Below, piece after piece: positions 1 through 56,902 of a stretch of 56,902 nt of DNA. Position 1 is the first letter of the stretch, and each line of letters opens with the position of its first letter. A program made the translations under genes and the position numbers. The notes beneath the pieces were generated by a model. That model was not told the DNA's origin. It saw only the letters and a program-made list of their open reading frames with translations, and did not search any database. This DNA comes from a virus. The stretch lies in the IMG/VR virus record IMGVR_UViG_3300042350_003263, positions 1-56,902 of that record. One strand, 5' to 3'.

Positions 1-36
1 CGAAAGTAGTCAGTTCGATTCTGACACACACCTCCA
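1..36 (+). tRNA. 3' part of a tRNA cut by the window edge
   Basis: T-arm stem GTCAG/CTGAC around the loop TTCGATT, then a 7-nt acceptor strand, a discriminator T and an encoded CCA at 34-36. The anticodon lies outside the window, so identity cannot be given. Confidence 0.85.
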
Positions 37-41
37 ATATT

Positions 42-113
42 GGTGACACGGAACGGTTCCGACTTGGGTCTCATAAGCCCGAAGAGATGGTTCGAGTCCA
101 TCTGGCACCACCA
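42..113 (+). tRNA. tRNA-Met/Ile2 (anticodon CAT)
   Basis: Acceptor GGTGACA/TGGCACC (one A-G mismatch), anticodon loop CTCATAA, T-arm GATGG/CCATC, encoded CCA at 111-113. The D-arm is unusually short (GAACGGTTCC region). A CAT anticodon can mean elongator Met, initiator Met or lysidine-modified Ile2; the sequence alone does not decide. Confidence 0.8.
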
Positions 114-139
114 AAAATAATTCTAACAAAATGAAAATA

Positions 140-173
140 GGGGGTTTACAAACCATAACCTATACCTTATATT
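140..173 (+). promoter_or_regulatory. Phage sigma70-like promoter, G5-TTTACA class
   Basis: GGGGG at 140-144 abuts -35 TTTACA (145-150); 17-nt spacer; -10 TATATT (168-173). One of ten near-identical promoters. It points to the small gene at 202. Confidence 0.85.
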
Positions 174-201
174 ACTACTATAAGGAACGAAAGGGAAGAA
201 C

Positions 202-366
202 ATGATCGGTTTCGCGGAAATTAAGGTTAAGACCGAAGCTGAACTGAAGAAAGATTGGACCATGTATACCTGCAATGGTTGGATTGGTATCAACAAAACA
301 ACTGGAAAGAAAATCAAGTGTGGAACGTATCATGCACTCTTGACAAAACTTTCCATCGAAGACTAG
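202..366 (+). CDS. Small hypothetical protein (54 aa)
   Basis: Starts at the first ATG after a purine-rich Shine-Dalgarno (AAGGGAAG) about 25 nt downstream of a promoter of the repeated class, and ends with TAG. The protein is lysine-rich with two cysteines and contains 'WIGINKTTGKKIKCG'. I do not recognise the family. The gene is convincing because the promoter, ribosome binding site and frame all agree. Confidence 0.65.
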   Translation: MIGFAEIKVKTEAELKKDWTMYTCNGWIGINKTTGKKIKCGTYHALLTKLSIED

Positions 367-375
367 GATAAGGAA

Positions 376-522
376 ATGAAACGAAAACATAAGGAACTAC
401 CGAAGGCACGAAACCCATTCGTCCTTCATCTTTCCAAACGTCCTTCGGGCGCACACGGGAAGACTAAAAAAGCGGAACGCCGTGATGAGAGAATGGCGCT
501 TCGAGATTGGATCCGTAGCTGA
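376..522 (+). CDS. Small basic protein of a widespread phage type (48 aa)
   Basis: Begins 9 nt after the previous stop with an AAGGAA Shine-Dalgarno. The highly basic sequence starting 'MKRKHKELPKARNPFV' resembles short lysine/arginine-rich proteins recurring in many large phages; function unknown, nucleic-acid binding is a guess from charge. Its last 14 nt overlap the 5' end of the tRNA-Lys gene at 509, so the mRNA and tRNA must be made by processing of one transcript or be mutually exclusive. Confidence 0.7.
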   Translation: MKRKHKELPKARNPFVLHLSKRPSGAHGKTKKAERRDERMALRDWIRS

Positions 523-584
523 GGTGGTTTTAGCACCCGACTTTTAATCGGAGTACGTCGGTTCGAGTCCGACCGGATCCACCA
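509..584 (+). tRNA. tRNA-Lys (TTT)
   Basis: Acceptor GGATCCG/CGGATCC, D-arm GCTGAGGTGGTTTTAGC, anticodon loop CTTTTAA, T-loop TTCGAGT, CCA encoded at 582-584. Fully canonical. The 5' end overlaps the stop region of the preceding CDS. Confidence 0.95.
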
Positions 585-597
585 TTACTTTGATGAT

Positions 598-660
598 ATA
601 CTGACCTGGCAAACCAGGCACAGGGCGCGACTGTGGGGGGTTCGATTCCCATTAAGTATG
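598..660 (+). pseudogene. Degenerate tRNA-like sequence, no assignable anticodon
   Basis: Acceptor-like pairing ATACTGA/TAAGTAT (6 of 7) closes a 62-nt unit with a T-loop-like TTCGATT and two hairpins (CCTGG/CCAGG; CACAG/CTGTG). There is no normal variable region, no U33 and no encoded CCA. Either a tRNA relic or a small tRNA-like RNA. Confidence 0.4.
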
Positions 661-680
661 GTACTTGAACAAGCGACGGC

Positions 681-713
681 GGCTCGGAGGTTCGATTCCT
701 TCACAATCCACCA
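681..713 (+). pseudogene. 3' half of a tRNA (T-arm, acceptor strand, CCA)
   Basis: T-stem GGAGG/CCTTC with loop TTCGATT, then ACAATCC, A and CCA (711-713). No matching 5' acceptor strand (GGATTGT) is visible upstream, so it appears to be a half tRNA or relic. Confidence 0.45.
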
Positions 714-740
714 AATTTAACTCTATTATGAGAAAATACA

Positions 741-902
741 ATGGAAGAAGTTATTAGACAGGCTGCTCTGGCATTGGGTTCTTCCTATTACCTTATGGAA
801 GATTACAATTTTCAAAAAAGACTAGGATGGCACACATATTGGGATCCTGATATTGTTATAGCCAGAGCAGCAAAAAATGTTAAGTCGTTAATCTGGTGTT
901 AA
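741..902 (+). CDS. Small hypothetical protein (53 aa)
   Basis: ATG with a purine-rich upstream stretch, TAA stop. The protein contains 'ALGSSYYLMEDYNF' and a C-terminal 'VKSLIWC'. Family not recognised. It fills the space between two tRNA genes in the same direction. Confidence 0.5.
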   Translation: MEEVIRQAALALGSSYYLMEDYNFQKRLGWHTYWDPDIVIARAAKNVKSLIWC

Positions 903-971
903 TGGTTGTGATCGTCAAATTGATTTTGACTATCTTCCATACCAGGTTCTACAACTACCCACACCACCAAT

Positions 972-1046
972 GCAGACTTAGCTTAGTGGTAGAGCGTCAC
1001 CTCGACACGGTGAGGGTCAAAGGTTCAAATCCTTTAGTCTGCACCA
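972..1046 (+). tRNA. tRNA-Val (GAC), with C at position 33
   Basis: Acceptor GCAGACT/AGTCTGC, D-arm GCTTAGTGGTAGAGC, perfect anticodon stem TCACC/GGTGA with loop TCGACAC, T-loop TTCAAAT, encoded CCA. The anticodon reads GAC if the loop has 7 nt; position 33 is then C instead of the near-universal T. Confidence 0.8.
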
Positions 1047-1054
1047 GTAATATT

Positions 1055-1134
1055 GCGTCTGTATACCCTCACGCTACGAACGTGTAGAAAGGTTAACTGG
1101 ACACATGGGGGTTCGAATCCTCCCAGGCGCACCA
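1055..1134 (+). tRNA. Aberrant tRNA-like gene with an ACG (Arg) anticodon loop
   Basis: Acceptor GCGTCTG/CAGGCGC, T-arm GGGGG/CCTCC with TTCGAAT and CCA (1132-1134) are good. The anticodon hairpin CACG-CTACGAA-CGTG follows only 9 nt after the acceptor strand, so there is no D-arm in the usual place, while about 21 nt including GGTTAACTGG lie between the anticodon arm and T-arm. Confidence 0.5.
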
Positions 1135-1135
1135 A

Positions 1136-1185
1136 ATACTTGGGTTGTAAATGGAGAGCATTTGGGTTCGATTCCTCATCAGTAT
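1136..1185 (+). pseudogene. Mini tRNA-like sequence (about 50 nt)
   Basis: Acceptor-like ATACTTG/TCAGTAT (6 of 7), an AAATG/CATTT hairpin and a T-loop-like TTCGATT flanked by GG/CC. There is no D-arm, no standard anticodon loop and no CCA. Its acceptor resembles the degenerate unit at 598-660. Confidence 0.35.
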
Positions 1186-1205
1186 ATCTTCTAAGTAATG
1201 AATAT

Positions 1206-1270
1206 CCCGTGACTGAGTAGCATTGAGCCTAGGCAATGCAGGGGTGGTTTGATTCCATCACACGGGGCCA
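1206..1270 (+). tRNA. D-arm-less tRNA-like gene (65 nt) with encoded CCA
   Basis: Acceptor CCCGTGA/ACACGGG (6 of 7), GCATTG/CAATGC hairpin with an 8-nt loop AGCCTAGG, T-arm GGTGG/CCATC with loop TTTGATT, then G and CCA. Only 7 nt separate the acceptor and the central hairpin, so no D-arm can form. No anticodon can be assigned. Confidence 0.45.
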
Positions 1271-1284
1271 ATATAGAAAGAAGT

Positions 1285-1470
1285 ATGATGAAAGACGATC
1301 TGAAACTTATTCGCCAAAAGATTCGTGCTGCTAACAAGCTTCCTGCTAACAATCCTGTTGAATATAATCTGAAACGGGATATACTTATGCACTGGAGAGG
1401 GGAACAGTACAAGCTCAAATACTGTATTGAGATGGATAAGTTGATGTTAGAAATACGGACCGGTAGCTGA
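1285..1470 (+). CDS. Small hypothetical protein (61 aa)
   Basis: Two adjacent ATG codons (1285, 1288) follow AGAAAGAAG; an upstream ATG at 1249 lies inside the preceding tRNA-like gene and is rejected. The protein is helical and charged, with 'LIRQKIRAANKLPANNPVEY'. Family not recognised. Its 3' end overlaps the tRNA-Lys(CTT) gene by 14 nt, the same geometry as the gene/tRNA pair at 376/509. Confidence 0.6.
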   Translation: MMKDDLKLIRQKIRAANKLPANNPVEYNLKRDILMHWRGEQYKLKYCIEMDKLMLEIRTGS

Positions 1471-1534
1471 GGTGGTTTTAGCGGCGGGCTCTTAATCCGC
1501 GACAACGTGAGTTCGAGTCTCACCCGGTTCACCA
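1457..1534 (+). tRNA. tRNA-Lys (CTT)
   Basis: Acceptor GGACCGG/CCGGTTC, D-arm GCTGAGGTGGTTTTAGC (same as tRNA-Lys TTT at 509), anticodon loop CTCTTAA, T-arm GTGAG/CTCAC, CCA encoded. Confidence 0.93.
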
Positions 1535-1540
1535 AATATT

Positions 1541-1618
1541 TGTCCTAGAGTCGTCCAGGTGACGGCACCTGGCTGTTAACCAGGATGGAGAGAGGTTCGA
1601 GTCCTCTTAGGACAGCCA
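1541..1618 (+). tRNA. tRNA-Asn (GTT), copy 1
   Basis: Acceptor TGTCCTA/TAGGACA, anticodon stem CCTGG/CCAGG with loop CTGTTAA, T-arm AGAGG/CCTCT, discriminator G and CCA. A second, different Asn(GTT) gene lies at 9786. Confidence 0.94.
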
Positions 1619-1622
1619 ATAC

Positions 1623-1698
1623 GCGGATGTAGCTCAGTTGGTAGAGCACGTGCCTGAAGAGCATGGTGTCAGGAGTTCGATTCTCTTCATCCGCACCA
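1623..1698 (+). tRNA. tRNA-Phe (GAA)
   Basis: Acceptor GCGGATG/CATCCGC, D-arm GCTCAGTTGGTAGAGC, anticodon loop CTGAAGA, T-loop TTCGATT, CCA encoded. Confidence 0.94.
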
Positions 1699-1746
1699 AT
1701 TGTGACAGATCCGGCTGCACATTAAAAGAATTTCCGGCTGAATTTT

Positions 1747-1821
1747 TGTGGTGTAGCTCAGTGGTAGAGCAATCCCCTGATAAGGGATAGGTCGGTGGTT
1801 CAATCCCACCCACTACAACCA
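1747..1821 (+). tRNA. tRNA-Ile (GAT)
   Basis: Acceptor TGTGGTG/CACTACA, anticodon stem ATCCC/GGGAT with loop CTGATAA, T-arm GGTGG/CCACC, CCA encoded. The 48 nt before it (1699-1746) contain no gene. Confidence 0.94.
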
Positions 1822-1826
1822 AAATT

Positions 1827-1918
1827 GGGAGTGTCAAATAAGGCTATGCTGGTGCTAACAGCGGACTGTAAATCCGTTCCTGAAGAGGCAAGTTGTTCGA
1901 TTCAACACACTCCCACCA
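1827..1918 (+). tRNA. tRNA-Tyr (GTA)
   Basis: Acceptor GGGAGTG/CACTCCC, anticodon stem GCGGA/TCCGT with loop CTGTAAA. A long class II variable arm is as expected for bacterial Tyr. CCA encoded. Confidence 0.93.
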
Positions 1919-1925
1919 ATATAAC

Positions 1926-2002
1926 GTCCCCATAGATTACGTTGGCTAGATCATCGCCCTTTCAAGGCGAAGAAGCGGGATCGACACCCGCTGGGGATAC
2001 CA
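1926..2002 (+). tRNA. tRNA-Glu (TTC)
   Basis: Acceptor GTCCCCA/TGGGGAT, anticodon stem TCGCC/GGCGA with loop CTTTCAA, T-stem GCGGG/CCCGC with the atypical loop ATCGACA, CCA encoded. Confidence 0.92.
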
Positions 2003-2008
2003 ATCAAT

Positions 2009-2083
2009 GCCTCCATGGTGTAACGGTTTGCTCGATCCCGTGACATGGGGAAGGTCTAAGTTCGACTCTTAGTGGAGGCACCA
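2009..2083 (+). tRNA. tRNA, probably Val (GAC)
   Basis: Acceptor GCCTCCA/TGGAGGC, T-arm CTAAG/CTTAG with TTCGACT, CCA encoded. The anticodon arm ATCCC-GTGACAT-GGGGA has U33 and anticodon GAC, but its first pair is a mismatch and the D-arm is irregular. Identity is less certain than for its neighbours. Confidence 0.75.
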
Positions 2084-2088
2084 ACAAC

Positions 2089-2162
2089 GCTGCTATAGTA
2101 CAATGGTAATACACGCCCTTGGTACGGGTGAAACGGAAGTTCGATTCTTCCTAGCAGCACCA
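2089..2162 (+). tRNA. tRNA-Thr (GGT)
   Basis: Acceptor GCTGCTA/TAGCAGC, anticodon stem CGCCC/GGGTG with loop TTGGTAC, T-arm GGAAG/CTTCC, CCA encoded. Confidence 0.92.
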
Positions 2163-2166
2163 TTTA

Positions 2167-2199
2167 GGGGTTTACATGTGGCCAAGTTTAGATTATAGT
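2167..2199 (+). promoter_or_regulatory. Phage promoter, GGGG-TTTACA class
   Basis: GGGG (2167-2170), TTTACA (2171-2176), 17-nt spacer, TATAGT (2194-2199). It drives the HAD-like gene at 2221 and shows that the ATG at 2176, inside the -35, is not the start. Confidence 0.8.
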
Positions 2200-2220
2200 G
2201 ATCCTACAAAGGAGACTAAG

Positions 2221-2526
2221 ATGAACATCTCGATCGATTACGATGATACCTACACCAAGGATCCACTTCTATGGAACTGGTTTGCACAGGAAGCGTTGAA
2301 CCGTGGACATAAAGTCTACTGTGTATCTGCTCGTGGAACTCAGCACATGGATGATCCGAAGATGACGATCGGTCGAGTGATCGGTGCAGAGAATTGCTTT
2401 GGAACTGGTCTTCGTCCTAAGCGACACTTTATGCATCATGTTCACAAGATCGACATCGATGTATGGATCGACGATATGCCAGAGATGATCGTTGATCCTG
2501 AAATCGAAGGTTTGTATATGCCATAA
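2221..2526 (+). CDS. HAD-like phosphatase domain protein (101 aa)
   Basis: Start chosen at ATG 2221 because AAGGAG lies just upstream and the promoter overlaps the in-frame upstream ATG. The N-terminus 'MNISIDYDDTYTKDP' carries the HAD motif I pattern (D-x-D-x-T), 'CVSARG' fits motif II (S), and 'DVWIDDMPEM' fits the acidic motif IV. It is short and without a cap, like stand-alone HAD phosphatases common in large phages. The substrate is unknown; a nucleotide or nucleic-acid 3'-phosphate is possible given the second HAD protein at 20471. Confidence 0.8.
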   Translation: MNISIDYDDTYTKDPLLWNWFAQEALNRGHKVYCVSARGTQHMDDPKMTIGRVIGAENCFGTGLRPKRHFMHHVHKIDIDVWIDDMPEMIVDPEIEGLYMP

Positions 2527-2527
2527 T

Positions 2528-2600
2528 GCTTCTGCCGGCGGACCCGGTGGCGGGTCTACGAAGCCTGCTTACGAATGTTCAACTCATTCCAGGAGCGCCA
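2528..2600 (+). tRNA. tRNA-Arg (ACG), irregular D-arm
   Basis: Acceptor GCTTCTG/CAGGAGC, anticodon arm CGGGT-CTACGAA-GCCTG (wobble pairs), variable CTTAC, T-arm GAATG/CATTC with TTCAACT, discriminator G and CCA. The D-arm (GGCGGACCCGGTGG) does not fold normally, and an alternative hairpin GACCC/GGGTC competes. Confidence 0.65.
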
Positions 2601-2744
2601 ATAAAACGTTGTAGCGAAGGTCGACATTTGCTATGATGAGAATGCTGCATACGCCTTAGGACTACTCGGCGTATCGGGTAACACGGTCTGAGTCTTAGCT
2701 CGGATGCAGGGGTAAGAGTCCCAATTGGAGATGTCCTGAAATTT
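2601..2744 (+). other. Gene-free spacer with a structured segment
   Basis: No CDS or complete tRNA seen. A 7-bp hairpin ATACGCC/GGCGTAT (2649-2674) lies inside CTGCAT/ATGCAG (2645-2650 with 2704-2709), so the spacer RNA is probably folded. Further down, GGGG...TCCC resembles a T-stem but lacks the TTC loop. Confidence 0.4.
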
Positions 2745-2819
2745 GCTTCCATAGCTCAACGTAAGAGCGCCAGTCTTCGAAACTGAGGGTTGAAGGTTAG
2801 AGTCCTTCTGGGAGCACCA
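2745..2819 (+). tRNA. tRNA-Arg (TCG)
   Basis: Acceptor GCTTCCA/TGGGAGC, anticodon loop CTTCGAA, T-stem GAAGG/CCTTC, CCA encoded. The T-loop reads TTAGAGT, so the invariant C56 is replaced by A. Confidence 0.88.
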
Positions 2820-2826
2820 ATATAAT

Positions 2827-2901
2827 GCTGGATAAGGTGTAATGGTTGCATCCCTCACTGTGACTGAGGTGGACGTGGTTCGATCCCACTATCCAGTACC
2901 A
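2827..2901 (+). tRNA. tRNA-His (GTG)
   Basis: Acceptor GCTGGAT/ATCCAGT, anticodon stem CCTCA/TGAGG with loop CTGTGAC, T-loop TTCGATC, CCA encoded. Confidence 0.9.
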
Positions 2902-2906
2902 ATAAT

Positions 2907-2981
2907 GCGGAGGTAGCTCAGTGGTAGAGCTTCTCGTTGCCAACGAGATGGCCGTGGGTTCGAATCCCATTCTCCGCTCCA
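2907..2981 (+). tRNA. tRNA-Gly (GCC)
   Basis: Acceptor GCGGAGG/TCTCCGC, D-arm GCTCAGTGGTAGAGC, anticodon loop TTGCCAA, T-arm GTGGG/CCCAT, discriminator T and CCA. Confidence 0.94.
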
Positions 2982-2986
2982 AATAT

Positions 2987-3063
2987 GTCCTTGTAGACCA
3001 ATTGGTAGAGTCTCGTGGTTGAGGGCCACGAAGTTGGAGGTTCGAATCCTCTCAGGGACACCA
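2987..3063 (+). tRNA. tRNA-Leu (GAG), short variable loop
   Basis: Acceptor GTCCTTG/CAGGGAC, anticodon stem CGTGG/CCACG with loop TTGAGGG, T-arm GGAGG/CCTCT, CCA encoded. The variable region is only AAGTT (5 nt); bacterial tRNA-Leu normally has a long class II arm. Confidence 0.9.
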
Positions 3064-3070
3064 AATACGT

Positions 3071-3144
3071 TGCCCGTTCGTCTAACGGTAGGACGCTAGG
3101 CTCTGACCCTAGTAATCGCGGTTCGAATCCTCGACGGGCATCCA
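3071..3144 (+). tRNA. tRNA-Gln (CTG)
   Basis: Acceptor TGCCCGT/ACGGGCA, anticodon stem CTAGG/CCTAG with loop CTCTGAC, T-loop TTCGAAT, discriminator T and CCA. Confidence 0.92.
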
Positions 3145-3158
3145 AAAAAATTCATTTA

Positions 3159-3192
3159 GGGGATTTACAACCCAATCTGAATAGCTTATATT
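3159..3192 (+). promoter_or_regulatory. Phage promoter, TTTACA class, upstream of the Ro-like locus
   Basis: GGGGA then TTTACA (3164-3169), 17-nt spacer, TATATT (3187-3192). The transcript would start near 3199 and read through two structured RNAs (3216-3292, 3311-3397) into the Ro-like gene. Confidence 0.8.
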
Positions 3193-3215
3193 ACTACTAT
3201 CGAAACAATGAACAT

Positions 3216-3292
3216 AGGATCGTTACAGCATCTTAGAGCTCGTTAGAGCATTTGACTTGTAATCAAACGGAAAGCCGAAAGGCGCGATCCTG
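3216..3292 (+). ncRNA. Scaffold-family RNA, copy A, with a Thr(TGT)-like anticodon arm
   Basis: Closing helix AGGATCG/CGATCCT (3216-3222 with 3285-3291) followed by G. Just inside is TTACAGCA, the family motif. The insert has a D-arm-like GCTC/GAGC and an anticodon arm TTTGA-CTTGTAA-TCAAA (TGT). A GCC-GAAA-GGC GNRA hairpin sits where a T-arm would be, and there is no CCA. It looks like a tRNA mimic rather than a chargeable tRNA. Confidence 0.65.
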
Positions 3293-3310
3293 ATTAAACT
3301 ATGAAACCAT

Positions 3311-3397
3311 AGGTTGGTTTCAGCAACTAAACCCGGGAATGGTTCCCAATTTGTCTTGTAAACAAACTTAGCGGTTCGAATCCGTAAACCCAACCTG
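3311..3397 (+). ncRNA. Scaffold-family RNA, copy A2, with a Thr(TGT)-like tRNA body
   Basis: Closing helix AGGTTGG/CCAACCT (3311-3317 with 3390-3396) followed by G; inside is TTTCAGCAACTAAAC. The insert carries a D-arm-like GGGAATGGTTCCC, an anticodon arm TTTGT-CTTGTAA-ACAAA (TGT) and a T-loop TTCGAAT. Extra nucleotides separate the acceptor-like helix from both arms. It ends one nucleotide before the Shine-Dalgarno of the Ro-like gene, so folding or processing may affect translation. Confidence 0.65.
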
Positions 3398-3409
3398 AAA
3401 GGAAATATT

Positions 3410-4840
3410 ATGTCTTTTGTAAACGCAGTTAAAAATGCTAACTACTCTAAGCCCGCTCGTACCGCTAACGGTATGAAGGCTAATGCTACTTCCAAGTCCA
3501 AGGTGCTTGACTTGTTCGGCGTTATTGGTTCCGCTCGTGGTTCTGATATCTCCAAGCAGTTCGTTGCTTCTATGACTGAGAACCTTGATCTGACTGTCCG
3601 TATGCTGCTTTGGGCTCGTGACATTCGTGGAGGTGCTGGCGAACGTGCTACCTTCCGTAACTTGCTTGCTGCGCTTGAGTCTACCGACCCAACTCTTGCT
3701 GGTAAGCTGATGCACAAAGTTCCAGAGCTTGGCCGTTGGGATGACTTGTTCACTTACAAAGATCCTCTCAACCGTCGTAAGGCGTTTGCGTTCATTCGTG
3801 AAGCGCTAGCAAACCAGGACGGTCTCTGCGCGAAGTGGATGCCACGTAAAGGTCCTGTTGCTGTTGAACTGACTAAGTTCCTTGAACTTACTCCAAAACA
3901 GTATCGTAAGCTGATCGTAGGCTTGACCAACGTTGTTGAGTCTAAGATGTGTGCTAAGGAGTGGGAAGCTATCAACTTCTCTCACGTTCCTTCCGTGGCA
4001 TCCGCTCGCTACCAGAAGGCTTTCGGCCGTAACGCAAAGGAAGCATACTCTGCTTACATTGCCGAACTGAAAAAGCCTGTTGCTGAACGTGCAGATCCTA
4101 AGGTCAAGATCAACGCCGGTGCAGTTTATCCATATGACGTAGTTAAGTCTGTTGTCAAGGGTAATGCAGCAGTTGCTGATGAGCAGTGGAAGGCTTTGCC
4201 TAACTACATCGGCGATGCGAAGATCATGCCTATGGTCGACGTATCTGGTTCTATGGGTAGCCTCGGTTACTCTTACGGAAGTCAGCTTTCTCCTATCGAC
4301 ATTGCAGTCTCTCTGGGTCTGTACTGTGCTGATAAGAACACCGGCGACTTCAAGGACCTGTTCTTGACCTTCTCTGGTAAGCCTAAGATGGAACACCTGA
4401 AAGGTACTCTGTCTCAGAAGATGACTCAGATGAGCCGCGCCAACTGGGAAATGAACACCAATCTACACGCTGCTTTTGACGAGATTCTTAAGATCGCTGT
4501 TAAGGGTAACGTTGCAGAAAGTGACATGCCTCAGATGCTGTTGATTCTATCTGACATGCAGTTTGACTCTTGCACTAAGTACGATGACTCTGCTATGCAG
4601 ATGATCAAGCGTAAGTACAACGATGCAGGCTACAATGTGCCGAAGATTGTCTTCTGGAACGTTTCCATGTATGGTAAAGCAGATGGCAACACCCCAGTTC
4701 GTTTCGACGAACGTGGTACTGCTCATATCTCTGGGTTCAGCCCAGCTATCATGAAGAGCGTTCTTGCGAACGACCTTGAGGACTACACCCCATACAATGT
4801 TATGGTAAAGGCTCTTAACGTCGAGCGTTATAACTACTAA
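3410..4840 (+). CDS. Ro60-type TROVE/VWA RNA-binding protein (DUF2828-like)
   Basis: 476 aa, start fixed by GAAAGGA 7 nt upstream. The N-terminal ~265 residues are helical, resembling the TROVE/DUF2828 HEAT-like ring ('MLLWARDIRGGAGER', 'LGRWDDL'). Next is a von Willebrand A domain with MIDAS motif D277-x-S279-x-S281 and a second acidic site at D382 (SDMQFD). Known relatives (Ro60/Rsr) are ring proteins that bind Y RNAs and misfolded RNAs and take part in RNA quality control. Here the gene sits inside a tRNA cluster, directly flanked by three RNAs with a common closing helix (3216, 3311, 4874). Function as a Ro-like RNA chaperone is inferred; the family call is firmer than the partner call. 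Confidence 0.85.
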   Translation: MSFVNAVKNANYSKPARTANGMKANATSKSKVLDLFGVIGSARGSDISKQFVASMTENLDLTVRMLLWARDIRGGAGERATFRNLLAALESTDPTLAGKLMHKVPELGRWDDLFTYKDPLNRRKAFAFIREALANQDGLCAKWMPRKGPVAVELTKFLELTPKQYRKLIVGLTNVVESKMCAKEWEAINFSHVPSVASARYQKAFGRNAKEAYSAYIAELKKPVAERADPKVKINAGAVYPYDVVKSVVKGNAAVADEQWKALPNYIGDAKIMPMVDVSGSMGSLGYSYGSQLSPIDIAVSLGLYCADKNTGDFKDLFLTFSGKPKMEHLKGTLSQKMTQMSRANWEMNTNLHAAFDEILKIAVKGNVAESDMPQMLLILSDMQFDSCTKYDDSAMQMIKRKYNDAGYNVPKIVFWNVSMYGKADGNTPVRFDERGTAHISGFSPAIMKSVLANDLEDYTPYNVMVKALNVERYNY

Positions 4841-4843
4841 TTG

Positions 4844-4863
4844 GTTAGGCCTTCGGGCCTAAC
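4844..4863 (+). terminator. Strong hairpin with TTCG loop after the Ro-like gene
   Basis: GTTAGGCC-TTCG-GGCCTAAC, an 8-bp GC-rich stem 3 nt after the stop codon. The tail is TTCCTC, a poor U-tract, so it may act as a partial terminator or as a 3'-end stabiliser ahead of the next structured RNA. Confidence 0.55.
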
Positions 4864-4873
4864 TTCCTCAATT

Positions 4874-4972
4874 AGGATCGTTGCCGCAACAAAGTTGATA
4901 GTGCAATGGTAGCACATTTTCCTTCTAAGAAAAAGTCGGGGGTTCGATTCCCCCTCAAAGAAAGCGATCCTG
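4874..4972 (+). ncRNA. Scaffold-family RNA, copy B, with a tRNA-Arg(TCT)-like body
   Basis: Closing helix AGGATCG/CGATCCT (4874-4880 with 4965-4971) followed by G; inside is TTGCCGCAACAAAG. The insert has a D-stem GTGC/GCAC, an anticodon arm TTTTC-CTTCTAA-GAAAA (TCT) and a T-arm GGGGG/CCCCC with TTCGATT. Its own acceptor pairs for only four base pairs (TTGA/TCAA) and there is no CCA. It may be a tRNA-Arg in an extended precursor, or a mimic. Confidence 0.65.
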
Positions 4973-4977
4973 TTTAG

Positions 4978-4985
4978 TATAAATA
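4978..4985 (+). promoter_or_regulatory. T4-type late promoter
   Basis: Exact TATAAATA, the T4 late -10 consensus, 26 nt before the thermonuclease start. It implies late expression with the gp33-dependent machinery (a gp33 gene is at 24780). Confidence 0.7.
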
Positions 4986-5010
4986 ACCTAACATTAGTTA
5001 GGAGAATACT

Positions 5011-5454
5011 ATGAAAAAATTATTACTATCGATTGCACTTATGTTTGTAGCATCTGGTGCAATTGCCGAAGTGAAGAAGCCGAAAGGTGTCATTCACGAT
5101 TTAAAGATTATTCGAATTATTGATGGTGATACTGTTGAGATTGAAGCGCCATTCTTAATTGAACCTTTGCCCAAGAAACTTTCTGTTCGCGTTTGGGGCG
5201 TAGATACACCTGAAAAAGGTGGACGTGCCAGCTGCGAAAAAGAAGCAGAAATGGGTGCAGCTGCAAGCAAGTTCACAAAGGATCTTGTTGCTAACGCTAA
5301 GACTACCCAGATCAATCTCTATGAATGGGATAAGTTTGGTGGTCGTGTACTCGGTGACGTAATCATCGATGGTAATAGCTTAACTGCTATGTTGATCGAA
5401 AAAGGTTACGCTAGAGAATACTATGGCGATGCAAAAAAATCATGGTGTGAATGA
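5011..5454 (+). CDS. Secreted thermonuclease (staphylococcal nuclease fold)
   Basis: 147 aa. Residues 1-19 form a signal peptide (basic start, hydrophobic core, AIA-E cleavage pattern), so the enzyme should act in the periplasm or outside. The SNase core shows 'RIIDGDTVEIEAP', 'RVWGVDTPEKGG' (catalytic R and E) and 'GGRVLGDV' (second catalytic R), so all three active-site residues of the family are present. Such enzymes cut DNA and RNA with calcium. A 6-bp hairpin CCTAAC/GTTAGG (4987-5002) overlaps the Shine-Dalgarno, so translation may be gated. It lies after a late promoter, which suits a role in late degradation of competing or extracellular DNA. Confidence 0.9.
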   Translation: MKKLLLSIALMFVASGAIAEVKKPKGVIHDLKIIRIIDGDTVEIEAPFLIEPLPKKLSVRVWGVDTPEKGGRASCEKEAEMGAAASKFTKDLVANAKTTQINLYEWDKFGGRVLGDVIIDGNSLTAMLIEKGYAREYYGDAKKSWCE

Positions 5455-5468
5455 AAAAAGTTCATTTA

Positions 5469-5502
5469 GGGGGTTTACAATCATAGATACATATCTTATA
5501 TT
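5469..5502 (+). promoter_or_regulatory. Phage promoter, G5-TTTACA class, for an RNA-only operon
   Basis: GGGGG (5469-5473), TTTACA (5474-5479), 17-nt spacer, TATATT (5497-5502). It is followed within 25 nt by a boxA-like sequence, and then about 650 nt of tRNAs and structured RNA before the first small CDS. Confidence 0.85.
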
Positions 5503-5523
5503 ACTCCTATAAGAACAAACAAA

Positions 5524-5540
5524 CGCTCTTTGACAATTTA
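5524..5540 (+). promoter_or_regulatory. boxA-like rRNA-leader antitermination sequence
   Basis: CGCTCTTTGACAATTTA differs at two positions from the E. coli rrn boxA leader stretch as I recall it (TGCTCTTTAACAATTTA). In rRNA operons this RNA site binds NusB/S10 and prevents Rho-dependent termination of untranslated RNA. Here it begins the transcript of a tRNA/ncRNA operon. Confidence 0.6.
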
Positions 5541-5563
5541 GAAGAAACAGAATGAAATAATTT

Positions 5564-5638
5564 CTGTTTTCACATGCATATACGGCGAAAGGAACTCTGC
5601 AGAGTGGCCCGGTAACTGATGTATGCAGTTGAAAACAG
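5564..5638 (+). ncRNA. Structured RNA (75 nt) closed by a 9-bp helix
   Basis: CTGTTTTCA (5564-5572) pairs perfectly with TGAAAACAG (5630-5638); inside, TGCATA pairs with TATGCA (5575-5580 with 5622-5627), then a CTCTGCAGAG palindrome. No CCA, no T-loop. Unknown function, 5' of tRNA-Met. Confidence 0.5.
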
Positions 5639-5643
5639 AGTTT

Positions 5644-5721
5644 TGCGGGGTAGACTGGAGGTGGTTCCAGCACGGTCTCATAAGCCGATTACGGAGGTTC
5701 GATTCCTCCCCACCGCAACCA
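5644..5721 (+). tRNA. tRNA-Met (CAT), initiator-like 3' end
   Basis: Acceptor TGCGGGG with CACCGCA, anticodon loop CTCATAA, T-arm GGAGG/CCTCC with TTCGATT, and 3' end CCGCAACCA, which resembles bacterial initiator tRNA ends. T1-A72 is however paired, unlike the unpaired 1-72 of true initiators. Confidence 0.85.
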
Positions 5722-5723
5722 AG

Positions 5724-5811
5724 TTTAGACTGTAGAAGTAATCACCTCTTGTGAAGGTGTCCCTGATCCGTCATCGCCGGCAGGTCAAAGCTGCAAACAG
5801 CCCAGTCTAAA
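5724..5811 (+). ncRNA. tRNA-like RNA (88 nt) with a TGT anticodon-like loop and no CCA
   Basis: Terminal 9-bp helix TTTAGACTG/CAGTCTAAA; hairpin CACCT-CTTGTGA-AGGTG (5743-5759) looks like a Thr(TGT) anticodon arm; a GCAG-GTCAAAG-CTGC hairpin sits where a T-arm would be but lacks the TTC motif. No D-arm and no CCA. Confidence 0.5.
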
Positions 5812-5824
5812 ACAAAAGCCAACG

Positions 5825-5875
5825 TCCTAGACATTGCGAAACCTCGGGCTTAATACGAGTTATAGATAGCTAGGA
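5825..5875 (+). ncRNA. Short structured RNA segment
   Basis: TCCTAG (5825-5830) pairs with CTAGGA (5870-5875) and encloses a CTCG/CGAG hairpin with loop GGCTTAATA. No CDS in 5812-5909. It could be a leader or processing element of tRNA-Ser. Confidence 0.35.
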
Positions 5876-5909
5876 GACCAGCCATGAGGGTGCAGATTGG
5901 CAAAGATAC

Positions 5910-6001
5910 GGGAGGTTAACTCAGCTGGGCTGGGACTCGCCTTGAAAGCGATGGGTACGGTTAGTAGCCGTATGGAGTTCGATTCTACCATCCTCCCGCC
6001 A
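5910..6001 (+). tRNA. tRNA-Ser (TGA)
   Basis: Acceptor GGGAGG/CCTCCC, anticodon loop CTTGAAA, long class II variable arm (TACGG/CCGTA), T-loop TTCGATT, discriminator G and CCA. Confidence 0.9.
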
Positions 6002-6007
6002 TAATTT

Positions 6008-6070
6008 AGGATCGGTTCAGCAAACCAAAACGCTAACATATTGAAGTCTTAGCGGACCAAAACGATCCTG
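6008..6070 (+). ncRNA. Scaffold-family RNA, copy C (63 nt, hairpin insert)
   Basis: Closing helix AGGATCG/CGATCCT followed by G; inside GTTCAGCAAACCAAAA on the 5' side and GACCAAAA on the 3' side, then an inner stem CGCTAA/TTAGCG with a 12-nt loop. Nearly identical to copy D at 9950, but the loop sequence differs while both helices are conserved. Confidence 0.7.
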
Positions 6071-6078
6071 TTTAATTT

Positions 6079-6154
6079 GGGCTCTTAGCTCAGCTGGGAG
6101 AGCGCCTGCCTTGCAAGCAGGAGGTCAGGAGTTCGATCCTCCTAGGGTCCACCA
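6079..6154 (+). tRNA. tRNA-Ala (TGC)
   Basis: Acceptor GGGCTCT/AGGGTCC, D-arm GCTCAGCTGGGAGAGC, anticodon stem CCTGC/GCAGG with loop CTTGCAA, CCA encoded. Confidence 0.94.
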
Positions 6155-6172
6155 ATACAACGGAGAAAGCAA

Positions 6173-6256
6173 ATGATTGCTTATATTTTTCTGGTAATGC
6201 TTGTAGTCGGAGTTCTCTGGCACACTGATGGTCCAGGAAAAGATCATTGGCTATAG
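6173..6256 (+). CDS. Tiny membrane peptide (27 aa)
   Basis: GGAGAAAGCAA precedes the ATG at ideal spacing. The peptide begins 'MIAYIFLVMLVVGVLWH', one hydrophobic segment, and ends in a short charged tail. Too short for family recognition. The good ribosome binding site and tRNA-flanked position support it. Confidence 0.5.
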   Translation: MIAYIFLVMLVVGVLWHTDGPGKDHWL

Positions 6257-6260
6257 AATT

Positions 6261-6336
6261 GGCCTGTTGGTAAAGTGGTTAATACGTCTGCCTGTCACGC
6301 AGAAGAACGCGGGTTCGATCCCCGCACAGGTCGCCA
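6261..6336 (+). tRNA. tRNA-Asp (GTC)
   Basis: Acceptor GGCCTGT/ACAGGTC, anticodon stem TCTGC/GCAGA with loop CTGTCAC, T-arm GCGGG/CCCGC, discriminator G and CCA. Confidence 0.94.
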
Positions 6337-6339
6337 ACT

Positions 6340-6427
6340 TACGATGGTTGTGTTAGAGTCTTGGTTGTCTTAACACGTAAACTAGCAAGAGGTACGGGTC
6401 GCTACCGTCGCTCACTATTCCATCGTA
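6340..6427 (+). ncRNA. Structured RNA (88 nt) closed by a perfect 8-bp helix
   Basis: TACGATGG (6340-6347) pairs with CCATCGTA (6420-6427). Inside are GTGTTA/TAACAC and GGTA-CGGGTCGC-TACC hairpins. No T-loop consensus and no CCA. Same length as the RNA at 5724-5811. Unknown role. Confidence 0.5.
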
Positions 6428-6436
6428 TTCAATAAT

Positions 6437-6511
6437 GCGGAATTAGCTCAGTGGTAGAGCCCCTCGTTTACACCGAGGTTGTCGGGAGTTCGACCCTCTC
6501 ATTCCGCACCA
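6437..6511 (+). tRNA. tRNA-Val (TAC)
   Basis: Acceptor GCGGAAT/ATTCCGC, D-arm GCTCAGTGGTAGAGC, anticodon stem CCTCG/CGAGG with loop TTTACAC, T-loop TTCGACC, CCA encoded. Confidence 0.93.
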
Positions 6512-6518
6512 ACTACAT

Positions 6519-6595
6519 GCCCATGTAGGCCAATTGGTAGAGTCACTGCGCTTAGAACGCAGGTGTTGGGGGTTCGAGTCCCTCCATGGGCACCA
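6519..6595 (+). tRNA. tRNA-Leu (TAG), short variable loop
   Basis: Acceptor GCCCATG/CATGGGC, anticodon stem CTGCG/CGCAG with loop CTTAGAA, T-arm GGGGG/CCCTC, CCA encoded. The variable region is GTGTT (5 nt), as in tRNA-Leu(GAG) at 2987, so both Leu tRNAs are class I in shape. Confidence 0.92.
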
Positions 6596-6610
6596 AAAAG
6601 GATAATTTAT

Positions 6611-6931
6611 ATGATAACTGCAAATAGAAGTGAATGGGAAGATTTTGTATCTGGTGATGAATCTCTTGATACGACTCACCCGTTGATCGATCGATTTGAT
6701 TATTTTTCTACTTCGCACGATGTTTCTATTCTTGTAAATGGAAAAACTTACACAAAAATTACCAGAGCGTTATATGAAGATAACGAATTAAATGCAATGC
6801 ATATAAATCCAGAAAAAGCAGAAAAAGATATTCTCTATAAAATATGCAAAGTAATAGAAATAGACAAGAATGATCATTCAAAAACCAAAATCGGTCATAA
6901 GATCATTTATTTTAAAGATGTTACCATTTAA
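6611..6931 (+). CDS. Hypothetical protein (106 aa)
   Basis: The start at 6611 follows AAAAAGGATAATTTAT; an upstream in-frame start at 6479 lies inside two tRNA genes and is rejected. The protein is mixed alpha/beta with 'DVSILVNGKTYTKITRALYED' and ends 'GHKIIYFKDVTI'. AT-rich relative to the tRNAs. Family not recognised. Between tRNA-Leu and the permuted RNA at 6937. Confidence 0.65.
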   Translation: MITANRSEWEDFVSGDESLDTTHPLIDRFDYFSTSHDVSILVNGKTYTKITRALYEDNELNAMHINPEKAEKDILYKICKVIEIDKNDHSKTKIGHKIIYFKDVTI

Positions 6932-6936
6932 GATTT

Positions 6937-7125
6937 AGAATGTTTACAGCAACAAAACAAAACTATCGGTTCGATTCCGATACTCCCCACCATGGATACA
7001 CTGCGACCACTCGTTATATCCACTAGAGTGCACGCTAGACGCTAAAGGATGAACTCAGTGTATCTTTGATGGGGAGTATGGCAAGGTGCCGCTAAGAGCA
7101 ATCTTAGCTTTCCCCAAACATTCTG
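6937..7125 (+). ncRNA. Scaffold-family RNA, copy E, enclosing a circularly permuted tRNA-like
   Basis: Outer helix AGAATGTTT/AAACATTCT (6937-6945 with 7116-7124, 9 bp) followed by G; inside is ACAGCAACAAAAC. The 3' tRNA half comes first: T-arm ATCGG/CCGAT with TTCGATT, then ACTCCCC, A, CCA (6982-6992). A spacer closed by GATACACTG/CAGTGTATC (6995-7003 with 7056-7064) follows. Then the 5' half: GGGGAGT (7071-7077), complementary to ACTCCCC over 7 bp, a GGCA/TGCC arm and a GCTAAGA-GCAA-TCTTAGC hairpin. The outer helix takes the place of the anticodon stem, so the tRNA body is permuted at the anticodon. Confidence 0.65.
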
Positions 7126-7147
7126 TTATATAATATAGGAGAGCACG

Positions 7148-7381
7148 ATGCGCGATAGAGCTTTTCGACGATTTCAAGAACTTAAGAAGAAGCAGTGGGT
7201 TCGAAAGTTTTTCTCTAAACATCGAGCTCGTGATCTAACCGATGCCGATGTTGGAGTCTATGCTCATACCCCGCATCTGTGTTCCTGCTACGTATGTGGC
7301 AATCCTCGCAAGTGGTGGGATCAAAAGACTCTTCAAGAAAAGAAGATGGAAGACTTTTACAAAGCAACTGATGAAGACTAA
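7148..7381 (+). CDS. Small cysteine-motif protein (77 aa)
   Basis: AGGAGAG lies 6 nt before the ATG. A basic N-terminus is followed by 'TPHLCSCYVCGNPRKW', a C-x-C-x2-C cluster seen in short proteins of many phages and bacteria ('CSCxxCGNPRK'), probably metal-binding. Function unknown. It ends 1 nt before tRNA-Ser(GCT). A TATAAT at 7129-7134 could be a local -10, but no good -35 is seen. Confidence 0.75.
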   Translation: MRDRAFRRFQELKKKQWVRKFFSKHRARDLTDADVGVYAHTPHLCSCYVCGNPRKWWDQKTLQEKKMEDFYKATDED

Positions 7382-7382
7382 T

Positions 7383-7470
7383 GGATCGTGGGCAGGATGG
7401 TAATGCAGCAGATTGCTAATCTGTAGAACGAGCAATCGTTCACTGGGTTCGATTCCCAGACGATCCGCCA
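7383..7470 (+). tRNA. tRNA-Ser (GCT)
   Basis: Acceptor GGATCGT/ACGATCC, anticodon loop TTGCTAA, long class II variable arm (AACGA/TCGTT), T-arm CTGGG/CCCAG, discriminator G and CCA. Its acceptor sequence nearly equals the closing helix of the scaffold RNAs. Confidence 0.93.
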
Positions 7471-7519
7471 ATAAAGATCTGAAACAGGATCTAAAAGAAC
7501 AATAAAATTGAAGGTGATT

Positions 7520-8992
7520 ATGGACGGTATTATTTTTTCTGGATTTACTTTTTCTGCGACAAGAAGGGGAAATATCCAATCTCCACAATTAGGTCCTTAT
7601 AGAATGAGAACCTATCTAGAAGAAAATGGTTATACTTGCGACATTATAGATTGGTTTGACTTTTGGACAGAAGAAGAAATATTACAACTAATAAAAAACC
7701 GTTACCACGAGAATCTAAAATTTATTGGGTTTAGTGTTACATTCCAAAAAATTCAGAATATCAGTACAGATTTACTGAAAAAAATTAAAACGTCTTTTCC
7801 TAGTTTGAAAATAGTCTTTGGAAGTCAAGAACCTAATGAAACTCTTTGTGGGGAACATCCGCAAAAATCAAGATATATTGATATCGTTTTCTATGGTCAT
7901 TCTGAAGTAGCATTTCTAGAATATATTAAACACCTTGATGGTAAACCAAGTAAGCACAAAGCAGAGAAATTTTCTACTGGCGTTGATTATGTAATATCTC
8001 CAAATGTGTTACCATATACAGATACATCTAACCTTACTACTATCTGGAAACCTGATGATCCTTTAAAATATTTTAAAGGTGGTAGTGTAGAGATATCTCG
8101 GGGTTGTATGTTTAAATGTAAATTCTGTTATTCCCCTCTTATTGGAAGGAAAAGAGCAGATTATACAAGATCTGTAGAAAATTTAGCAGATGAGTTAAAA
8201 AGGAACTACGATTTATTCGGTATCAACCATTATGTTTTTTCAGATGACACACTGAATGAGAGTACTGAGAAACTACTTAATATAAAAAAAGCTATTGAGC
8301 TATCAAGAGTGGATATTACTTTCACTGCATATATAAGATACGAAATCTTAAATACTCATTTCGATCAAGTAAAGATTATGTCTGATATGGGATGGATAGG
8401 TGGAATACTTGGTCTTGAAACGTTTAATCCTGAGTCAAGAAAAGCTATTGGCAAAGGTCTTACTACAGAAAAGATTTTAGATCTTCTTTATAGGGTAAAA
8501 CAGTTTAATAAGGATCTGCATTTATCTTCAGGTTTTATCGTAGGTTTACCTGGTGAAACAGAACAAACAACTACTGAATACTTTCAGGAATTTCTTAAGC
8601 TGAATAAGGATCATGAATATCTAGATTCTTTTTATTGGACACCTCTTTATATCTTAGAACCATATAAGTATCTTAACAGTATCTTTACAAAAGAAGCTAG
8701 TTCTTATGGATATAGTGTTATACCTGGTGCTGGTAAATGGACTAACAATAAATATGAAATAAAATCATGGGATGAAGCTTATCAAATATCTAATCGTTTG
8801 AACAATATGTGTAGGGATAACTTAGGAACCTCTGTTCAAATTTCAGAAGTTTTAAGTTTAGGTGTAGATAGAAATAAATTCAGACATATAAGATTTGGCG
8901 AAGAGATGAGAGAGCTCGTCAAATATAAAAAAGAAAAGATATGGAAATCTTATAGAGAAGAGAAATTAAATTATAAGATTTCCCGGGTGTAG
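7520..8992 (+). CDS. B12-binding-like/radical SAM protein (490 aa)
   Basis: Start at ATG 7520, 5 nt after GAAGG; a TTG at 7508 is a weaker alternative. The N-terminal ~150 residues look like the Rossmann-type cobalamin-binding domain ('QLGPYRMRTYLEENGY', 'IGFSVTFQ'). The radical SAM core has the cluster motif C196-x3-C200-x2-C203 ('RGCMFKCKFCYSP') and later 'GLETFNPESRKAIGKGLT' and 'SGFIVGLPGET', typical of class B methylthiotransferase/BchE-like enzymes. No TRAM domain is seen, so it is not MiaB. Clearly more AT-rich than the surroundings. The last codons overlap tRNA-Pro. Substrate unknown: tRNA modification or small-molecule chemistry. Confidence 0.88.
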   Translation: MDGIIFSGFTFSATRRGNIQSPQLGPYRMRTYLEENGYTCDIIDWFDFWTEEEILQLIKNRYHENLKFIGFSVTFQKIQNISTDLLKKIKTSFPSLKIVFGSQEPNETLCGEHPQKSRYIDIVFYGHSEVAFLEYIKHLDGKPSKHKAEKFSTGVDYVISPNVLPYTDTSNLTTIWKPDDPLKYFKGGSVEISRGCMFKCKFCYSPLIGRKRADYTRSVENLADELKRNYDLFGINHYVFSDDTLNESTEKLLNIKKAIELSRVDITFTAYIRYEILNTHFDQVKIMSDMGWIGGILGLETFNPESRKAIGKGLTTEKILDLLYRVKQFNKDLHLSSGFIVGLPGETEQTTTEYFQEFLKLNKDHEYLDSFYWTPLYILEPYKYLNSIFTKEASSYGYSVIPGAGKWTNNKYEIKSWDEAYQISNRLNNMCRDNLGTSVQISEVLSLGVDRNKFRHIRFGEEMRELVKYKKEKIWKSYREEKLNYKISRV

Positions 8993-9059
8993 CTCAGTTT
9001 GGTATAGCGCTTGGTTTGGGACCAAGATGTCGTGGGTTCGATTCCTACTACATCCGCCA
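8984..9059 (+). tRNA. tRNA-Pro (TGG), copy 1
   Basis: Acceptor GGGTGTA/TACATCC (or CGGGTGT/ACATCCG in the alternative register), anticodon stem CTTGG/CCAAG with loop TTTGGGA, T-arm GTGGG/CCTAC, CCA encoded. The 5' end overlaps the preceding CDS by about 9 nt. Confidence 0.88.
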
Positions 9060-9084
9060 AAAATAATTCAGGAAAATGAAAATA

Positions 9085-9118
9085 GGGGGTTTACATTCCA
9101 GGTTACATAGCTTATATT
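9085..9118 (+). promoter_or_regulatory. Phage promoter, G5-TTTACA class
   Basis: GGGGG (9085-9089), TTTACA (9090-9095), 17-nt spacer, TATATT (9113-9118), preceded by AAAATGAAAATA as at 128-139. It drives the gene at 9139. Confidence 0.87.
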
Positions 9119-9138
9119 ACTCTTATCAACAGAGGAAC

Positions 9139-9543
9139 ATGACAATGTACACTTTCGATGAAACGATCGTCTCCGACCTCCACAAAGAAGCTTATGGCAC
9201 GCGTCCTACCTCTTTCTGGTGGCAGTGCTGGAATGAAGCTACTGACGCAGAAAAGCAGGCAGAGTGGGATGATCTGCTCGAAGTTCATGCTCAAACTATG
9301 GATCGCGAAGCTCAAGAGCAGATCGCTGCTATCAACTCTTTCGAGCTTGAAATCGCGACCGCGCTCGACGTAGGCGCTCGCTCGCGCGAAGATGCCGTTC
9401 GCTGGATCGTTCAGGGTTTGGAACTTGATGACGTCGATATGATGTACGGTGGTAGTGCCATCTGCTATCGTAAAGGTTTGCCTTATCGTATGGCCGCTAT
9501 GTTTGACAATGCAATCAACTATCTTCGCGCTGAGGTGATCTAA
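9139..9543 (+). CDS. Hypothetical protein of a recurring phage type (134 aa)
   Basis: AGAGGAAC precedes two in-frame ATG codons (9139, 9145); the second has better spacing. The upstream in-frame start at 9076 lies in the promoter and is rejected. Acidic helical protein: 'VSDLHKEAYGTRPTSFWWQCW' then 'LDVGARSREDAVRWIVQGL'. The AYGxRP pattern recurs in unannotated phage proteins I have seen, but no function is known. First gene of a short operon with 9545. Confidence 0.75.
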   Translation: MTMYTFDETIVSDLHKEAYGTRPTSFWWQCWNEATDAEKQAEWDDLLEVHAQTMDREAQEQIAAINSFELEIATALDVGARSREDAVRWIVQGLELDDVDMMYGGSAICYRKGLPYRMAAMFDNAINYLRAEVI

Positions 9544-9544
9544 T

Positions 9545-9763
9545 ATGAACGTACAAACTGTCTCCGTTTCCGATCTTTCGTTGGATATCCTCCTGAATGA
9601 ACTTCATCTTCCTTTGGTAGATGGTAAAGCAAATCGGGAAAAGATCGAAGAAGCAATTACGATTGGAATGCTCGAAGGTGCATTGGGTTACGTAGACGAA
9701 GAAACTGTCAATCTTGCTATTGGTATGATTGATGATATTATTGTAGAATATCGCGTTCAATAG
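9545..9763 (+). CDS. Hypothetical protein (72 aa)
   Basis: Starts 1 nt after the previous stop (translationally coupled). Helical and acidic, 'LPLVDGKANREKIEEAITIGMLEGALG'. Family not recognised. Co-transcribed with the gene at 9139 and then tRNA-Asn. Confidence 0.65.
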   Translation: MNVQTVSVSDLSLDILLNELHLPLVDGKANREKIEEAITIGMLEGALGYVDEETVNLAIGMIDDIIVEYRVQ

Positions 9764-9785
9764 CGCATATATAAAATAAGATTAT

Positions 9786-9861
9786 TTCCTGATAGCTCAG
9801 TTGGTAGAGCAGATGACTGTTAATCATCGGGTCCGTGGTTCGAGCCCACGTCAGGGAGCCA
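9786..9861 (+). tRNA. tRNA-Asn (GTT), copy 2
   Basis: Acceptor TTCCTGA/TCAGGGA, anticodon stem GATGA/TCATC with loop CTGTTAA, T-arm CGTGG/CCACG, discriminator G and CCA. Differs widely from the Asn gene at 1541. Confidence 0.93.
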
Positions 9862-9865
9862 ATAT

Positions 9866-9942
9866 CGGAGTATAGCACAGTTTGGTAGTGCGCTAGTTTT
9901 GGGTACTAGAGGTCGATGGTTCGAATCCTTCTACTCCGACCA
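9866..9942 (+). tRNA. tRNA-Pro (TGG), copy 2
   Basis: Acceptor CGGAGTA/TACTCCG, anticodon stem CTAGT/ACTAG with loop TTTGGGT, T-arm GATGG/CCTTC, CCA encoded. Confidence 0.92.
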
Positions 9943-9949
9943 AAAATTT

Positions 9950-10014
9950 AGGATCGGTTCAGCAAACAAAAACGCTAAATCGTATTGGATGTCTTAGCGG
10001 ACAAAACGATCCTG
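9950..10014 (+). ncRNA. Scaffold-family RNA, copy D (65 nt, hairpin insert)
   Basis: Closing helix AGGATCG/CGATCCT followed by G; inside GTTCAGCAAACAAAAA, inner stem CGCTAA/TTAGCG, and GACAAAA on the 3' side. Same fold as copy C at 6008 with a different 15-nt apical loop. Confidence 0.7.
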
Positions 10015-10042
10015 TTATAGATAAACAGTAGGAAGGTTCACA

Positions 10043-10309
10043 ATGGAAGAAAATAAAGAAATTATCGAAGATGGGTCTTTAAAGAATGTACATGCAGAAC
10101 TAGTCAAAAAGGGTGATAAAGTGGCAGTTCACTTCACCTATTGGTTTGCTTGGTTCTGGGGCATTATTAGTGCCATTTATTTCTTTGCAGTGACATTCAT
10201 TACAGTGCCACCAGCTGGAGAAAACTTTGCCAATATTATCCTAGGCTTCTTGCTTGGTACTGCGGTTTCTACTATCATAAACTTCTTCTTTGGTAGTAGC
10301 GAGAAATAA
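10043..10309 (+). CDS. Probable holin (88 aa, two membrane segments)
   Basis: Two hydrophobic stretches (about residues 32-54 'WFAWFWGIISAIYFFAV' and 63-82 'NIILGFLLGTAVSTIINFFF') with a charged N-terminus and 'GSSEK' tail; the 'FFFGSS' ending is typical of small phage holin-like proteins. An endolysin lies 1.1 kb downstream on the same strand. A TATAGATA (10016-10023), one base off the T4 late -10, precedes it. Holin identity is inferred from topology and context. Confidence 0.65.
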   Translation: MEENKEIIEDGSLKNVHAELVKKGDKVAVHFTYWFAWFWGIISAIYFFAVTFITVPPAGENFANIILGFLLGTAVSTIINFFFGSSEK

Positions 10310-10384
10310 GTCCCTAGAGCATGATGGTTATGCACGCGCCTCTAAAACGCTGAAATGCAGGTTCAATTCCTGTTAGGGACACCA
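10310..10384 (+). tRNA. tRNA with CTA anticodon (possible amber suppressor)
   Basis: Acceptor GTCCCTA/TAGGGAC, D-arm GCAT/ATGC, T-arm GCAGG/CCTGT and CCA are sound. The anticodon loop CTCTAAA has U33 and anticodon CTA (reads UAG). Only the central three pairs of the anticodon stem (GCG/CGC) form; both end pairs are mismatched. If the loop were read as 9 nt the anticodon is ambiguous (TCT or CTA). Confidence 0.65.
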
Positions 10385-10543
10385 AGAATCCGACTTTATG
10401 AGTCCATGTGGAAGAGTAACCGAGACAACTTCTGCATTCTCATATTCACTAACGCTGTATATGCTGGCAAAGCCGATAAATACCTTCTCAGGTTGTGCAT
10501 ATGTTAGAGCCGGATAACTAACCTTTAATAAAGGAGAAATACA
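10385..10543 (+). other. Gene-free, strongly structured spacer
   Basis: No CDS seen. CTAAC (about 10450) pairs with GTTAG and ATATGC with GCATAT around 10460-10505, enclosed by ATCCG/CGGAT. No T-loop or CCA. Probably a folded leader or another small RNA of unknown class. Confidence 0.35.
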
Positions 10544-10544
10544 A

Positions 10545-10565
10545 ATGAAGAGATATCACTTGTAG
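10545..10565 (+). CDS. Possible leader peptide mini-ORF (6 aa)
   Basis: ATG with a good AAAGGAG Shine-Dalgarno 8 nt upstream encodes MKRYHL then TAG. It precedes the hairpin at 10579-10624 that overlaps the ribosome binding site of the next gene, so it could act as an upstream control peptide. Very short, so low confidence. Confidence 0.3.
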   Translation: MKRYHL

Positions 10566-10578
10566 ATTACTAGACCGC

Positions 10579-10624
10579 CCTAAATTGGGCCTTACATTAT
10601 GAAGAACCAATGAACCAATTTAGG
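10579..10624 (+). promoter_or_regulatory. Leader hairpin overlapping a Shine-Dalgarno
   Basis: CCTAAATTGG (10579-10588) pairs perfectly over 10 bp with CCAATTTAGG (10615-10624). The 3' strand includes the first half of AGGAG (10622-10626), the ribosome binding site of the gene at 10633. Confidence 0.55.
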
Positions 10625-10632
10625 AGAATAAA

Positions 10633-11064
10633 ATGTCTGTAGAACTTAAAATTAAATCTAAACACCTTTCAGAAGAAGCTCGTATCATTCGTTTTGAAGA
10701 GCGTAAAGTAAAGAGACAAATGAACTGGCACAAAGACCGTCAGCAACCATTTGAAAAAGAAGCTTCGCTTTATCATTCTTTGAACGCTCACCGTCGTTGG
10801 GAAGTGCGTAACGAGAATCGTGCTACCTTCCTTGCTCGTGCTTATCTTGCTGGTAAAGAATATAAGACCATTGAGAATAAGTGCCACGATCCTATGGTGC
10901 TTCGTGCTTACATCCTTCCTCGTGTATGCGAGATGGTAAACAAGTACGGTCCAACTGCTGGCAAACTGAGTAAGAAATGGAACAGAGAGCGTATGCGTTA
11001 TGAGTATGATGCAGAACCTTGGAAAGCTCACTGCGATAAAGTGAAAGCTTGGACTGAAAGTTGA
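10633..11064 (+). CDS. Hypothetical basic protein (143 aa)
   Basis: AGGAG 6 nt upstream of the ATG. Basic, helical protein with 'RIIRFEERKVKRQMNWHKDRQQ' split by aromatic and charged blocks; 'LARAYLAGKEYKTIENKC' in the middle. Lysine/arginine-rich throughout, so RNA or DNA contact is possible. Family not recognised. Preceded by a hairpin that may control its translation and followed by a scaffold-type RNA. Confidence 0.7.
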   Translation: MSVELKIKSKHLSEEARIIRFEERKVKRQMNWHKDRQQPFEKEASLYHSLNAHRRWEVRNENRATFLARAYLAGKEYKTIENKCHDPMVLRAYILPRVCEMVNKYGPTAGKLSKKWNRERMRYEYDAEPWKAHCDKVKAWTES

Positions 11065-11075
11065 TATATACTATT

Positions 11076-11162
11076 TGGATGGATACTGCAACCAATTTGT
11101 AGGGGTAATAACCTACTGTTCAAGCGGTTAGATAGTATCATCGAAATCCACAGACCATCCAG
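11076..11162 (+). ncRNA. Scaffold-family RNA, copy G
   Basis: TGGATGG (11076-11082) pairs with CCATCCA (11155-11161), followed by G; just inside is ATACTGCAACCAATTT, matching the family motif. The insert has a GTAGG/CCTAC hairpin (11099-11116). A competing helix ATACTAT/ATAGTAT (11068-11074 with 11132-11138) suggests two alternative folds. Confidence 0.55.
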
Positions 11163-11279
11163 TCTTACAACTTGTGGATAGTACGTGATATGAGTCTAAC
11201 CCACGTTACACTAGCGTGAAGTGATCCTTGGCTCCGGCTCTATGGATCGGTGTGACAGCTCGGAGAGACGGGCGCTTAT
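11163..11279 (+). other. Gene-free spacer before tRNA-Gly
   Basis: No CDS. Hairpins CACG-TTACACTAG-CGTG and GATCC/GGATC can form. Possibly precursor sequence of tRNA-Gly or another small RNA; nothing more can be supported. Confidence 0.3.
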
Positions 11280-11352
11280 GCGGGTGAGGCTATGGTAGCC
11301 AACCAGCCTTCCAAGCTGTAGGAGACCAGTTCGATTCTGGCCACCCGCTCCA
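11280..11352 (+). tRNA. tRNA-Gly (TCC)
   Basis: Acceptor GCGGGTG/CACCCGC, D-arm GCTATGGTAGC, anticodon stem CAGC/GCTG with loop CTTCCAA, T-stem CCAG/CTGG with TTCGATT, discriminator T and CCA. Confidence 0.9.
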
Positions 11353-11374
11353 ATCATATTTCATAGGGGCTCAT

Positions 11375-12268
11375 ATGGATTTTTTCAAAGAAGAACATCT
11401 TGCAGCTATGATTCCTGGCAATAAGAATGCTTCCGCATGGTATAAAGCCATGACGGAACTTTTTCCTAAGTACGAGATTAATACTCCAAACCGTATTGCT
11501 GGTTTCATCGCACAGTGCGCGCACGAGAGCGCAAACTTTACTGCACTTGAAGAAAATTTAAATTATAAAGAAGAAACACTTCTGAAAGTGTTTGGTCGTT
11601 ACTTTGGTACTGGTGCTGGTAAGCGTGATGCAAAAGAGTATGCTCGCAACCCAGAGAAGATCGCTAACTATGTCTATATGGACGAATTCCGTAAGTCAAA
11701 GATGGGTAACGTAAAAGAAGGTGACGGCTGGAGATTCCGCGGCCGTGGTCTAAAGCAGCTTACTGGGCGTGATAACTATACCGCCTTTGGTAAGTCTGTT
11801 GGTATGACTGCAGAAGAAGCAGCTGAATATGTTGCAACCGAAAAAGGTGCGATTGAAAGTGCTTGCTGGTTCTGGGGCAATAAGAAGCTGAATGCAATTG
11901 CAGACACTGGTGACATTGTCAAAATGACTAAGATCATTAATGGTGGTGATATCGGTCTTGCTGATCGCCAACAGCGCTGGGAAAAAGCTCTTGCTATTCT
12001 CGGTGGTAAGGTAAGCGTAAGTGCTGCTCCTGCTGCAAAAGCTGCTGCTACTGCCACACCTGCTGCAAAAGTTGCTGAGCCAACTACCGTTAAGATTGGT
12101 TCAAAAGGTAAAATCGTTGAGAAACTCCAGGCAGCTTTGAATCTAAAAGCTGATGGGGATTTTGGCCCTGCTACTGAAGCAAAACTAAAGGAATGGCAGA
12201 CCCGCAATGGTCTTACCGCTGATGGTATTGCTGGACCAAAAACTTTGGCTCGCTTAGGTATTAAGTAA
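11375..12268 (+). CDS. GH19-type endolysin with C-terminal peptidoglycan-binding domain
   Basis: 297 aa without a signal peptide, so release through a holin is expected (candidate at 10043). Residues 1-205 match the chitinase-19/lysozyme fold: 'CAHESANFTALEENLNY' holds the two acidic catalytic residues (E51 and E59/E60), then 'WRFRGRGLKQLTGRDNY' and 'SACWFWGNKKLN'. An alanine-rich linker (about 210-228) leads to a PG_binding_1 repeat ('LQAALNLKADGDFGPATEAKL', 'TADGIAGPKTLARLG'). It cleaves the glycan strands of peptidoglycan to lyse the host. Confidence 0.92.
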   Translation: MDFFKEEHLAAMIPGNKNASAWYKAMTELFPKYEINTPNRIAGFIAQCAHESANFTALEENLNYKEETLLKVFGRYFGTGAGKRDAKEYARNPEKIANYVYMDEFRKSKMGNVKEGDGWRFRGRGLKQLTGRDNYTAFGKSVGMTAEEAAEYVATEKGAIESACWFWGNKKLNAIADTGDIVKMTKIINGGDIGLADRQQRWEKALAILGGKVSVSAAPAAKAAATATPAAKVAEPTTVKIGSKGKIVEKLQAALNLKADGDFGPATEAKLKEWQTRNGLTADGIAGPKTLARLGIK

Positions 12269-12274
12269 ATAAAA

Positions 12275-12298
12275 GGTGATACATATTAGTGTATCACC
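12275..12298 (+). terminator. 9-bp hairpin after the endolysin gene
   Basis: GGTGATACA-TATTAG-TGTATCACC with an A-rich 5' flank (AATAAAA). No U-tract follows on the + strand, so it is more likely a 3'-end stabiliser or processing site before tRNA-Thr; read leftward it would have a T-tract. Confidence 0.45.
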
Positions 12299-12301
12299 AA
12301 T

Positions 12302-12377
12302 GCCGGTATAGCTCAGTTGGTAGAGCAGTTGCCTTGTAAGCATCAGGTCCGGGGTTCGAAGCCTCGTGCCGGCACCA
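12302..12377 (+). tRNA. tRNA-Thr (TGT)
   Basis: Acceptor GCCGGTA/TGCCGGC, D-arm GCTCAGTTGGTAGAGC, anticodon loop CTTGTAA, T-loop TTCGAAG, CCA encoded. The canonical counterpart of the TGT loops carried by the odd RNAs at 3216, 3311 and 5724. Confidence 0.93.
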
Positions 12378-12394
12378 TTATTAGGGAATAGTTT

Positions 12395-12994
12395 ATGGCT
12401 AATTTTGATTTAGAAAGAGTTCTCGGAAGATTCGCCCATTATTCTTACGTCTCTGGAAAAACCTCCTTATCTGAAAGTCTAAGATCAAATCAACTGAAAA
12501 GTAAGAAATGGCTAGTGTACGAGATTACCAAGTTTAAGACCAAGTTTAAAAAGGTTGCTGTTCTTGGTAGTTGGAATTCGGTTCTATTATACGAACTCAT
12601 GAGTGATAAAGCGAAAGTAGATTCTTGGGACTTCTTTGATCTAGATCAAACTGCTCATGATAGTCGTGATCAGTATTTTATTCATAATCAAATGAAAATG
12701 AACTATAACAGTTTTACCCTTGACGTAACTCAACTGTTTGATAAACCAGAGATAGCACAATCTTATGACTTGATTATTAATCCTTCATGTGAACACATGA
12801 CAGATCTTACTGCCATTGAAGGGCCTATGTACGCCTTAACATCAAATAATTATGTGACCGTAAAAGATCATATTAATACAATTGGTCACCACGAGGATCT
12901 GGCTGTTAAGAATGGAATAAGAAATGTTTTCTACCAAGGCACACTGAAACTACCGAACTATGAAAGATATTGTGTAATAGGATATGCGAAATGA
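12395..12994 (+). CDS. SAM-dependent methyltransferase-like protein (199 aa)
   Basis: A Rossmann-type first strand and loop 'KVAVLGSWNSVLLYELM' (a GxWxS variant of the SAM-binding glycine loop), an acidic strand end 'DSWDFFDLDQT', and 'YDLIINPSCEHM' in the motif IV position (N-P-S/C). This matches methyltransferase-like proteins frequent in T4-type phages. Target unknown. Its stop overlaps the next start as ATGA. Confidence 0.65.
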   Translation: MANFDLERVLGRFAHYSYVSGKTSLSESLRSNQLKSKKWLVYEITKFKTKFKKVAVLGSWNSVLLYELMSDKAKVDSWDFFDLDQTAHDSRDQYFIHNQMKMNYNSFTLDVTQLFDKPEIAQSYDLIINPSCEHMTDLTAIEGPMYALTSNNYVTVKDHINTIGHHEDLAVKNGIRNVFYQGTLKLPNYERYCVIGYAK

Positions 12995-13218
12995 GTGATC
13001 TTTTCGACTTTGGATTTACTGCTGTAAACGAAGATGAATTATCTGCAGTAACAGTTGATGAGCTTCAATCTAGACTTGATAAGTTATATAAAGCCATGAT
13101 TCCTCTACTCAATAATCTAAAAAAGAATCCAGATAAAGACTATATATTATGGCCTGATCGATTAAAGAAGGTCGAAGAATTCGAATCCCATCTCCGTAAG
13201 ATATACGAGGGCAATTAA
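12991..13218 (+). CDS. Small acidic protein of T4-type phages (75 aa)
   Basis: Start at the ATG that overlaps the previous stop (ATGA), giving 'MSDLFDFGFTAVNEDEL', a beginning I recognise from T4-like marine phages. The rest is a coiled-coil-prone helix pair ('LQSRLDKLYKAMIPLLNNLKK'). Role unknown. The in-frame start at 12970 would overlap the methyltransferase and is not preferred. Confidence 0.75.
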   Translation: MSDLFDFGFTAVNEDELSAVTVDELQSRLDKLYKAMIPLLNNLKKNPDKDYILWPDRLKKVEEFESHLRKIYEGN

Positions 13219-13424
13219 TGTTAACTGCAATGATTCTAGCTTGTACCTTAGATATGAATGGGGAGGAGATGTGCATTGTCTTCTCATCGGGGTATGTATC
13301 GTATTCCATAGAAGAGTGTGCAGAAGACCTAAGTATAGGTTATGGATTTGTGAAGGAAAAAGGATGGGAGATACGAGCCTATGAGTGTTATGATTGGACA
13401 AAAAGAAAAGGTTCATCATTTTGA
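13218..13424 (+). CDS. Small cysteine-containing protein (68 aa)
   Basis: Start overlaps the previous stop by one base (TAATG). Hydrophobic beginning 'MLTAMILACTLD' may be a weak signal or lipoprotein-like start; four cysteines in 'CTLDMNGEEMC', 'IEECAEDL' and 'YECYDW'. Similar in layout to the gene at 21069. Function unknown. Confidence 0.65.
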   Translation: MLTAMILACTLDMNGEEMCIVFSSGYVSYSIEECAEDLSIGYGFVKEKGWEIRAYECYDWTKRKGSSF

Positions 13425-13428
13425 TTCA

Positions 13429-13462
13429 GGCGGTTTACAACCGCCTTTTTTTATGGTAAAGT
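13429..13462 (+). promoter_or_regulatory. Terminator overlapping a TTTACA promoter
   Basis: GGCGGTT-TAC-AACCGCC followed by seven T (13429-13452) is a textbook intrinsic terminator. Its apex contains TTTACA (13434-13439), the -35 of the phage promoter class. Exactly 17 nt downstream is TAAAGT (13457-13462), a -10 with 4 of 6 matches. The same bases may end one operon and start the next (13488). Confidence 0.7.
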
Positions 13463-13487
13463 AAACGGGTAAGGAAAGGAATGTAAG

Positions 13488-13961
13488 ATGTTTACCCAGA
13501 AACAAATCGAAGATATCGTAGATCTGCTTGTTACTCTCAACAGTAACACAAGAATCTATCTTGGTTGTGACTCTGTTAGATACATGAAGGGTTCGGACGC
13601 GTACGCGCGATTCGCAACAGTTCTTATCATTCACAAGAATGGTAACTCTGGTTGCCGTATCTTCTCGAACGTTTCACACGAACGCGATTACGATCTGAAA
13701 AAGAATCGTCCTCGTATGCGTATGATGAACGAAGTACAGAAGGTCTGTGAACTCTATAATCAGATTGCGCCCTTTATCGACGAGTTTGAAGTGGAAATCC
13801 ACTTGGACGTAAACACCGATCCGAAGCACGGTTCGAACTGCGCTGCTACTGAAGCTGCCGGTTATGTTCTTGGTATGACTGGCATCGAACCAAAGCTCAA
13901 GCCCCACGGCTTTGCTGCTAGTTACGGTGCCGATGGTGTAGCACACGGGAGAGGCACATGA
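13488..13961 (+). CDS. YkuK/DUF458-like RNase H-fold protein (157 aa)
   Basis: Aspartate-containing first strand 'RIYLGCDSVRY', strand-rich middle, 'EVEIHLDVNTDPKHGSNCAA' with a second acidic site and a final helix/aspartate region ('ASYGADGVAHGRG'). The order fits the RNase H-like YkuK family of bacteria and phages. Likely a nucleic-acid enzyme; substrate not known. AAGGAAAGGA upstream; ends with an ATGA overlap into the next gene. Confidence 0.75.
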   Translation: MFTQKQIEDIVDLLVTLNSNTRIYLGCDSVRYMKGSDAYARFATVLIIHKNGNSGCRIFSNVSHERDYDLKKNRPRMRMMNEVQKVCELYNQIAPFIDEFEVEIHLDVNTDPKHGSNCAATEAAGYVLGMTGIEPKLKPHGFAASYGADGVAHGRGT

Positions 13962-14176
13962 ATCTATCAAAGCTAAAAGAATGGTTTAAGAGAACCTTTG
14001 AGGATTACTATGTCGTAGAAATCTATGAAGAAGGTAAGACTAAACCCAGAACCTTTCATATGAAGTATATCAAACGTATCGATAATAATTCCCTTCGAGG
14101 TAAACTTCTCGAAGGGAATGAAATCAACTTCTGTACTGACAAGCCCTTTACCTATTACGTGAAAAAGATCTATTGA
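13958..14176 (+). CDS. Hypothetical protein (72 aa)
   Basis: ATGA overlap with the previous gene. Basic, strand-rich small protein ('VEIYEEGKTKPRTFHMKYIKRI'), possibly an SH3-like barrel. Family not recognised. Confidence 0.65.
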   Translation: MNLSKLKEWFKRTFEDYYVVEIYEEGKTKPRTFHMKYIKRIDNNSLRGKLLEGNEINFCTDKPFTYYVKKIY

Positions 14177-14183
14177 GGTTATT

Positions 14184-14399
14184 ATGACATATGTGACAGT
14201 AGATATTTCTCTCGATTGCATTGACGACGACGATCTAATCGATGAGATTGAACACAGGGGATATCATGTGGTCGAGGACGATGAATATACTCCTGGTGAC
14301 CTGATTCCGGAAGAGGTTGACTTTATCTTAGCAACGTTTTCAACCTATGCACCTGGTACGATGGGTTACCACATTTATGAGAAATTGAGGAAAAGATGA
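14184..14399 (+). CDS. Hypothetical acidic protein (71 aa)
   Basis: TGAGGT Shine-Dalgarno before the ATG. 'DISLDCIDDDDLIDEIEHRGYHV' is a pattern seen in small phage proteins. Function unknown. Overlaps the start of the phosphoesterase gene by 4 nt. Confidence 0.65.
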   Translation: MTYVTVDISLDCIDDDDLIDEIEHRGYHVVEDDEYTPGDLIPEEVDFILATFSTYAPGTMGYHIYEKLRKR

Positions 14400-15046
14400 C
14401 ACTGACGAGACTAATTGGCGATATCCACGGCCAGATCAGTGAATATCTGGTGTATGGTATCGATAAGTTCGAAGGTCCTACGATCCAGATCGGTGACTTT
14501 GGTATCGGCTTCGGCCAGTCAGATTACTGGCACGAGCGTATTAATAAACTCCATACTGATGAACCGCACCGCTTTATCCGCGGTAACCACGATAATCCTG
14601 CTAAGTGCAAAGAGATGGTTGGTTGGATCAAGGACGGCACCGTAGAGAACGATGTAATGTTCATCGGTGGTGCGTGGAGCATTGATAACCCCGATGCTCC
14701 TCCTGGCTGGTATAAGCGTACGAAAGATGTTGACTGGTGGGACGATGAAGAGTGCTCGGATGAGCAGTTTGCACAGATGCTTGACATCTATAAGATGACC
14801 AAGCCTAGTATCATGATTACTCATGACTGCCCTCATGAGATTGCCACTCAGATGTTCTGGGATACTGGTTTCCTGAAAGGCCCTCGTTACAACACTCGTA
14901 CTGGTGACTTTCTGCAAACTTTGTACGAGATTCATCAGCCAGAGTACTGGTTCTTTGGGCATTGGCACAAGACTATGCAGCATCGCAGTGGTCGTACATT
15001 GTTCCACTGCCTTGGCATTTATGATTATGTGGATGTTGAATTGTAA
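14396..15046 (+). CDS. Calcineurin-like metallophosphoesterase (216 aa)
   Basis: All family motifs are in order: G8-D9-I-H11-G, G33-D34-F-G, G63-N64-H65-D66, 'MITHDCPHE' and 'GHWHKT' near the C-terminus; these bind two metal ions. Such phage enzymes (lambda phosphatase type) hydrolyse phosphate mono- or diesters; the substrate cannot be told. Full length for the family. Last gene before a new promoter. Confidence 0.92.
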   Translation: MTLTRLIGDIHGQISEYLVYGIDKFEGPTIQIGDFGIGFGQSDYWHERINKLHTDEPHRFIRGNHDNPAKCKEMVGWIKDGTVENDVMFIGGAWSIDNPDAPPGWYKRTKDVDWWDDEECSDEQFAQMLDIYKMTKPSIMITHDCPHEIATQMFWDTGFLKGPRYNTRTGDFLQTLYEIHQPEYWFFGHWHKTMQHRSGRTLFHCLGIYDYVDVEL

Positions 15047-15059
15047 AAAAATGAAAATA

Positions 15060-15092
15060 GGGGTTTACATTCGGGGTGTTTTGTTGTATAAA
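15060..15092 (+). promoter_or_regulatory. Phage promoter, GGGG-TTTACA class
   Basis: GGGG (15060-15063), TTTACA (15064-15069), 17-nt spacer, TATAAA (15087-15092), preceded by ATGAAAATA. It drives a long run of small overlapping genes starting at 15119. Confidence 0.85.
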
Positions 15093-15118
15093 GAGTATAA
15101 CAACGAGAGGAACCTATC

Positions 15119-15313
15119 ATGCCTACTAATCATGAAGGCACTTGGCAAGACAAAGAAGACTTCGAAGCCTACAGACCTGGCGAATCCGTCAGCTTTGATA
15201 GATCTTATCCTGATGGGGGATTGCGCGTTGCTATCGACGGATATACGATAGAGACTTTTCACATGAGTGCTGAGCAGTTTGCGGCATTCAAACAGTGGAT
15301 CATGGAGAGCTGA
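15119..15313 (+). CDS. Hypothetical protein (64 aa)
   Basis: GAGAGG 8 nt before the ATG, first gene after a promoter. 'MPTNHEGTWQDKEDFEAYRPGESV' and an aromatic acidic C-terminus. Family not recognised. Confidence 0.65.
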   Translation: MPTNHEGTWQDKEDFEAYRPGESVSFDRSYPDGGLRVAIDGYTIETFHMSAEQFAAFKQWIMES

Positions 15314-15314
15314 G

Positions 15315-15563
15315 ATGAAACTGGAAACTCGCTACTACATTGCTAAACGGACTGAGGACGGCCTGCTCAAGATCGCCCATGAAGAGATTGGGCCTTACTA
15401 CGACACTGACGTGCTAATCAGTGCAAAAGGCTACGATACTCGGGAAGCAGCTTTGGCAGCTGTGGAAGGATATATCAAGGCGTATAACGGTCGCTATGGT
15501 TGGTTTCCAAGCTATACCTTCGTTGTCTTGGAAGAATTAACAGCTTTTGAGGATGGAGAATGA
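15315..15563 (+). CDS. Hypothetical protein (82 aa)
   Basis: Start at ATG 15315, 1 nt after the previous stop; an in-frame start at 15267 would overlap that gene. Alternating strands and a helix: 'ETRYYIAKRTEDGLLKIAHEE' and 'FVVLEELTAFEDGE'. Function unknown. Confidence 0.65.
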   Translation: MKLETRYYIAKRTEDGLLKIAHEEIGPYYDTDVLISAKGYDTREAALAAVEGYIKAYNGRYGWFPSYTFVVLEELTAFEDGE

Positions 15564-15805
15564 TGTATAGTATTATTGGACATACTCCTGTCACTGTAGA
15601 ACAGGTCAAGCAATGGCGTAAGCAAGGAACGGATCAAGAAGTTCCTATGATGGTCGCAAGACATAACGCACAGGTATCAAATCTGCTTGGCGAACTGAAC
15701 GATATCCGTTATACTCGTGTGGTTGATGTTGATGATGTGAACAATAAGATTGATAAACTAATCGAAATACTCATTCGTGGAGTTAATTTTAAGGATGCAT
15801 ACTAA
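15560..15805 (+). CDS. Hypothetical helical protein (81 aa)
   Basis: Tandem ATGATG start overlapping the previous stop; either codon may be used. 'VTVEQVKQWRKQGTDQEVPMMVARH' and 'VDVDDVNNKIDKLIEILI' suggest helices. Function unknown. Confidence 0.6.
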   Translation: MMYSIIGHTPVTVEQVKQWRKQGTDQEVPMMVARHNAQVSNLLGELNDIRYTRVVDVDDVNNKIDKLIEILIRGVNFKDAY

Positions 15806-15963
15806 TGGAAATTTTTAATATCGTACTACTTGTTATCCCATATATCTTTATAATGTTTCATGTTATTTCTGCAATACGAGCAAAGGCTGAGATTACTGAG
15901 ATTAAACATACTCTCTATGTTATTATGTGGCTCGTAGTTTCTATCGGAGATAGGTTAGTATAA
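15805..15963 (+). CDS. Small membrane protein (52 aa)
   Basis: TAATG overlap with the upstream stop. Two hydrophobic stretches, 'IFNIVLLVIPYIFIMFHVI' and 'LYVIMWLVVSIG', separated by a short charged loop. Function unknown. Confidence 0.55.
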   Translation: MEIFNIVLLVIPYIFIMFHVISAIRAKAEITEIKHTLYVIMWLVVSIGDRLV

Positions 15964-16127
15964 TGATCCGTCTAATTCAACTACTCTTTTTTGGTCATAT
16001 CCATAAATGGAAGATCATCGATAAACGTAGAGTTAATTATACAGGCGATTTTTCAAGTGGTTCGTGCGATCGCTACATTCTTCAATGTGAACACTGTGGA
16101 AATATTAAAGTAAAGGATACTAAGTGA
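15963..16127 (+). CDS. Small zinc-knuckle-like protein (54 aa)
   Basis: TAATG overlap. 'MIRLIQLLFFGHIHKWKIID' then 'CDRYILQCEHCGNIKVKDTK': three cysteines in a C-x7-C-x2-C layout fit a small metal site. Similar short proteins are frequent in large phages. Function unknown. Confidence 0.65.
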   Translation: MIRLIQLLFFGHIHKWKIIDKRRVNYTGDFSSGSCDRYILQCEHCGNIKVKDTK

Positions 16128-16408
16128 TGATCGATACACGTACTTTTGAACAATACGCGTTTGAGCTCGAACAAGCTGCTCGGGACTATACAAAGGCTGC
16201 GAACGAGATTAAACGAATCAAAGAAGCTGCAATCGAGCGTATCAAGGTCGTTGGTACAGACGGTCTTGAGACGAAAGAAATCCTTGATAAAATGATTGAA
16301 GAAGTGACTGATCGTGAGGACACGATGAGGTTTGCTCAAACAGTGTTTCGTAAGACTAAAGATGAGATGATTGCTATGATTAGCAAGATTGAGTTGCCGA
16401 GGGGGTAA
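16127..16408 (+). CDS. Coiled-coil protein (93 aa)
   Basis: Start at ATG 16127, which overlaps the previous TGA; a GTG at 16124 is an alternative. Long amphipathic helices ('FELEQAARDYTKAANEIKRIK'). Function unknown. Confidence 0.65.
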   Translation: MIDTRTFEQYAFELEQAARDYTKAANEIKRIKEAAIERIKVVGTDGLETKEILDKMIEEVTDREDTMRFAQTVFRKTKDEMIAMISKIELPRG

Positions 16409-16410
16409 TT

Positions 16411-16581
16411 ATGAGAGACCTAATTGATCAGATACCGGTGATTTTGCTTGCCGTTGTTGCAATCTTCTTTATGTGGGGTCTAGGTTATATTGTTATTAAT
16501 GATATGGCTGAATCTCGAGAATTTAAACAGCAATGTATCGAAAGTGGTATGCAATATATTAGTGGGAACTGTGTGAAATGA
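16411..16581 (+). CDS. Small membrane-anchored protein with C-terminal cysteines (56 aa)
   Basis: GAGGGGG upstream of the ATG. One membrane segment ('VILLAVVAIFFMWGLGYIVI') followed by 'QQCIESGMQYISGNCVK', a two-cysteine tail seen in small phage membrane proteins, perhaps a periplasmic disulfide. Function unknown. Confidence 0.6.
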   Translation: MRDLIDQIPVILLAVVAIFFMWGLGYIVINDMAESREFKQQCIESGMQYISGNCVK

Positions 16582-17006
16582 AACCGTTTAAAGTGAATCG
16601 TGACTCTTGGCACTATAAGCTGAATCAACACTTCTTTAATGAACGTGGTAATAACGAATGGTATATGCGAGACACTTGGGAGCAAAAGCACAATAACTTC
16701 TGTGCATACTGGCGAGTGACTATGTTTCGTTTGGTAGTTGCAACGTCGATGTCGGCCGGTATTCTATCGTTTCTTTTCGTTATTGGTGTAGTTGCCTATC
16801 AGCATCCTTGGGATACTTTTGTGACTGTAGGTATCGCAGTTGGTGCAATTTTGGCATTTGGTACGATCGGCGCATGTGGAATGTTTCTTAGCGAGTATTT
16901 TGAAAAGCGTAAGTACCAAAACAAAGAAGTTCCAGACTCTCTGTTCGTTGCAAAGTATAAGTCGTACAAGTCAAAGGTCTGTCCGATGGTGGAGTACGAT
17001 AAGTGA
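16578..17006 (+). CDS. Membrane protein (142 aa)
   Basis: ATGA overlap. A soluble aromatic N-terminus ('FKVNRDSWHYKLNQHFFNER') and two strong membrane helices around residues 52-75 and 85-110, then a basic tail ('VAKYKSYKSKVCPMVEYDK'). Function unknown. Confidence 0.65.
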   Translation: MKPFKVNRDSWHYKLNQHFFNERGNNEWYMRDTWEQKHNNFCAYWRVTMFRLVVATSMSAGILSFLFVIGVVAYQHPWDTFVTVGIAVGAILAFGTIGACGMFLSEYFEKRKYQNKEVPDSLFVAKYKSYKSKVCPMVEYDK

Positions 17007-17332
17007 ATAAAGAAGACCGCAATAAGGCAATCGAGAAGATTCAGTCTGATGTTGAAGATATCAAGCGTGATGTTGCTTGGATCATTCAGCATCTCCTTAA
17101 GAAAGATGAACCCAATCCAATTCCTCCTCATGTTCCATATCCTCCCAATGACATTGATCCTTACTTTGGTGTAACGAGATGTCAAAAGTGTGGAATGGAG
17201 TTTAGAGGAGTAATGGGATATGTCTGTGCTGATATTCACTGTCCTACGTTTATGAGACCGTATTACGGCACGAAAATTGTCACCACAGGGTACACTCCCT
17301 GGCAATCATATAATGAGGAATCTAAAGAATGA
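17003..17332 (+). CDS. Zinc-ribbon-like protein with GTG start (109 aa)
   Basis: GTG start whose last bases overlap the previous TGA. A helix ('RNKAIEKIQSDVEDIKRDVAW') is followed by a proline-rich linker and 'CQKCGMEFRGVMGYVC' plus 'HCP', a C-x2-C...C-x4-HC cluster that probably binds zinc. Function unknown; the arrangement recurs in phage proteins. Confidence 0.7.
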   Translation: MNKEDRNKAIEKIQSDVEDIKRDVAWIIQHLLKKDEPNPIPPHVPYPPNDIDPYFGVTRCQKCGMEFRGVMGYVCADIHCPTFMRPYYGTKIVTTGYTPWQSYNEESKE

Positions 17333-17820
17333 GCAATATGTTGAAATGGGCGGAAGCCGAACTTAAACTGGCTGGATACGATATCAATGATCCAGAAGAT
17401 GGACCGAACCGTTGGCTTGCAGAAGGAACACTCGAGCTTCTGAAAGTGTTCTCAGAACAAGGTCACAGCGGTATGTCAGCACCGTATGCAGTAGCTCTGT
17501 TTGAGAAGCTTGCATCGTGGAAACCTATTGCTCCTTTGACTGGCGAATCTGACGAGTGGACGGAAGTCAGCGCAGACATGTGGCAGAACAAACGCTCTAG
17601 CAATGTGTTCAAAGGTGAAGACGGTCGACCATACTGGATGGATGGTCGAGTGTTCTGGGAATGGTATTCGTCGCCTGATATTGACGAAGGTAAACCATAT
17701 AAGAGCTACTATACGGGTCGTGAAAGCCGAGTGTTTATCGAGTTTCCGTGGACACAGCCAGAAAAGCCTGAGTATGTGTTTGTGCCAACTGATGAATTTC
17801 CAAACGAGGTGATTGAATGA
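17329..17820 (+). CDS. Widespread phage protein of unknown function (163 aa)
   Basis: ATGA overlap. 'FSEQGHSGMSAPYAVALFEKLASWKPIAPLTG' split around residue 50 and 'QNKRSSNVFKGEDG' are hallmarks of a family of uncharacterised proteins found in many phages and some bacteria. No catalytic motif can be identified. Confidence 0.8.
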   Translation: MSNMLKWAEAELKLAGYDINDPEDGPNRWLAEGTLELLKVFSEQGHSGMSAPYAVALFEKLASWKPIAPLTGESDEWTEVSADMWQNKRSSNVFKGEDGRPYWMDGRVFWEWYSSPDIDEGKPYKSYYTGRESRVFIEFPWTQPEKPEYVFVPTDEFPNEVIE

Positions 17821-18476
17821 AAGTATACATAGGACCTTACCGCTACCGTTGGATTTCTAATATCCACGATCGCTGGATGAATAGAAAGTACGCCGAGACT
17901 TGGTGGGATATGGATGATGACAAGTTCTCTCGTATGGACAGGATTGTTCACAAACTTGAGCGTGGGCTTCAAACCATCTACAACAAAACCATTAATAAGT
18001 ATCTTGACAAAGCTCAGCGCAAAGTTAAGATACACGTTGACGGATATGATGTTTGGGGTGCTGATCATACGATTGCAATGCTTGTTCATCCTTTGCTATT
18101 GAAGCTGAAAGAGAACAAGCATGGTGCTCCTTACGTAGATGATGAGGATGTTCCTGAGCATCTTCGTAGCACTGCTGCACCACCAAAAAAGGATGAGTGG
18201 GATATTGATGATAACCACTCTAAGCGTTGGGACTGGGTTCTCGACGAGATGATCTGGGCCTTTGAACAATGTGCAAAGGAAGATACTGGTGACGATCAAT
18301 TCTATTCTGGTGAAGTGGATTGGACGTTTGTAAAAGAAGACGACAAATACTCTAGAATGGAATATGGCCCGAACCATACGTTCAAGATTGACGAAGAAGG
18401 TAAGAAGGCTCATTACGAACGTATCAAGAATGGACACAGACTATTTGGAAAATATTACTTCTCTTTGTGGGACTAG
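17817..18476 (+). CDS. Conserved T4-type phage protein of unknown function (219 aa)
   Basis: ATGA overlap. 'KVYIGPYRYRWISNIHDRW' at the N-terminus, 'KIHVDGYDVWGADHTIAMLVHPLL' and 'RWDWVLDEMIWAFEQ' further on, and 'HYERIKNGHRLFGKYYFSLWD' at the end form a pattern I recognise from many T4-like and other large phages, always unannotated. The stop lies inside the next promoter. Confidence 0.8.
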   Translation: MKVYIGPYRYRWISNIHDRWMNRKYAETWWDMDDDKFSRMDRIVHKLERGLQTIYNKTINKYLDKAQRKVKIHVDGYDVWGADHTIAMLVHPLLLKLKENKHGAPYVDDEDVPEHLRSTAAPPKKDEWDIDDNHSKRWDWVLDEMIWAFEQCAKEDTGDDQFYSGEVDWTFVKEDDKYSRMEYGPNHTFKIDEEGKKAHYERIKNGHRLFGKYYFSLWD

Positions 18477-18508
18477 GGGTTTACAAACCATTTCGAATCC
18501 CTTATATT
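18476..18508 (+). promoter_or_regulatory. Phage promoter, GGGG-TTTACA class
   Basis: GGGG (18476-18479), TTTACA (18480-18485), 17-nt spacer, TATATT (18503-18508). It drives the gene at 18535 and the DNA ligase. Confidence 0.87.
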
Positions 18509-18534
18509 GATAATGTAATAGGAGGAATAAAATA

Positions 18535-18750
18535 ATGAATCTACGACCAATAATGCTGAATGCTGTTCGGCGGCATGCGTCAGCACACATTGAGAAACAT
18601 CGAATTAATATTGAGGTATACTTGGCCAATCCTGTTGGGATTGGCGAACATTCTGATATCATGGATGCTATTGAAAAAGAACTAGAAGAAATGGCAAAGT
18701 ATCACGACCATCTCGAGATTCTTGACAAATATTTTTCAGGGGATGAATAA
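18535..18750 (+). CDS. Hypothetical protein (71 aa)
   Basis: Strong AGGAGG before the ATG. Helical: 'LNAVRRHASAHIEKHRINIEVYL' then 'DIMDAIEKELEEMAKYHDHLE'. Short proteins of this type precede other genes in large phages; function unknown. Directly upstream of, and transcribed with, the ligase. Confidence 0.7.
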   Translation: MNLRPIMLNAVRRHASAHIEKHRINIEVYLANPVGIGEHSDIMDAIEKELEEMAKYHDHLEILDKYFSGDE

Positions 18751-19881
18751 ATGGATTTCTATATCGTTACATCAAGTGAGAAGCTCTACAAGCTGGACAC
18801 GAAAGGTAAAGTACGTGTCTGGCGTGGAGAGACTGGCACTGACGGTGACCGTTGGGCTTGGAGGTCAATTGCTGGTTTACAAGATGGCAAACACGTAACA
18901 TCTGAGTGGCTAGTTGTAGAACAAAAGAACGTAGGTCGTGCAAACGAAACTTCTCTTAAACACCAGGCACTCTTTGAGATGATGGCAGAGTTTAAGAAGA
19001 AAGAAGATACCGGCTATTTCTCTAACATCGATATGATCCATACATTCGATAAGTTTAAGCCGATGTTGGCAGAGAAGTACGATGAAGTTCCTATTAACTG
19101 GTCAAAGGGATATATCTACAGTCAGCCGAAGCTTGATGGCATTCGTTGTATTGCTCGTAAGGATGGTCTGTGGACACGGTCTGGTAAAGAGATTGTAGCT
19201 GTCCCACATATCTGGGAATCGCTGAAGTCATTCTTTGCTGATTATCCTGATATGATTCTTGATGGCGAACTCTATAACCACGAACTGAAAGACGACTTCA
19301 ATACGATCGTATCGCTTGTTCGTAAGACTAAGCCGAAGGATGAAGATCTAGTTAAATCAAAAGAACTGGTCCAGTACCATGTCTATGACGTATACCACTT
19401 GGATAACATTAATATGCCTTTCCGTCAGCGTGAAGCATTGCGTTGGAAAGCCCACACGAACTATATCCATATCGTTCCTACGATGCAGGTTACAGACCCT
19501 AAGTCGATCGATAGTTTGTATGAAGGTTATCTGGAACATGGCTATGAAGGACAGATGATTCGCACGGACTCCGCGTACGCGAACAAGCGCACGAAGGATC
19601 TTTTGAAACGAAAAGAATTCCTTACTGATGAATTCGAGGTTGTCGAGTTGCTCGAAGGTCTTGGTAACTGGCAAGGGTGTGTCAAACATCTTGTTCTTAA
19701 ACTGAATGATACTACTACGTTCCAAGCTGGTATTCGTGGTGATCTACAGACTCTTGGTGATATGTGGAAGAACCAGGATAAGCCTGATTGGGTTACACTG
19801 CGTTACTTTACTCCTACCCCCGATGGCATTCCTCGTTTCCCTGTCGTAATTGATTGGGGAAAAGGAAAAAGATTGGATTAA
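18751..19881 (+). CDS. ATP-dependent DNA ligase with an N-terminal WGR-like domain
   Basis: 376 aa. Residues 1-85 resemble a WGR domain ('KVRVWRGETG', 'EQKNVGRANETS'), which binds DNA ends in PARPs and some ligases. The nucleotidyltransferase core has motif I K127-L-D-G-I-R (lysine takes AMP), motif III-like 'MILDGELY', 'YEGQMIRT' (motif IV) and 'KDLLKRKEF' (motif V). The C-terminus is an OB-fold-like region ending in 'TPTPDGIPRFPV'. It seals nicks in phage DNA replication or repair. The start abuts the previous stop. Confidence 0.92.
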   Translation: MDFYIVTSSEKLYKLDTKGKVRVWRGETGTDGDRWAWRSIAGLQDGKHVTSEWLVVEQKNVGRANETSLKHQALFEMMAEFKKKEDTGYFSNIDMIHTFDKFKPMLAEKYDEVPINWSKGYIYSQPKLDGIRCIARKDGLWTRSGKEIVAVPHIWESLKSFFADYPDMILDGELYNHELKDDFNTIVSLVRKTKPKDEDLVKSKELVQYHVYDVYHLDNINMPFRQREALRWKAHTNYIHIVPTMQVTDPKSIDSLYEGYLEHGYEGQMIRTDSAYANKRTKDLLKRKEFLTDEFEVVELLEGLGNWQGCVKHLVLKLNDTTTFQAGIRGDLQTLGDMWKNQDKPDWVTLRYFTPTPDGIPRFPVVIDWGKGKRLD

Positions 19882-19890
19882 TTTGAAATA

Positions 19891-19924
19891 GGGGGTTTAC
19901 ATTTCGTTTTAGATAGATTATATC
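19891..19924 (+). promoter_or_regulatory. Phage promoter, G5-TTTACA class
   Basis: GGGGG (19891-19895), TTTACA (19896-19901), 17-nt spacer, TATATC (19919-19924). It drives the gene at 19953. Confidence 0.85.
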
Positions 19925-19952
19925 TACATTATAGGGAACGAAAGGAAACCCA

Positions 19953-20303
19953 ATGATTACCATCTACCAGATCCAACTGACCGACGATCAGATCCTCGCG
20001 ATCAATGCAGGTCGTAACGTGGAAGCTTTCACCGTTCGTAATCGGATGGGTCTGGGGTTTGATAACTCTAAGTTCTCCGAAGATTACCTGAAGCACTACG
20101 TCAAAGGTTGGGAAATCGATACCACCGACCTGGACGAAGCGTTCGAAGTTTCGAATGGGATTGGTGATCGCTATAAGGGTAATCGCATCGGTCGTGCACA
20201 TTCTGGTTCGGTTGGCGATATCTTCGTCGATGATAACGGTGATTGCTTCATCTGCGACACCTTTGGATTTGTAGCTGTTGGCTACTACAAAATGGAGGCT
20301 TGA
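19953..20303 (+). CDS. Hypothetical protein (116 aa)
   Basis: GGAAACCCA upstream of the ATG. 'IYQIQLTDDQILAINAGRNVE' and the C-terminal 'VDDNGDCFICDTFGFVAVGYYKM'. Family not recognised. First gene of an operon running to at least 22324. Confidence 0.7.
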   Translation: MITIYQIQLTDDQILAINAGRNVEAFTVRNRMGLGFDNSKFSEDYLKHYVKGWEIDTTDLDEAFEVSNGIGDRYKGNRIGRAHSGSVGDIFVDDNGDCFICDTFGFVAVGYYKMEA

Positions 20304-20305
20304 TC

Positions 20306-20470
20306 GTGTACAAGATCTATGCACACTACGAAGAATTTGATCGTAAGACAGGTAATCGCTACGAATCTTACGATCTTTTCAAAGCAGATACCAAAGACGA
20401 GGCTGAAAAACTAGTTGAAGGTCTTGACAAAACGTACTATGAATACATTGAAATCGTAAAGGCTCTCTAA
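20306..20470 (+). CDS. Small hypothetical protein with GTG start (54 aa)
   Basis: GTG 20306 is chosen because GGAGG lies 8 nt upstream; the in-frame start at 20243 would overlap the previous gene. 'YKIYAHYEEFDRKTGNRYESYD' suggests a small beta/alpha domain. Function unknown. Confidence 0.65.
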   Translation: MYKIYAHYEEFDRKTGNRYESYDLFKADTKDEAEKLVEGLDKTYYEYIEIVKAL

Positions 20471-20914
20471 ATGCTGATCGTATTTGATATCGATGGAACG
20501 CTCGCTAACATCGAACACAGGCTGCATCACGTTCGTAGCAAGCCTAAGAACTGGCCAGCATTTGATGCTGGCATTCCGAATGATAAGGTAAATGAGCCTG
20601 TCGCAGAAGCATTCCGCTCGCTGTCTGCATTTAACACTATCATTCTTGCGAGTGGGCGGAATGAGCGTAGTCGCTCTGCTACTGAAAAGTGGCTACAGAG
20701 CAATGGGTTTTATGAATACGAAAAACTCTACATGCGGAAGGCAGACGACTTCCGCGGCGACGATGTTGTAAAGCAGGAAATCTTGGATCAAATCGTTGCT
20801 GACTATGGTAAGAAGCCAGACATGGTGTTTGACGATAGACCCCGTGTGGTTCGCATGTGGCGTGATAACGGTATCTTTGTGTTTAACGTCTATCAAGGCG
20901 AGGAGGACTTCTAA
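20471..20914 (+). CDS. Pnkp-type 3'-phosphatase (HAD domain without the kinase)
   Basis: 147 aa, equivalent to the C-terminal phosphatase half of T4 Pnkp. Motif I 'VFDIDGTLANIEHR' (D-x-D-x-T), motif II 'ILASGRNERSR', lysine region 'KADDFRGDDVVKQEIL' (very like T4 'RKDDVVKEEI') and acidic motif 'MVFDDRPRVVRMW'. T4 Pnkp removes 2',3'-cyclic or 3'-phosphates during tRNA repair; here the N-terminal kinase is absent. In a phage with so many tRNAs and a Ro-like protein a role in RNA repair is plausible (inference). Confidence 0.88.
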   Translation: MLIVFDIDGTLANIEHRLHHVRSKPKNWPAFDAGIPNDKVNEPVAEAFRSLSAFNTIILASGRNERSRSATEKWLQSNGFYEYEKLYMRKADDFRGDDVVKQEILDQIVADYGKKPDMVFDDRPRVVRMWRDNGIFVFNVYQGEEDF

Positions 20915-21072
20915 TGAATGAACATTTCGCTAAACTTGTATTCTTTCTTCTTGAGCTTGAAAGGGAAAAACCATATACAATGTATGCAACATGGCGAGTT
21001 AATGAAGTAGTTGATAGCCTTGCTGCTATTATGAATGTAGAACCATATCAACTGAGGGACCTGGTAAAATGA
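20914..21072 (+). CDS. Small hypothetical protein (52 aa)
   Basis: TAATG overlap with the phosphatase gene, AGGAGG upstream. 'HFAKLVFFLLELEREKPYTMY' then a helix-turn-helix-sized C-terminus ('RVNEVVDSLAAIMNVEPYQLR'). Possibly DNA-binding; too short to be sure. Confidence 0.55.
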   Translation: MNEHFAKLVFFLLELEREKPYTMYATWRVNEVVDSLAAIMNVEPYQLRDLVK

Positions 21073-21236
21073 TTAACACATCAGGCGCATATATTCTTGT
21101 TCTGATCTACACTTGGAACGCCTCTGCTATGATAACGATAGAATTCCCTAATTATGATTCTTGCAAAGCTGCTATTACGCAACTTGAACCGGTGCACACC
21201 TTGCAAGGATATTGTATTGCAAAGGAAGTAAAATGA
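21069..21236 (+). CDS. Small cysteine-containing, possibly exported protein (55 aa)
   Basis: ATGA overlap. A hydrophobic N-terminal stretch ('AYILVLIYTWNASAMITI') followed by 'YDSCKAAITQLEPV' and 'GYCIAKEVK', two cysteines. Same layout as the gene at 13218 and like many tiny phage proteins with an N-terminal export segment. Confidence 0.6.
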   Translation: MINTSGAYILVLIYTWNASAMITIEFPNYDSCKAAITQLEPVHTLQGYCIAKEVK

Positions 21237-21553
21237 GTGACGAAGAATTGATTAAGAAGCTGCGACAGCACAGATACAATACATGGAATGATGATTTAGG
21301 CCCAGAACGAGACAAAGCACTTGCCGCCGACCGTATTGAATATCTCTCGAAGAAGCTAAAACTTCTCGAGAAGACCGACCTGTATATGAAGACGATGTAT
21401 CCTGAACATACAGGATTCTACTTCATCTGTGGTGAAGGTGGAACAAAGGATGACAATGGTCTTCCTGAACGTCTGCACGTCTGTCCTGCATATGGAGCAG
21501 ACTGGATAATGGTATATACACGAACCGATAAAACCTCTGGACCGGAGTATTGA
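21233..21553 (+). CDS. Hypothetical protein (106 aa)
   Basis: Start at ATG 21233 overlapping the previous stop; the in-frame start at 21212 is inside that gene. N-terminal helix 'DEELIKKLRQHRYNTWNDD' then 'ADRIEYLSKKLKLLEK', a C-terminal domain of unknown type. Short Ea8.5-like phage proteins share the 'IEYL...L' helix, but the match is weak. Confidence 0.65.
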   Translation: MSDEELIKKLRQHRYNTWNDDLGPERDKALAADRIEYLSKKLKLLEKTDLYMKTMYPEHTGFYFICGEGGTKDDNGLPERLHVCPAYGADWIMVYTRTDKTSGPEY

Positions 21554-21554
21554 G

Positions 21555-21881
21555 ATGACCAAATATGCAATCGTAACTGCTATCTCGTCTTACCGTATGC
21601 GTTACTGCATTCCAGTAGATGAACTGCAACAACTGAACACCGAGGTTCCTATCGAAGGTCACGAGATTGAGTGGGCTGAAGACTGTGTTACCTGTGGCGA
21701 AGTAGAGGAATTCTCTCAGAAGCACATTGGTGAACAGATCATCGATGCAGTTGTTATCGATGAAGATGCTATGCTTGGACAGTTTGATAAAGATAATGAC
21801 TATCTTGTCGAATGGACCAAAGAGAAAAAGATCCAGCACGTACGCAACTGGAAGTTTGATAAAACAGGATACAGCCTATAA
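21555..21881 (+). CDS. Hypothetical protein (108 aa)
   Basis: Follows the previous gene after 1 nt. Beta-rich with 'YAIVTAISSYRMRYCIPVDEL' and 'EDCVTCGEVEEFSQKHIGE' (C-x2-C). Repeating small phage beta/alpha domain; function unknown. Confidence 0.7.
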   Translation: MTKYAIVTAISSYRMRYCIPVDELQQLNTEVPIEGHEIEWAEDCVTCGEVEEFSQKHIGEQIIDAVVIDEDAMLGQFDKDNDYLVEWTKEKKIQHVRNWKFDKTGYSL

Positions 21882-22324
21882 TGACTACGATCTATAAAGG
21901 TGTAGTGTCGAAGGAGTTTGTCACTCGTCGTGATAAGCAAGTCGCAGAAGATAAGCGGGACTATGATACTGCTATGAGACAGTGGGACTTCGAATATCCG
22001 GAGTATCATCAATCCAAAGTCGGTGGTCATACCATCTATCATGGTTACGAATACGACACCAAACATCCTTTCTTCGGCAACTGTGACTTCAAACACGTCA
22101 ACAGATTCGATGAAATCCATATCTCTCCATACATCCTTAAGCAACTGCAGAAGGGTAAGATCAATCACATTGTGGCATGGAGGTTCCTTGAAAAGGATTG
22201 GGGCAAATCCTTACAAGAAGGTGACGAAGTCAAGTATTCGATCCTAGAATATATTCCTACCTCTGAAATACTTACTGCTATTCAGGAAAAAAGTGAAGCT
22301 AGGGGGTTTACAATTAAGACGTAA
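21881..22324 (+). CDS. Hypothetical protein (147 aa)
   Basis: Overlaps the previous stop by one base (TAATG). 'GVVSKEFVTRRDKQVAEDKRD' helix and 'NHIVAWRFLEKDWGKSLQEGDEV'. Family not recognised. Its last codons contain the next promoter's -35 and G-tract. Confidence 0.7.
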   Translation: MTTIYKGVVSKEFVTRRDKQVAEDKRDYDTAMRQWDFEYPEYHQSKVGGHTIYHGYEYDTKHPFFGNCDFKHVNRFDEIHISPYILKQLQKGKINHIVAWRFLEKDWGKSLQEGDEVKYSILEYIPTSEILTAIQEKSEARGFTIKT

Positions 22325-22335
22325 AGTCTTATATT
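22302..22335 (+). promoter_or_regulatory. Phage promoter, G5-TTTACA class, inside a gene end
   Basis: GGGGG (22302-22306), TTTACA (22307-22312), 17-nt spacer, TATATT (22330-22335). The promoter is embedded in the last codons of the upstream gene. Confidence 0.87.
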
Positions 22336-22360
22336 AGTAAGGTAACAGAGGAGATACATC

Positions 22361-22543
22361 ATGAACGGCTTCGATATCCAATCCGCTTCTGAAGTTGCTA
22401 ACCGCCTTCGCGCTATCACTCGTCGTGCAAAGACTTTCAATCACGACCGGGAACGGATCTTGGAAGAGATTATCTTTATGGCAGAAAACTTTGAACTCCT
22501 TGCCCTTCGCATCGGTGACGAGATGGAAAGGGAAATGGCATGA
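22361..22543 (+). CDS. Small helical protein (60 aa)
   Basis: GAGGAGATACATC before the ATG. Basic/acidic helices 'SEVANRLRAITRRAKTFNHD' and 'LEEIIFMAENFELLALRIGDE'. Function unknown. Confidence 0.65.
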   Translation: MNGFDIQSASEVANRLRAITRRAKTFNHDRERILEEIIFMAENFELLALRIGDEMEREMA

Positions 22544-22647
22544 TTGGAAAGTTTATAGATGGGTTTATCGAGGGGTTGATTAAGTCCCTTCCTTATTCCC
22601 TTGCATTTTGGTGTGGATTTTATTTAGGTATTTTGTATATGTTGTGA
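22540..22647 (+). CDS. Tiny membrane protein (35 aa)
   Basis: ATGA overlap with the previous gene. 'FIDGFIEGLIKSLPYSLAFW' and 'CGFYLGILYML' form one membrane segment. Function unknown. The stop lies 5 nt before the next promoter's G-tract. Confidence 0.5.
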   Translation: MIGKFIDGFIEGLIKSLPYSLAFWCGFYLGILYML

Positions 22648-22651
22648 AATA

Positions 22652-22685
22652 GGGGGTTTACATTCCTATCACAAGGCCTTATATA
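22652..22685 (+). promoter_or_regulatory. Phage promoter, G5-TTTACA class
   Basis: GGGGG (22652-22656), TTTACA (22657-22662), 17-nt spacer, TATATA (22680-22685). It drives the gene at 22710. Confidence 0.85.
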
Positions 22686-22709
22686 AAGAACGTAACCAAG
22701 GAGAATCCC

Positions 22710-22979
22710 ATGACGATCGCAGTCACCTACGAAGAACGTATCGCTCTTATCAAGCGCATTGCTGAACGCAAAAAGACTTTGACTAAGGTCAAGACTAAGT
22801 CGCAGTCTGTCTTTGATATCATGGACAAGTACGAAGATACGGAAAAGCGTAACGCTAAGTTCGTAGAAGAAGATAAATCCAAGAATGATAACCACTGGAC
22901 TGACGCTCCTAAGTACGCAAAGGAGCACTACGGTGAAGTCTATCACGCAACTACGAGGTACGACAATGACTGGGAATGA
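22710..22979 (+). CDS. Hypothetical charged protein (89 aa)
   Basis: AAGGAG 8 nt before the ATG. Lysine/glutamate-rich: 'ERIALIKRIAERKKTLTKVK', 'DNHWTDAPKYAKEHYGEVYH'. Family not recognised. Confidence 0.65.
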   Translation: MTIAVTYEERIALIKRIAERKKTLTKVKTKSQSVFDIMDKYEDTEKRNAKFVEEDKSKNDNHWTDAPKYAKEHYGEVYHATTRYDNDWE

Positions 22980-23142
22980 TAGAACGCACATTATCCTTTT
23001 CGAACTAAAGGATGAAATCCAAGAACTACAATGGAACATTAAAGAGCTTAGTGGCGTTGTCGCTGAGCTCTCTCGTGATGTAAAGGTCCTTAAACATAGG
23101 GTCGATGAGATTAATATGCATACCGAAGGAGATGGTAAATGA
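22966..23142 (+). CDS. Small coiled-coil protein (58 aa)
   Basis: Start at ATG 22966 after CGAGG; overlaps the previous gene by 14 nt in another frame. Heptad-like helix 'LFELKDEIQELQWNIKELSG' and 'VAELSRDVKVLKHRVDEI'. Function unknown. Confidence 0.6.
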   Translation: MTGNDRTHIILFELKDEIQELQWNIKELSGVVAELSRDVKVLKHRVDEINMHTEGDGK

Positions 23143-23387
23143 CTCGTGAAGAGATGATGGAACAATTAGTCAAGCGTGAATGTCGAGTGATCTTCCGCAA
23201 GGCAAACGGTGAAGAGCGTGATATGATCTGCACTCTTCAAGAGTCCGTGGTTCCTGCTGCAACCAAGGCAGATCCGCTTTCCCAAACGAAGGTGCGGTCA
23301 ATCAATGAAGAAGTTATTCCTGTCTGGGATGTGAAAGCACAAGGTTGGCGGTCGTTCCGTGTTGATAGTGTAATCTCTTTCTCGTGA
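23139..23387 (+). CDS. WYL_2-type (DUF2693-like) SH3-fold protein (82 aa)
   Basis: ATGA overlap. The pattern 'CRVIFRKANGEERDMICTLQ' ... 'VIPVWDVKAQGWRSFRVDSV' is that of the small Sm/SH3-like WYL_2 family found next to replication genes in many phages. Possibly nucleic-acid binding; role unknown. Confidence 0.75.
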   Translation: MTREEMMEQLVKRECRVIFRKANGEERDMICTLQESVVPAATKADPLSQTKVRSINEEVIPVWDVKAQGWRSFRVDSVISFS

Positions 23388-23397
23388 TTGTAATCTG

Positions 23398-23405
23398 TAT
23401 AAATA
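23398..23405 (+). promoter_or_regulatory. T4-type late promoter
   Basis: Exact TATAAATA, 25 nt before the ATG at 23430. It would allow late expression of the operon that includes gp33 and the sulfotransferase. Confidence 0.7.
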
Positions 23406-23429
23406 GTCTGAACTACATTGGAGTACAAA

Positions 23430-23675
23430 ATGTGGATTGACCCCATCACTTTAAACTGGATCATCATTGGTGTCGCATCCTTTGTGGCTATGATGATCGG
23501 TTACTCCGTTGGACGTAAAGGCAATGAGTCTATTATCGCAGGTACAATTTCATATCTTTCCGATGAAGGGTTTGTCAAGTCTTATACAGACGAAGAAGGC
23601 GAACTCCACCTAGTTAAACTGAATGAGGATATGCCCAATGGCCGCCGTCGTAAGAAGAACGCAACCAAAGCGTAA
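23430..23675 (+). CDS. Membrane-anchored small protein (81 aa)
   Basis: ATG chosen over an upstream TTG at 23418 because TTGGAG lies at the right distance. One N-terminal membrane segment ('WIIIGVASFVAMMIGYSVG') then a soluble strand-rich tail ('ISYLSDEGFVKSYTDEEGEL') with a basic C-terminus. Such proteins are common in T4-like phages; function unknown. Confidence 0.65.
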   Translation: MWIDPITLNWIIIGVASFVAMMIGYSVGRKGNESIIAGTISYLSDEGFVKSYTDEEGELHLVKLNEDMPNGRRRKKNATKA

Positions 23676-24783
23676 GAAAGCTACCCCACTTCCTCGCAAA
23701 CCCAGAACTGGTATCTTAGCAGCACCCACTGAGTCATATCAGTGGTTTGCTGAATACCTTCGTACGGATGTCGAGAAGAAAGAGATTGCTGGGGTAATCC
23801 GTAACTACATCAAAGAGAATTATAAAGGGGAAGAACGTACTCTTCTCCTGAATGCTCCTGACTATTACTATACGAGCGAGTATGGTGTAGCTGCTACTAT
23901 CCAGTGGAAGAGCCTAGGATACCCATGGCCCGACCGGTGGGATGGTAATAAGAAGATCCAGTCTTACATCGACCGTACTCGTGCTGCTGCTCTGAAGAAG
24001 CTGCTGGACAAGCAAGAGGATAGTGATACACCCAAGATCACTCAACGTTCTCCAATGGAAGTGGTGAAGGAAAGAACTACTGACTTCATTGCAAACATCG
24101 AAGAGGTGTTGGACCTTTTCTATAAAGGTGTACATGTTGACATCGAAAACTATTCTGTCTATAATGAGATGATCAAGGCAGATCTGAATTCGTTCTCTGC
24201 CAAGCACGTTCTGGATTATTATATCCCTCTACAAAAAGAGGTAGAGGAACTGGTGAATGAAAAGACCGGCGATTTAGTTGAAGGTTATCGTCATATGCCA
24301 GTTGCTGAACGTCGTAGATATCTTACTCTGGTACAGAAGATTGTCGATGATACGAAGCGCTATCTGCTTTCTAAGAAGGCGAAGCGCGCTCCAGCAAAGC
24401 CGAAGGTAAAGACTGCTGATAAGCAGATTACCAAGATCGTCTATGCAAAGGATTCTGCTGAGTTTAAACTTACATCGATTAACCCCATGCAGATCATCGG
24501 TGCTAAGAGGTTGTTTACTTTCAACGTAAAAGAACGTATAATTACAGAGTACGTTACACGATCCTCAAAAGGATTCGAGATGAAGGGAACTACACTCCAG
24601 CTTTTCGATGAGGAGCAATCCCGATCCATTCGTCTACGTAAGCCAGATGAGTCTCTGACGATCTTCCTTACGAAACCGAAGACATATATCCATAAGCATT
24701 GGGATACGCTTACTACGAAGGCAACTAAACCAACCGGACGTATCAACAAGGATACAATCATTTTAAGAGTAATGGATGCATGA
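23638..24783 (+). CDS. Conserved hypothetical protein (381 aa) upstream of gp33
   Basis: Start at ATG 23638, 8 nt after GAGG; an in-frame ATG at 23623 is possible. Basic N-terminus ('RRTQPKRKKATPLPRKPRTG'), long helical middle ('QWFAEYLRTDVEKKEIAGVI', 'VEELVNEKTGDLVEGYRHM'), then a beta-rich C-terminal domain ending 'KPTGRINKDTIILRVMDA'. I recognise this ending from uncharacterised proteins of T4-like phages. No enzyme motif. The C-terminus overlaps the gp33 start (ATGA), so it may share in transcription or replication. Confidence 0.7.
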   Translation: MAAVVRRTQPKRKKATPLPRKPRTGILAAPTESYQWFAEYLRTDVEKKEIAGVIRNYIKENYKGEERTLLLNAPDYYYTSEYGVAATIQWKSLGYPWPDRWDGNKKIQSYIDRTRAAALKKLLDKQEDSDTPKITQRSPMEVVKERTTDFIANIEEVLDLFYKGVHVDIENYSVYNEMIKADLNSFSAKHVLDYYIPLQKEVEELVNEKTGDLVEGYRHMPVAERRRYLTLVQKIVDDTKRYLLSKKAKRAPAKPKVKTADKQITKIVYAKDSAEFKLTSINPMQIIGAKRLFTFNVKERIITEYVTRSSKGFEMKGTTLQLFDEEQSRSIRLRKPDESLTIFLTKPKTYIHKHWDTLTTKATKPTGRINKDTIILRVMDA

Positions 24784-25001
24784 ATAACTTTTTAACTAAA
24801 TCGGAATTTTCTAGGATCGTAGAGAAGCATGTGCTTGATCGAAAGATGAGCTATATGGAAGCAGCACTATGTGCTTGTGAAGATCATGGCATTGATCCAG
24901 AAGACATAAAGAAATTTGTATCTACTCCTATCCGCGACAAGATCGAAGGTGAAGCTATGAAGCTGAATTTGATCCCTCGAAGTAATGAGCTTTTCTTTTG
25001 A
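24780..25001 (+). CDS. 33: gp33-like late transcription co-activator (73 aa)
   Basis: ATGA overlap with the gene before. The sequence 'TKSEFSRIVEKHVLDRKMSYMEA', 'CEDHGIDPEDIKKF' and 'IEGEAMKLNLIPRSN' has the layout of short gp33 homologues in marine T4-like phages. In T4, gp33 binds the RNA polymerase beta flap and links the sliding clamp to late promoters (TATAAATA). Seven such late promoters are seen in this window, which supports the call. Confidence 0.85.
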   Translation: MNNFLTKSEFSRIVEKHVLDRKMSYMEAALCACEDHGIDPEDIKKFVSTPIRDKIEGEAMKLNLIPRSNELFF

Positions 25002-25666
25002 TGAAAAAGTTCGTAGTCACAGGAACCCCTAGAAGTGGTACTACCTTTCTATGTGATTGTATAGCTAAACTTGATAATGTTTATATGAATGAGTCTAATC
25101 ACTATGAGCCATTCATATATGGTAGCAACATCTTAGATGAAGCTAAATATCTCTACAATCTAGAAAAAAACTATCCGAACAAGATCGTGGGATTTAAAGC
25201 ATTCCTTGGGGATTCTTTTTTCTTGCAAGATCATATGAAATCCTACGATCCTATTGTTATTATAAGACGGGATGTGAGTAAGGTTTTTCTGAGTCAATTG
25301 ATCTTAGGGAAAAAGGGAGCTGATAAAAATTTCAGTAGTAAAAATAGAAAAGGTATTGAATCTGTAGAATTCAATCGCAGATCACTTCAGTTCAATGCTA
25401 AAACTCTTTTGAAATGGTACTACTATGGGGAATTGATTCCTGCAAAGGTTAAACTTTATTTCGAAGATATCTTAGAGGGAAAGACCTATCCGGAGCTTGA
25501 TCAATATTTCGGAAATAAAATTGATTTGAATACGAATTACCAAGAGGCAGACCTTAGTGTCTATCACTCTGACTATGCCCCACTAATTAAATTCCTGAGA
25601 GATACTGCAATTTCTCTAGGACCGGAAAATTTTCCTGATTATATAAGGGAAAATCTGCATATATAG
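25001..25666 (+). CDS. Sulfotransferase-family protein (221 aa)
   Basis: ATG 25001 overlaps the gp33 stop (TGATG). The start 'FVVTGTPRSGTTFLCDCIA' is the 5'-phosphosulfate loop of PAPS sulfotransferases (G8-TPRSGTT15), and 'IVIIRRDVSKVFLSQLI' fits the 3'-phosphate-binding strand R..S. Full-length small enzyme of the Sulfotransfer family. More AT-rich than its neighbours, suggesting acquisition. The acceptor cannot be predicted: host surface sugars, a lipid or phage structures are possible. Confidence 0.85.
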   Translation: MKKFVVTGTPRSGTTFLCDCIAKLDNVYMNESNHYEPFIYGSNILDEAKYLYNLEKNYPNKIVGFKAFLGDSFFLQDHMKSYDPIVIIRRDVSKVFLSQLILGKKGADKNFSSKNRKGIESVEFNRRSLQFNAKTLLKWYYYGELIPAKVKLYFEDILEGKTYPELDQYFGNKIDLNTNYQEADLSVYHSDYAPLIKFLRDTAISLGPENFPDYIRENLHI

Positions 25667-25668
25667 TA

Positions 25669-25697
25669 TGTACTTCGGTACACATATATGGTATAAT
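25669..25697 (+). promoter_or_regulatory. Hairpin plus extended -10 promoter for gp32
   Basis: TGTAC-TTCG-GTACA hairpin (25669-25682) just after the sulfotransferase stop, then TGGTATAAT (25689-25697), an extended -10 with a perfect TATAAT. gp32 starts 35 nt later. The -35 region falls in the hairpin and has no consensus. Confidence 0.6.
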
Positions 25698-25732
25698 ACA
25701 CTGTTCATACAACGCAATATAAGGAACATAAC

Positions 25733-26647
25733 ATGTCTTTTGCAAATCTCAAGCGCAGCCGCAACTCTATCGACAAGCTCGTTCAAGCAGCTCAGTCCGC
25801 AGGCGGTGGCGAAAAATCCTCCTACAAAGATGATCGTCTCTGGAAGCCAACTGTCGATAAGATGGGTAATGGCTATGCGGTCATTCGTTTCCTTCCTGCA
25901 GCTGAAGGTCAAGATCTACCTTGGACTCGTTACTGGGATCACGGCTTCAAAGGCCCAACCGGTAAGTGGTACATCGAACGTTCTCTGACGACTCTCGGTC
26001 AAGAAGATCCTGTTGGTAAGCTCAACAGCAAACTCTGGAATATGTCTGATGACGATAAGTCAGAGACTCGTAAGCAAGCACGTGACCAGAAGCGTCGACT
26101 GCACTATGTTGCTAACGTTCTGGTTGTCTCAGATCCTGCTAACCCAGACAACGAAGGTAAAGTCTTCTTGTACGAGTTTGGTAAGAAGATCTTTGATAAG
26201 GTTATGGACGCCATGCAGCCTCAGTACGCTGATGAAACTCCTATGAACCCATTCGACTTCTGGGCTGGTGCTAACTTTAAGATCAAGATCCGTAAAGTCG
26301 ATGGTTGGGTCAACTATGATAAGTCAGAGTTTGATTCCCCTAGCGAACTCTTCGATGGTGATGAAACTAAGCTTGAAGGCACCTACAACTCCCTTCACGA
26401 TCTGGGCGAATATACCGATCCGAAGAACTATAAGAGCTACGCAGAGCTTGAGCGTAAGATGAATGAGGTGCTTGGCACTGATAAGGTTCTTACACCTACT
26501 CAAGAGGTTCAGCTTGGTAATCAATCATCTTCACGTACTATGCGTGAAGCTCCTCCACAGAACATCGAAGAGATGGTTTCCGAAGAGGATGAAGATGATA
26601 GCCAAGAGGATGTTACGAGTTACTTTGCTCGTCTCGCAAACGGTTAA
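25733..26647 (+). CDS. 32: gp32-like single-stranded DNA binding protein (304 aa)
   Basis: AAGGAAC before the ATG. N-terminal self-association region 'MSFANLKRSRNSIDKLVQA' (the T4 'LAST' type basic start), OB-fold core with 'YAVIRFLPAAEGQDLPW', 'HGFKGPTGKWYIERSLT' and 'VANVLVVSDPANPDNEGKVF' closely like T4 gp32, then an acidic tail ('EDEDDSQEDVTSYFARLANG'). There is no cysteine in the whole protein, so the T4 zinc site is absent, as in marine relatives. Coats ssDNA in replication and recombination. It converges with the tape-measure gene, stops overlapping by 4 nt. Confidence 0.95.
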   Translation: MSFANLKRSRNSIDKLVQAAQSAGGGEKSSYKDDRLWKPTVDKMGNGYAVIRFLPAAEGQDLPWTRYWDHGFKGPTGKWYIERSLTTLGQEDPVGKLNSKLWNMSDDDKSETRKQARDQKRRLHYVANVLVVSDPANPDNEGKVFLYEFGKKIFDKVMDAMQPQYADETPMNPFDFWAGANFKIKIRKVDGWVNYDKSEFDSPSELFDGDETKLEGTYNSLHDLGEYTDPKNYKSYAELERKMNEVLGTDKVLTPTQEVQLGNQSSSRTMREAPPQNIEEMVSEEDEDDSQEDVTSYFARLANG

Positions 26648-28455
26648 GGTAGAGCCTCGATATACTGAACATCCATTGAGCTTAGGCCGTCGCCTGCACC
26701 AATTTGATTGTTCTGTACAGTAGTGCTACCAGCATTATAGGTTGATCCGAATACTACATTATTAGAGGCGGCTCCGGCCGCCTTCATATTTGCTACTTCT
26801 TCCTCGAGTTGTTTCATCTCTGATGATTTTGGTGGTGGTGTATAAGGGGTTACCCCACTCTGAAGATCCGCTCCGCTAGATGCGAATCTTCCACGACCAG
26901 CATATCCTGCAGCTCGCGCACCCGCGTAAGATTTCGTTCTAGTGATATTATCTGCTTTGAATTGATCATGTAACACAACTGCAGCTTCTTCAAGCTGCTT
27001 ACCGGTCATATTGGCGACATCTTTCAGACCTAATTCATCAATAACCCGAGGTTCCAGTTGTTTTAAGTTATTATGAAGTAGTTTTATATCTTCAATCTTA
27101 CTTGGGCCACCTTCACGCATCATCAAAATCATATCATTATAGGTTTTTGCTCCAAAGCCAGTACGGGTCCCGTCGGCTAAGTCAGAAGGCATTAATGCAA
27201 GTTGGGCTGCTAGAAGTGACCCAGATCCTAATACTCTTGCTGTAGTCCCAGCTGCTCTGGCGACGCTAGCGCCTGTAGCTGTGGAAGATTTGCTAGCAAT
27301 CGATGCTGTAACACGAGCTGCTTCTTCAGCCTGGCCGATTGGATCTAGTAAATTTAATCCTCTAAGACCGGTGTCTGCACCAACTCTCCCCATATCTCCT
27401 GCACTAATACCAGCAGGTTTTTTAGTTGGTATATTTTTTAGGGCATCTTCAACAGAAACAAATTTACCAGATGCATCTTTTAGTTGAGCCCCAGTCTTGT
27501 TGTTAACAACGGTGTATCCCTTAGCCTCAAGTTCTTTTAAAACATCAGCAGAGATTTCACTAATTTTTGTTTTAGGTTTCTTAACAGTAGATTCGATTGG
27601 GGCTGCTGATTTAGTTTCCGATTCATTTATAGTATAAGCAGCAACCCCTCTCATTTCAGCTAAGGCTTTAGCTTGAACTTTTTTGTCCTGTAAATTTTTA
27701 GTTGCCTTTGCTTCCATCTCTATTTTCTTAAGATCAGCTTCTCTTTGTTTAGCTTCGAATCTCTTTACTTCTGCATTTGTAGCTGCATTGGCCTTTGCTA
27801 TTTTTTCTTTTTCGGCTGCTTCTGCTACACGTATTTTGTCTTGAGCCTCTTGAACCCTCCCCTGGCGGTTCATAGCTTTAGCTTCTTTTTCTGCTAATTT
27901 TTGTCTCTTATTGGCTTCAGCAGATTCTGATCTTAGTCTTTCTTCTTGTCTTTTTAGACGTTCAGCTTCTGCACGTTCCACTAATCTTTGATCTTTTGAT
28001 TTTCTACGGAGTTCTTCTGCCTCTGCTCTTTGAATACCTCTTTGAGTTTTTACTCTATCATCAAATACATTTTTTAATGCTTTTGCAGATTCAGATAAAC
28101 CAGTTAAAGCTACCGCCAAACCACCAGCAACCAGGCCTCTTAATGCTGCAAAAGCCGCTGCGATTAATGCAAAATCCTTTAACGAATCTAAAACATTTTT
28201 TGCTTCTTTTTTAGAAGTTTCGGCTAATCCGCTAGCTAATGTATCAGGTTTTTCCTTTGCAAACCCTTTTAAAAGCTTATTTCTTTCACGCTCGGCTTCT
28301 AGTTCATCTCCTCTACGATTTTTTATATCCTGAAGGAAGGCCTTCAGATTGTTATCAATCCTACCCAGAGATTCATTACCAGTTTTTTGACCTTCGAGAA
28401 TTTTTTTATCATTCTCTTGGATCAATTCGCCGATTTCTTTTAACGTGATAGTCAT
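26644..28455 (-). CDS. Coiled-coil tape-measure/baseplate hub protein candidate (603 aa)
   Basis: Layout: N-terminal helices (1-85), a hydrophobic alpha-helical stretch about 92-120 ('FALIAAAFAALRGLVAGG'), a long charged coiled coil about 130-275 rich in A/E/K/R, a mixed domain, and a C-terminus 'GSTYNAGSTTVQNNQIGAGD' of tape-measure style. Its position directly after the gp26-like chaperone and its -1 extension is the usual tape-measure position; T4 gp29, the tape-measure equivalent, has a similar length. Start ATG 28453-28455 lies next to the extension's stop. Confidence 0.7.
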   Translation of the reverse strand: MTITLKEIGELIQENDKKILEGQKTGNESLGRIDNNLKAFLQDIKNRRGDELEAERERNKLLKGFAKEKPDTLASGLAETSKKEAKNVLDSLKDFALIAAAFAALRGLVAGGLAVALTGLSESAKALKNVFDDRVKTQRGIQRAEAEELRRKSKDQRLVERAEAERLKRQEERLRSESAEANKRQKLAEKEAKAMNRQGRVQEAQDKIRVAEAAEKEKIAKANAATNAEVKRFEAKQREADLKKIEMEAKATKNLQDKKVQAKALAEMRGVAAYTINESETKSAAPIESTVKKPKTKISEISADVLKELEAKGYTVVNNKTGAQLKDASGKFVSVEDALKNIPTKKPAGISAGDMGRVGADTGLRGLNLLDPIGQAEEAARVTASIASKSSTATGASVARAAGTTARVLGSGSLLAAQLALMPSDLADGTRTGFGAKTYNDMILMMREGGPSKIEDIKLLHNNLKQLEPRVIDELGLKDVANMTGKQLEEAAVVLHDQFKADNITRTKSYAGARAAGYAGRGRFASSGADLQSGVTPYTPPPKSSEMKQLEEEVANMKAAGAASNNVVFGSTYNAGSTTVQNNQIGAGDGLSSMDVQYIEALP

Positions 28456-28638
28456 TTACTTCATCTCTTTCATTCGTTGTTCTCGTTCTTTCATCTGATT
28501 AATCACAAGAGTAACATAAACTTCCCTTTCCCACGGAATCATATTGTAAAGATCATCCAGTGAATAATTATGATTTTCCATTAATTGAAAATTAGTTTCA
28601 TAATGATTCAACAAAGAGTCATGGGAAAGGCCTATTCG
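28456..28638 (-). CDS. -1 frame extension of the gp26-like protein (60 aa)
   Basis: Open frame running from the slippery site to TAA at 28456-28458: begins 'RIGLSHDSLLNHYETNFQ' and contains 'YSLDDLYNMIPWEREVYVTL', ending in a charged helix. Its only ATG (at 'MENHNY') has no Shine-Dalgarno, and translation by -1 slip at 28638-28644 joins it to the gp26-like protein. This mirrors the G/GT tail assembly chaperone pairs made just upstream of tape-measure genes. Confidence 0.7.
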   Translation of the reverse strand, partial: RIGLSHDSLLNHYETNFQLMENHNYSLDDLYNMIPWEREVYVTLVINQMKEREQRMKEMK

Positions 28639-29354
28639 AAAAAACTTGCTAATCCCCTAACAGTTGTTTTGTTATCATAACCGCAAGATCCGCATTTATA
28701 TTTTATATCCAATTTTAGTTCTGGCATATTCAGAACAAATTTACGGAGTTTTTCAAACTGAGCAGAAGTCATTCCATTGACAAATTCTTCAATCGCTTCC
28801 TTTGACTCTTCCTTCATAACTACCCGTTCATCTTCAGCAAGAACAGCTTCAATACTGTTAATGATTATATTGTAGATTCTATCCACGTCAGTTTCACTGT
28901 TTCTTAATTCTGGGATATTCATAATATCGAAGTACGAAAGATATTTCATTTCAATTGATACTTTATTTGTCAGTTCAATTATATTACTAACTTCTTTATC
29001 GATTTCAACTTCAACATCATTTAGATTAACAGTTACTCTATTTTCGTGCTCACAGTTATCTTCAGCACATAGCAATATTAATTCTACGGTTTCCCCTACG
29101 GATTTCGATCTAATCTGTAAAAATAAATACTCAGCATCAAATGAAGTTAATTTTTTTACATCTATTTCATCTTCTAGACAAGATTTTATCAGATCCAGTG
29201 TGGCTCTTGTTATTTGATTTATATCGCCAGTCTCGGCAGCTATTAATAGTACTTTTTCTTCTTTTACTAGATAAGGCCTAAATCTTGTTTTCCTGTTCAT
29301 TGAAGGTATAACCAAATCATACTTAGGGGTATCATTTAACTTAGGTAGTGCCAT
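28632..29354 (-). CDS. 26: gp26-like baseplate/tail assembly protein (240 aa)
   Basis: Matches the T4_baseplate (gp26) family: 'KYDLVIPSMNRKTRFRPYLV' and 'EEKVLLIAAETGDINQITRA' at the N-terminus, 'SFDAEYLFLQIRSKSVGE' and two cysteine pairs, 'CAEDNCEHEN' and 'YKCGSCGYDNKT', that may bind zinc. In T4, gp26 acts in hub assembly. Here it lies between a tube-fold protein and a tape-measure candidate and ends in a slippery TTTTTTC, so I infer it also acts as the tail assembly chaperone. Confidence 0.85.
   Translation of the reverse strand: MALPKLNDTPKYDLVIPSMNRKTRFRPYLVKEEKVLLIAAETGDINQITRATLDLIKSCLEDEIDVKKLTSFDAEYLFLQIRSKSVGETVELILLCAEDNCEHENRVTVNLNDVEVEIDKEVSNIIELTNKVSIEMKYLSYFDIMNIPELRNSETDVDRIYNIIINSIEAVLAEDERVVMKEESKEAIEEFVNGMTSAQFEKLRKFVLNMPELKLDIKYKCGSCGYDNKTTVRGLASFFE
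28638..28644 (-). other. -1 ribosomal slippery heptamer (U UUU UUC)
   Basis: In the gp26-like frame the codons are AGT TTT TTC GAA TAG; the heptamer T-TTT-TTC fits X-XXY-YYZ. A -1 slip leads into the open extension frame (28638 down to 28456). The zero-frame stop lies 3 nt after the slip site. No clear downstream stimulatory hairpin. Confidence 0.75.
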
Positions 29355-29372
29355 TTCAATCGTCCTTATAAT

Positions 29373-30083
29373 TTAGAATATTTTATTCAAGAGTTCTTCA
29401 GCTTTGTTTTCTAAAAAGCTTTCTAGCTTATATAGCGGATTTACAGTAGATTCCCAATTTCTGTAGGAAAGTTGTACGGTTAATTCGATTACATCATCGG
29501 TTCTAGCATTTCCTAGTTCAATCGCATTCATAGTGGTAGGAAATGCATTTTTTAATACACATTCATAAACAATCTGATTACCGCCTAAAAAGGATACGTC
29601 TAAACTCCCTTGAGCGAGATTAATCGGTCCTAGACTTGGTAACTTCTTCGCTATAAGACTTGGTATAAAAGGTATATTAATAGGGGTTTGGTATATCGGT
29701 AGATCGAAGCCTTTGGTCAGCTGCTGGATTCTTATATCAAAGGCATAGTCCTTTAAATATCCTACTTCCAGTGAAGACTGATTAATACAAAGATTCTGCC
29801 AGCGCTCGAAGTATGTTCGAATACCATAATCGTTTAAGAGTAAGAATGTAAGTGAAACATCATCATAGGCTTGGTCATAAGCAATCTTCTGATTAATTAG
29901 ACCGATCTTTTTCTCCTGAGTCATAATCTGACGGCCAGGAATATTCACTGAGCTACAAAGAAGATTCACCTCTTCAGAAGTAGCGCCAGCGATTGCAGGA
30001 AAGAATACTCTATAGACGTTCCCACGGGCGATGCCATACTTTCTCGATACTAGCGATTTCAGTTTATCGATCGAATCAGCCAT
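29373..30083 (-). CDS. Tail-tube-fold baseplate protein (gp54/gp19-like, 236 aa)
   Basis: 'ARGNVYRVFFPAIAG', 'LCSSVNIPGRQIMTQEKKIG' and 'DVSLTFLLLNDYGIRTYFERW' are typical of the gp19-type tube fold (strand, ring-facing loop, helix). At 236 aa it is longer than the T4 tube protein (about 163 aa) and shorter than gp54 (about 320 aa); a gp54 tube-initiator role fits the baseplate context. The gene starts within the last codons of the upstream gene (overlap 8 nt). Confidence 0.75.
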   Translation of the reverse strand: MADSIDKLKSLVSRKYGIARGNVYRVFFPAIAGATSEEVNLLCSSVNIPGRQIMTQEKKIGLINQKIAYDQAYDDVSLTFLLLNDYGIRTYFERWQNLCINQSSLEVGYLKDYAFDIRIQQLTKGFDLPIYQTPINIPFIPSLIAKKLPSLGPINLAQGSLDVSFLGGNQIVYECVLKNAFPTTMNAIELGNARTDDVIELTVQLSYRNWESTVNPLYKLESFLENKAEELLNKIF

Positions 30084-30666
30084 TTATTTTCCTTCTAGAA
30101 TCTCTATAGACCTGCGTCTTTGTAGCTTTTTGGAAATCAGCTGTTGGTAGAAATGTAGCAATTTCCCATTCTGGCGATTCAACCATCGCAAACCTTGATC
30201 TTACCTGTGAATTCAGATAATGCTTTATACAGGGTTTAAAATATTTCATCTTACCCGCTCTTTGTAGCATATTATAGGTCACGTTAAATTTCGTGGTCTC
30301 GTTATAGATTTTATTATTCGTTACATCTAGAAGAGAATCTAAGAACTTTGCTCTTAAAACTGGCGGAAGGTAGTGTAGGTTTAACCCCAGGAATCCACCT
30401 TCCGCCGGACCGATTACAATCACTAAAGGGAAAGTGTCATAATAAGGCAAAGTATCTTTATGTTTTGGATCATAATAAAACATGTACATGTTTCCTATGA
30501 CTCCCCTATTCTTTAACTGAATAGGTTCTTCTTTCATTAATTGACTACGATTAATATTTTTTAACTGCGCAGATTTCAGTCTGAACCATTCGCGAGATTC
30601 GCGGGTTCGAAGAGTTAACCCCTTACGGAAAGCTTCGATTTCGAGTGTATAGAATAAATTTGACAT
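30076..30666 (-). CDS. Conserved T4-like morphogenesis protein, unknown role (196 aa)
   Basis: 'NMYMFYYDPKHKDTLPYYDTFP', 'LVIVIGPAEGGFLGLNLHYLPP' and 'AMVESPEWEIATFLPTADFQKA' are conserved blocks I recall from unnamed proteins of marine T4-like phages next to gp4. Basic overall. It sits between gp4 and the tube-fold gene, so a head-tail or baseplate hub assembly role is likely, but I cannot match it to a numbered T4 protein. Confidence 0.6.
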   Translation of the reverse strand: MSNLFYTLEIEAFRKGLTLRTRESREWFRLKSAQLKNINRSQLMKEEPIQLKNRGVIGNMYMFYYDPKHKDTLPYYDTFPLVIVIGPAEGGFLGLNLHYLPPVLRAKFLDSLLDVTNNKIYNETTKFNVTYNMLQRAGKMKYFKPCIKHYLNSQVRSRFAMVESPEWEIATFLPTADFQKATKTQVYRDSRRKING

Positions 30667-30674
30667 GCTACTAT

Positions 30675-31160
30675 TTATGTTGATTTCTTAGGCTTTTTGT
30701 AAGGCTTTAATTGTTTTGTAGATTTTGGCTTAATACCCATTTGCTCTAGTGTATCTTCTGTCCAGATTTGAAATCCCCATCCATTGTCCGCTGCAAACTT
30801 CTGTGCTGCAGCCCATTTGTTCATATTCTTTACGTAGGTCAGGCCTTCGTTAATGTACTGCTTTGTTTTTCTACCAGCAAATGTAGGCGGGGTGGTTTCT
30901 TTCTTCGGCTTAATCTCCACAAGAACTGTAGTGTTGTTCGAGAAAGTTATTTTTAGATCCATAAAATAGCGATGGTACTTCTTATCTACCTCGTAGAAAT
31001 ATGGTATAACAACCTCTTCACTTGACCAGCTTTTTACCTCATTACTTTCATCACACCATTTAAAGCAATACTTCTCCCAAAGCGATCTATACACCACATT
31101 GGTAAAATCGCCTTTATATTTACTTGCGTTTTTAACGCGGTATTTCCCAGAATAAGCCAT
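30675..31160 (-). CDS. 4: gp4-like head completion nuclease (161 aa)
   Basis: 'SGKYRVKNASKYKGDFTNVVYRSLWE' and 'KSWSSEEVVIPYFYEVDKKYHRYFMD' match T4 gp4 in order and length. The fold is TnsA-endonuclease-like: E in 'RSLWEKY', D in 'YFMDLKI' and E-x-K in 'VLVEIKPKKET' form the D-ExK active site. It trims or completes packaged heads before tail joining. First gene of the leftward late block, behind its own late promoter. Confidence 0.9.
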   Translation of the reverse strand: MAYSGKYRVKNASKYKGDFTNVVYRSLWEKYCFKWCDESNEVKSWSSEEVVIPYFYEVDKKYHRYFMDLKITFSNNTTVLVEIKPKKETTPPTFAGRKTKQYINEGLTYVKNMNKWAAAQKFAADNGWGFQIWTEDTLEQMGIKPKSTKQLKPYKKPKKST

Positions 31161-31169
31161 AAAATTCCA

Positions 31170-31177
31170 TATAAATA
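31170..31177 (+). promoter_or_regulatory. T4-type late promoter (rightward)
   Basis: Exact TATAAATA 32 nt before the gp48 start at 31210; faces away from a second late promoter 15 nt further on. Confidence 0.8.
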
Positions 31178-31191
31178 ATGCTAGATTCCAT

Positions 31192-31199
31192 TATTTATA
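31192..31199 (-). promoter_or_regulatory. T4-type late promoter (leftward)
   Basis: TATTTATA on the + strand is TATAAATA on the - strand, 31 nt before the gp4 start (31160). Overlapping transcription start zones with the rightward promoter at 31170. Confidence 0.78.
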
Positions 31200-31209
31200 A
31201 GGAAACCAC

Positions 31210-32217
31210 ATGAAGGGTTTTTTCACATACCCCTTAGAGAATCAAGATGATTATAAGGGGAAGATGATATTTCAAGTGGTAAATGAAGCCGCTGAAAGAA
31301 ATATCCAGATTGATTATGGGGGATTTGCTGGTTCTGTCATATCAGCCGCTGCGGAAACGGTAGCTACTGTAGCTGAAGCAGGTTTAACTGCTATCGGTAC
31401 AGGCATCGCACAAGCTACTGGTATTGGTTCTACGCCTGGATCTTTTGCTTTTAATAGAACAGGCAATGAATATAAAGGGGCTAGTAAAGAGCTTACTGCT
31501 CTTACCGATAGGAAAGTGACCCTTTATCTCCCACAAGCGATTCAGATTCAAGATGCTGCGACATATGATAACAACGTAGAGCTTGGTGCTATCGGTGGTG
31601 GCATTATGAATTCTGCTGAAAATAATAGAAATAATTTCAATATTGGTAATGCAATCTCCAGTGCAACTACGAGTATTAACAATACTATAAAAGCTCTTTC
31701 GAGAGGTGACGTAACTGCTATTTCCCAAGAACAAGCCTCTATTGCTTCTCAGATGCTTCTGAAGAATGCTGGTGCAACTGGAGCATCCGCCGGTCTTGCT
31801 CTCGGAGCTATTACCGGGGTCACAGCTAACCCGAATCTTAGAACTCTGTTTAGATCTGTTCCTATTCGTAACTTCTCTTTTACATTTACACTAATGCCAT
31901 CGAGTCAAAGAGAAGCCGAACAGATTAGATCAATCGTTCAGTTCTTCAGAGAAGAGTTATACCCAGAAGCATTATCCGTTGGCGGGATCGATTATGGATA
32001 TAAATTCCCGAATCGAATGCTGATAAAAATGATCTATAAAGATAGGGAAATACCAGGTATTAAATTCTTACCTGTGTATCTTCAAAACTTTAATGCTGTC
32101 TATAACCCAAATGGTATGGGAATGCACAAAGACGGTAATTGGTCGGAAGTACAGATTACAATGACATTCACCGAGACTAAGCCACTTGCAAAACAAGATA
32201 TCGAAAGAGGCTACTAA
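31210..32217 (+). CDS. 48: gp48-like baseplate tail-tube cap (335 aa)
   Basis: AAGGAAACCACATG start. 'MKGFFTYPLENQDDYKGKMIF' is the typical beginning of gp48-type proteins; an alanine/glycine-rich middle precedes a tube-like C-terminal domain ('VPIRNFSFTFTLMPSSQREAE', 'WSEVQITMTFTETKPL'). T4 gp48 (364 aa) caps the baseplate and starts the tail tube with gp54. First gene of the rightward baseplate operon; the stop overlaps the next start. Confidence 0.85.
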   Translation: MKGFFTYPLENQDDYKGKMIFQVVNEAAERNIQIDYGGFAGSVISAAAETVATVAEAGLTAIGTGIAQATGIGSTPGSFAFNRTGNEYKGASKELTALTDRKVTLYLPQAIQIQDAATYDNNVELGAIGGGIMNSAENNRNNFNIGNAISSATTSINNTIKALSRGDVTAISQEQASIASQMLLKNAGATGASAGLALGAITGVTANPNLRTLFRSVPIRNFSFTFTLMPSSQREAEQIRSIVQFFREELYPEALSVGGIDYGYKFPNRMLIKMIYKDREIPGIKFLPVYLQNFNAVYNPNGMGMHKDGNWSEVQITMTFTETKPLAKQDIERGY

Positions 32218-32954
32218 TGTCTAAATTCTTCAATAATTTTCCACTACTCGCCTATAATTTTGGTGATGAAAATAAGCCTTCTATTTTCCAAAACATCTCT
32301 GCCTATATCTCAATCATAGATGAGATAAAAGACGAAGTTTCTGCTTATAATACGATTTTCATTGATGACGATGAAAGACCAGATACACTATCATATAAGT
32401 TATACAACGATGAAAGCTATTACTGGACTTTCTTCTACTTGAATGAGGATATCCGTGAAAGCGGCTGGCCGATGAATGAATTAGAGATTTACGATAAAGC
32501 AAAATTATATTATCCAAACTACACAGTTACCACAAGAGCACCAATATATGATATCTTTTTAGAAGGTGATACCGTTCTTGGTTTATCCTCTGGTACAACT
32601 GGCGTGGTGGTAAAAAGATATCTGGATCTAGGTCAAATTGTTATTGCAAAAGATACGACTACTAGAGAATTCAGACAGACTGAATTGATTCGTGCAAATA
32701 ATAATATCGCAGACCAGGTTGCTTTAACTAGTTCTGTGGTGCAATATAATTCGGTACATCACTATGAAAACTCCTCGAAGATCTGGGTGGACATCGATCC
32801 ATTTAGTCCTAGTCTTTCGGGTCTTACCCCTATAACCTACCTCGATCGAATCCTTGCTAAGAATACCGAGTTAAGAGAAATAAAAGTCTTTACAACAGAA
32901 ACAGTTACTCAGATCCAATCTGAGTTTAATAAGCTTCTTCTGAGAGGAACCTAA
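32217..32954 (+). CDS. 53: gp53-like baseplate wedge protein (245 aa)
   Basis: 'DERPDTLSYKLYNDESYYWTFF' and 'YLNEDIRESGWPMNELE' are the gp53 signature (the part that reads 'rPe.la..iYG...ywW.l...N' in T4). A beta-rich insertion 'TVLGLSSGTTGVVVKRYLDLG' follows. gp53 clamps neighbouring wedges during baseplate assembly. One-base overlaps on both sides show tight coupling. Confidence 0.85.
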   Translation: MSKFFNNFPLLAYNFGDENKPSIFQNISAYISIIDEIKDEVSAYNTIFIDDDERPDTLSYKLYNDESYYWTFFYLNEDIRESGWPMNELEIYDKAKLYYPNYTVTTRAPIYDIFLEGDTVLGLSSGTTGVVVKRYLDLGQIVIAKDTTTREFRQTELIRANNNIADQVALTSSVVQYNSVHHYENSSKIWVDIDPFSPSLSGLTPITYLDRILAKNTELREIKVFTTETVTQIQSEFNKLLLRGT

Positions 32955-34279
32955 TGGTTAAGCCATATCAGTCTTCTACCGATTATATCATAAAGTCCGT
33001 GGAGATAACAGGGGACAATGGCGTAGTAATTAATTGTGCCAACCTTATCGCACAGTTAGAGATTTTTGAAAATCTAGACAGACCATTCCTCACTGGCAAG
33101 ATGATGATGCGGGATGATATAAATTTCTTCGATGGGATTTACTTCAATGGAACCGAAAGATGTAAGATTCTTTTAGAGCAACCCATATCAAATGGGATTT
33201 CAGTTGAGTTAAATTTTATTCTTCGTAAGGTAGATGCTGTAAGAAAAACGAACGATCAAACAGAAGTAATGAGTATATCACTACTTGAGGAGAATGCGTT
33301 TAACTCTCAGTTAAGAAAGATTTCTAAATCTTTCAGTGGTTCACCTGATGAGATAATAGAAAAGCTTATGACCGAAATAGGTCAGTCAGTTGATATGCCA
33401 GCTATCAAGCCAGCTCAGTCCGGCTCTATTAAATACCTTGTCCCATATCTTACTGCATTCCAAGCAGCAGATACGGTAAAGAATAGAACAAGCACCGAGA
33501 ACGGATTACCATATTTTCTATTTAAAACGATGAGTAATAAGAATATCCAATTTAAGTCATTAGAAGAGATGATGACTACCCCACCATGGAATCAGAACAA
33601 GCCTTATCGATATTCGAAAGCTTTCGCCGCTCAGTCATTGAATTTGACCCAAGAAGAAGCTTCCTATATTGTAGAGCAGTTCTCCTATGCGGCAAAAGAT
33701 GATACTATGACTTTAATAGAAGCAGGCTCGGTATCAGCGGTTGTGGATATGATTGATGTTACGAGCGGGGTAAAAGAAAGATTCAGTTATAATGCTGAAG
33801 AGATGTTTCAGAAACTATATGACGCGAACGTATTAGAAGCGGGATATAATCCTGTCATTTCTTCTAGCTATAAGAATGGGGATTTAAATCTAGTCAATGC
33901 ACCAGCTAAGAATATTAGTAGAATTGTTATGAATTCTACATATAGCGATTATAAGAATCTATCCCAAGAAGAAACTGCCGGGCAATTTAAATTAGATTTT
34001 ATGAGAAGAGCTTTTAAAAATCTACTCTTTAAAAATTCTATCACAATAAGAGTTCCGGGGGTTCACTATCTACAAGGTGTGAATAGAAGTATTGGCACAC
34101 AGATCGAATTCTATTATCCTAATAACAATGCTGCAGCTCTTGAAGGTTTAGGTTCTGACAGAGACCTAAAAGATCGTAAGCGCTCTGGTAAATACGTAAT
34201 ATATAGCGCAAGACATTTATTCGTTGCAAATAAACATACTGTTGATCTTACAGCAGTTAAGTTAGGGAATGAAAAGTAA
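32954..34279 (+). CDS. 27: gp27-like baseplate hub protein (441 aa)
   Basis: 'SSTDYIIKSVEITGDNGVVINCANLIAQLEIFENLDRPF' (shown only as a pattern: a double tube-like domain start) and 'FNSQLRKISKSFSGSPDEIIEKL' fit gp27/gpD-type hub rings; 'YLQGVNRSIGTQIEFYYPNN' is near the end. In T4 three gp27 copies form the torus on which the gp5 spike sits. Adjacent to the gp5-like gene as expected. Confidence 0.8.
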   Translation: MVKPYQSSTDYIIKSVEITGDNGVVINCANLIAQLEIFENLDRPFLTGKMMMRDDINFFDGIYFNGTERCKILLEQPISNGISVELNFILRKVDAVRKTNDQTEVMSISLLEENAFNSQLRKISKSFSGSPDEIIEKLMTEIGQSVDMPAIKPAQSGSIKYLVPYLTAFQAADTVKNRTSTENGLPYFLFKTMSNKNIQFKSLEEMMTTPPWNQNKPYRYSKAFAAQSLNLTQEEASYIVEQFSYAAKDDTMTLIEAGSVSAVVDMIDVTSGVKERFSYNAEEMFQKLYDANVLEAGYNPVISSSYKNGDLNLVNAPAKNISRIVMNSTYSDYKNLSQEETAGQFKLDFMRRAFKNLLFKNSITIRVPGVHYLQGVNRSIGTQIEFYYPNNNAAALEGLGSDRDLKDRKRSGKYVIYSARHLFVANKHTVDLTAVKLGNEK

Positions 34280-35295
34280 TGGATATTATTAGTAATGAAT
34301 TCTATGGTGATACTACCAGATGGTTTATTGGAGTAGTAGAAGAAGTAGGAAATGACGAACCGAGATTAGGTAGAGTCCGTGTACGAATATATGGAATACA
34401 CAGTGGAAGAGGTGACATACCTACCGAAGACCTTCCTTATGCACACACCGTTATTCCGACGACCGAGCCCGGTGTTTCTGGCTTAGGGAGAAACCCTTAT
34501 CTTGCACCAGGTGCTACAGTTTTCGGTATTTTTCTAGATGGTAAACTTTCCCAGTTACCTTTAGTAATTGGTTCTATACCTACAATGCAAACTCCCTCTA
34601 TTAACCAGATCAATAGTCAATCTCAAGATGAACTCTTTAATAGTGTCACAAAGAGTAGTCAGGGTTTTGATATACCGGGAGTTCCTGGTTCGGGCACGGG
34701 CGGGCGTACGGGAATTAAGAGTGCTCTCGTAGAAGGATTAGACAGTTATAACTATGATCCAGATGCGCCAGCCGGGAGAAACGTACAACTTTCCTGGGAA
34801 TATTTAGTTGGACTAAATAAATATACTCCGGTGGCAGTTGCTGGTCTTATCGGAAACTTCTTAGCTGAATCAGGAAGCGGTAACCCGATTGACTTAAATA
34901 TTACTGCAGTTGGTGATATTGGTTTAAGGTCAGCAGGGGATCTATCTTTTGGTATTGCACAATGGTATAATGGAACCGATCGATACAATAATCTAGAAAA
35001 ATTTGCTGCAAGAAGAGGTAGATCAAAGGAAGATCTATTCACTCAGCTCGCATTCGTCGACTATGAATTATCTACTGTTCCTTTCTTTAGAGGTGCGGAG
35101 TTAAACAATATCCCTACCCCAACCTTAGCAGCTATACATGTAAGAAGATATTACGAAATTCCTGCTTGGGATGGTAATAAGATTAGTCCGGTCGATGGTA
35201 AACGTATGAGACTTGGAGAAGCAAAAGCAATTAATTATGCAAAGATGGTGTATAATCACTTTACCCGTAAGACTAAAGAGAGTGCTGCAGTATGA
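34279..35295 (+). CDS. 5: gp5-like hub protein: OB-fold plus tail lysozyme (338 aa)
   Basis: Residues ~10-105 form the gp5 N-terminal OB-fold ('WFIGVVEEVGNDEPRLGRVRVR', 'PLVIGSIP'). A linker is followed by a lysozyme-like domain (about 155-330) of the phage tail lysozyme type: 'VAGLIGNFLAESGSG' with catalytic candidate E197 and 'SFGIAQWYNGTDRYNNLEKFA'. The C-terminal beta-helix spike of T4 gp5 is missing here; it is encoded separately at 37079. The enzyme locally digests peptidoglycan at infection. Confidence 0.87.
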   Translation: MDIISNEFYGDTTRWFIGVVEEVGNDEPRLGRVRVRIYGIHSGRGDIPTEDLPYAHTVIPTTEPGVSGLGRNPYLAPGATVFGIFLDGKLSQLPLVIGSIPTMQTPSINQINSQSQDELFNSVTKSSQGFDIPGVPGSGTGGRTGIKSALVEGLDSYNYDPDAPAGRNVQLSWEYLVGLNKYTPVAVAGLIGNFLAESGSGNPIDLNITAVGDIGLRSAGDLSFGIAQWYNGTDRYNNLEKFAARRGRSKEDLFTQLAFVDYELSTVPFFRGAELNNIPTPTLAAIHVRRYYEIPAWDGNKISPVDGKRMRLGEAKAINYAKMVYNHFTRKTKESAAV

Positions 35296-37079
35296 CAATT
35301 ATCTCAACTGAAGAGTTATCTAGACAATTAAATATTCTGAATAAGGTTACAAGTTCTTTTGAAGCGAACTCTGCGATATTAAATGTTGCTGAAGGATTTA
35401 AAAGTGCTGGACAAATGTCTCTAGGTGGAATATCAGATACTATTCCGAATCTTACAGATCAAGTAAAGAACGGTATTTCTTCGGAACTAGCTTCTCAGTT
35501 AACTGAAACCCTTGGTGGATTACCACAACTCAATTCACTCTTTTCTGGCAATTCACCAGTCTTAGCCGAGCTTGGTAAATTAAAAATGCTAGAAAATTTT
35601 GGTCCACCGAAGGGTGGTGTTCAGGCTCTTATGAAGTCTGCTGATGATCCGATTGATGAGCTCGACGCGAATTCTAGACCTGTATTAGCTAAAGTTGACG
35701 AATCTATGTCAGATCTAATACCAGATTTGAAAACAGAAATTTCTGGCGCCGATCTTGCAAATATGGATAAGATATTTTCAAATGAGAATATTACTATATC
35801 TTCCATATATGATAAAGGCACCCCGATGTTAGAGAATAATTCTGCAGTTACCAAGGATGTATATTCTGATGGATCTGTAGAAGCAATTGGTGGTGAACTG
35901 AAAAGAATCACTGGAAAAGATTTCAAACAATTAAACTCGGTCTTAAATAAATTAGGTCCAGTAGATTCTACACAGCCAATCGAAGAAATATTAGAAAAGA
36001 AAGAATCTAAACAATTTCAGAACCTAATGAAGACTAGCATTACGAAGCTTGAAACTGATTTAAATAAATCTCTGTCCCAACTAACAAGTGGTGGATCCGT
36101 AAAAGGGGTTGCTGAAAATCTTACAAATAATATTGCGACCACGCTTCGTGGACTTGGTATACCCGGTGCTGATTCACCCCAGATCAAGAACCTTATACTT
36201 GCCGGGAAAACCGAGGAAGCAATTAACGAGGTTCTGAAGAAAATACCAGTTCCTGATAGTATTGAGGAACTACTTGGTACTGTGGTAATTACGGACAGAT
36301 TCTCGTATTATTATATAGTACAAGAAGGGAAGCGTCTCGCGAGCACCCCAGAACAGATTGCGGATGTAAACGAATTCGAAAGAAAAGGTGAAGCGGTTAT
36401 AAATGCAATTACACCTGAATTGGGTAAGCTTTCTGGCACTGTAACCACTGCTACTAACCAAACCCCTTCGAATCCCAATCCTGTTAAGAATTCAAATAAA
36501 TTCCAAACTGCGCAAACGTTAAATTCTGAAGAAGAAATTGTGAAGCTTCTCCAAGCTGTAAACAGAGAAATTACTTCAATTAAGATTATCCCTGGTAAAC
36601 TTTCTTCTTCTTGGTCTTCGGCTACAGCAAGCGAATACGCTGAAGCGGTGTTCGGTACATATCAAGGAGCTTTAGCAGGTCTTGAGAATGATGGCCCAGC
36701 ACATTTCTTTATAAGATCTGATGGTACAATTGAGACTATGAGAGATTTAAACAAACCAGCTATACCATCCGGGGATTTAACTGGGAACGAATACCTAGTC
36801 GAGATAATCTATAATAATGCCGGCGGTAAAACTACTATTTCACAAAATGCTTCGCTAAAAAAGATAGTTAGTGCTTTTTACAAATATGTTCCTGTCGGCG
36901 AGGTTTATACAAGTTCAAATAATTCATTTGATGCATCTCAATGGATTAAAACGAATTTTAATAAAACCAATGTACAAGATCCTACCCAAAGTCAAAAATA
37001 TCTAAGTAAAGAAGAGTTAATTCAATTTAAGAATGAAACCTCTGAAAATACAAATAGAGAAATTAAGGATAACAATTAA
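35292..37079 (+). CDS. Hub-associated protein with a degenerate amidase-like domain (595 aa)
   Basis: Helical, low-complexity N-terminal 380 residues, then a C-terminal domain (about 410-560) with 'GPAHFFIRSDGTIETMRDLNK' and 'YLVEIIYNNAGGKTTISQNASL', the pattern of amidase_2-type N-acetylmuramoyl-L-alanine amidases. The first zinc histidine of that family is not visible where expected, so activity is doubtful. Located between the lysozyme hub and the spike with 4-nt and 1-nt overlaps, so it is probably part of the same spike complex. Confidence 0.55.
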   Translation: MTIISTEELSRQLNILNKVTSSFEANSAILNVAEGFKSAGQMSLGGISDTIPNLTDQVKNGISSELASQLTETLGGLPQLNSLFSGNSPVLAELGKLKMLENFGPPKGGVQALMKSADDPIDELDANSRPVLAKVDESMSDLIPDLKTEISGADLANMDKIFSNENITISSIYDKGTPMLENNSAVTKDVYSDGSVEAIGGELKRITGKDFKQLNSVLNKLGPVDSTQPIEEILEKKESKQFQNLMKTSITKLETDLNKSLSQLTSGGSVKGVAENLTNNIATTLRGLGIPGADSPQIKNLILAGKTEEAINEVLKKIPVPDSIEELLGTVVITDRFSYYYIVQEGKRLASTPEQIADVNEFERKGEAVINAITPELGKLSGTVTTATNQTPSNPNPVKNSNKFQTAQTLNSEEEIVKLLQAVNREITSIKIIPGKLSSSWSSATASEYAEAVFGTYQGALAGLENDGPAHFFIRSDGTIETMRDLNKPAIPSGDLTGNEYLVEIIYNNAGGKTTISQNASLKKIVSAFYKYVPVGEVYTSSNNSFDASQWIKTNFNKTNVQDPTQSQKYLSKEELIQFKNETSENTNREIKDNN

Positions 37080-39625
37080 TGATTGAAGATCTTGATCCAC
37101 CAGTAAATCCACCGAGTATACCAAGTGGAGGTTACGATGATCCTAGAGGCGAATACCCTACACCGAAATACTGGAATTCCCCATCTCTGAATAAAGAAGT
37201 AACTGGGGAAGAAAAAACCGCAGTCGAGGTCGGTGGTGGGGATATTGGTATTGATGCATTCGGTGAGATTGATGATGAAATCCCATCAGAATATGGTAGG
37301 ATACAAGTCCAAGAAACACCAGGTGGTCATAAGATCATTATGGATGATACACCAGGCGGGGAAAGATTAATCCTTAAACATAGAACTGGTGCAGGTATTT
37401 CTATAGCTGCAAATGGTTCTGTGAATATACGATCTACTAATAATATGGTAATATCGGTTGATGCAAATGGTGGTATTATCGTAGAGGGCAACTTAAATAT
37501 CTCCTCGAAGAATCTAAAGGTCGATGTTACAGGGGACTTGGATTTAAATATTACAGGTGATTGGAATACAACAGTTGCTGGTAATAAGAATGAAACTGTC
37601 TACGGACACCATCGTACTACAGTTAGTGGCAATATGAGTGAAACGGTTTCTGGAAGTAAATCCGAGACAGTGGTTCAATCTCAGACAAATACTATCCTTG
37701 GAACATGTACTGATGTTGTAAAAGGCGATAGAAGAAATACAACTGGTGGTAATCTATTCCAATCTACTGGTGGTAATTTCAAAGGATCCGCACAAGGTGA
37801 ATACACTGTGGCAGCTCCTAGCATGAATATGTCTGCTGCTGATATGACAATTATTGGTGCTGGTGGAACTATAGGTGGCGAGAATATTATTATGTACAAC
37901 TATAACATGTATGCTGGTCATAGTGTATATGCTGGTGATACATTTAGTGCACCTACCGGAAACATTACCAGATTAAATGGTACTTCAGCCCATTATACGA
38001 CTTTCCACGGATCTCTGAGTGGGACAGCATCAAGTGCACTCGCAGCTAACGTTGCTGCAGGTGTTGGCGGTGGCGGAGCTACTGTAACAACCTCGACCGC
38101 AACTAACGTTGCCAATGATACAAGAGCTAGCTATAAGCCAGATGCTGATTTAATGGGTAAGATTCTTTCGTATAGTACTCGTGGTATCAATGAGGTGTCT
38201 ATTGATGCGGGAGATTATATTAAGAATAAGATAGACCGTACTGCAGTCATGGGTGGCATTGCAAATCGTAAGCTAACCCCAGAAGAAGCCCGAATGAAGT
38301 TGAAAGATAATATCAACTCAAATAACGAAGACTTCATAGCTTCATTAGTGGCCGATGGATCTGTAAGTGAAACTTATTTCTCTAGCAAAGTACCGCCAGC
38401 AGTAGGAAGATCTTATTCAGGTTCGGGATCAGTGTCATTCGCTCCTGCAGGCGATTATACCTATGCATCTTCGTCTGGAGCAAACAAATATATTACTGGT
38501 ACTCGGGATTTCCTAGGATTCAGTCCAGACCCACAGTACAATCCACAGGATGCAGATCCAAGAAAAGGTGCATTATCAATCGATGGTAAAACATTAGTTG
38601 GTAACGGTATACCAATCTCAACCTTCTTAGGTTCAAAGGGTGGATCGACGAATCTTGCTCATTTAGTTACTCTAGAAGAAAGACAAGCGTTGGCAAGACA
38701 GTTACTTCTGCAAGCCGAGGTTCTTAAGATAGCTAAACAGAACCAATATCAGTTTAGAAGATTCAGAGCGGTTGTTGCAGAAGGTGTTTATAAAAAAGCT
38801 TCGGGCGAGACATTAGAATCTGAATCAGTAACTGCTTTAGCCCAGACCGGAAGAGCAATTACTTACGAATTATACGATGCTAACAACAAATCCTATAATG
38901 AAGTAACCTACGAATTTGCAGAATATCTTGCAGAATATCTAACGGGTTATGATAAGATTATACTTTCATATGACACACTAGATCCAAGAAGCAGTTCGAT
39001 GCAAAGTCAAGTAACAGTGATTATGCCAGAGGTAGATCAATACTTTAAGATTGTAGGAAAATCTAAACCAGACTTCGGTCTAAAAACAATATACAATGGT
39101 AAGAGCCTATCTGAAACCGATCTGGTAGAAGTAGATCCGTATGGTAACGTAGTTGACGAAGACCAGTTAGCAACTGCTCAAGAAGCTGCGGGGATTGTCG
39201 AGTATCAGCTCGGTGGTATTCGAAACAAGAAAGTTAAACCTGCTCTTGAAATAATCCTAGCTTCAGCTGCAAGAAGAGCAAAGATTGATAAAGTAGTAAT
39301 CACTTCTGGACTGCAACCAGGCTATTCCGGTCGTAGAACTGGTTCTACAAGACACGACACAGGTTTGGCAGCAGACCTATATCTTATCTCAAATGGATCT
39401 GTGGTAACATTAGACACCACTCGTGGTAGAGAGATTATCTCTAGCTTTATAAGAGAAGCTGTAAATCTGGGTGTAAGAGGTGGTGGAATGAGCTCAGGAT
39501 ATATGGGTAATAGAGTGATGCACCTGGATCTACTTGGACAAGATGCTGGCGGTGGAAGATATAATCCTGATGTTAAGGTTGTTTGGAAGAGTGATTCTTG
39601 GTTTAGATCAGCTTTTTATGCTTAA
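37079..39625 (+). CDS. Central spike: gp5/VgrG beta-helix with a C-terminal M15-type peptidase (848 aa)
   Basis: Residues ~85-250 hold repeats 'VTGDLDLNITGDWNTTVAGN', 'KNETVYGHHRTTVSGN' and 'MSETVSGSKSETVV', the octad beta-prism/helix of gp5C and VgrG spikes. The C-terminal domain has 'STRHDTGLAADLYL' (H759, D766) and 'MHLDLL' (H815), the zinc ligands of M15 D-Ala-D-Ala carboxypeptidase/endopeptidases. So the spike carries a peptidase in addition to the lysozyme on the separate gp5-like protein. Confidence 0.8.
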   Translation: MIEDLDPPVNPPSIPSGGYDDPRGEYPTPKYWNSPSLNKEVTGEEKTAVEVGGGDIGIDAFGEIDDEIPSEYGRIQVQETPGGHKIIMDDTPGGERLILKHRTGAGISIAANGSVNIRSTNNMVISVDANGGIIVEGNLNISSKNLKVDVTGDLDLNITGDWNTTVAGNKNETVYGHHRTTVSGNMSETVSGSKSETVVQSQTNTILGTCTDVVKGDRRNTTGGNLFQSTGGNFKGSAQGEYTVAAPSMNMSAADMTIIGAGGTIGGENIIMYNYNMYAGHSVYAGDTFSAPTGNITRLNGTSAHYTTFHGSLSGTASSALAANVAAGVGGGGATVTTSTATNVANDTRASYKPDADLMGKILSYSTRGINEVSIDAGDYIKNKIDRTAVMGGIANRKLTPEEARMKLKDNINSNNEDFIASLVADGSVSETYFSSKVPPAVGRSYSGSGSVSFAPAGDYTYASSSGANKYITGTRDFLGFSPDPQYNPQDADPRKGALSIDGKTLVGNGIPISTFLGSKGGSTNLAHLVTLEERQALARQLLLQAEVLKIAKQNQYQFRRFRAVVAEGVYKKASGETLESESVTALAQTGRAITYELYDANNKSYNEVTYEFAEYLAEYLTGYDKIILSYDTLDPRSSSMQSQVTVIMPEVDQYFKIVGKSKPDFGLKTIYNGKSLSETDLVEVDPYGNVVDEDQLATAQEAAGIVEYQLGGIRNKKVKPALEIILASAARRAKIDKVVITSGLQPGYSGRRTGSTRHDTGLAADLYLISNGSVVTLDTTRGREIISSFIREAVNLGVRGGGMSSGYMGNRVMHLDLLGQDAGGGRYNPDVKVVWKSDSWFRSAFYA

Positions 39626-39639
39626 TCCATAATAATTAA

Positions 39640-39647
39640 TATAAATA
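39640..39647 (+). promoter_or_regulatory. T4-type late promoter
   Basis: Exact TATAAATA in the AT-rich gap after the spike gene, 19 nt before the gp25 start. Confidence 0.75.
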
Positions 39648-39665
39648 AAAGAAAAAGAGATTTTA

Positions 39666-40106
39666 ATGGCAAGAGCTTTTTCGCTAGAGGATAAGAATCT
39701 TAATACTTCCTCTATTACCACATCTAGAAATAGACTCTATAAAGATGTAGATCTGACCTTAGCTATTAAGGGTAATGGAGACGTATATAAGAAATTAGAT
39801 GCGGCGGCGGTAAAACAGTCTATTCGAAATCTCATTTTAACTAATCACGGTGATAAGCCATTCCGTTATAATTATGGTGGTAATCTTAGGGATTTACTTT
39901 TTGACCTAGCGGATGATGAAACAGAGTTTGATATAGAATCAGCTATTATATCTACAATAGAAAGATTTGAGCCAAGAGCACAAGTTATAAATGTAAATGC
40001 TAAATCAGATCCAGATAATAATTCTGTGGCAGTCACAATTGTTTTTAATATAGTAAATACAAAAGAAAAAGTTACCTTTACTACAATCCTTGCGAGGCTC
40101 AGATAA
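39666..40106 (+). CDS. 25: gp25-like baseplate wedge protein (146 aa)
   Basis: Fits the GPW/gp25 family: 'RLYKDVDLTLAIKGNGDVYKK', 'AVKQSIRNLILTNHGDKPFRY' and 'GGNLRDLLFDLADDETEFDI' contain the conserved 'E.PFr...G..lr..LFe' block. It attaches the sheath to the baseplate wedge. Followed without a gap by gp6, as in other T4-like phages. Confidence 0.93.
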   Translation: MARAFSLEDKNLNTSSITTSRNRLYKDVDLTLAIKGNGDVYKKLDAAAVKQSIRNLILTNHGDKPFRYNYGGNLRDLLFDLADDETEFDIESAIISTIERFEPRAQVINVNAKSDPDNNSVAVTIVFNIVNTKEKVTFTTILARLR

Positions 40107-41933
40107 ATGGCTACAACTATTAAATCAACAGCTCTTGATTTTGATAACATCAAAGAAGCCTTAAAAGATTATTTTAAATCCACAGATGAATTTGCTGATT
40201 ATGATTTTGCGGCATCTGGATTAAATAACCTGATGGACGTTTTAGCTTATAACACCCATCTAAATGGATTAATAGCAAACTTTACCCTTAACGAATCTTT
40301 CCTGGGCACTGCCCAATTAAGATCATCACTTGTGTCACTCGCTACAGGTATTGGATATATCCCAGACACTAAAACAGCTTCTCGCGCGATCATCCGCGTG
40401 CGTGCGAACTTATCGGCTGTTACCTCTCGACCATCAGTTATTTCTTTACCGAAATATACTAGATTCACCGCTACTCTAGATGATGTATCCTATACATTCC
40501 AGACAATTGAAAACTATGATGCAGAAGATAATGGTTCAGGTATCTATTACTTTAAGACTGATACAGGCAGTGAAGAAATTCCTATTTACGAAGGATCTGT
40601 AAGAACAAAGACCTTCTTGGTTGGCGAATATAGTGAAAATGATGTTTATATCATACCTGACGTAAACCTTGATGCTGATACAGTAGAGGTAAACGTTTAC
40701 GAGTCTCCATCAGCTAGTGAATTTACAGCCTATCAGAATATCATTGACACAGTTTCTGTAAATGAAAATTCTACCCTTTATATTCTAAAAGAATCTCCGA
40801 ATGGTTTCTACCAGCTTTCTTTTGGTGCAAATGATATTCTCGGGCGGGCGCCTCGCGCGGGGAATGCTATTCAGGTGAAATACCTTTCAACGAAAGGTGC
40901 TGTAGCTGATGGTATTACTTCATTCACCCCACAGGATACAATAGTAGTAGACGGTTCTAATCGTAGCCTTCTTATCTCTACTATATCACCTTCAGCAGGG
41001 GGTGATGAAAAAGAAACGATTGAATCTATCCGTCGTAATGCCCCATTCCAATATGCTACCCAAAATAGAATGGTTACACCAGAAGATTATACGTCGATCA
41101 TACTTCGTAACTTCTCTACACTAATAAAAGATATAAAATCCTGGGGCGGAGAAGATAATCCTAAGCCGAAATTTGGCACAGTTTTTTCTTCCATTCTTTT
41201 TAAGGATGATGTTTCCACGGCACAAATACAATCCGTAAAAAACCAGATAGCTGATCTAGTAGATCAACTTGCTATTGTTTCATTTAATGTGGAATTTGCA
41301 GATCCGGTAGAAACCTTCGTAGAAACTTCAGTGTTCTTTCAGGTTAACCCTAGACTTACCCCTCTTTCTTTAAACACAATTAAAACAGAAGTAAGATCTG
41401 TTGTATCAAATTATTTTGATAACACCATTGGTAATTTTGATCAATCATTCAGAAGATCGAATCTTTTGACTTTGGTCGACGATGTTAGCCCAGCTGTTCT
41501 GTCTTCTCGAGCTGATGTGAAAATCCAACAAAGAATAACCCCAGTACTGAATTCCAGAAATACTTTTACATTAACCTTCCCAGCTGATCTTCGTGCACCG
41601 GATGACGAATTACCGGTAATTACTAGTAGCACATTTATTGTTAACAATACTGCAGCTATTATTCGTAATAAACTTTCTAGCACTATTTTACAGGTAGTTG
41701 CTGTTGGTACAAATGAGATTGTAGTTGATAATATAGGCTCATACGATCCGATTGCTAAATCTGTTCAAATTGTTTCTTTAAAACCAAGCGGCATTTCCGG
41801 GGCGGCAAATTATATAAAAATCTCTGCAGTTCCGGCAAACCAATCTTTTATTACTCCCACCTTAAATGATATCCTAAAATATGATGCCGAAGCTTCTTCA
41901 GTACAACCAGTAATTACAACGGCGATTAGCTAA
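40107..41933 (+). CDS. 6: gp6-like baseplate wedge protein (608 aa)
   Basis: 'TALDFDNIKEALKDYFKSTDEF' and 'GLNNLMDVLAYNTHLNGLIANF' are the conserved gp6 beginning, and the J-like 'RRNAPFQYATQNRMVTPEDYT' block follows in the middle. Length is close to T4 gp6 (660 aa). gp6 forms the inner baseplate ring with gp53 and gp25. Confidence 0.92.
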   Translation: MATTIKSTALDFDNIKEALKDYFKSTDEFADYDFAASGLNNLMDVLAYNTHLNGLIANFTLNESFLGTAQLRSSLVSLATGIGYIPDTKTASRAIIRVRANLSAVTSRPSVISLPKYTRFTATLDDVSYTFQTIENYDAEDNGSGIYYFKTDTGSEEIPIYEGSVRTKTFLVGEYSENDVYIIPDVNLDADTVEVNVYESPSASEFTAYQNIIDTVSVNENSTLYILKESPNGFYQLSFGANDILGRAPRAGNAIQVKYLSTKGAVADGITSFTPQDTIVVDGSNRSLLISTISPSAGGDEKETIESIRRNAPFQYATQNRMVTPEDYTSIILRNFSTLIKDIKSWGGEDNPKPKFGTVFSSILFKDDVSTAQIQSVKNQIADLVDQLAIVSFNVEFADPVETFVETSVFFQVNPRLTPLSLNTIKTEVRSVVSNYFDNTIGNFDQSFRRSNLLTLVDDVSPAVLSSRADVKIQQRITPVLNSRNTFTLTFPADLRAPDDELPVITSSTFIVNNTAAIIRNKLSSTILQVVAVGTNEIVVDNIGSYDPIAKSVQIVSLKPSGISGAANYIKISAVPANQSFITPTLNDILKYDAEASSVQPVITTAIS

Positions 41934-42916
41934 TGGATAAGACGTTAAAGGATAAGAATAGACGAGAGCTTGTATTCTCGCGGGATTACGTAGAGAGAGT
42001 TCTTCCTACGTATTTTGCGGAAGATTATCCTCAGTTTATTCAGTTTCTAAAAACTTATTATGAGTATTTAGATCAGGATGGTAATTTCGGCGATATCCTA
42101 AAAAATCTCGAGACTACTCGAGATATCGGTCAAACGAAGAAATCCAATCTAACCTTTATCGAGGATGAGCTTCTTCTTGGTCAAAACTACCTGGAAGGAA
42201 TTCTTGACACCAGAACCGGTGCAGAACTTTCGAATAATTATTATAGAACAAAGGGTACTAAGTATTCTATTCAAAGATTCTTTAGAGCTTTCTTTGGGAC
42301 AGATCCAGAAGTTATTTACGGTAAGAATTTTGTTTTTAATGTAGGCGAATCTCAGATAGGTCCGAACTCGCAGAAATATATCATTGATGATAAAGTATAT
42401 CAATTTTGGGGCTTATTGATTAAGACTGATAGAGCTAGAAAAGAATGGATAGACCTCTATAAACTATTTGCTCATCCTGGTGGTATGTACGTCGGCTCTC
42501 AGGTTCAAGTTGTTTCTGTTAACGAAGACGCTAGCTTTGATACTATGCCTATCGCAATACCGCCAGCTTCTTCTATCCCGGTGTATACCTCTATTGCATA
42601 TGCTCAATTCTCCCCACTCGGAGAATACTCTGGCCTTATCGCTTCAGAAGTTGATTCTTCAGGCTTTATGCGTATTGACCTCGATAGATCTCGTGTTGGA
42701 GACTTTATCGATACTACACCAACAGATACATATGGCACTGTTGAATATCTTGATACACACTATCAGAATATTAGAGACATGATAAAAGAAACCTCTCCAC
42801 GCATGGACGAAGATTCAGGCGAAAGTGTAGGTGATCTATCAGCTATGAAGATTAGTAATAATCAAATTAGAATGGACGTGGATGCATTTGATTATTATGC
42901 GGATTCCTCCTATTAA
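41933..42916 (+). CDS. Baseplate wedge-region structural protein, gp7 position (327 aa)
   Basis: Starts in the overlap with gp6. 'VERVLPTYFAEDYPQFIQFLK' and 'DILKNLETTRDIGQTKKSNLTFIE' are conserved N-terminal blocks of structural proteins in marine T4-like phages; the C-terminus is acidic. By position it replaces the much larger T4 gp7 (1032 aa), but sequence similarity to gp7 cannot be claimed. Confidence 0.65.
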   Translation: MDKTLKDKNRRELVFSRDYVERVLPTYFAEDYPQFIQFLKTYYEYLDQDGNFGDILKNLETTRDIGQTKKSNLTFIEDELLLGQNYLEGILDTRTGAELSNNYYRTKGTKYSIQRFFRAFFGTDPEVIYGKNFVFNVGESQIGPNSQKYIIDDKVYQFWGLLIKTDRARKEWIDLYKLFAHPGGMYVGSQVQVVSVNEDASFDTMPIAIPPASSIPVYTSIAYAQFSPLGEYSGLIASEVDSSGFMRIDLDRSRVGDFIDTTPTDTYGTVEYLDTHYQNIRDMIKETSPRMDEDSGESVGDLSAMKISNNQIRMDVDAFDYYADSSY

Positions 42917-42921
42917 TTATG

Positions 42922-42929
42922 TATAAATA
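42922..42929 (+). promoter_or_regulatory. T4-type late promoter
   Basis: Exact TATAAATA 24 nt before the ATG at 42954, between the gp7-position gene and the next fibre-type gene. Confidence 0.75.
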
Positions 42930-42953
42930 CAACTATTAAAGATAGGGACAAAT

Positions 42954-44030
42954 ATGTCAAGACAGCATATTAACGTTGGCACTAATGCGAATGATGGAAC
43001 CGGTGATACACTTAGAACCACCGGTCAGAAGATCAACTCTAACTTCGTTGAGCTATACAGAGTGCTCGGCGGGGATTCAGATCTTTTATCCAGCACGGTT
43101 CTTCTTGGTCCGAACCAGATTACCTTCGAAGGTCTTTCGTTTAATAATTTCGAAACAGTATTAACTACGGTTGAACCTACACAAGATAATCTTATCACTT
43201 TCCCAGATTCTACTGGTGAAGTAGTTCTTACTACCGCTGATCAAGATCTTTATAATAAGCATCTTTACAATGTTAAAATAGATGGTGATTTAAGATTACA
43301 TGGAGTATCTGGTACTGGATATTACCTAATTAAATATAAAGGTGTAGTTGATTCTGATTCCGATCTTAATGTTAATATCCCTAATTTATTAGATAGTGAT
43401 ACTTTAGTATTTCAGAAACATACCCAAACTCTGACAAATAAAACACTGACATCCCCTACCATCAATAACCCTAGAATCGGAACAACAGTTCTTGATATAG
43501 CAGGGAATACTATATTAGCTTTGCCTACTACTGCATCCGCTGTGAATCACATTGAAATATCTGCTGCTACTACTGGTAATAAACCGACAATTAATACTCT
43601 TGGAACAGATACGAATATTGATCTAATGATCTCAGCAAAGGGAACGGGTGTAATCGAATTAGACGATCCTCTCCGCCTTGCACGTAGTAATTATTCAACT
43701 AATTCTACCATTTCGTTACAAGATAATATCGCACTGTTTAGCGGAACTTCTGGCACAAATACTTTCAAACTCCCGAGAGGAACCGGGAGAAACAACGTTC
43801 CTATGCTCTTTGTAAATGCAGGCGGTTCTGTTGCAACTGTGAGTGTAGATTCTAACGGTTCTGGAACCACTTGGTTTGGTCATACAGGATACAAAAATTT
43901 TACACTGAGAGAAAAAGCCTCTATCATGGGTATCTACAGTACTGAAACTTCAGGTGGGGCTACTGAAGGTTGGTATTTAATTGGACTGGACTCTGCTCGT
44001 GGTCTAGGTAATAGAGTCATTCTATCTTAA
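42954..44030 (+). CDS. Trimeric fibre/baseplate structural protein (358 aa)
   Basis: The start 'HINVGTNANDGTGDTLRTTGQK' with 'INSNFVELY' is the short collar motif at the head of many phage fibre and gp9/gp10/gp12-type proteins. The rest is beta-rich with 'KHTQTLTNKTLTSPTINNPRI', a repeat motif of phage fibre shafts, and a compact C-terminal domain. Probably a fibre attached to the wedge. Confidence 0.75.
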   Translation: MSRQHINVGTNANDGTGDTLRTTGQKINSNFVELYRVLGGDSDLLSSTVLLGPNQITFEGLSFNNFETVLTTVEPTQDNLITFPDSTGEVVLTTADQDLYNKHLYNVKIDGDLRLHGVSGTGYYLIKYKGVVDSDSDLNVNIPNLLDSDTLVFQKHTQTLTNKTLTSPTINNPRIGTTVLDIAGNTILALPTTASAVNHIEISAATTGNKPTINTLGTDTNIDLMISAKGTGVIELDDPLRLARSNYSTNSTISLQDNIALFSGTSGTNTFKLPRGTGRNNVPMLFVNAGGSVATVSVDSNGSGTTWFGHTGYKNFTLREKASIMGIYSTETSGGATEGWYLIGLDSARGLGNRVILS

Positions 44031-44041
44031 GGAAAATATAA

Positions 44042-45442
44042 ATGGTTGCTATAATCACAGACGCAATTAAAAGACAGTTTATTCAAGAAATTTATGATGA
44101 TCTATCAGACTCTGCAGCGTCTAGATATTATGTGGCCGTTGCTAAATCTGAAGATTGGAACGACTCTGATATCCCAGTCAATCCATCAAATACCGATAGA
44201 GAAGCCAGAAACTTTAGACTTGGTATGCAAGCCATAAAGCGTATTACCGATTACTCATTTACAGTTCCTAGATATAACTGGTCTTTCGGTACTACCTATT
44301 CAGCATATAACGATAATACTTCAGGATATCCTACTATCCCATATTACGTTTTAACCGAAGATAATGCTGTCTATATCTGTCTAAAGCAAGCAAAAACAGA
44401 TGGTGGTATTGCTCAACCTTCTACGGTTAAACCAACCGGAACCTTAGTAAGAGAATATACAGCAGCTGATGGTTATGTCTGGAAGTTCCTTTACACCATT
44501 GGTACACTATCAGCTACAAAATTTCTAACCGCTAACTATATGCCGGTGCAGAAAATCCTGACAACCGACTCAGACTCATTAGCGGTAGAGATTGAACAGA
44601 AAGCTATACAAGATGCTGCGATTCCAGGCCAGGTAATTGGACTTCGAATCGTGAATGGTGGTGCTGGTTATGATGATGCACCTGTTCCTACTATTACCAT
44701 TGTTGGAAACGGTACTGCTGCTCAGGGCTTAACTTGGGTTACTGGTGGGGTAATCACTAAAGTAGAAATGGATGAATCAGACGGCGAGATAATTGCTGGA
44801 TCTGGATATAGTTGGGCTGAAGCTGTTATATCAGGTGGATCACCTACCACTGCTGCTAGTGTATTACCTATCCTAAGTCCAAAGAATGGATTTGGTGCTG
44901 ATCCACGCATTGACCTAAAAGCAACAGCAATCATGTTTAACGTTATTCCTGATAGTGATGAGAATGGTGAATGGGTTATCGGTAACTCATTCCGTCAACT
45001 TGGTATTCTTAAAAATCCTAAGGTGGGTGATATAAGCAGCGATTCAGACTATATTGCCGCGGCGGGTAATACATTAAGAGGTTTACGTTTTGCTTCGGTC
45101 TCGACCGCATTTACAGTAGGCTCTACAATTCAAGGTGCAACATCTTCTGCAAAGGCACTAGTGGATAAAATCAGCGGAACTGGAAGTAGTACTATAATCT
45201 ACTATCACCAATCAGAAGCTACTGGCTTTACCCAATTCCAGGAAGCAGAAGCTATTACAGAATTAAATGGACTTCCTGGTAGTGGTATTCTAAAAGCTGG
45301 GGCTTTTGACGCTGATTCTAGAGCTTATGACTATCCATCCGCAGATCCTTTCTCTGGCGAATTACTCTATATAGATAACAGAGCAAAGATTGATCGCGAT
45401 GAGGGTCAAGCAGAAGACATTAAAATAATCATTCAGTTATAA
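44042..45442 (+). CDS. 8: gp8-like baseplate wedge protein (466 aa)
   Basis: 'AASRYYVAVAKSEDWNDSDI', 'DGYVWKFLYTIGTLSATKFLT' and the ending 'GELLYIDNRAKIDRDEGQAED' match gp8 blocks (T4: 'GYVWEYLFEI', 'GEMIYMENR'). An inserted beta domain (about 205-300, with 'GGAGYDDAPVPTITIVGNGT') makes it longer than T4 gp8 (334 aa). Part of the wedge outer arm. Confidence 0.9.
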   Translation: MVAIITDAIKRQFIQEIYDDLSDSAASRYYVAVAKSEDWNDSDIPVNPSNTDREARNFRLGMQAIKRITDYSFTVPRYNWSFGTTYSAYNDNTSGYPTIPYYVLTEDNAVYICLKQAKTDGGIAQPSTVKPTGTLVREYTAADGYVWKFLYTIGTLSATKFLTANYMPVQKILTTDSDSLAVEIEQKAIQDAAIPGQVIGLRIVNGGAGYDDAPVPTITIVGNGTAAQGLTWVTGGVITKVEMDESDGEIIAGSGYSWAEAVISGGSPTTAASVLPILSPKNGFGADPRIDLKATAIMFNVIPDSDENGEWVIGNSFRQLGILKNPKVGDISSDSDYIAAAGNTLRGLRFASVSTAFTVGSTIQGATSSAKALVDKISGTGSSTIIYYHQSEATGFTQFQEAEAITELNGLPGSGILKAGAFDADSRAYDYPSADPFSGELLYIDNRAKIDRDEGQAEDIKIIIQL

Positions 45443-45451
45443 GGACTAAAA

Positions 45452-48400
45452 ATGGTAAGTCAAGTAATTAAAGACAGTTTCCTAAACATCTATAAGGATG
45501 ATTATAGGGACAGTGACAACTATTATAAAATCCTATTTAATAATGGTAGAGCGCTACAACAGCGAGAGCTTAACCAGATGCAGACTATCATTAATAAGGA
45601 TATAAAATCCTTTGCTGGATATATGCTTGATCCCGGTGCTGCTACAGAAGGCGGTGCAATTGCTGTACTAAAAGTTCCATTTATTAGATTAAATCTAGTT
45701 TCCAACCCACTACCTGCTAATCCTACATCAATTGAAAATGTCGTGTTTGAAGAAACCTCTACCGGTATTCAATTTAGAGTAGAGAAAGTTACCGCTGCTA
45801 CTGGTATCATATATGTGACTTATATTGACCAAGCCGGAGAAGTAGTTACTGATACTGCAATATCAATCACAAATACAAATAGTACTTTAGTGGCTCAAGA
45901 TGGGTCTGGGGTTACTCTTTCTACCTCTGCAACAAATACGCTAGTTTCTCCTATGACAGGGGAAGGTCTTCTGTGTATTCAGAATCCAGGTAGATTCTAC
46001 GTTGATGAGCATTTCATCTATAGTCCAAGACAAATTATTATTCTTTCCGCTACAAGCTCGAATGCTGATGTCGTAGTAGGTCATAAAGTTTCCGAATCAA
46101 TCGTAACAGTAAACGATAATGAAGACCTATATGACAACTCTGGTGCAAACTTAAACATCTCAGCGCCGGGTGCAGATAGATATAGAATTACTCTAGAACT
46201 TACTACTCAAGATTTAGTAGATTCATCTGATTATTTCATCCCGCAAATTAAAGTTGCTGATGGTAAGGTCGTTAGTGATAAAAATGCTGGGGCTAGCGGA
46301 TTAAAAGCTACAGAAGATTTCCTTGCTATTCGTTTAAGAGAAATCCATGGTAACTTTACCCAACAGAATTTTATTATTACTTTCGAAGATGATCCAAATA
46401 ACGCTGACGCTTTTAAAGTAATTATTAACCCGGGTAAGGCTTATGTTGGCGGTCACAGAGTTCATTTAAGAGAGCGTCTGGTCCTTACAGAAGCTCGTCC
46501 TAGAACTACCCAGGTTATTAATAATGAAACAACAACTGTAACTTACGGTAACTACGTTGTCGTAAGCGGTATGCAAAGTCTATTCGATGTCGGATCTTTC
46601 GAGAAAGTAAATATTAAACAAAGCTCTACTACCATTGGTACAGCTTATGTTAGAGCTATTGAAGAATTTGGCAGCAATTATAAAATTTACCTATTTGAAG
46701 TAAAAATGAATGCTGGTAAAAACTTTTCATCAGCTACCTCTATTCAAGATTCTACGAGTAATGCTGCAACTATCGTCCTAGAAAATGGTGTCGCTAGACT
46801 TTACGGTCAAGAAGATAGAAATCTGCTCTTTGGATTAAATCGTATTCGCCCAAAAAGTTTCTCAGATATCGTCTTCACTACTCAGAAGCATTTTGCCGCT
46901 CAAACCGCTGCAAGTAACCAGATTACCGTTTTAGCCGGTACAGGTAAAGCATTTGATGACACTGGTTCTTGGATAATTGTTAATGAAACTACCGACACAG
47001 TAGTAACTCCTACGATCACACTTTCTGGTGGAGGTAGTACTGCAGTTATTGGTGGTTTAACTAACGGGGAAAGTTATGCAGTACATGCCTATGTTCAACA
47101 TTCCGGTACTTCTGGTTCAGTAAGAACTAAAACATTAACAAATAGAACAGATTCGGGATTATCTGTATCTGGTGGTGTAGTAACATTATCTCAGGTTGAT
47201 GTGTACTCTATTACTTCTGTTATCGATAATACAACTAGTGCTGACATTACAAACAATTTCAAATTTTATAATGGCCAGACAGACAACTATTATGACTATG
47301 GTACACTAACCTTAAAAGGTGGTGCACCTACGCCAGCAAGCACAGTCACCGTAACTTATAGGCATTTCAACTGGGGTACTTCAGGAGACTTCTTCGCAGC
47401 ATCAAGCTACACTGGAACTATTGACTATGAGGATATTCCAGCCTTTAGACTGAATAATGGTAATACTGTAGAGTTAAGAGAAGTATTAGACTTCAGACCG
47501 AAAAGATCAGGTTCAACATTCAGCGGATTTGCTCTTCCTAGAAATGGTGATCTAATTACTATGGACGTAGAATACTACCTCCCAGTCAGAGGTAGAATAT
47601 TCATAACACGTGATGAAGTATTCGGGGTTTATTTCGGCGATCCAGCCTTTGATCCTAAGTTGAGAGATTTAGGAAATGACCTTGATACTATGGAAATCGC
47701 GAACTTCTATGCTAATCCTTATATGCTTAATACAGGGGATTTAGTTCTTAACTATACCCAGAATAAGCGATATACTATGAAAGAAATCTCTAACATTGAT
47801 GAAAGATTAAAAGAACTAAAAGAATTCACTACTCTTTCGTTATTAGAGCTCGGAGCAGTAAATAAGAATGTTCTTGATGCTGAAGGATTCAATAGACTAA
47901 AAACAGGTATTACCGCTGACAACTTTAAAGACCACTTCCAGACCGATACGGCTGATGAAGAACATAGAGCTGCTATAGACTTCATCGAAGGCGTGGTTAG
48001 ACCACAAACAACACAGAATTCTATTGATCTGGTTTTTGATTCTGATCTATCTAGCGGTGTTGTAAAGGTAGGCGATATAATTATCCTTGATTATGATGAA
48101 GAGGTTTGGAAGAACCAATCTTCAGTTTCTAGATCTATCCCTTTAGATGATACTATCTTGAAAAAATATCAAGGTGCTATTACAATGTCCCCTGGTACTG
48201 ATAACTGGAAAGATACCAAAACTCTTCCCGATAAAGTGATTACCGGTAACCCAAGAATTGAGCCTAAGATAAATAACACCTTTAACTATAACTCAGTTAG
48301 CTGGCAGGGTATTAAAGCAGGTGATCTAGCAAATGCACAAAATGGAACTGTAGTAGCTACCGGTACTTCAACCTCATCTACTACTTCAACCGGTGGCGTA

Positions 48401-49837
48401 ACAACTACTAAAACTGTAGGAGTAAAGGGTGGTACAAATACCATTACTACTACTACGGCTAAGCGAGAAACAACTGTTACTAAAACCCCAGTTTATAAAT
48501 TGGAGGGAAGTACTTATCTTTCAGAATCTCTGGGTGAGTTTGTTCGCGCAAGAATTTCTATTCCTTATATGAGATCCAGATTCGTATCCTTTAAAGCGAC
48601 CGGCTTAAGACCGAATACGCGTCACTTCGCATTCTTTGGTTCGACAGCGGTAGATGATTGGGTATACGCAGCGACTGGCCCAAGTGAATTCACAAGAGCT
48701 TCTGATCTTTCTAGAACTAGTGATTTCAGAAAATGCGGACCAGAACTTTCTAACTTTACTCAGTATCCTTTTGATGGGGGGGCAACCCAAATTGTGACCG
48801 ACGCAAACGGTACAGTATCAGGTTGGTTCCTGATCCCAAATACAAGTAGTATTCGATTTAAAACCGGAAGAGTTACTTTTAGATTACTCGATATCAGTAT
48901 ATTAAGTGATGTAGGTGCAACATCTACAGCAAGTTTTGTCTATGAAGCGAATGGTACTTTAGAGCAAGTTCAAGAAGAAGTGCTTTCTACTAGAGTATAT
49001 CAGATTTCTACGGCTATTGATACCGATACTTCTACAAAAGTTATTCCTGAAAGATCAAATACCGTCTTTACCCCAAATCCAGTACCAGTAAAGGTAGAAA
49101 AAGAATCCTGCTTTGTAAAAGGCACAAAGGTTAAGATGTTCGATGGTTCTGAAAAGAATATCGAAGACATACAGATCTTCGATATGCTGATGGGTCAGAC
49201 TGGCCCTAATATGGTACTATCTTATGACCACTGGCCATTAGGAGGAAGAGATTTAATTGGTATTAATGGATCTGGACCTTTCAAAACTCCTGAACATCCT
49301 TTGATGACAAAAGAAGGTTGGAAAGCATATGATAGTGAACTTACTCAAATCCAAAAACCAGAGATTGCCCATCTAATGGTAAACGGCAGTTTAAAAATTG
49401 GCGACGAAATTTTCATGGGTAATGATACTTGGGTAAGAATAGAATCTCTTGAAGTTCACTCAAATGAACCAGAACAGGTAGTTTATAACTTCTATCTAAA
49501 CGGAGACAACACTTATTATGCTAATGGTATGTTAGCACATAATAGATGTGGTACACCTCCGGGTAATCCAAGTTGTCATGGTGGCGGCGGGTATACCAGT
49601 GGACCTGGCTGGAGTGGAAGTGATATTAGACTGAAATCTGATATTCAGTATCTTTATAATATGGATGATATTAAGATCTATTCATTTAAATATCTATGGG
49701 ACACCGTCACCAAGCATATTGGTGTAATGGCTCAAGATCTAATCGGAACTAAATATGCTAATGCTGTAGCTACCGATGAGAATGGATATTATAAAGTCGA
49801 TTATAGTCAACTTCCGAATATACCTGGTAGAGATTAA
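45452..49837 (+). CDS. Large tail protein (DUF4815-like) with Hint and S74 domains (1461 aa)
   Basis: The N-terminal ~650 residues look like the DUF4815 tail family ('DNYYKILFNNGRALQQRELNQ', 'GAATEGGAIAVLKVPF'); beta-rich fibre domains and T/S/G-rich linkers follow. Residues 1220-1364 form a Hint (intein/hedgehog) domain: 'CFVKGTKVKMFDGSEKNIED', 'TPEHPLMTKEGW' and 'NTYYANGMLAHN'. A cysteine/glycine linker then leads to an S74 chaperone domain (about 1390-1461, 'SDIRLKSDIQYLYNM', 'HIGVMAQDLI'). S74 domains trimerise fibres and cut themselves off before the SDxRLK serine. Two autoprocessing modules in tandem are unusual. Confidence 0.85.
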   Translation: MVSQVIKDSFLNIYKDDYRDSDNYYKILFNNGRALQQRELNQMQTIINKDIKSFAGYMLDPGAATEGGAIAVLKVPFIRLNLVSNPLPANPTSIENVVFEETSTGIQFRVEKVTAATGIIYVTYIDQAGEVVTDTAISITNTNSTLVAQDGSGVTLSTSATNTLVSPMTGEGLLCIQNPGRFYVDEHFIYSPRQIIILSATSSNADVVVGHKVSESIVTVNDNEDLYDNSGANLNISAPGADRYRITLELTTQDLVDSSDYFIPQIKVADGKVVSDKNAGASGLKATEDFLAIRLREIHGNFTQQNFIITFEDDPNNADAFKVIINPGKAYVGGHRVHLRERLVLTEARPRTTQVINNETTTVTYGNYVVVSGMQSLFDVGSFEKVNIKQSSTTIGTAYVRAIEEFGSNYKIYLFEVKMNAGKNFSSATSIQDSTSNAATIVLENGVARLYGQEDRNLLFGLNRIRPKSFSDIVFTTQKHFAAQTAASNQITVLAGTGKAFDDTGSWIIVNETTDTVVTPTITLSGGGSTAVIGGLTNGESYAVHAYVQHSGTSGSVRTKTLTNRTDSGLSVSGGVVTLSQVDVYSITSVIDNTTSADITNNFKFYNGQTDNYYDYGTLTLKGGAPTPASTVTVTYRHFNWGTSGDFFAASSYTGTIDYEDIPAFRLNNGNTVELREVLDFRPKRSGSTFSGFALPRNGDLITMDVEYYLPVRGRIFITRDEVFGVYFGDPAFDPKLRDLGNDLDTMEIANFYANPYMLNTGDLVLNYTQNKRYTMKEISNIDERLKELKEFTTLSLLELGAVNKNVLDAEGFNRLKTGITADNFKDHFQTDTADEEHRAAIDFIEGVVRPQTTQNSIDLVFDSDLSSGVVKVGDIIILDYDEEVWKNQSSVSRSIPLDDTILKKYQGAITMSPGTDNWKDTKTLPDKVITGNPRIEPKINNTFNYNSVSWQGIKAGDLANAQNGTVVATGTSTSSTTSTGGVTTTKTVGVKGGTNTITTTTAKRETTVTKTPVYKLEGSTYLSESLGEFVRARISIPYMRSRFVSFKATGLRPNTRHFAFFGSTAVDDWVYAATGPSEFTRASDLSRTSDFRKCGPELSNFTQYPFDGGATQIVTDANGTVSGWFLIPNTSSIRFKTGRVTFRLLDISILSDVGATSTASFVYEANGTLEQVQEEVLSTRVYQISTAIDTDTSTKVIPERSNTVFTPNPVPVKVEKESCFVKGTKVKMFDGSEKNIEDIQIFDMLMGQTGPNMVLSYDHWPLGGRDLIGINGSGPFKTPEHPLMTKEGWKAYDSELTQIQKPEIAHLMVNGSLKIGDEIFMGNDTWVRIESLEVHSNEPEQVVYNFYLNGDNTYYANGMLAHNRCGTPPGNPSCHGGGGYTSGPGWSGSDIRLKSDIQYLYNMDDIKIYSFKYLWDTVTKHIGVMAQDLIGTKYANAVATDENGYYKVDYSQLPNIPGRD
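49109..49543 (+). other. Hint/bacterial-intein-like domain (residues 1220-1364)
   Basis: Block A starts with C1220 (C-F-V-K-G-T-x-V), block B is represented by 'TPEHPLM' (T-x-x-H) and the C-terminal block is 'YANGMLAHN' ending H1363-N1364. The residue after N1364 is R, then C1366, so the normal Cys/Ser/Thr at +1 for protein splicing is missing. This matches A-type bacterial intein-like domains rather than a classical intein. No endonuclease. Confidence 0.8.
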
Positions 49838-49856
49838 ATAGGCGAACCAAAAAGTC

Positions 49857-49864
49857 TATAAATA
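49857..49864 (+). promoter_or_regulatory. T4-type late promoter
   Basis: Exact TATAAATA in the 54-nt gap after the Hint-containing gene, 27 nt before the start at 49892. Confidence 0.75.
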
Positions 49865-49891
49865 ACAAGATAAGTTTATTAGGGAATTTCC

Positions 49892-51493
49892 ATGAGTGAA
49901 TCAAAACACGTAAGTCCGATGTTTCAGACATTTTATGTCGAAAACAAATTCGGGGTTTATATCACAAAAATCGGATTATTTTTCAGAACAAAATCTGACA
50001 AAGATGGCGTCAGAATTAATATCCGTGACTCATTTAAGGCCGGCCAATTAAGCCCGAACACCTTGGATATTATTCCTGGGACAGACGTATTTAAATCTGC
50101 TTCAGAAATTACTGTTTCAGAAAATGCTTCAGCAGAAACAATTTTTGAATTCGAAGAGCCTATTTATCTTTTCCCTGATAAATTCTATGCAATTGCCATT
50201 ATTACAAATGATGGGGTCGGCTATGAAATTTGGTCAGCTACCGTCGGTGATTTTAACCTCGGCACCACCACTTCTAGAGTTTCTCAAGATCCTGACACTG
50301 GGGTATTATTCCGGGCAGCTGGTGGTTTAGCTAAAATCCCAGAAGGTATTACTGATCTAAAATATAAAATTTATAGAGCCAAGTTTAAATCTACCGGTGG
50401 TACAGTCGTATTAAAAGATGCTAATCCATCGAGACAATTACTCGAGACTAATCCGTTCCTTACCACTAACGCTTCAGCTGTTGTTCGTGTATATCACCCA
50501 GATCACGGTTTCCAGATAAACGATAAAGTGCATATCACCGGATTAACAGCCGGAACTTCTTATAATGGTATCACAGGTGCTCAAATGCTTGGCACTAGAA
50601 CGGTTACCCAAATAGACGCTACCGGATATAAATTCACTGCTGGAGGTACTGCTTCTTCAAGTGGAAGAGTTGGTGGTGCGGCAGTGAAAGTAACAGAGCA
50701 ATATGTATTCGATTTACTAACCCCTACTATCGATCATTACATTCCGAGAAACGTTGCAAAGGTAACTTATAGCGGACAGTTCTGTACTTCTACCTCTTTT
50801 GCAGCAGACTCTGATGATGAACAAAGATATGCAACTACTTCTAATATTGAATTAATTCCTAGTCAGACCATTACTTTTGAACAGCCTCATGTTATTCTCC
50901 AGGATTCAAACGAGACAGTACATTTTGGTGGAAATGAATCTACCAGAATTACTGCTACTTTGACTAACCTAACTACAAACGACTATATTTCACCTTACAT
51001 TGATATGCAGCGTGCTAGTCTTGTGGTTATGAATAACTTAATCGATAGACAAGATTCTGCTGCTTCGGTTGGATTTAGTACTCCGATAGATTTCGTTCCT
51101 GAAACTAATCCTTCTGGTGGTACCGAACTTGCTAAACATATTACTAAGCCAGTTGTTTTAGAAAATCCAGCGAATGGCCTAAAGATCAGCTTTGGTGCTC
51201 ATACCCCAATTGGCGGACAGATTGATACGTACTATAGAATTACTAAAGTTGGTGCGGATTCTGATATTCAATTGAAGAATTGGGTTTATATTAATTACGA
51301 CGAAACCCCTATTACCGACAAAGATCCGAACGTCTTTAGAGAATATGAAGCAAATCTCGGTGGGGAATATTATGACCAGCTAGATCACTTCGATCAATAT
51401 CAGCTTAAACTTGTTATGAGATCGCAATCGTCTTCTAGAGTCCCTAAGATTCAAGATCTAAGAACTATTGCTCTTGGTGTAGATTCAGCCTAA
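49892..51493 (+). CDS. Virion structural/fibre-connector protein (533 aa)
   Basis: 'PMFQTFYVENKFGVYITKIGLFF' and 'FEEPIYLFPDKFYAIAIITND' resemble a lectin-like beta sandwich found in tail proteins next to DUF4815 proteins; a middle insert 'VYHPDHGFQINDKVHITGLT' is a small beta repeat found in other fibres. C-terminus 'YDQLDHFDQYQLKLVMRSQS'. Role as adhesin or connector is inferred from context. Confidence 0.65.
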   Translation: MSESKHVSPMFQTFYVENKFGVYITKIGLFFRTKSDKDGVRINIRDSFKAGQLSPNTLDIIPGTDVFKSASEITVSENASAETIFEFEEPIYLFPDKFYAIAIITNDGVGYEIWSATVGDFNLGTTTSRVSQDPDTGVLFRAAGGLAKIPEGITDLKYKIYRAKFKSTGGTVVLKDANPSRQLLETNPFLTTNASAVVRVYHPDHGFQINDKVHITGLTAGTSYNGITGAQMLGTRTVTQIDATGYKFTAGGTASSSGRVGGAAVKVTEQYVFDLLTPTIDHYIPRNVAKVTYSGQFCTSTSFAADSDDEQRYATTSNIELIPSQTITFEQPHVILQDSNETVHFGGNESTRITATLTNLTTNDYISPYIDMQRASLVVMNNLIDRQDSAASVGFSTPIDFVPETNPSGGTELAKHITKPVVLENPANGLKISFGAHTPIGGQIDTYYRITKVGADSDIQLKNWVYINYDETPITDKDPNVFREYEANLGGEYYDQLDHFDQYQLKLVMRSQSSSRVPKIQDLRTIALGVDSA

Positions 51494-51508
51494 TACGGAG
51501 AAAAGATT

Positions 51509-51718
51509 ATGATTCCTGTTGAAGGTCAAGAAGGATTATACAGAGATCCGAAAACTGACGCTATAATTTTGATAAATAAGGATGAAATCAAAAAACGTCA
51601 AGCAATTAAAGCTGCAAGACGTAAACAGAAGTTAGAGCAGAAACAAGAAATCCAATATTTAAAAAATGAAATAAATGAACTGAAGGATTTAGTTAAGCAG
51701 CTATTAGAAAAGAGATGA
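51509..51718 (+). CDS. Small coiled-coil protein, fibre-associated (69 aa)
   Basis: GGAGAAAAG precedes the ATG. 'PVEGQEGLYRDPKTDAIILIN' followed by a long basic/acidic coiled coil ('KRQAIKAARRKQKLEQKQE', 'LKNEINELKDLVKQLL'). Small proteins of this plan occur between fibre genes of T4-like phages, perhaps as assembly helpers. Function inferred only from location. Confidence 0.65.
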   Translation: MIPVEGQEGLYRDPKTDAIILINKDEIKKRQAIKAARRKQKLEQKQEIQYLKNEINELKDLVKQLLEKR

Positions 51719-51719
51719 A

Positions 51720-53924
51720 ATGGCACCTAATCCAAAAGAATATGTTCGCTTAAACACCAGAATAGATCAATGGCAAGAACTATTTAATGATATCACAAAC
51801 GATGTCGGCGACCTGACGAAACTTACAACTGGTGGATATGTCAGTAAAGGTGGTGCGCAAGGTAGAACAGATTCTGCGGCAACAGCAGGATATGTCTTTT
51901 CCGGTGCTGATTCAGATATAGTAACAGCAATTAATGAAGTCGATTATAGACTTGACTCTATCGACGATAGAATAGATCAATTCGTTAAAACTAGCTCGAA
52001 CGTTAACTTCAATCAGATTACCGTTGGCCCATGGAATAATGGAACACCAACTTCTACAAATCCAGTATACAGTACTTCTGGTGTAACTACAACAAACTCT
52101 GCTGGTTATACGATCGATGCATCATTAGATATTATTCTAGATGCTGATGGCGCAAATGTTACCATTATGGATAATGGGGTAACTCAGTTTGATTTTTCAA
52201 ATAATGGAACTGATAAGACACTAAACATCCCAACCGGTAATCTAATCGTTACTACTGGTACTGATATTATTCTTCGTCCTACAGGTGATACGGTCTTTAT
52301 GCAAGGCGTCACTAGTGGCGAACAGCTACAGTTTGAACTTGGTACTGCTACCCAGACAATTACTGCATCTGATGATATGTCACTTGAAGCTGCTGGAGAT
52401 ATCTATCTCAAGCCAACCGGTGATGATGTCTTTATGCAAGGTATTACCAGTGGCGAACAACTTCGATTCACATTAGCTGATGCGACTCAAACCATTGCTG
52501 CTTCAGACGCTCTTTCGCTAACTGCTACAACAACTATTACACTAGCTGGAACGGATATCACTCTCGATGCATCTGGGGATGTTATTCTTGATGCAGATGG
52601 TGCTGATGTTATACTTAGAGATGGTGGGGTACAATACGCAGCATTTACAAATAATGCTGGTAATCTGATTGTTAAATCAGGTAGCACTACAGCAGCTACA
52701 TTTACCGGTGCTGATGTATCATTCGCATCAAATGTCTATATGACAGATAGCTCGCGTGCGAACTCTAATTTTAGTATCGGTGGTAATTTAACAGTTGGTG
52801 GTAATACCCAAATTAACGGGACACTTACCGTTGAAGGTGCAGTTAACTTTAAAGCGGGAACTTCTGGTACGGTCACAATCGGTGATGCGAATACTGATAA
52901 CGTAGTCTTTAACGCAGATATTAACTCAAGTCTTGTACCAAACACCAATAACGCTTATAATCTCGGTTCTCCTACCCAAGAATGGCAGAATATCTGGGTA
53001 ACCGGAAACGGTAATATAGATAATCTTCTAGCAGATAGTGCCACCATTACAGGTGACCTAGATGTTCAAGGTATTACTACGCTCGATTCGGCAACTGTAG
53101 ATGGTGCGCTTAGTGTTACGCGTACGCTCGGGGTAACTGGTATAGTTACTGCTAATGCTGGCGTAAAAGTAGATAATATCACAATTGATGGAACAGAGAT
53201 TGATCTTTCATCTGGGGATTTCACACTTGATGTAGCTGGTGATATCAACCTAGACGCTGACGGTGGTGATGTTATCCTTAGAGATGGTGGTACTGAATTT
53301 GGAAGACTCACCAATCAAGGTACACAGCTAAGAATTACGAGTCAGAACTCTCAGTGGATGACCTTTACGGCTGCTGGTGTAAGATTCAGTGGAATCATTG
53401 CAGACTCAGATCTTGTTACCACTTCCAAATCAGTAGTTGCAGGTATAAATGAACTTAGTGGTAGAATTGATCTACTTGATTCGGCTGACTCTGCTTCTAC
53501 TGCAGCAGTCTTTGCAGCAATTGGCGATCTAAATAGTTTAACTACAACTGCTAAATCCAGTCTAGTCGCAGCTGTCAATGAAATTAACAATGGATTTGAT
53601 ACCCGCGCGAAGGGATTACTTTCTGCGACAACTTCTGGAACTGGTTATGGCGGGCTAACTTATAGCACATCTACCGGTGCATTCACATATGCTAAAGTAA
53701 CAGATGCTAACATCAGGGAAAGACTTGTTGCAGGTAATGCTATTACCTATACCTCTGCTACAGGAACTATTGCGGTTACGAGTGATGCAATTGAAGCTGA
53801 TGAACTAGCCGTTACTGGTAATGGTACTTCTGGTCAAGCTCTAATTTCAGATGGGGATGGAACATTCAGTTGGGGAAGAAAAGTCCCGAATGTATATGAT
53901 TCAGCTGGATCACTCTTAAATTAA
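51720..53924 (+). CDS. Repetitive tail fibre protein (734 aa)
   Basis: N-terminus 'NTRIDQWQELFNDITNDVGDL' followed by beta-repeat shaft: the block 'VFMQGVTSGEQLQFELGTATQ' recurs with changes about 40 residues later, and 'DADGADVILRDGGVQY' recurs near residue 520. C-terminal part has 'SKSVVAGINELSGRIDLLDSAD' and 'AKSSLVAAVNEIN', common trimerising segments. Probably a long or short tail fibre subunit. Confidence 0.75.
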   Translation: MAPNPKEYVRLNTRIDQWQELFNDITNDVGDLTKLTTGGYVSKGGAQGRTDSAATAGYVFSGADSDIVTAINEVDYRLDSIDDRIDQFVKTSSNVNFNQITVGPWNNGTPTSTNPVYSTSGVTTTNSAGYTIDASLDIILDADGANVTIMDNGVTQFDFSNNGTDKTLNIPTGNLIVTTGTDIILRPTGDTVFMQGVTSGEQLQFELGTATQTITASDDMSLEAAGDIYLKPTGDDVFMQGITSGEQLRFTLADATQTIAASDALSLTATTTITLAGTDITLDASGDVILDADGADVILRDGGVQYAAFTNNAGNLIVKSGSTTAATFTGADVSFASNVYMTDSSRANSNFSIGGNLTVGGNTQINGTLTVEGAVNFKAGTSGTVTIGDANTDNVVFNADINSSLVPNTNNAYNLGSPTQEWQNIWVTGNGNIDNLLADSATITGDLDVQGITTLDSATVDGALSVTRTLGVTGIVTANAGVKVDNITIDGTEIDLSSGDFTLDVAGDINLDADGGDVILRDGGTEFGRLTNQGTQLRITSQNSQWMTFTAAGVRFSGIIADSDLVTTSKSVVAGINELSGRIDLLDSADSASTAAVFAAIGDLNSLTTTAKSSLVAAVNEINNGFDTRAKGLLSATTSGTGYGGLTYSTSTGAFTYAKVTDANIRERLVAGNAITYTSATGTIAVTSDAIEADELAVTGNGTSGQALISDGDGTFSWGRKVPNVYDSAGSLLN

Positions 53925-53935
53925 GGAATTAGATA

Positions 53936-55681
53936 ATGGTTGTTGATCGCTTAGTAAAGAGATCCGGATCATACGATCTGAGAAGAATTAGTGGAGCGGA
54001 AGAAAATTACCTTGCTTGGCAAGTTGCAAATAATCTTTTCAGTTCTGTAGCTGGCGAAGCTGGTGTACTAAGTGGTTCTAGTACTAACGGTACTTCTGTT
54101 GGTACTCACACAAATACCTTTTATAACCAGCCAGTAGGCACTCACCCTAGTACATCACTTACTACTTCTTCAACAGTAACTACTTTATATCAGAATTTTT
54201 CTGGTAATGCCATAGAAGCAAACATATATCCAGTTATTAATGAGAATAGCTCGATTGATTTTAAAGCAGTAAATGATGCTGAATTAAACACAATTGCTGA
54301 TAGACTATTAGCAAAGGTCTTTGGTTCAGATTACTTTTCTTATAAGATTGGGTCTTCTGCCCCAGCTGGTTATACCTTATTTGTATCTTCTATCTTTACT
54401 GACACCAGAACAGATGGCACAAGCGTAGCTTATAATCTTTATAAAAAGAATTTATCGGCTATGCCTACAGTAGTTAGACCGTTGAAATTAGACGGTGCTG
54501 ACTTTAGAACTATGACTGATACAGAGATTCGTAATCTGTTTGCCCAGAGAGTAAAGAATAGAATTGTCCAAAATGGTATTGGTTCTTATCAACTCCGTAC
54601 TTCTATTCAAGGTGCACCAATCGCCGCTGGCACTTGGGTTGCAATGGGTACTGCTCTCGACACGAGACAGAATACCGCTGATCAAAACTATACAAGAATT
54701 AGTACAAGAGATTCTACCCTTATCTCTACTCGCGGTAGTACAAATAACTTTCTTAGAACATCCCAGACACCTTTTACATCAAACTTCTTAGGTAACTTTC
54801 TAGGAAATTATCTAGCAGATGTAGACTTTTCTGCGGACTACACTGGTAACTATGCTTCTGGACCTACTAACATTGCTGGCGATTATACTATCGATAGCAC
54901 TATTAATTCTACTAGAACATCAGAAGTCAATTATACACGAACAAGCAATACAGATTTTACAAGAATCTCCAACGTTATCTTTACCAGAGATACACAGATT
55001 AACTATACCAGAATATCTGAGGTTAACTATACGAGAGATTCTACTGTAATTTTCGATTCACCGGATAATGTTAATTTTACAAGAGTTAGTACTGTAGTCA
55101 GTGCACGGGATCCAGCCTTTGCAACTTTTACCGGTAACTACACCGGGGATTACGTAGCTGGTGCCATCTATACTAGAATTTCTACTGTAGTCAGTGCACG
55201 GGATCCAGCCTTTGCATCTTTCACCGGTGACTTCGTCGGAAATTACGCTGGGCCTACACCATTTCAAGGTAATTTCATTGGTGATTATACCGGCGGGTTC
55301 GTAGGAGACTATATCGGCAACTTCGTTGGTAACTATACCGCCGATTATGGTGGTAACTATATTGCTGACTATGCCGGGGATTATATCGGCGGTAACTTCC
55401 TTGGTGATTATATCGGTAACTACGTTGGAAACTACGTAGCTGATGATTATGTAGGAAATTATACCGGTAACTATATATCTATTGTAGATTATACTAGAGA
55501 TACTATTACTGACTTCGTCGGCGATTTTGTAGCCGATTATATTGGTAATTATGAAGGTGGCTTTGAGGGTGATTACCTAGGTAACTTCATTGGGGATTAT
55601 ACCGGGGATTATGCTGGAGAAACTATTCAGTCTACCTCCTCGACTATAGAGATATATACATTATATCTTCGAACAGCATAA
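53936..55681 (+). CDS. Fibre-type protein with octapeptide and tetrapeptide repeats (581 aa)
   Basis: Domain order: N-terminal domain with 'VVDRLVKRSGSYDLRRISGAE', a domain with 'FTDTRTDGTSVAYNLYKKNLS' and 'GSYQLRTSIQGAP'. Then an octapeptide region (about 245-395) of the form x-N-Y-T-R-x-S-x ('VNYTRTSN', 'TDFTRISN', 'VNYTRDST'). Then a tetrapeptide region (about 396-565) of G-[ND]-[YF]-x ('GNYTGDYV', 'GNFLGDYI'). A compact C-terminus ends 'STIEIYTLYLRTA'. The repeats predict a beta-solenoid or fibrous stalk. Paralogous to the next gene. Confidence 0.75.
   Translation: MVVDRLVKRSGSYDLRRISGAEENYLAWQVANNLFSSVAGEAGVLSGSSTNGTSVGTHTNTFYNQPVGTHPSTSLTTSSTVTTLYQNFSGNAIEANIYPVINENSSIDFKAVNDAELNTIADRLLAKVFGSDYFSYKIGSSAPAGYTLFVSSIFTDTRTDGTSVAYNLYKKNLSAMPTVVRPLKLDGADFRTMTDTEIRNLFAQRVKNRIVQNGIGSYQLRTSIQGAPIAAGTWVAMGTALDTRQNTADQNYTRISTRDSTLISTRGSTNNFLRTSQTPFTSNFLGNFLGNYLADVDFSADYTGNYASGPTNIAGDYTIDSTINSTRTSEVNYTRTSNTDFTRISNVIFTRDTQINYTRISEVNYTRDSTVIFDSPDNVNFTRVSTVVSARDPAFATFTGNYTGDYVAGAIYTRISTVVSARDPAFASFTGDFVGNYAGPTPFQGNFIGDYTGGFVGDYIGNFVGNYTADYGGNYIADYAGDYIGGNFLGDYIGNYVGNYVADDYVGNYTGNYISIVDYTRDTITDFVGDFVADYIGNYEGGFEGDYLGNFIGDYTGDYAGETIQSTSSTIEIYTLYLRTA
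55091..55216 (+). repeat. 33-bp perfect direct repeat within the fibre gene
   Basis: 55091-55123 and 55184-55216 are identical (ACTGTAGTCAGTGCACGGG... to TTTGCA), 93 bp apart. They encode 'STVVSARDPAFA' twice. A recent in-frame duplication of a 31-residue unit. Confidence 0.85.
55124..55623 (+). repeat. Tetrapeptide-repeat coding tract (G-N/D-Y/F-x)
   Basis: About 12-bp period, GG(T/A/C)-(A/G)A(T/C)-T(A/T)(T/C)-NNN, with varied third bases, so the repeat is kept at protein level. Ends just before the gene's C-terminal domain. Confidence 0.8.
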
Positions 55682-55690
55682 GAACCCAAT

Positions 55691-56902
55691 ATGAGTAATA
55701 ATACTCCTTTAAAGTTAAAAGACGCATTCGGCAATTTACAACAATTTGATATGACAGTACCCGAATGGGATTATACTGCATATCAATCTGGATTGTGGCT
55801 TTCAACAAACACTAGCTATTGGTCTATGTCCACTACTAGTGGTACAGCAAATATCGGTTCTTATACAGATACATTTTACAATCAAGCTGTTGGTGATCAT
55901 GGTCTTCTGACTACAGGTCAGACAGTTACTAATCTCTACCAATCCTATTCAAATCCATCTCAAGCTGAATTCCGTCCAGTTTCATACGACGGTAGTTCGA
56001 TTTACGAGATGGCAGATTCTGATATGACTGTCTTATCAGATCTTATGATATCTCATATTTTTACAAATGACTATCCGGGAACTTATAGATTAGCAACCTC
56101 TAGCCCAGGTGCAGGTTGGACTAGTTATATCACAAATGCCTTCACCGATACACGCACTGATGGTACAAGTGTAAACTACCACATCTGGAAAAGAACCTCC
56201 TATACAGCACCGACCACAGTCAGACCGATGAGAACAAAGTACTTGAGTTCTGTGTTTTCCGGTCTACAGGAAATGTCCGATTCGGATATTGGTGATGCAT
56301 TTGGGTATTGGTTAACAAGCAGAGTTGCGACTAGTGGTGTCGGGAAATACCAACTTCGTAGTTCTGTACAAGGTGCTCCGACGGATCCTGGAACATGGGT
56401 ATCAAAGGGAACTGCGCTGGACACAAGACAGCAAGTCGCAGAAGAAGATTACACCCGTGATAGCACTAGTGTTTTTACGAGAGATAGTACGGCAAACTTT
56501 ACCCGGATAAGTACTAGACTTTCAAACCTAAACTTTACTAGAACAAGTAACGTCAATTTCTCTTCTGATTTTACTCGAGTAACACCTATTGGATTCATAG
56601 GCAATTATATCAGAGATAGCACCGCTACTTTTGCAAATGATTTTACTCGAGATAGTACGCAGAATTTTACAACTCCGTTTGCTGGAAATTATACACGTGT
56701 CAGTCAAACGGCCTTTATAAGAGACAGTTTAAACACCTTTACGAACGACTTTACTCGTAACAGTCAGAGAACATCTCAGACTGATTTTACTCGTACTAGA
56801 CAATCCACGTTCGCGGGGGCGTACGCGGGAGATTATGTTGGAGAATATATTGGCGGTAACTTCTTAGGTGAATATACTGCTGATTATGCTGGTAACTATA
56901 CT
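55691..56902 (+). CDS. Second repeat-containing fibre-type protein, cut by window end (at least 404 aa)
   Basis: Open to the last base of the window. N-terminal domain ('LKDAFGNLQQFDMTVPEWDY'), then the same conserved block as the gene before ('FTDTRTDGTSVNYHIWKRTSY', 'GKYQLRSSVQGAP', 'GTALDTRQ'), then octapeptide repeats ('DFTRDSTQNFTT', 'NFTRTSNVNFSS') turning into tetrapeptide repeats ('GAYAGDYVGEYIGGNFLGEY'). A tandem paralogue by duplication. Starts 9 nt after the previous stop. Confidence 0.75.
   Translation, partial: MSNNTPLKLKDAFGNLQQFDMTVPEWDYTAYQSGLWLSTNTSYWSMSTTSGTANIGSYTDTFYNQAVGDHGLLTTGQTVTNLYQSYSNPSQAEFRPVSYDGSSIYEMADSDMTVLSDLMISHIFTNDYPGTYRLATSSPGAGWTSYITNAFTDTRTDGTSVNYHIWKRTSYTAPTTVRPMRTKYLSSVFSGLQEMSDSDIGDAFGYWLTSRVATSGVGKYQLRSSVQGAPTDPGTWVSKGTALDTRQQVAEEDYTRDSTSVFTRDSTANFTRISTRLSNLNFTRTSNVNFSSDFTRVTPIGFIGNYIRDSTATFANDFTRDSTQNFTTPFAGNYTRVSQTAFIRDSLNTFTNDFTRNSQRTSQTDFTRTRQSTFAGAYAGDYVGEYIGGNFLGEYTADYAGNYT

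What the first reader, a model, noticed from the sequence alone, without database searches (positions are those of the whole stretch)
3216..4972. Candidate phage Ro60/Y-RNA-like ribonucleoprotein locus
A TROVE/VWA (Ro60-type, DUF2828-like) protein gene with an intact MIDAS is flanked by three scaffold-family RNAs: two immediately upstream (3216, 3311) and one immediately downstream (4874). All three carry tRNA-like arms. Established knowledge: Ro60/Rsr proteins bind Y RNAs through a stem made by the RNA ends, and bacterial YrlA RNAs carry a tRNA-like module. Common stem plus tRNA mimic plus Ro protein in one transcript is the same logic. I do not see the published Y-RNA Ro-binding consensus, so this would be a divergent system. 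A possible job is tRNA quality control, or presenting decoy anticodon arms to host anticodon nucleases.
Basis: partly seen in the sequence, partly recalled or inferred. Interest (0 to 1): 0.93.

Follow-up and report, generated by a model that had tools for sequence, protein, structure and literature searches.

The report
Phage Ro60-like protein and partner RNAs
Many phages, and some bacterial genomes, pair a protein predicted to be shaped like the human Ro60 autoantigen with small RNAs that carry the same docking hairpin and often imitate transfer RNAs; the pairing is clear in the sequences, but its job is not yet known.

Summary
The gene at 3410-4840 encodes a DUF2828/DUF7788 protein that the Pfam TROVE model misses but that is predicted to have the whole Ro60 fold (Z 19.6 to Xenopus Ro60). 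RNAs A, B and C share a docking element: a 7-bp helix, NNN, CAGCAA (A and C vary by one base), a variable insert, the closing strand, then G. The window has six strict copies (A-F), all on the gene's strand, none opposite.

The element accompanies DUF2828 genes in phages from KVP40 to Felix O1, Listeria and Mycobacterium phages, and in contigs filed as bacterial genomes. Chosen blind to the helix, 95 of 109 upstream motifs have the exact closing strand, each followed by G; swapped controls give 3.4%. Rfam scans found no such family.

Inserts include anticodon-arm mimics and circularly permuted tRNAs, as in bacterial YrlA. The element also occurs inside out, as a hairpin within tRNAs of about 110-120 nt.

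Best reading: a Ro60/Y-RNA-like RNP family with its own protein-binding handle. Binding and function are unproven. The Ro60-Y RNA principle is known, and a Listeria phage paper already proposed phage Y RNAs; this handle I found in no paper searched.

The parts
3161..3193 (+). phage promoter-like site (TTTACA ... TTATATTA) ending 22 nt before element A; one of five near-identical sites in the window, all +
   Evidence: 4 + 1 exact matches, mean 0.00 in shuffles
3216..3292 (+). element A: helix 3216-3222/3285-3291, core TTACAGCAT, insert with D-like hairpin, anticodon-like arm (loop CUUGUAA) and GNRA hairpin
   Evidence: (E 5e-4); same element upstream of the gene in relatives
3311..3397 (+). 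element B: helix 3311-3317/3390-3396, core TTTCAGCAA, insert with D-like hairpin 3335-3347, anticodon-like arm 3350-3366 (loop CUUGUAA), T arm 3371-3385; helix ends 13 nt before the start codon
   Evidence: E 2e-5; fold
3410..4840 (+). DUF2828/DUF7788 protein, 476 aa, predicted Ro60 fold (helical-repeat ring plus vWA domain with MIDAS)
4874..4972 (+). element C: helix 4874-4880/4965-4971, core TTGCCGCAA, insert with D arm 4901-4915, anticodon arm 4917-4933 (loop CUUCUAA), T arm 4938-4954; no proper acceptor stem
   Evidence: (tRNA model 55.4 bits, positions 4-67); not an R1 hit
6008..6070 (+). element D: helix 6008-6014/6063-6069, core GTTCAGCAA, short insert with one hairpin
   Evidence: (E 8e-9, but D is in the model's training set); close copies in other viral contigs
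6937..7125 (+). element E: helix 6937-6943/7118-7124, core TTACAGCAA, 165-nt insert with T arm, CCCCACCA strand, long hairpin, matching GGGGAG strand and D-like hairpin (permuted-tRNA order, by eye)
   Evidence: not an R1 hit; no YrlA match
9950..10014 (+). element F: helix 9950-9956/10007-10013, core GTTCAGCAA, short insert with one hairpin
   Evidence: (E 7e-8, but F is in the training set)
11076..11162 (+). candidate element G: helix TGGATGG 11076-11082/CCATCCA 11155-11161, variant core ATACTGCAA
   Evidence: letters only; not found by R1, and its minimum-energy fold does not form the helix: weak

Best explanation
This is a Ro60-like ribonucleoprotein locus. The DUF2828 protein (Ro60-fold ring plus vWA domain) most likely binds a dedicated RNA handle: a 7-bp helix closed by the RNA ends, the unpaired core NNNCAGCAA on its 5' side and a G(U) after its 3' strand. 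The handle presents whatever is inserted between its strands: anticodon-arm mimics, permuted tRNA modules like YrlA, or short hairpins. Copies just before the start codon probably also let the protein sense its own level (autoregulation). Copies elsewhere, and copies built as a hairpin into tRNA-shaped RNAs, would act in trans. Shown here: the element, its conservation and helix complementarity, its linkage to the gene, the predicted fold. Inferred: binding. Guessed: the job. I think a Y-RNA-like tether that brings tRNA-recognising enzymes (in bacteria, PNPase) to the ring for RNA surveillance during infection is the most likely job, about 0.4, with tRNA decoy next.
For: Linkage: strict element in -450..+45 of the gene in 26/26, 71/77 and 8/21 loci of three sets; shuffles hit in 9/520, 46/1540 and 15/420; reverse strand 0/26, 3/77, 0/21. 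Helix-blind test: 95 of 109 distinct motifs have the exact closing 7-mer, all 95 followed by G; swapped 7-mers 3.4%; reverse strand 0 of 14. Model R1 hits listed are all on the gene's strand: 32 of 32 (E<=0.5), 43 of 43 (E<=0.01), 108 of 108 (E<=1e-4). Whole records: 18 of 21 phages with the gene, 0 of 3 without it. RNA-side scan of viral contigs: 105 matches in 97 stretches; the unspecified base after CAGCA is A in 104 and the base after the helix G in 104; of 49 records with the RNA but no gene in the stretch held, 25 have the gene elsewhere, 21 of the 26 that are 40 kb or longer. Fold: Z 19.6, rmsd 4.0, 397 residues to Xenopus Ro60; 15.3 to the Ro60 of Thermus phage phiLo; 11.1 to Deinococcus Rsr. 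In 75 of 80 loci with a strict element, the nearest one ends 1-27 nt before the (script-guessed) start codon in 61 and reaches into or past it in 11. Permuted inserts: 34 of 73 T-arm inserts.
Against: No binding data. The Ro60 fold is a prediction (pLDDT 83.8), and the TROVE model misses the protein. L115 has no upstream element (nearest R1 hit 1.1 kb upstream). R1 finds nothing at E<=0.01 in 3 of 21 DUF2828 phages (B23, EFGrNG, ME3); B23 has weaker and inside-out copies and EFGrNG one helix-bearing copy by the first scan, ME3 none that I saw. Only 8 of 21 named phages have a strict copy upstream. Only 32 of 61 bacterial loci have R1 hits. Five of 26 long contigs carry the RNA without the gene (completeness unknown). 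Upstream position alone would also fit a cis-regulatory leader recognised by another factor. Elements that trained R1 were picked by the scanner, so its helix count is not independent; one search is. Of the 109 motifs, 14 have no exact closing strand.
Confidence: 0.8

Rival explanations
1. Decoy display: the RNP holds up anticodon arms without a functional acceptor so that host anticodon nucleases (or tRNA-binding defence proteins) act on or are trapped by the decoys instead of phage and host tRNAs.
For: Anticodon-like 7-nt loops occur in 174 of 434 distinct inserts against a mean of 23 (max 33) in 50 shuffles; at least 41 of the 174 are T loops, but the rest are led by CUUGUAA (29), CUUUUAA (19) and CUUCUAA (11). 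The window's A, B, C carry CUUGUAA, CUUGUAA, CUUCUAA. The gene sits among tRNA genes in the window, Ci1 and Felix O1. A similar inhibitor role was suggested for YrlA (PMC7790460, passage).
Against: Many inserts have no anticodon arm (D and F here). Anticodon identity drifts between close relatives (L003 has lost the loop of B). YrlA fragments were not seen when an anticodon nuclease was active.
Confidence: 0.3
2. The element is only a cis-acting translational operator: the protein, or another factor, binds the leader of its own mRNA.
For: Nearest element ends 1-27 nt before the start codon in 61 of 75 loci and reaches into or past it in 11; in KVP40 the closing strand of a 6-bp helix contains the start codon.
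Against: Many copies are away from the start codon: C, D, E, F in the window, groups 3-11 kb away (Pseudomonas), about 50 kb away (Ochrobactrum) and about 200 kb away (Erwinia), Felix O1 copies among tRNAs, and tRNA-embedded copies. Leaders do not need tRNA mimicry.
Confidence: 0.12
3. The RNAs are decaying tRNA genes or tRNA-array debris next to an unrelated vWA protein.
For: They lie in a tRNA array, and annotators call some of the long ones pseudo-tRNA.
Against: The handle, not the tRNA part, is what recurs with a matching helix; copies with no tRNA part (D, F) score best; linkage extends to Mycobacterium, Listeria and Campylobacter phages and to contigs filed as bacterial.
Confidence: 0.02

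Closest known systems
Bacterial Rsr and YrlA RNA (RYPER with PNPase); Rfam RF02553
   Same: Ro60-fold protein beside small RNAs; RNA ends pair into a basal stem; effector part is a circularly permuted tRNA (YrlA as a circular permutation: PMC11472068, abstract and passages; RYPER: PMC8394870, passages). LeBron element 2 scores 39.8 bits and a Mycolicibacterium one 28.3 against the YrlA model.
   Different: Both scores are below Rfam's 69-bit gathering score. The basal stem has NNNCAGCAA / G(U) where the Rfam YrlA consensus printed has aAUGCuugg / aAaAcUuG. The protein is DUF2828, not TROVE. Inserts are more varied, often several elements per locus.
Vertebrate Ro60 and Y RNAs
   Same: Predicted fold: Z 19.6, 397 residues, 14% identity to 1yvr; helix formed by RNA ends.
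   Different: Only weak sequence-level matches, in and around the vWA domain; the vertebrate Y RNA binding motif is recalled, not tested.
Ro60 of Thermus phage phiLo (PDB 9l5y; 9kop is titled Trove domain) and Ro-like proteins of other phages
   Same: Phage-borne Ro60-type proteins; phiLo Ro60 Z 15.3. LeBron gp53 is itself DUF2828-type and is toxic when overproduced in M. smegmatis (PMC13148394, passages). A TROVE protein in some jumbo phages is noted in PMC7824862 (passage) and a Ro60-related one in Vibrio phage pir03 in PMC7765460 (passages).
   Different: These sources describe no partner RNA in the text I saw; no RNA of phiLo was examined here.
Putative Y RNAs of Listeria phage CKA15 (PMC12282133)
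   Same: The authors link an Rsr-like protein (CKA15_055, also found in purified particles) with abundant non-coding RNAs less than 2 kb away and suggest Y RNAs (passages and section 8). cka15 is 100% identical to L041 over the stretch with our three elements.
   Different: No motif or structure in the passages I read. The one region whose coordinates I saw (26,236-26,727) does not contain our elements, which lie at 25,289-25,553; coordinates of their other two regions were not in the text I read.

Membership tests
Ro60/Rsr (TROVE) protein | match to Pfam TROVE (PF05731) | tested here: not met
   0 hits in the window (the model rings in 1 of 14 controls, Deinobacterium); absent from the 13 families listed for 18 aligned members, where PF25045 vWA_Ro60 appears in 2 with best E 0.016
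Ro60/Rsr (TROVE) protein | helical-repeat ring plus vWA fold over the whole chain | tested here: met
   on a predicted model only: pLDDT 83.8; Ro60/Rsr entries are the top 3 Foldseek hits and Ro60/TROVE entries the top 10 of VIA-align, Z 11.1-19.6
Ro60/Rsr (TROVE) protein | MIDAS motif in the vWA domain | tested here: met
   D277, S279, S281, T350 and D382 invariant in A1 and A2
Ro60/Rsr (TROVE) protein | binds Y RNA and misfolded RNA ends | not testable with these tools
   needs biochemistry
Y RNA / YrlA (RF02553) | Rfam YrlA gathering score (69 bits) | tested here: not met
   no hit in window; 39.8 and 28.3 bits in LeBron and M. sphagni; none at gathering in 17 and 20 related loci
Y RNA / YrlA (RF02553) | basal stem from the RNA ends, encoded beside a Ro-type gene | tested here: met
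   that the RNA ends lie at the stem is inferred, no transcript ends were measured
Y RNA / YrlA (RF02553) | YrlA consensus around the basal stem | tested here: not met
   Rfam consensus has aAUGCuugg where these RNAs have NNNCAGCAA (41-sequence alignment)
Y RNA / YrlA (RF02553) | circularly permuted tRNA effector module | tested here: met
   by motif, 34 of 73 T-arm inserts have a D motif after the T arm, 3 before it, the rest unclassified; in the window only E, by eye; B and C have the usual order
tRNA | complete cloverleaf with acceptor stem | tested here: not met
   A, B, C not called by ARAGORN; C matches the tRNA model at 4-67 only
any described Rfam RNA family | a model that describes the handle | tested here: not met
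   window at E<=1, 17 and 20 related loci at gathering: hits are tRNA, tmRNA, one ROOL and sub-threshold plastid models; C and the long inside-out copies are matched as tRNA, not by a handle family

The most novel reading that the evidence does not exclude
One RNA docking handle, read by a Ro60-like ring, has been moved between three layouts of the same molecule: handle open with tRNA parts inside in the usual order (B, C), handle open with a permuted, loop-closed tRNA inside (YrlA-like), and tRNA open with the handle folded into it, by eye in the anticodon stem (tRNAs of about 110-120 nt). These are circular permutations of one another, so phages would hold the living series that links tRNA to Y RNA, and would use it to park tRNA-shaped RNAs on a protein ring as bait or tether against host tRNA-cutting defences.
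Probability: 0.35. Interest if true: 0.95.

Novelty: new variant of a known kind. Interest (0 to 1): 0.87.

Why it matters
Ro60 and Y RNAs have been known for decades without a settled general function. Here is a separate family with the Ro60 fold, matched in 681 of 50,697 phage records, whose partner RNAs can be read from sequence in well-known phages (KVP40, Felix O1, LeBron), so the question can be tested with simple phage genetics. tRNAs with a built-in handle would explain some annotated pseudo-tRNAs and would connect tRNA to Y RNA by circular permutation.

Tried and rejected
Considered and dropped: tRNA debris (contradicted); chance helices (swapped and shuffled controls); membership in Rfam families. 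Of the six loci 'missing' an upstream element in the set, five have on reading a variant (CCGCA core, or a shifted or 6-bp helix): L052, L064, L068, L081, L102; L115 has none. I first took the 26,236-26,727 RNA of Listeria phage CKA15 as expression evidence for the elements; one search showed it does not contain them. TROVE loci were not searched for the CAGCAA handle.

Biases to know. The sequence sets overlap: at least L050, L063, L069, L071 are the same contigs as loci, and several loci are near-identical (e.g. L101, L121, L126). Dropped before counts: 1 of 27 (L027) and 3 of 80 loci with under 300 nt upstream; L045, L039 and L269 from the model alignment because they misaligned; inserts over 150 nt. 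Six of the 32 inside-out hits are 74-82 nt or 140 nt and more and look false; 26 are 109-120 nt, some near-duplicates. The first test of long tRNAs (12 of 15) used nine loci that I had chosen after seeing such hits, and its 18 normal tRNAs were hand-picked (0 of 18). I therefore repeated it on every third bacterial locus (20 of 61): 4 of 7 long tRNAs have the inside-out hairpin by the scan and 6 of 7 contain CAGCA, against 1 of 30 shorter ones; in the loci, chosen for open elements, 4 of 5 long ones. Three control phages are few. T-arm and D-arm search motifs are recalled. No fold family is said to be absent on the strength.

Literature: 10 searches in the open-licence PMC set showed me no description of this handle or of DUF2828 partner RNAs; DUF2828 itself listed 4 papers, all on plants. 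The key Y RNA papers (Chen 2014, Wang 2018, Sim and Wolin 2018, Sim 2020) are not held and were not read; PMC12282133 says Y RNAs were identified in mycobacteriophages by Chen 2014, so Y RNAs in some phages are already known.
Full report
What is there. The window is a 56.9-kb virus record with a tRNA array at one end (25 genes). Comparing its first 25 kb with named phages gave only short matches in tRNA regions. The gene at 3410-4840 encodes 476 aa with DUF7788 and DUF2828 domains and matches phrog_850, 'RNA-binding protein'. It has relatives in 681 phage records, all below 60% identity.

The RNA element. A strict scan of the window (7 pairs, at most one G-U, both conserved Gs) finds six such elements on the + strand among 89 cores (A-F) and none on the - strand among 156. 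Four of the six score with the covariance model R1 at E 8e-9 to 5e-4; C and E, with inserts of 75 and 165 nt, do not. D and F were in the model's training set, A and B were not. A fifth R1 hit at 46661-46717 (E 0.044) is probably chance.

Linkage to the gene. In 26 of 26 close viral relatives (one search set) and 71 of 77 further ones (one search set, chosen by protein only) a strict element lies between 450 nt upstream and 45 nt inside the gene, compared with 1.7% and 3.0% of dinucleotide shuffles and 3 of 103 reverse strands; in 21 named phages it is there in 8, with 3.6% of shuffles and 0 of 21 reverse strands. Of the 6 misses in the set, 5 have a visible variant and one (L115) has none. 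In named phages without an upstream copy, copies lie elsewhere: three downstream in LeBron, four among tRNAs in Felix O1, beyond the gene in Ci1 and S13, three downstream in Staphylococcus phage S-CoN_Ph6, and groups 3 to about 200 kb away in Pseudomonas, Ochrobactrum and Erwinia phages. Over whole records R1 hits 18 of 21 phages with the gene and 0 of 3 without it (T4, lambda, SPO1); 7 of the 18 gave training sequences. All R1 hits listed in related loci are on the gene's strand: 32 of 32, 43 of 43 in 32 of 61 bacterial loci, 108 of 108; some of these are training sequences.

Is the helix real? The count on the 41-sequence alignment (7 pairs, 6 with changes on both sides) is biased because the scanner chose paired sequences. 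The independent test takes the primary motif AGN8C(A/C)GCAA alone: of 109 distinct instances around the gene start in the set, 95 have the exact reverse complement of the AGN5 7-mer within 230 nt, and all 95 are followed by G; with 7-mers swapped between instances 3.4% do; on the reverse strand 14 motifs, none closed. From the RNA side, a pattern for one helix over all viral contigs gave 97 stretches with 105 matches; the two positions left open are A and G in 104 of 105 each, and in each row where a DUF2828 gene lay in the stretch it was on the same strand. Of 49 records whose stretch lacked the gene, 25 have it elsewhere; among records of at least 40 kb 21 of 26.

The protein. With 38 window and viral-contig sequences AlphaFold2 gave pLDDT 83.8, pTM 0.81. 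The best Foldseek matches in the PDB are Xenopus Ro60, human Ro60 and Deinococcus Rsr; VIA-align gives Z 19.6, rmsd 4.0, 397 aligned residues to Xenopus Ro60, 15.3 to Thermus phage phiLo Ro60 and 11.1 to Rsr, with other vWA proteins from 10.6 down. By sequence four of the five listed PDB matches are TROVE/Ro60 entries, but weak (E 0.03-0.15); the fifth is a ribosomal protein. Pfam TROVE does not match. So: same predicted fold, different sequence family. One annotator had noted this for an Ochrobactrum phage (HHpred to 2NVO).

What the handle carries. Inserts differ widely. In the window, B and C carry three tRNA-like arms, A two by eye, D and F one hairpin, E a T arm, acceptor strands and a D-like hairpin in permuted order by eye. 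Over all loci held at the time, 434 distinct inserts of up to 150 nt were collected; 73 contain a T-arm motif; in 34 of these a D-arm motif follows the T arm, in 3 it precedes it, the rest were not classified. T arm, closed acceptor stem, D arm is the order of YrlA, a circular permutation of tRNA (PMC11472068, abstract and passages). LeBron element 2 (4483-4604 of L042) is covered by a match to the YrlA model with 39.8 bits, below the 69-bit threshold, and the Mycolicibacterium sphagni counterpart with 28.3; the match is in the tRNA-like part, while the basal stem differs. Anticodon-like loops are in 174 inserts, of which at least 41 are T loops, against a mean of 23 in shuffles.

The element turned inside out. 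Long tRNAs near the gene in several phages (annotated tRNA-Ser, tRNA-OTHER or pseudo) contain the same helix and core with the strands in reverse order and joined by a short loop, in phages typically nnnnnCU-GnnA-AGnnnnn-NNN-C(A/T)GCA. In the two tRNAs of L031 the insert lies, by eye, in the 5' strand of the anticodon stem. A search for this form within an acceptor-closed shell with a T arm gave 32 hits against 1 on reversed and complemented sequences; 26 of the 32 are 109-120 nt, including ones shortly before the gene in Lachnospiraceae, other Clostridia and Breznakiella contigs. In an every-third sample of the bacterial loci (20 of 61), 4 of 7 tRNA-model hits of at least 105 nt have it and 6 of 7 contain CAGCA, against 1 of 30 shorter hits; an earlier, less even-handed count was 12 of 15 against 0 of 18.

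Expression and regulation. A phage promoter-like site, one of five in the window, ends 22 nt before element A, so A, B and the gene probably share a transcript; not measured. In 75 of 80 loci a strict element was found; the nearest ends 1-27 nt before the script-guessed start codon in 61 and reaches into or past it in 11, and in KVP40 the closing strand of a 6-bp helix contains the start codon: autoregulation is plausible. In Listeria phage CKA15 the Rsr-like protein was found in purified particles and abundant RNAs arise nearby (PMC12282133, passages and section 8); the region is 100% identical to L041, but the one region whose coordinates I saw does not contain our elements. LeBron gp53 is toxic when overproduced (PMC13148394, passages).

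Verdict. It works like Ro60/Y RNA; it is not filed as TROVE/YrlA because tested defining features (TROVE model, YrlA score and basal-stem consensus) were not met. Function is open: tether for RNA surveillance (about 0.4), decoy (0.3), cis-regulation only (0.12).

Noticed in passing
window 142, 3161, 5471, 9087, 22304 (+): Five near-identical promoter-like sites GGnTTTACA-N-TTATATTA, all on the + strand, none expected by chance.
   Followed up: partly
window 10310-10384: ARAGORN calls a tRNA with anticodon CUA (labelled Pyl), i.e. a possible amber-suppressor tRNA.
   Followed up: no
window 1827-1914 and 5910-5997: tRNA-like RNAs matching the selenocysteine tRNA model below threshold (28.8 and 41.1 bits), not called by ARAGORN.
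   Followed up: no
window 2526-6155: Two pieces within this span are 86-88% identical to Rhodobacter phage RcXuper and Bacteriophage DSS3_MAL1 in regions with tRNAs; the end near 2526 lies outside any called tRNA and may be another conserved RNA.
   Followed up: no
window 7508-8992: Radical SAM protein with a weak B12-binding match inside the tRNA array; conceivably a tRNA-modifying enzyme.
   Followed up: no
L041 about 1480-1971: Position of the highly abundant transcript of Listeria phage CKA15 at 26,236-26,727 (PMC12282133); contains no element by the scan, so it is a different large RNA.
   Followed up: partly
L116 1044-1378: Match to alpha tmRNA (108 bits) and permuted tmRNA (93 bits) about 1.2 kb upstream of a DUF2828 gene in a viral contig.
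   Followed up: no
L249 1797-2391: ROOL RNA (287 bits) about 600 nt upstream of a DUF2828 gene in a contig filed as Clostridia.
   Followed up: no
L243 2399-2521, L250 2017-2135, L036 966-1079, L258 2563-2673, L270 4452-4582: Further tRNA hits of 111-131 nt whose inserts fail the inside-out scan; four of the five contain the C(A/T)GCA core.
   Followed up: partly

What the first reader, a model, noticed from the sequence alone, without database searches (positions are those of the whole stretch)
6937..7125. A circularly permuted tRNA inside a structured RNA
The order is T-arm, 3' acceptor strand with CCA (ends 6992), a spacer with a perfect 9-bp closing helix, then the complementary 5' acceptor strand GGGGAGT (7071-7077) with further arms, all enclosed by a perfect 9-bp helix (6937-6945/7116-7124). 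The acceptor strands pair over 7 of 7 bases. Topologically the tRNA is opened at the anticodon, as in permuted two-piece tmRNA or the permuted tRNA genes of some archaea and algae. I see no anticodon and no tag-coding frame, so it may be a tRNA-like domain with another purpose.
Basis: seen in the sequence. Interest (0 to 1): 0.86.

Follow-up and report, generated by a model that had tools for sequence, protein, structure and literature searches.

The report
Phage Y RNA mimicking a tRNA
The odd RNA is one of six matching RNA handles clustered around a viral relative of the human Ro60 protein; each handle probably docks onto that protein and most hold out a piece of tRNA, here a tRNA whose parts are in swapped order.

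Summary
In detail: window 6937-7125 folds (z -5.8) into T-arm, 3' acceptor strand+ACCA, long spacer hairpin, 5' acceptor strand, D-arm, extra GNRA-type hairpin, closed by a perfect 9-bp stem. Compensatory changes in relatives support the T-arm, the spacer helix and the extra hairpin. It is neither a two-piece tmRNA nor a tRNA gene. It is a Y-RNA-like RNA. The closing stem with its flanking CAGCAA motif is a repeated module: six copies in this window, all on the + strand, clustered at 3216-10014 around ORF 3410-4840 (0.04 per strand expected). That ORF (DUF2828/DUF7788) has a Ro60 fold. The module recurs beside Ro-like genes in KVP40, FelixO1, Cronobacter S13, a Listeria phage and mycobacteriophage LeBron. 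28 non-redundant permuted members have covarying Y, T and acceptor stems; one matches Rfam YrlA (37.6 bits, E 2.5e-7; gathering score 69). The module joins tRNA parts in three ways: permuted (as here), in the anticodon-arm position, or replacing the acceptor stem. Likely role: a Ro-protein-bound tRNA mimic (scaffold or decoy). Phage Ro/Y RNAs are a known kind; the long-armed variant and the three connections look new. No binding or expression data exist for this phage.

The parts
6937..7125 (+). Y-RNA-like RNA with permuted tRNA-like domain (the finding)
   Evidence: fold z -5.8; conserved with compensatory changes in 6 homologues; Y-module scan
6937..6954 (+). 5' strand of Y stem (6937-6945) followed by conserved ACAGCAAC
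   Evidence: same motif in unrelated phages
6965..6981 (+). T-arm ATCGG-TTCGATT-CCGAT
   Evidence: two pairs with double changes
6982..6992 (+). 3' acceptor strand ACTCCCC + ACCA
   Evidence: pairs 7/7 with 7071-7077
6993..7070 (+). spacer hairpin extending the acceptor stem (6995-7003/7056-7064)
   Evidence: four pairs of the extension change on both sides
7071..7077 (+). 5' acceptor strand GGGGAGT
7080..7090 (+). D-arm GGC-AAGGT-GCC
7091..7108 (+). extra hairpin with GCAA loop in the anticodon-arm position
   Evidence: four pairs with double changes
7116..7125 (+). 3' strand of Y stem AAACATTCTG
3410..4840 (+). Ro60-like protein (DUF2828 + DUF7788 vWA, 476 aa), presumed partner
   Evidence: Pfam, PHROG 850 RNA-binding protein, structure: ten best VIA matches all Ro60/TROVE, Z 11.4-15.8, next family 8.7
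3216..3292 (+). Y-module RNA with D-arm-like and anticodon-arm-like hairpins
3311..3397 (+). Y-module RNA, tRNA core in normal order with Y stem in place of acceptor; ends 13 nt before the Ro-like ORF
4874..4972 (+). Y-module RNA, tRNA core in normal order inside the Y stem, just after the Ro-like ORF
   Evidence: Rfam tRNA 55.4 bits, model 4-67
6008..6070 (+). short Y-module RNA (hairpin only)
9950..10014 (+). short Y-module RNA (hairpin only)

Best explanation
The RNA is a phage-encoded Y-RNA-like noncoding RNA. Its paired ends (6937-6945/7116-7124) plus the flanking ACAGCAA form the docking module for the Ro60-like protein encoded at 3410-4840. The rest is a circularly permuted tRNA mimic (T-arm, long acceptor arm, D-arm, extra hairpin) that projects from the protein. 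Shown: structure, conservation, a repeated module, linkage to a gene with a Ro60 fold, and the same domain order as YrlA. Inferred: that the protein binds the module, and that the tRNA-like part recruits or distracts tRNA-handling enzymes (a nuclease such as PNPase as in Deinococcus, tRNA modification enzymes, or host anticodon nucleases), tuning RNA decay, repair or tRNA protection during infection.
For: Structure and covariation. Six Y-modules in the window, all + strand, clustered around the Ro-like gene; shuffle expectation 0.04 per strand. Across Ro-encoding loci the strict scan finds the module almost only on the strand of the Ro gene, often 4-31 nt upstream of its start. 11 of 14 large viral contigs found only by the module sequence carry the Ro-like gene, against 681 of 50,697 phage records overall. 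Protein fold is Ro60: 1yvr Z 15.8, 2nvo 11.4, phage phiLo Ro60 13.3, best other family 8.7; relatives are annotated 'Ro-like RNA binding protein' or 'putative Ro sixty-related protein'. 28 non-redundant permuted members: Y stem 100% paired with double changes in 5/7 pairs, acceptor 91.8% paired with double changes in 7/7, 6.4 of 7 pairs vs 3.4 when partners are swapped. One relative matches Rfam YrlA best of 4227 families, 37.6 bits, E 2.5e-7. A model built without it finds a permuted member in the unannotated gap beside the Ro-like gene of mycobacteriophage LeBron (E 5.6e-9). Literature: phage Rsr homologue with abundant putative Y RNAs, PMC12282133.
Against: No expression or binding data for this phage. 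The window RNA itself does not match Rfam YrlA, and no phage relative reaches the gathering score. The strict module was not found near the Ro-like gene in some phages (L017/L028, Ochrobactrum phage OC, Pseudomonas phage Astolliot), and 3 of 14 motif contigs show no Ro gene (they may be fragments). The Pfam TROVE model does not match the protein, and Foldseek's own E-values for it are weak (best 0.006, a vWA domain). The covariance model R1 lacks the acceptor stem and scores tandem tRNAs of T4 up to 39 bits, so its weaker hits, including 29.5 bits for the window RNA, carry little weight. The acceptor pairing in the 28 members was partly selected by the parser; the Y stem is perfectly paired by construction of the scan, so there only the variety of pair types counts.
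Confidence: 0.84

Rival explanations
1. A permuted two-piece tmRNA or permuted tRNA gene: the spacer is cut out by RNase P/Z-type cleavage and the two pieces form a CCA-ended, chargeable tRNA-like molecule.
For: 7-bp acceptor, discriminator plus CCA encoded, T-arm and D-arm present; long spacer conserved within this subfamily.
Against: No tag, no anticodon, no tmRNA family match, ARAGORN tmRNA only at half threshold with a non-conserved tag. CCA follows the acceptor strand in a minority of 28 members and most have 4-6 nt loops. CCA lies inside a conserved, covarying extended helix.
Confidence: 0.05
2. A cis-acting leader that regulates translation or stability of the downstream small ORF 7148-7381 (phrog_4499), perhaps through binding of the Ro-like protein; the Y-modules just upstream of the Ro gene would be autoregulatory in the same way.
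For: RNA ends 23 nt before the ORF; other Y-modules lie 4-31 nt before the Ro ORF.
Against: In L037-L039 the RNA is followed by another stretch before this ORF, so the pairing with it is not strict; many Y-modules in other phages lie between tRNAs with no gene directly after them.
Confidence: 0.07
3. A decaying or rearranged tRNA gene remnant of the tRNA cluster with no function.
For: It lies in a tRNA-rich phage region.
Against: Compensatory changes, conserved Y stems and permuted bodies in 28 members, recurrence in very distant phages.
Confidence: 0.02

Closest known systems
Bacterial Y RNA YrlA (Rfam RF02553; Salmonella, partner Rsr)
   Same: Paired 5'/3' ends forming a Y stem; T-arm, acceptor, D-arm in the same permuted order; Ro60-type gene close by
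   Different: Different stem sequence and motif (CAGCAA/AAAC); window member has a spacer of about 80 nt extending the acceptor arm, encoded ACCA and an extra GCAA-loop hairpin; no match of this member to the Rfam model
Mycobacteriophage and Listeria phage Ro/Y RNA systems (Chen 2014 as cited in PMC12282133; Listeria phage CKA15)
   Same: DUF2828 Ro-like protein with nearby noncoding RNAs; the same Y-module found here beside Ro in LeBron and in a Listeria phage
   Different: Here six copies in one locus with several tRNA connections; this lineage is not described in the papers I could read
Permuted two-piece tmRNA (Rfam RF04321)
   Same: Permuted order T-arm, CCA, spacer, 5' acceptor
   Different: No tag frame, no G-U third pair, no model match

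Membership tests
Bacterial Y RNA (YrlA type) | Encoded close to a Ro60/Rsr orthologue | tested here: met
   Ro60-fold protein at 3410-4840; modules around it
Bacterial Y RNA (YrlA type) | 5' and 3' ends pair in a stem that carries the Ro site | tested here: inconclusive
   Stem met; that it binds Ro was not tested
Bacterial Y RNA (YrlA type) | tRNA-like domain with T-arm, acceptor, D-arm in permuted order | tested here: met
   same order as the RF02553 consensus
Rfam RF02553 YrlA (curated sequence family) | Covariance score at or above gathering (69 bits) | tested here: not met
   No match for the window RNA; best phage relative 37.6 bits. So I call it YrlA-like, not a member of this Rfam family
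Ro60/Rsr protein | HEAT-repeat ring plus vWA domain with MIDAS motif | tested here: met
   VIA Z 15.8 over 392 residues to 1yvr, 11.4 to 2nvo; invariant D277, S279, S281
Ro60/Rsr protein | Pfam TROVE (PF05731) match | tested here: not met
   Pfam gives DUF2828 and DUF7788 only: a Ro60-fold relative, not a TROVE-model member
Permuted tmRNA | Tag-coding frame and match to tmRNA models | tested here: not met
Permuted tmRNA | Alanine identity (G3-U70) | tested here: not met
   Third acceptor pair is G-C
Permuted tRNA gene | Anticodon stem-loop with anticodon | tested here: not met
   Hairpin in that position has a GCAA loop, no U33-type 7-nt loop
Permuted tRNA gene | Cleavage at 6992/7071 and charging | not testable with these tools
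   Needs end mapping and aminoacylation assay

The most novel reading that the evidence does not exclude
Phages with Ro60-like proteins use one Y-stem cassette that has been connected to tRNA bodies in at least three ways (opened in the anticodon/variable region and permuted; hairpin in the anticodon-arm position of a normal-order, CCA-ended tRNA; replacing the acceptor stem), so that one phage displays several different tRNA surfaces from one protein, as decoys or scaffolds against tRNA-targeting host enzymes; 'pseudo-tRNAs' of 113-124 nt in KVP40-type phages are such RNAs.
Probability: 0.4. Interest if true: 0.8.

Novelty: new variant of a known kind. Interest (0 to 1): 0.66.

Why it matters
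Ro60 and Y RNAs are studied in human autoimmunity and in a few bacteria, yet the role of the tRNA-like part is open. A compact phage locus with up to six Y-type RNAs in several connections, with relatives in laboratory phages such as FelixO1, KVP40 and LeBron, would let that question be tested directly. It also gives a recognisable sequence module (AG-stem-N-T-N-C-H-GCA ... stem-CTG) for annotating these RNAs, and explains some 'pseudo-tRNA' genes in large phages.

Tried and rejected
Two-piece tmRNA: no Rfam tmRNA hit, and ARAGORN only at half threshold with a non-conserved tag. Direct Rfam identification of the window RNA: only a weak partial tRNA hit. BLASTN to phages: one 34-base stretch only. 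PDB search by sequence for the Ro-like protein: no convincing hit; TROVE chains at E 0.86 only. Foldseek alone did not list Ro60 in its first 50; the VIA second look did. T4 (stretch 60-80 kb with its tRNAs and species 1 and 2 RNAs): no strict module. Amber recoding by the CTA tRNA: TAG is used as a stop, so rejected. Promoter/terminator scan around the RNA: nothing above chance on the + strand. A relaxed module scan was close to shuffle level and was not used. Whether the abundant ncRNAs of Listeria phage CKA15 are the modules seen upstream of Ro in its relatives could not be established. Chen 2014 and Sim 2020 were not held, so the published Ro-binding site could not be compared base by base. 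One bracket string was off by a column and was redone.

Full report
The observation. The 201-nt stretch folds with -66.2 kcal/mol against -41.5 +/- 4.3 for shuffles (z -5.8), and the minimum-energy fold contains the closing helix, the 7-bp acceptor, the spacer helix, a D-arm and a 7-bp hairpin with GCAA loop. The T-stem is short in the single-sequence fold but five pairs long by alignment. Six distinct homologues from viral contigs give a consensus in which 99.6% of cells pair and ten pairs change on both sides: two in the T-stem, four in the spacer extension, four in the extra hairpin; no shuffle of 500 reaches this and sliding the partners destroys it. The Y stem and the 7-bp acceptor do not vary within this close set, so they are tested in the wider family below.

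Anatomy. The acceptor stem and the spacer helix make one long, nearly continuous hairpin; the encoded ACCA lies inside it opposite UUUGAU. A hairpin occupies the anticodon-arm position directly after the D-arm. The RNA is thus a tRNA-like body opened between that hairpin and the T-arm, with the two ends paired. A competing 5-bp pairing of GGGGA 7071-7075 with TCCCC 7111-7115 is possible but is not in the best fold.

The module. The stem and its flanks (AG + stem + two or so bases + CAGCAA; AAAC + stem + CTG) recur. A strict scan finds six copies in the window, at 3216-3292, 3311-3397, 4874-4972, 6008-6070, 6937-7125 and 9950-10014, all on the + strand, with one hit on the other strand and 0.04 expected per strand in shuffles. 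They surround ORF 3410-4840. The copy at 3311-3397 is a tRNA core in normal order (D, anticodon-like, T arms) whose acceptor is the Y stem; it ends 13 nt before the ORF. The copy at 4874-4972 encloses a tRNA core that Rfam scores at 55 bits over model positions 4-67. Two copies are short hairpins.

The protein. The ORF matches Pfam DUF2828 and DUF7788 and PHROG 850 'RNA-binding protein'. Its predicted structure (mean pLDDT 76.5) aligns best to Ro60 and TROVE structures: 1yvr Z 15.8 over 392 residues, 2nvo (Deinococcus Rsr) 11.4, Ro60 of Thermus phage phiLo 13.3; the first other family scores 8.7. Foldseek's own ranking was dominated by vWA domains with weak E-values, so this rests on the second look and on the whole-length coverage. 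Independent depositors called relatives 'putative Ro sixty-related protein' and 'Ro-like RNA binding protein'. Relatives are found in 681 phage records.

Linkage beyond the window. In Ro-encoding loci the module lies on the Ro strand, frequently 4-31 nt upstream of the Ro start. Searching viral contigs with the module sequence alone gave 105 stretches; of 14 large contigs tested, 11 carry the Ro-like gene. FelixO1 has four copies between its tRNA genes, next to its Ro-like gene. In KVP40, Cronobacter S13, Vibrio phage D479 and Synechococcus phage BUCT-ZZ01, long 'tRNA', 'pseudo-tRNA' or unannotated tRNA-like stretches are normal-order tRNAs whose anticodon-arm position holds the module as a hairpin closed by a GNNA-type loop. 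Mycobacteriophage LeBron has a permuted member in the unannotated gap after its Ro-like gene (E 5.6e-9 with a model built without it), and a Listeria phage has three modules directly upstream of its Ro-like gene.

The permuted class. Parsing gave 28 non-redundant permuted members. Y stem: 100% paired (required by the scan), double changes at 5 of 7 pairs. T-stem: 99.3%, 4 of 5. Acceptor: 91.8%, 7 of 7, mean 6.4 pairs against 3.4 when partners are swapped between members (at most 4.6 in 2000 swaps). The parser selects on T-stem and acceptor pairing, so the absolute percentages are inflated; the variety of pair types and the mostly constant 4-6 nt loops are not explained by that. A discriminator plus CCA follows the 3' strand only in a minority, so charging cannot be the common function.

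Kinship. The Rfam YrlA consensus has the order Y stem, T-arm, acceptor hairpin, D-arm, Y stem. Relative L107:7463-7557 matches it over its full length with 37.6 bits, E 2.5e-7, the next family 17.9 bits; other contigs of this set give full-length matches of 30-37 bits, at least one of them (L068:2097-2212) at a permuted member, while tandem tRNAs in the window give about 20. None reaches 69 bits and the window member is not matched. I therefore say YrlA-like Y RNA of phages, not a member of the Rfam family.

How it works. From papers: in Deinococcus the Y RNA tethers Rsr to PNPase, and YrlA is modified by tRNA enzymes (PMC8394870); competition with an anticodon nuclease has been suggested for YrlA (PMC7790460); a Listeria phage expresses abundant putative noncoding RNAs near an Rsr homologue whose product is also found in virions (PMC12282133). 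By analogy the Y stem docks on the phage Ro-like protein and the tRNA-like body is the effector part. That several connections of the same cassette to tRNA bodies exist suggests that display of tRNA surface, not RNA connectivity, is what is selected; this step is inference. Which enzyme is recruited or distracted is unknown; I put about 0.84 on the Y RNA reading, and less than half on any one target.

Novelty. Phage Ro proteins and phage Y RNAs are known in principle. New here, as far as the papers I could read show, are the long-armed permuted variant, six modules around one gene, the three connections, and the reading of KVP40-type pseudo-tRNAs as Y-type RNAs. In L042 a GIY-YIG endonuclease gene sits inside the 3' acceptor strand of the homologous RNA.

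Noticed in passing
L042:447-1127: A SegE/GIY-YIG homing endonuclease ORF interrupts the 3' acceptor strand of the homologous RNA in a related phage.
   Followed up: partly
window 10310-10384: tRNA with CTA anticodon (amber-reading; ARAGORN calls it Pyl); a similar CTCTAAA anticodon loop is seen in several related contigs. TAG is still used as a stop, so no general recoding.
   Followed up: partly
L056:507-619, 630-753, 2304-2419 (KVP40): Annotated pseudo-tRNAs are intact normal-order tRNA bodies with the Y-module hairpin in the anticodon-arm position.
   Followed up: partly
L060:5481-5607 (mycobacteriophage LeBron): Unannotated permuted tRNA-like Y RNA in the gap after the Ro-like gene 53.
   Followed up: yes
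L064:7653-7920 (Listeria phage LMTA-34): Three Y-modules in the gap directly upstream of the Ro-like ORF; an RtcB gene follows downstream.
   Followed up: partly
window 7148-7381: Small ORF with CxCxxC motif (phrog_4499, unknown function) directly after the RNA; conserved near it in most relatives.
   Followed up: partly
window 8985-9056: tRNA scored 48 bits by Rfam but not called by ARAGORN, overlapping the end of the radical SAM ORF.
   Followed up: no
window 3410-4840 (Pfam DUF2828/DUF7788): The fold of the window protein suggests that these two Pfam families together make a Ro60-type ring plus vWA domain.
   Followed up: partly
L172:10909-11172 (T4 rnaC, rnaD): T4 species 1 RNA carries a T-arm-like hairpin but no Y-module was found in either RNA.
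   Followed up: partly

Follow-up and report, generated by a model that had tools for sequence, protein, structure and literature searches.

The window analyzed here is a 56,902-nucleotide stretch of viral DNA (IMG/VR record IMGVR_UViG_3300042350_003263, positions 1 to 56,902). Two adjacent genes on its plus strand encode the two halves of a VrlC protein, designated VrlC-A and VrlC-B, and a Hint domain followed by a short S74-like domain occupies the C-terminal part of the first half (Table 1).

Table 1. Features of the split VrlC locus in the window
Feature	Coordinates	Strand	Basis or remark
ORF VrlC-A, 1461 aa	45452-49837	+	codon 1220 (Cys) from 49109, codon 1364 (Asn) to 49543
VrlC-A body, residues 1-1184, DUF4815/phrog_358, first half of VrlC	45452..49003	+	profiles and C48C1 alignment
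Linker, residues 1185-1219, with S1219 (acyl side of the predicted N-terminal cut) as its last residue	49004..49108	+	sequence
Hint domain, residues 1220-1364	49109..49543	+	profiles, AlphaFold2, Foldseek, alignment
C1220, putative N-terminal nucleophile	49109..49111	+	invariant in 43/43 distinct VrlC Hints (partly detection bias, see text)
T1279-P-E-H1282, block B (TxxH)	49286..49297	+	His invariant in 29-sequence alignment A5
H1363-N1364, block G, putative Asn cyclization site	49538..49543	+	invariant in A5 and in 43/43 VrlC Hints (partly detection bias, see text)
R1365, +1 residue, basic, no splicing nucleophile	49544..49546	+	K/R in 43/43 VrlC Hints
Gly/Pro/Cys linker with C1366 and C1375 (HNRC-x8-C)	49547..49618	+	sequence
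Short S74-like C-terminal domain, residues 1390-1461	49619..49834	+	Pfam PF13884, phrog_6121
Stop codon and 54-base gap, Shine-Dalgarno-like AGGGA at 49881-49885	49835..49891	+	sequence
VrlC-B, second half as a separate gene	49892..51493	+	phrog_358 5e-89, profile positions 1764-2054

The initial annotation had taken the chain ahead of the Hint domain for the shaft of a tail fibre. Profile searches gave a different identity. The window ORF matched Pfam DUF4815 at 1.3e-41 and phrog_358 at 2.8e-199, and its body aligned with residues 8-1149 of VrlC from phage C48C1, which is a single chain. The profile match was accompanied by a baseplate gene context, and VrlC has been described as a component of two-layered baseplates (PMC7029224). 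The protein that hosts the Hint domain is VrlC/DUF4815, a baseplate-associated protein of a T4-like phage. That the following ORF encodes the remaining half of VrlC had been overlooked; it pairs with residues 1157-1661 of the C48C1 chain. In C48C1, the two parts lie 7 residues apart, at the motif DPLAQTF, whose counterpart in VrlC-B is SPMFQTF (49913-49933). Like the VrlC proteins of Kyanoviridae, pelagimyophages and Ackermannviridae, the window protein has both halves in the same order beside gp8-like baseplate genes; unlike them, it is encoded by two genes with a Hint domain at the break.

VrlC is a single chain in most of its relatives, for example one of 1635-2222 residues in phages C48C1, pf16, Mosig, HTVC008M, P-HM2 and BUCT-ZZ01, and in Xanthomonas phage X1 it is annotated as two genes with the break at a different place. 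In the window, the gene is broken exactly at the position of the Hint domain, just ahead of the DPLAQTF-type motif, and six related loci (L001-L006) are split at the same junction. The intergenic gap and the Shine-Dalgarno-like sequence are kept in L001 and L003, and L005 has a 33-base gap with AAGGA. A sequencing error as the origin of the broken gene was ruled out because the split, the gap and the start bearing a Shine-Dalgarno-like sequence recur in L001-L006. The fixed landmark of the Hint domain is the VrlC-A/VrlC-B junction, which is also the site of the gene split. Downstream, positions 53936-55681 of the window encode a tail-type protein that consists mostly of repeats such as GNYTGDY/GNFVGNY and YTRISTVVSARDPAFA and has no Pfam match; the ORF that follows in L001 and L004 is of the same repeat-rich type.

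The boundaries that the initial annotation had given for the Hint domain, residues 1220-1364, proved exact, with sequence blocks, profiles and fold in agreement. Block A reads C1220-FVKGT. The excised domain matched Pfam Hom_end_hint slightly above the cut-off (33.5 bits, 5.4e-08; cut-off, 32.1), and the full ORF scored just under the same 32.1-bit cut-off (29.8 bits); matches to Vint and Intein_splicing were below their cut-offs. A single-sequence search of the PDB gave a weak match, to PI-SceI (0.0097). With a profile built from 29 relatives, BIL and intein structures in the PDB were recovered, the best match being the bacterial intein-like (BIL) domain 2lwy (1.1e-17), together with many inteins. 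The AlphaFold2 model of the window Hint had a core pLDDT of about 90-98 and a pTM of 0.80, and Foldseek aligned it with BIL2 (6y75, E value of 9e-10), the gp41-1 intein and the BIL domain 2lwy, with a probability of 1.00. The model predicted the horseshoe beta fold, with a TM score by target length of up to 0.80. An N-terminal Cys within block A, a TxxH block B and this fold are the marks of the Hint superfamily. Residues 1220-1364 are therefore a genuine, catalytically complete Hint domain, and a chance resemblance was ruled out by the profile, fold and comparative evidence.

The residue after N1364 is Arg, as had been pointed out before, and not the Cys, Ser or Thr of a class 1 intein. A canonical intein was ruled out because the +1 nucleophile is missing throughout the VrlC Hints. 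The terminal His-Asn without a +1 nucleophile, together with the matches to 2lwy and 6y75, bears out the suggested resemblance to type-A BIL domains. The window Hint shares with the type-A BIL domain of Clostridium thermocellum (2lwy) the fold, the N-terminal Cys, the terminal His-Asn and the lack of Cys, Ser or Thr at +1. It differs in its location, a fixed junction of a phage baseplate protein where gene fission also occurs, in being often tandem among its relatives and in having always Lys or Arg at +1. BIL2 of the Tetrahymena BUBL1 polyubiquitin locus (6y75, 6tmm), the best structural match, is likewise an intein-like domain between two modules. However, BIL2 is eukaryotic and acts between ubiquitin-like domains, and isopeptide formation has been reported for it, whereas for the window Hint this activity is hypothetical. 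Mini-inteins (gp41-1, DnaB and the helicase inteins of Vibrio phages) have the same fold and blocks A, B, F and G, but their splicing needs Cys, Ser or Thr at +1 and their hosts are conserved enzymes, whereas the window Hint sits in a structural protein.

Scans of IMG/VR showed that, at this junction, one-chain VrlC proteins from further uncultured phages contain a single Hint or a tandem array of up to four, each Hint being about 145-162 residues long. In L037, L039, L041, L163, L168, L175, L177 and L180, the Hint lies directly before DPLAQTF, reading HN/KDPLAQ in L037, L039 and L168 and HN/RDPVAQ in L163 and L177 (the slash marks the end of the Hint). Tandem copies are joined as HN-[K/R]-C (four in L035, three in L169, two in L165 and L167) or, in the two-Hint L173, as HN-RS-C. 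Arrays of three to four Hints with single-Lys joints (HN-K-C) were seen at L035:7001-8905, L038:5415-7175 and L169:2499-3914, and in L035, copies 2-4 seem to have arisen by recent duplication. Clustering at 80% identity left 43 distinct VrlC Hints. The first Cys and the terminal His-Asn were present in 43/43, an invariance that is partly a detection bias, since the profile seeds contain CF and HN. The +1 residue, which was in neither the seeds nor the pattern scan, was Lys in 30 and Arg in 13 and never Cys, Ser or Thr; in Hint-free VrlC, Lys or Arg precedes DPLAQ in 13 of 59 sequences. These Hint counts come from Hint-guided sampling and do not give the prevalence in VrlC; of the 80 loci retrieved by the second half alone, two had a clear Hint, one of them in a one-chain VrlC and the other in a split one. 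An AlphaFold2 model of L088 covering the C terminus of VrlC-A, the Hint and the start of VrlC-B was poor (pLDDT 60, pTM 0.29) and was left out.

Class 1 splicing would have no nucleophile in these proteins because the +1 residue is always Lys or Arg. The zero-linker insertion HN/[K/R]DPLAQ is nonetheless exactly intein-like, and an unusual mini-intein could be envisaged in which self-excision of the Hint goes together with an attack on the thioester by the free amine of the +1 Lys or Arg, so that the flanks are joined. One-chain forms would then yield a normal-looking, ordinary VrlC, and in the window VrlC-A would be joined to the S74 tail. Such a free-amine route, with the C-terminal fragment as the attacking partner, has been proposed for type-A BIL domains, but these are reported to give mostly cleavage (PMC4031507). 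Moreover, the window clade and the proteins ending in HNK (see below) have no second half in cis, and Hints of this length are too short for the homing endonuclease that marks a mobile intein. We consider nucleophile-free ligation unlikely. Trans-ligation to the N terminus of VrlC-B through a side-chain nucleophile was also disfavoured, residue 2 being Ser in the window and Val in L005 (MVTT).

We next consider what flanks the domain. The linker ahead of it had a dN/dS of about 0.3 against both L001 and L005. In the linker behind it, a C-x7-8-C pair is kept in L001, L003 and L005, and a similar HNKC-x8-C occurs in L081. The linker cysteines, proposed earlier as possible acceptors for the thioester, are candidates in the window clade, where C1366 and C1375 are conserved, but a general acceptor role was ruled out because most VrlC Hints in the 29-sequence alignment A5 lack the pair. 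These residues bear on another possible activity, in which the C terminus of VrlC-A would be passed from the C1220 thioester to an amine or thiol (a lysine, or C1366/C1375) on a second protein, of either the virion or the host. The product would be a covalent baseplate joint or an attachment to the host surface. BIL2 of BUBL1, the closest fold, is reported to form isopeptide bonds to lysine and to link the partner at its N terminus with other proteins (PMC8616854). Such a cross-link would also account for the conserved basic +1 residue and the C-x7-8-C motif, which are otherwise unexplained. However, the acceptor is hypothetical, the cysteine pair is not general, and the +1 residue of 13 of the 43 distinct Hints is Arg, whose side chain is a poor acyl acceptor. 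Cross-linking by acyl transfer is, in our judgment, improbable.

The S74 assignment of the initial annotation was confirmed by Pfam Peptidase_S74 (PF13884), which matched residues 1390-1431 above the cut-off (2.1e-07, 31.6 bits against 22), and by phrog_6121 (1.4e-12). The Ser/Lys pair of the SDxRxK motif is present as S1390-D-I-R-L-K1395 and is kept in L001 and L003. The Pfam match, this pair and the C-terminal position are shared with the chaperone of endosialidase; unlike the latter, the window domain has only about 72 residues, ends soon after the Pfam match and is optional, and its trimerization and self-cleavage before the Ser are putative. Hint and S74 are both present in L001-L004. In L005 and L006, S74 has no counterpart, and the chain ends 11 residues past the Hint, at HNRCDVDAGGDCQ. 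S74 is thus an optional add-on of VrlC-A. Its absence from L005 and L006 led us to reject it as the reason for the Hint, contrary to the initial proposal that the two work together; in one-chain proteins the Hint adjoins VrlC-B. A Hint followed by S74 recurs in L220 and L245, unrelated virion-type proteins other than VrlC; in L245, the Hint ends one residue before the S74 serine (HN/K/SDARLK). Therefore, the combination is not accidental.

A quick tree built from 119 VrlC second halves required at least seven changes of the Hint trait and at least five of the split trait. The window clade (n = 7, support of 100) is nested among one-chain forms; all its members are split, and six have the Hint. 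The dN/dS of the window Hint was 0.07 against L001 and 0.19 against L003, and its identity to L005 was 74%, versus 64% for VrlC-A. These comparisons indicate that the Hint is under purifying selection and is maintained. Type-A BIL domains are typically located in variable regions of non-conserved proteins; VrlC is conserved overall, but the A/B junction is a variable insertion point that accepts S74, helical C-terminal domains and degenerate Hints (L114 and L115). In the split VrlC-A of L097, L098 and L119, a helical end (CTEMYRQ...GYHWLFKP) takes the slot of Hint and S74, and other split lineages (L082, L109 and others) have no recognized Hint. The diversity of these inserts would suit a relic, a former intein kept as an exposed decoration of the baseplate with its chemistry unused, and tandem duplication would fit decoration as well. 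On the other hand, the first Cys, the block B His and the His-Asn are invariant across very divergent sequences under purifying selection. The intact Hints also appear to be kept, because degenerate copies exist in L114 and L115 and look different from them. We therefore give an inactive domain a low probability.

Hints ending in HN[K/R] were also found in other phage ORFs, some of which match virion-protein families. There, as in VrlC, the sequence after the last Hint varies: VrlC-B, S74 (L220 and L245), a helical C-terminal domain (L197, L228 and L231), a short degenerate Hint-like domain, or nothing past the Lys. Proteins that stop after a Hint and one terminal Lys (HNK-stop) were seen at L056, L057, L060, L061, L012, L043, L072, L251 and L254. 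A degenerate second Hint-like domain (C-F-x-x-G-T ... SGSH ... FTDYF) follows an intact HNK Hint in L207, L225, L237, L239 and L248. In tblastn searches of INPHARED, no VrlC was matched by the window Hint, the VrlC Hint of L039, the Hint-S74 region of L245 or the Hint of L061. The Hint matches there were mostly to genes annotated as helicase, terminase, recombination or other enzymes. Several others were hypothetical or unannotated, in Ruminococcus phages NatCom_3870, NatCom_28775 and NatCom_29429, Achromobacter phages, Vibrio phages 268E42.1 and PS65A.1, and Bacteriophage sp. MT836326. Those outside annotated enzymes include H66-H67, H85, H87-H88, H97-H99 and H103 (Ruminococcus, Achromobacter and unannotated faecal phage), and a virion Hint with HN[K/R] from a cultured phage may be among them. 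A search of genome contigs found no relative.

Cutting and acyl transfer, which the initial annotation had put forward as plausible activities, are both supported as candidates. The reading that we prefer, with about even confidence, is autoprocessing like that of type-A BIL domains, by cleavage at the VrlC-A/B boundary that would free VrlC-A at S1219. Acyl transfer from S1219 to C1220 would give a thioester, and attack on it by water or an amine would leave S1219 as the last residue of VrlC-A. Cyclization of N1364 would free the segment from R1365 to D1461, with the cysteine linker and S74, from the Hint. For the one-chain relatives (HN/[K/R]-DPLAQTF), this pair of cuts would leave VrlC-A and VrlC-B as separate chains. 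In the window clade, the same two-chain state may have been reached genetically, with the Hint retained as a C-terminal processing domain of VrlC-A. The fold, the catalytic residues, the basic +1 residue, the position at the A/B junction, the gene fission with a new ribosome-binding site and the purifying selection together suggest such autoprocessing. In type-A BIL domains, which have His-Asn and no +1 nucleophile, cleavage products dominate (PMC4031507).

Several observations count against the cleavage reading. Arrays of two to four tandem Hints exceed what a single cut would need, and in the HNK-stop proteins a C-terminal cut would free only a lysine. Separation of the two halves needs no Hint, since several split lineages have none that is recognized. 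The strictly basic +1 residue, the tandem arrays and the HNK-stop proteins are unexplained by simple cutting. A broader proposal, which we advance more tentatively than autoprocessing by cleavage, is that the HN[K/R] phage Hints form a distinct class of virion autoprocessing domains that would cleave baseplate and tail proteins, or couple them covalently, at fixed boundaries between modules (before the second half, S74 or a helical domain), the gene split being another way to arrive at this processed state.

Most reports of phage inteins concern replication and packaging enzymes, and such inteins are usually viewed as selfish elements. Searches of the open-access full-text literature found no description of Hints in VrlC. 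In the VrlC proteins analyzed here, what appears to be a non-splicing Hint relative recurs, with its catalytic residues intact, at one core baseplate junction of T4-like phages, and independent gene fissions strike the same junction. If cutting or coupling does take place, tail assembly would include an autocatalytic maturation step that the open-access papers found do not describe. Hints whose +1 residue is invariably basic would widen the range of chemistry known for this domain type and may offer tools for protein processing or ligation.
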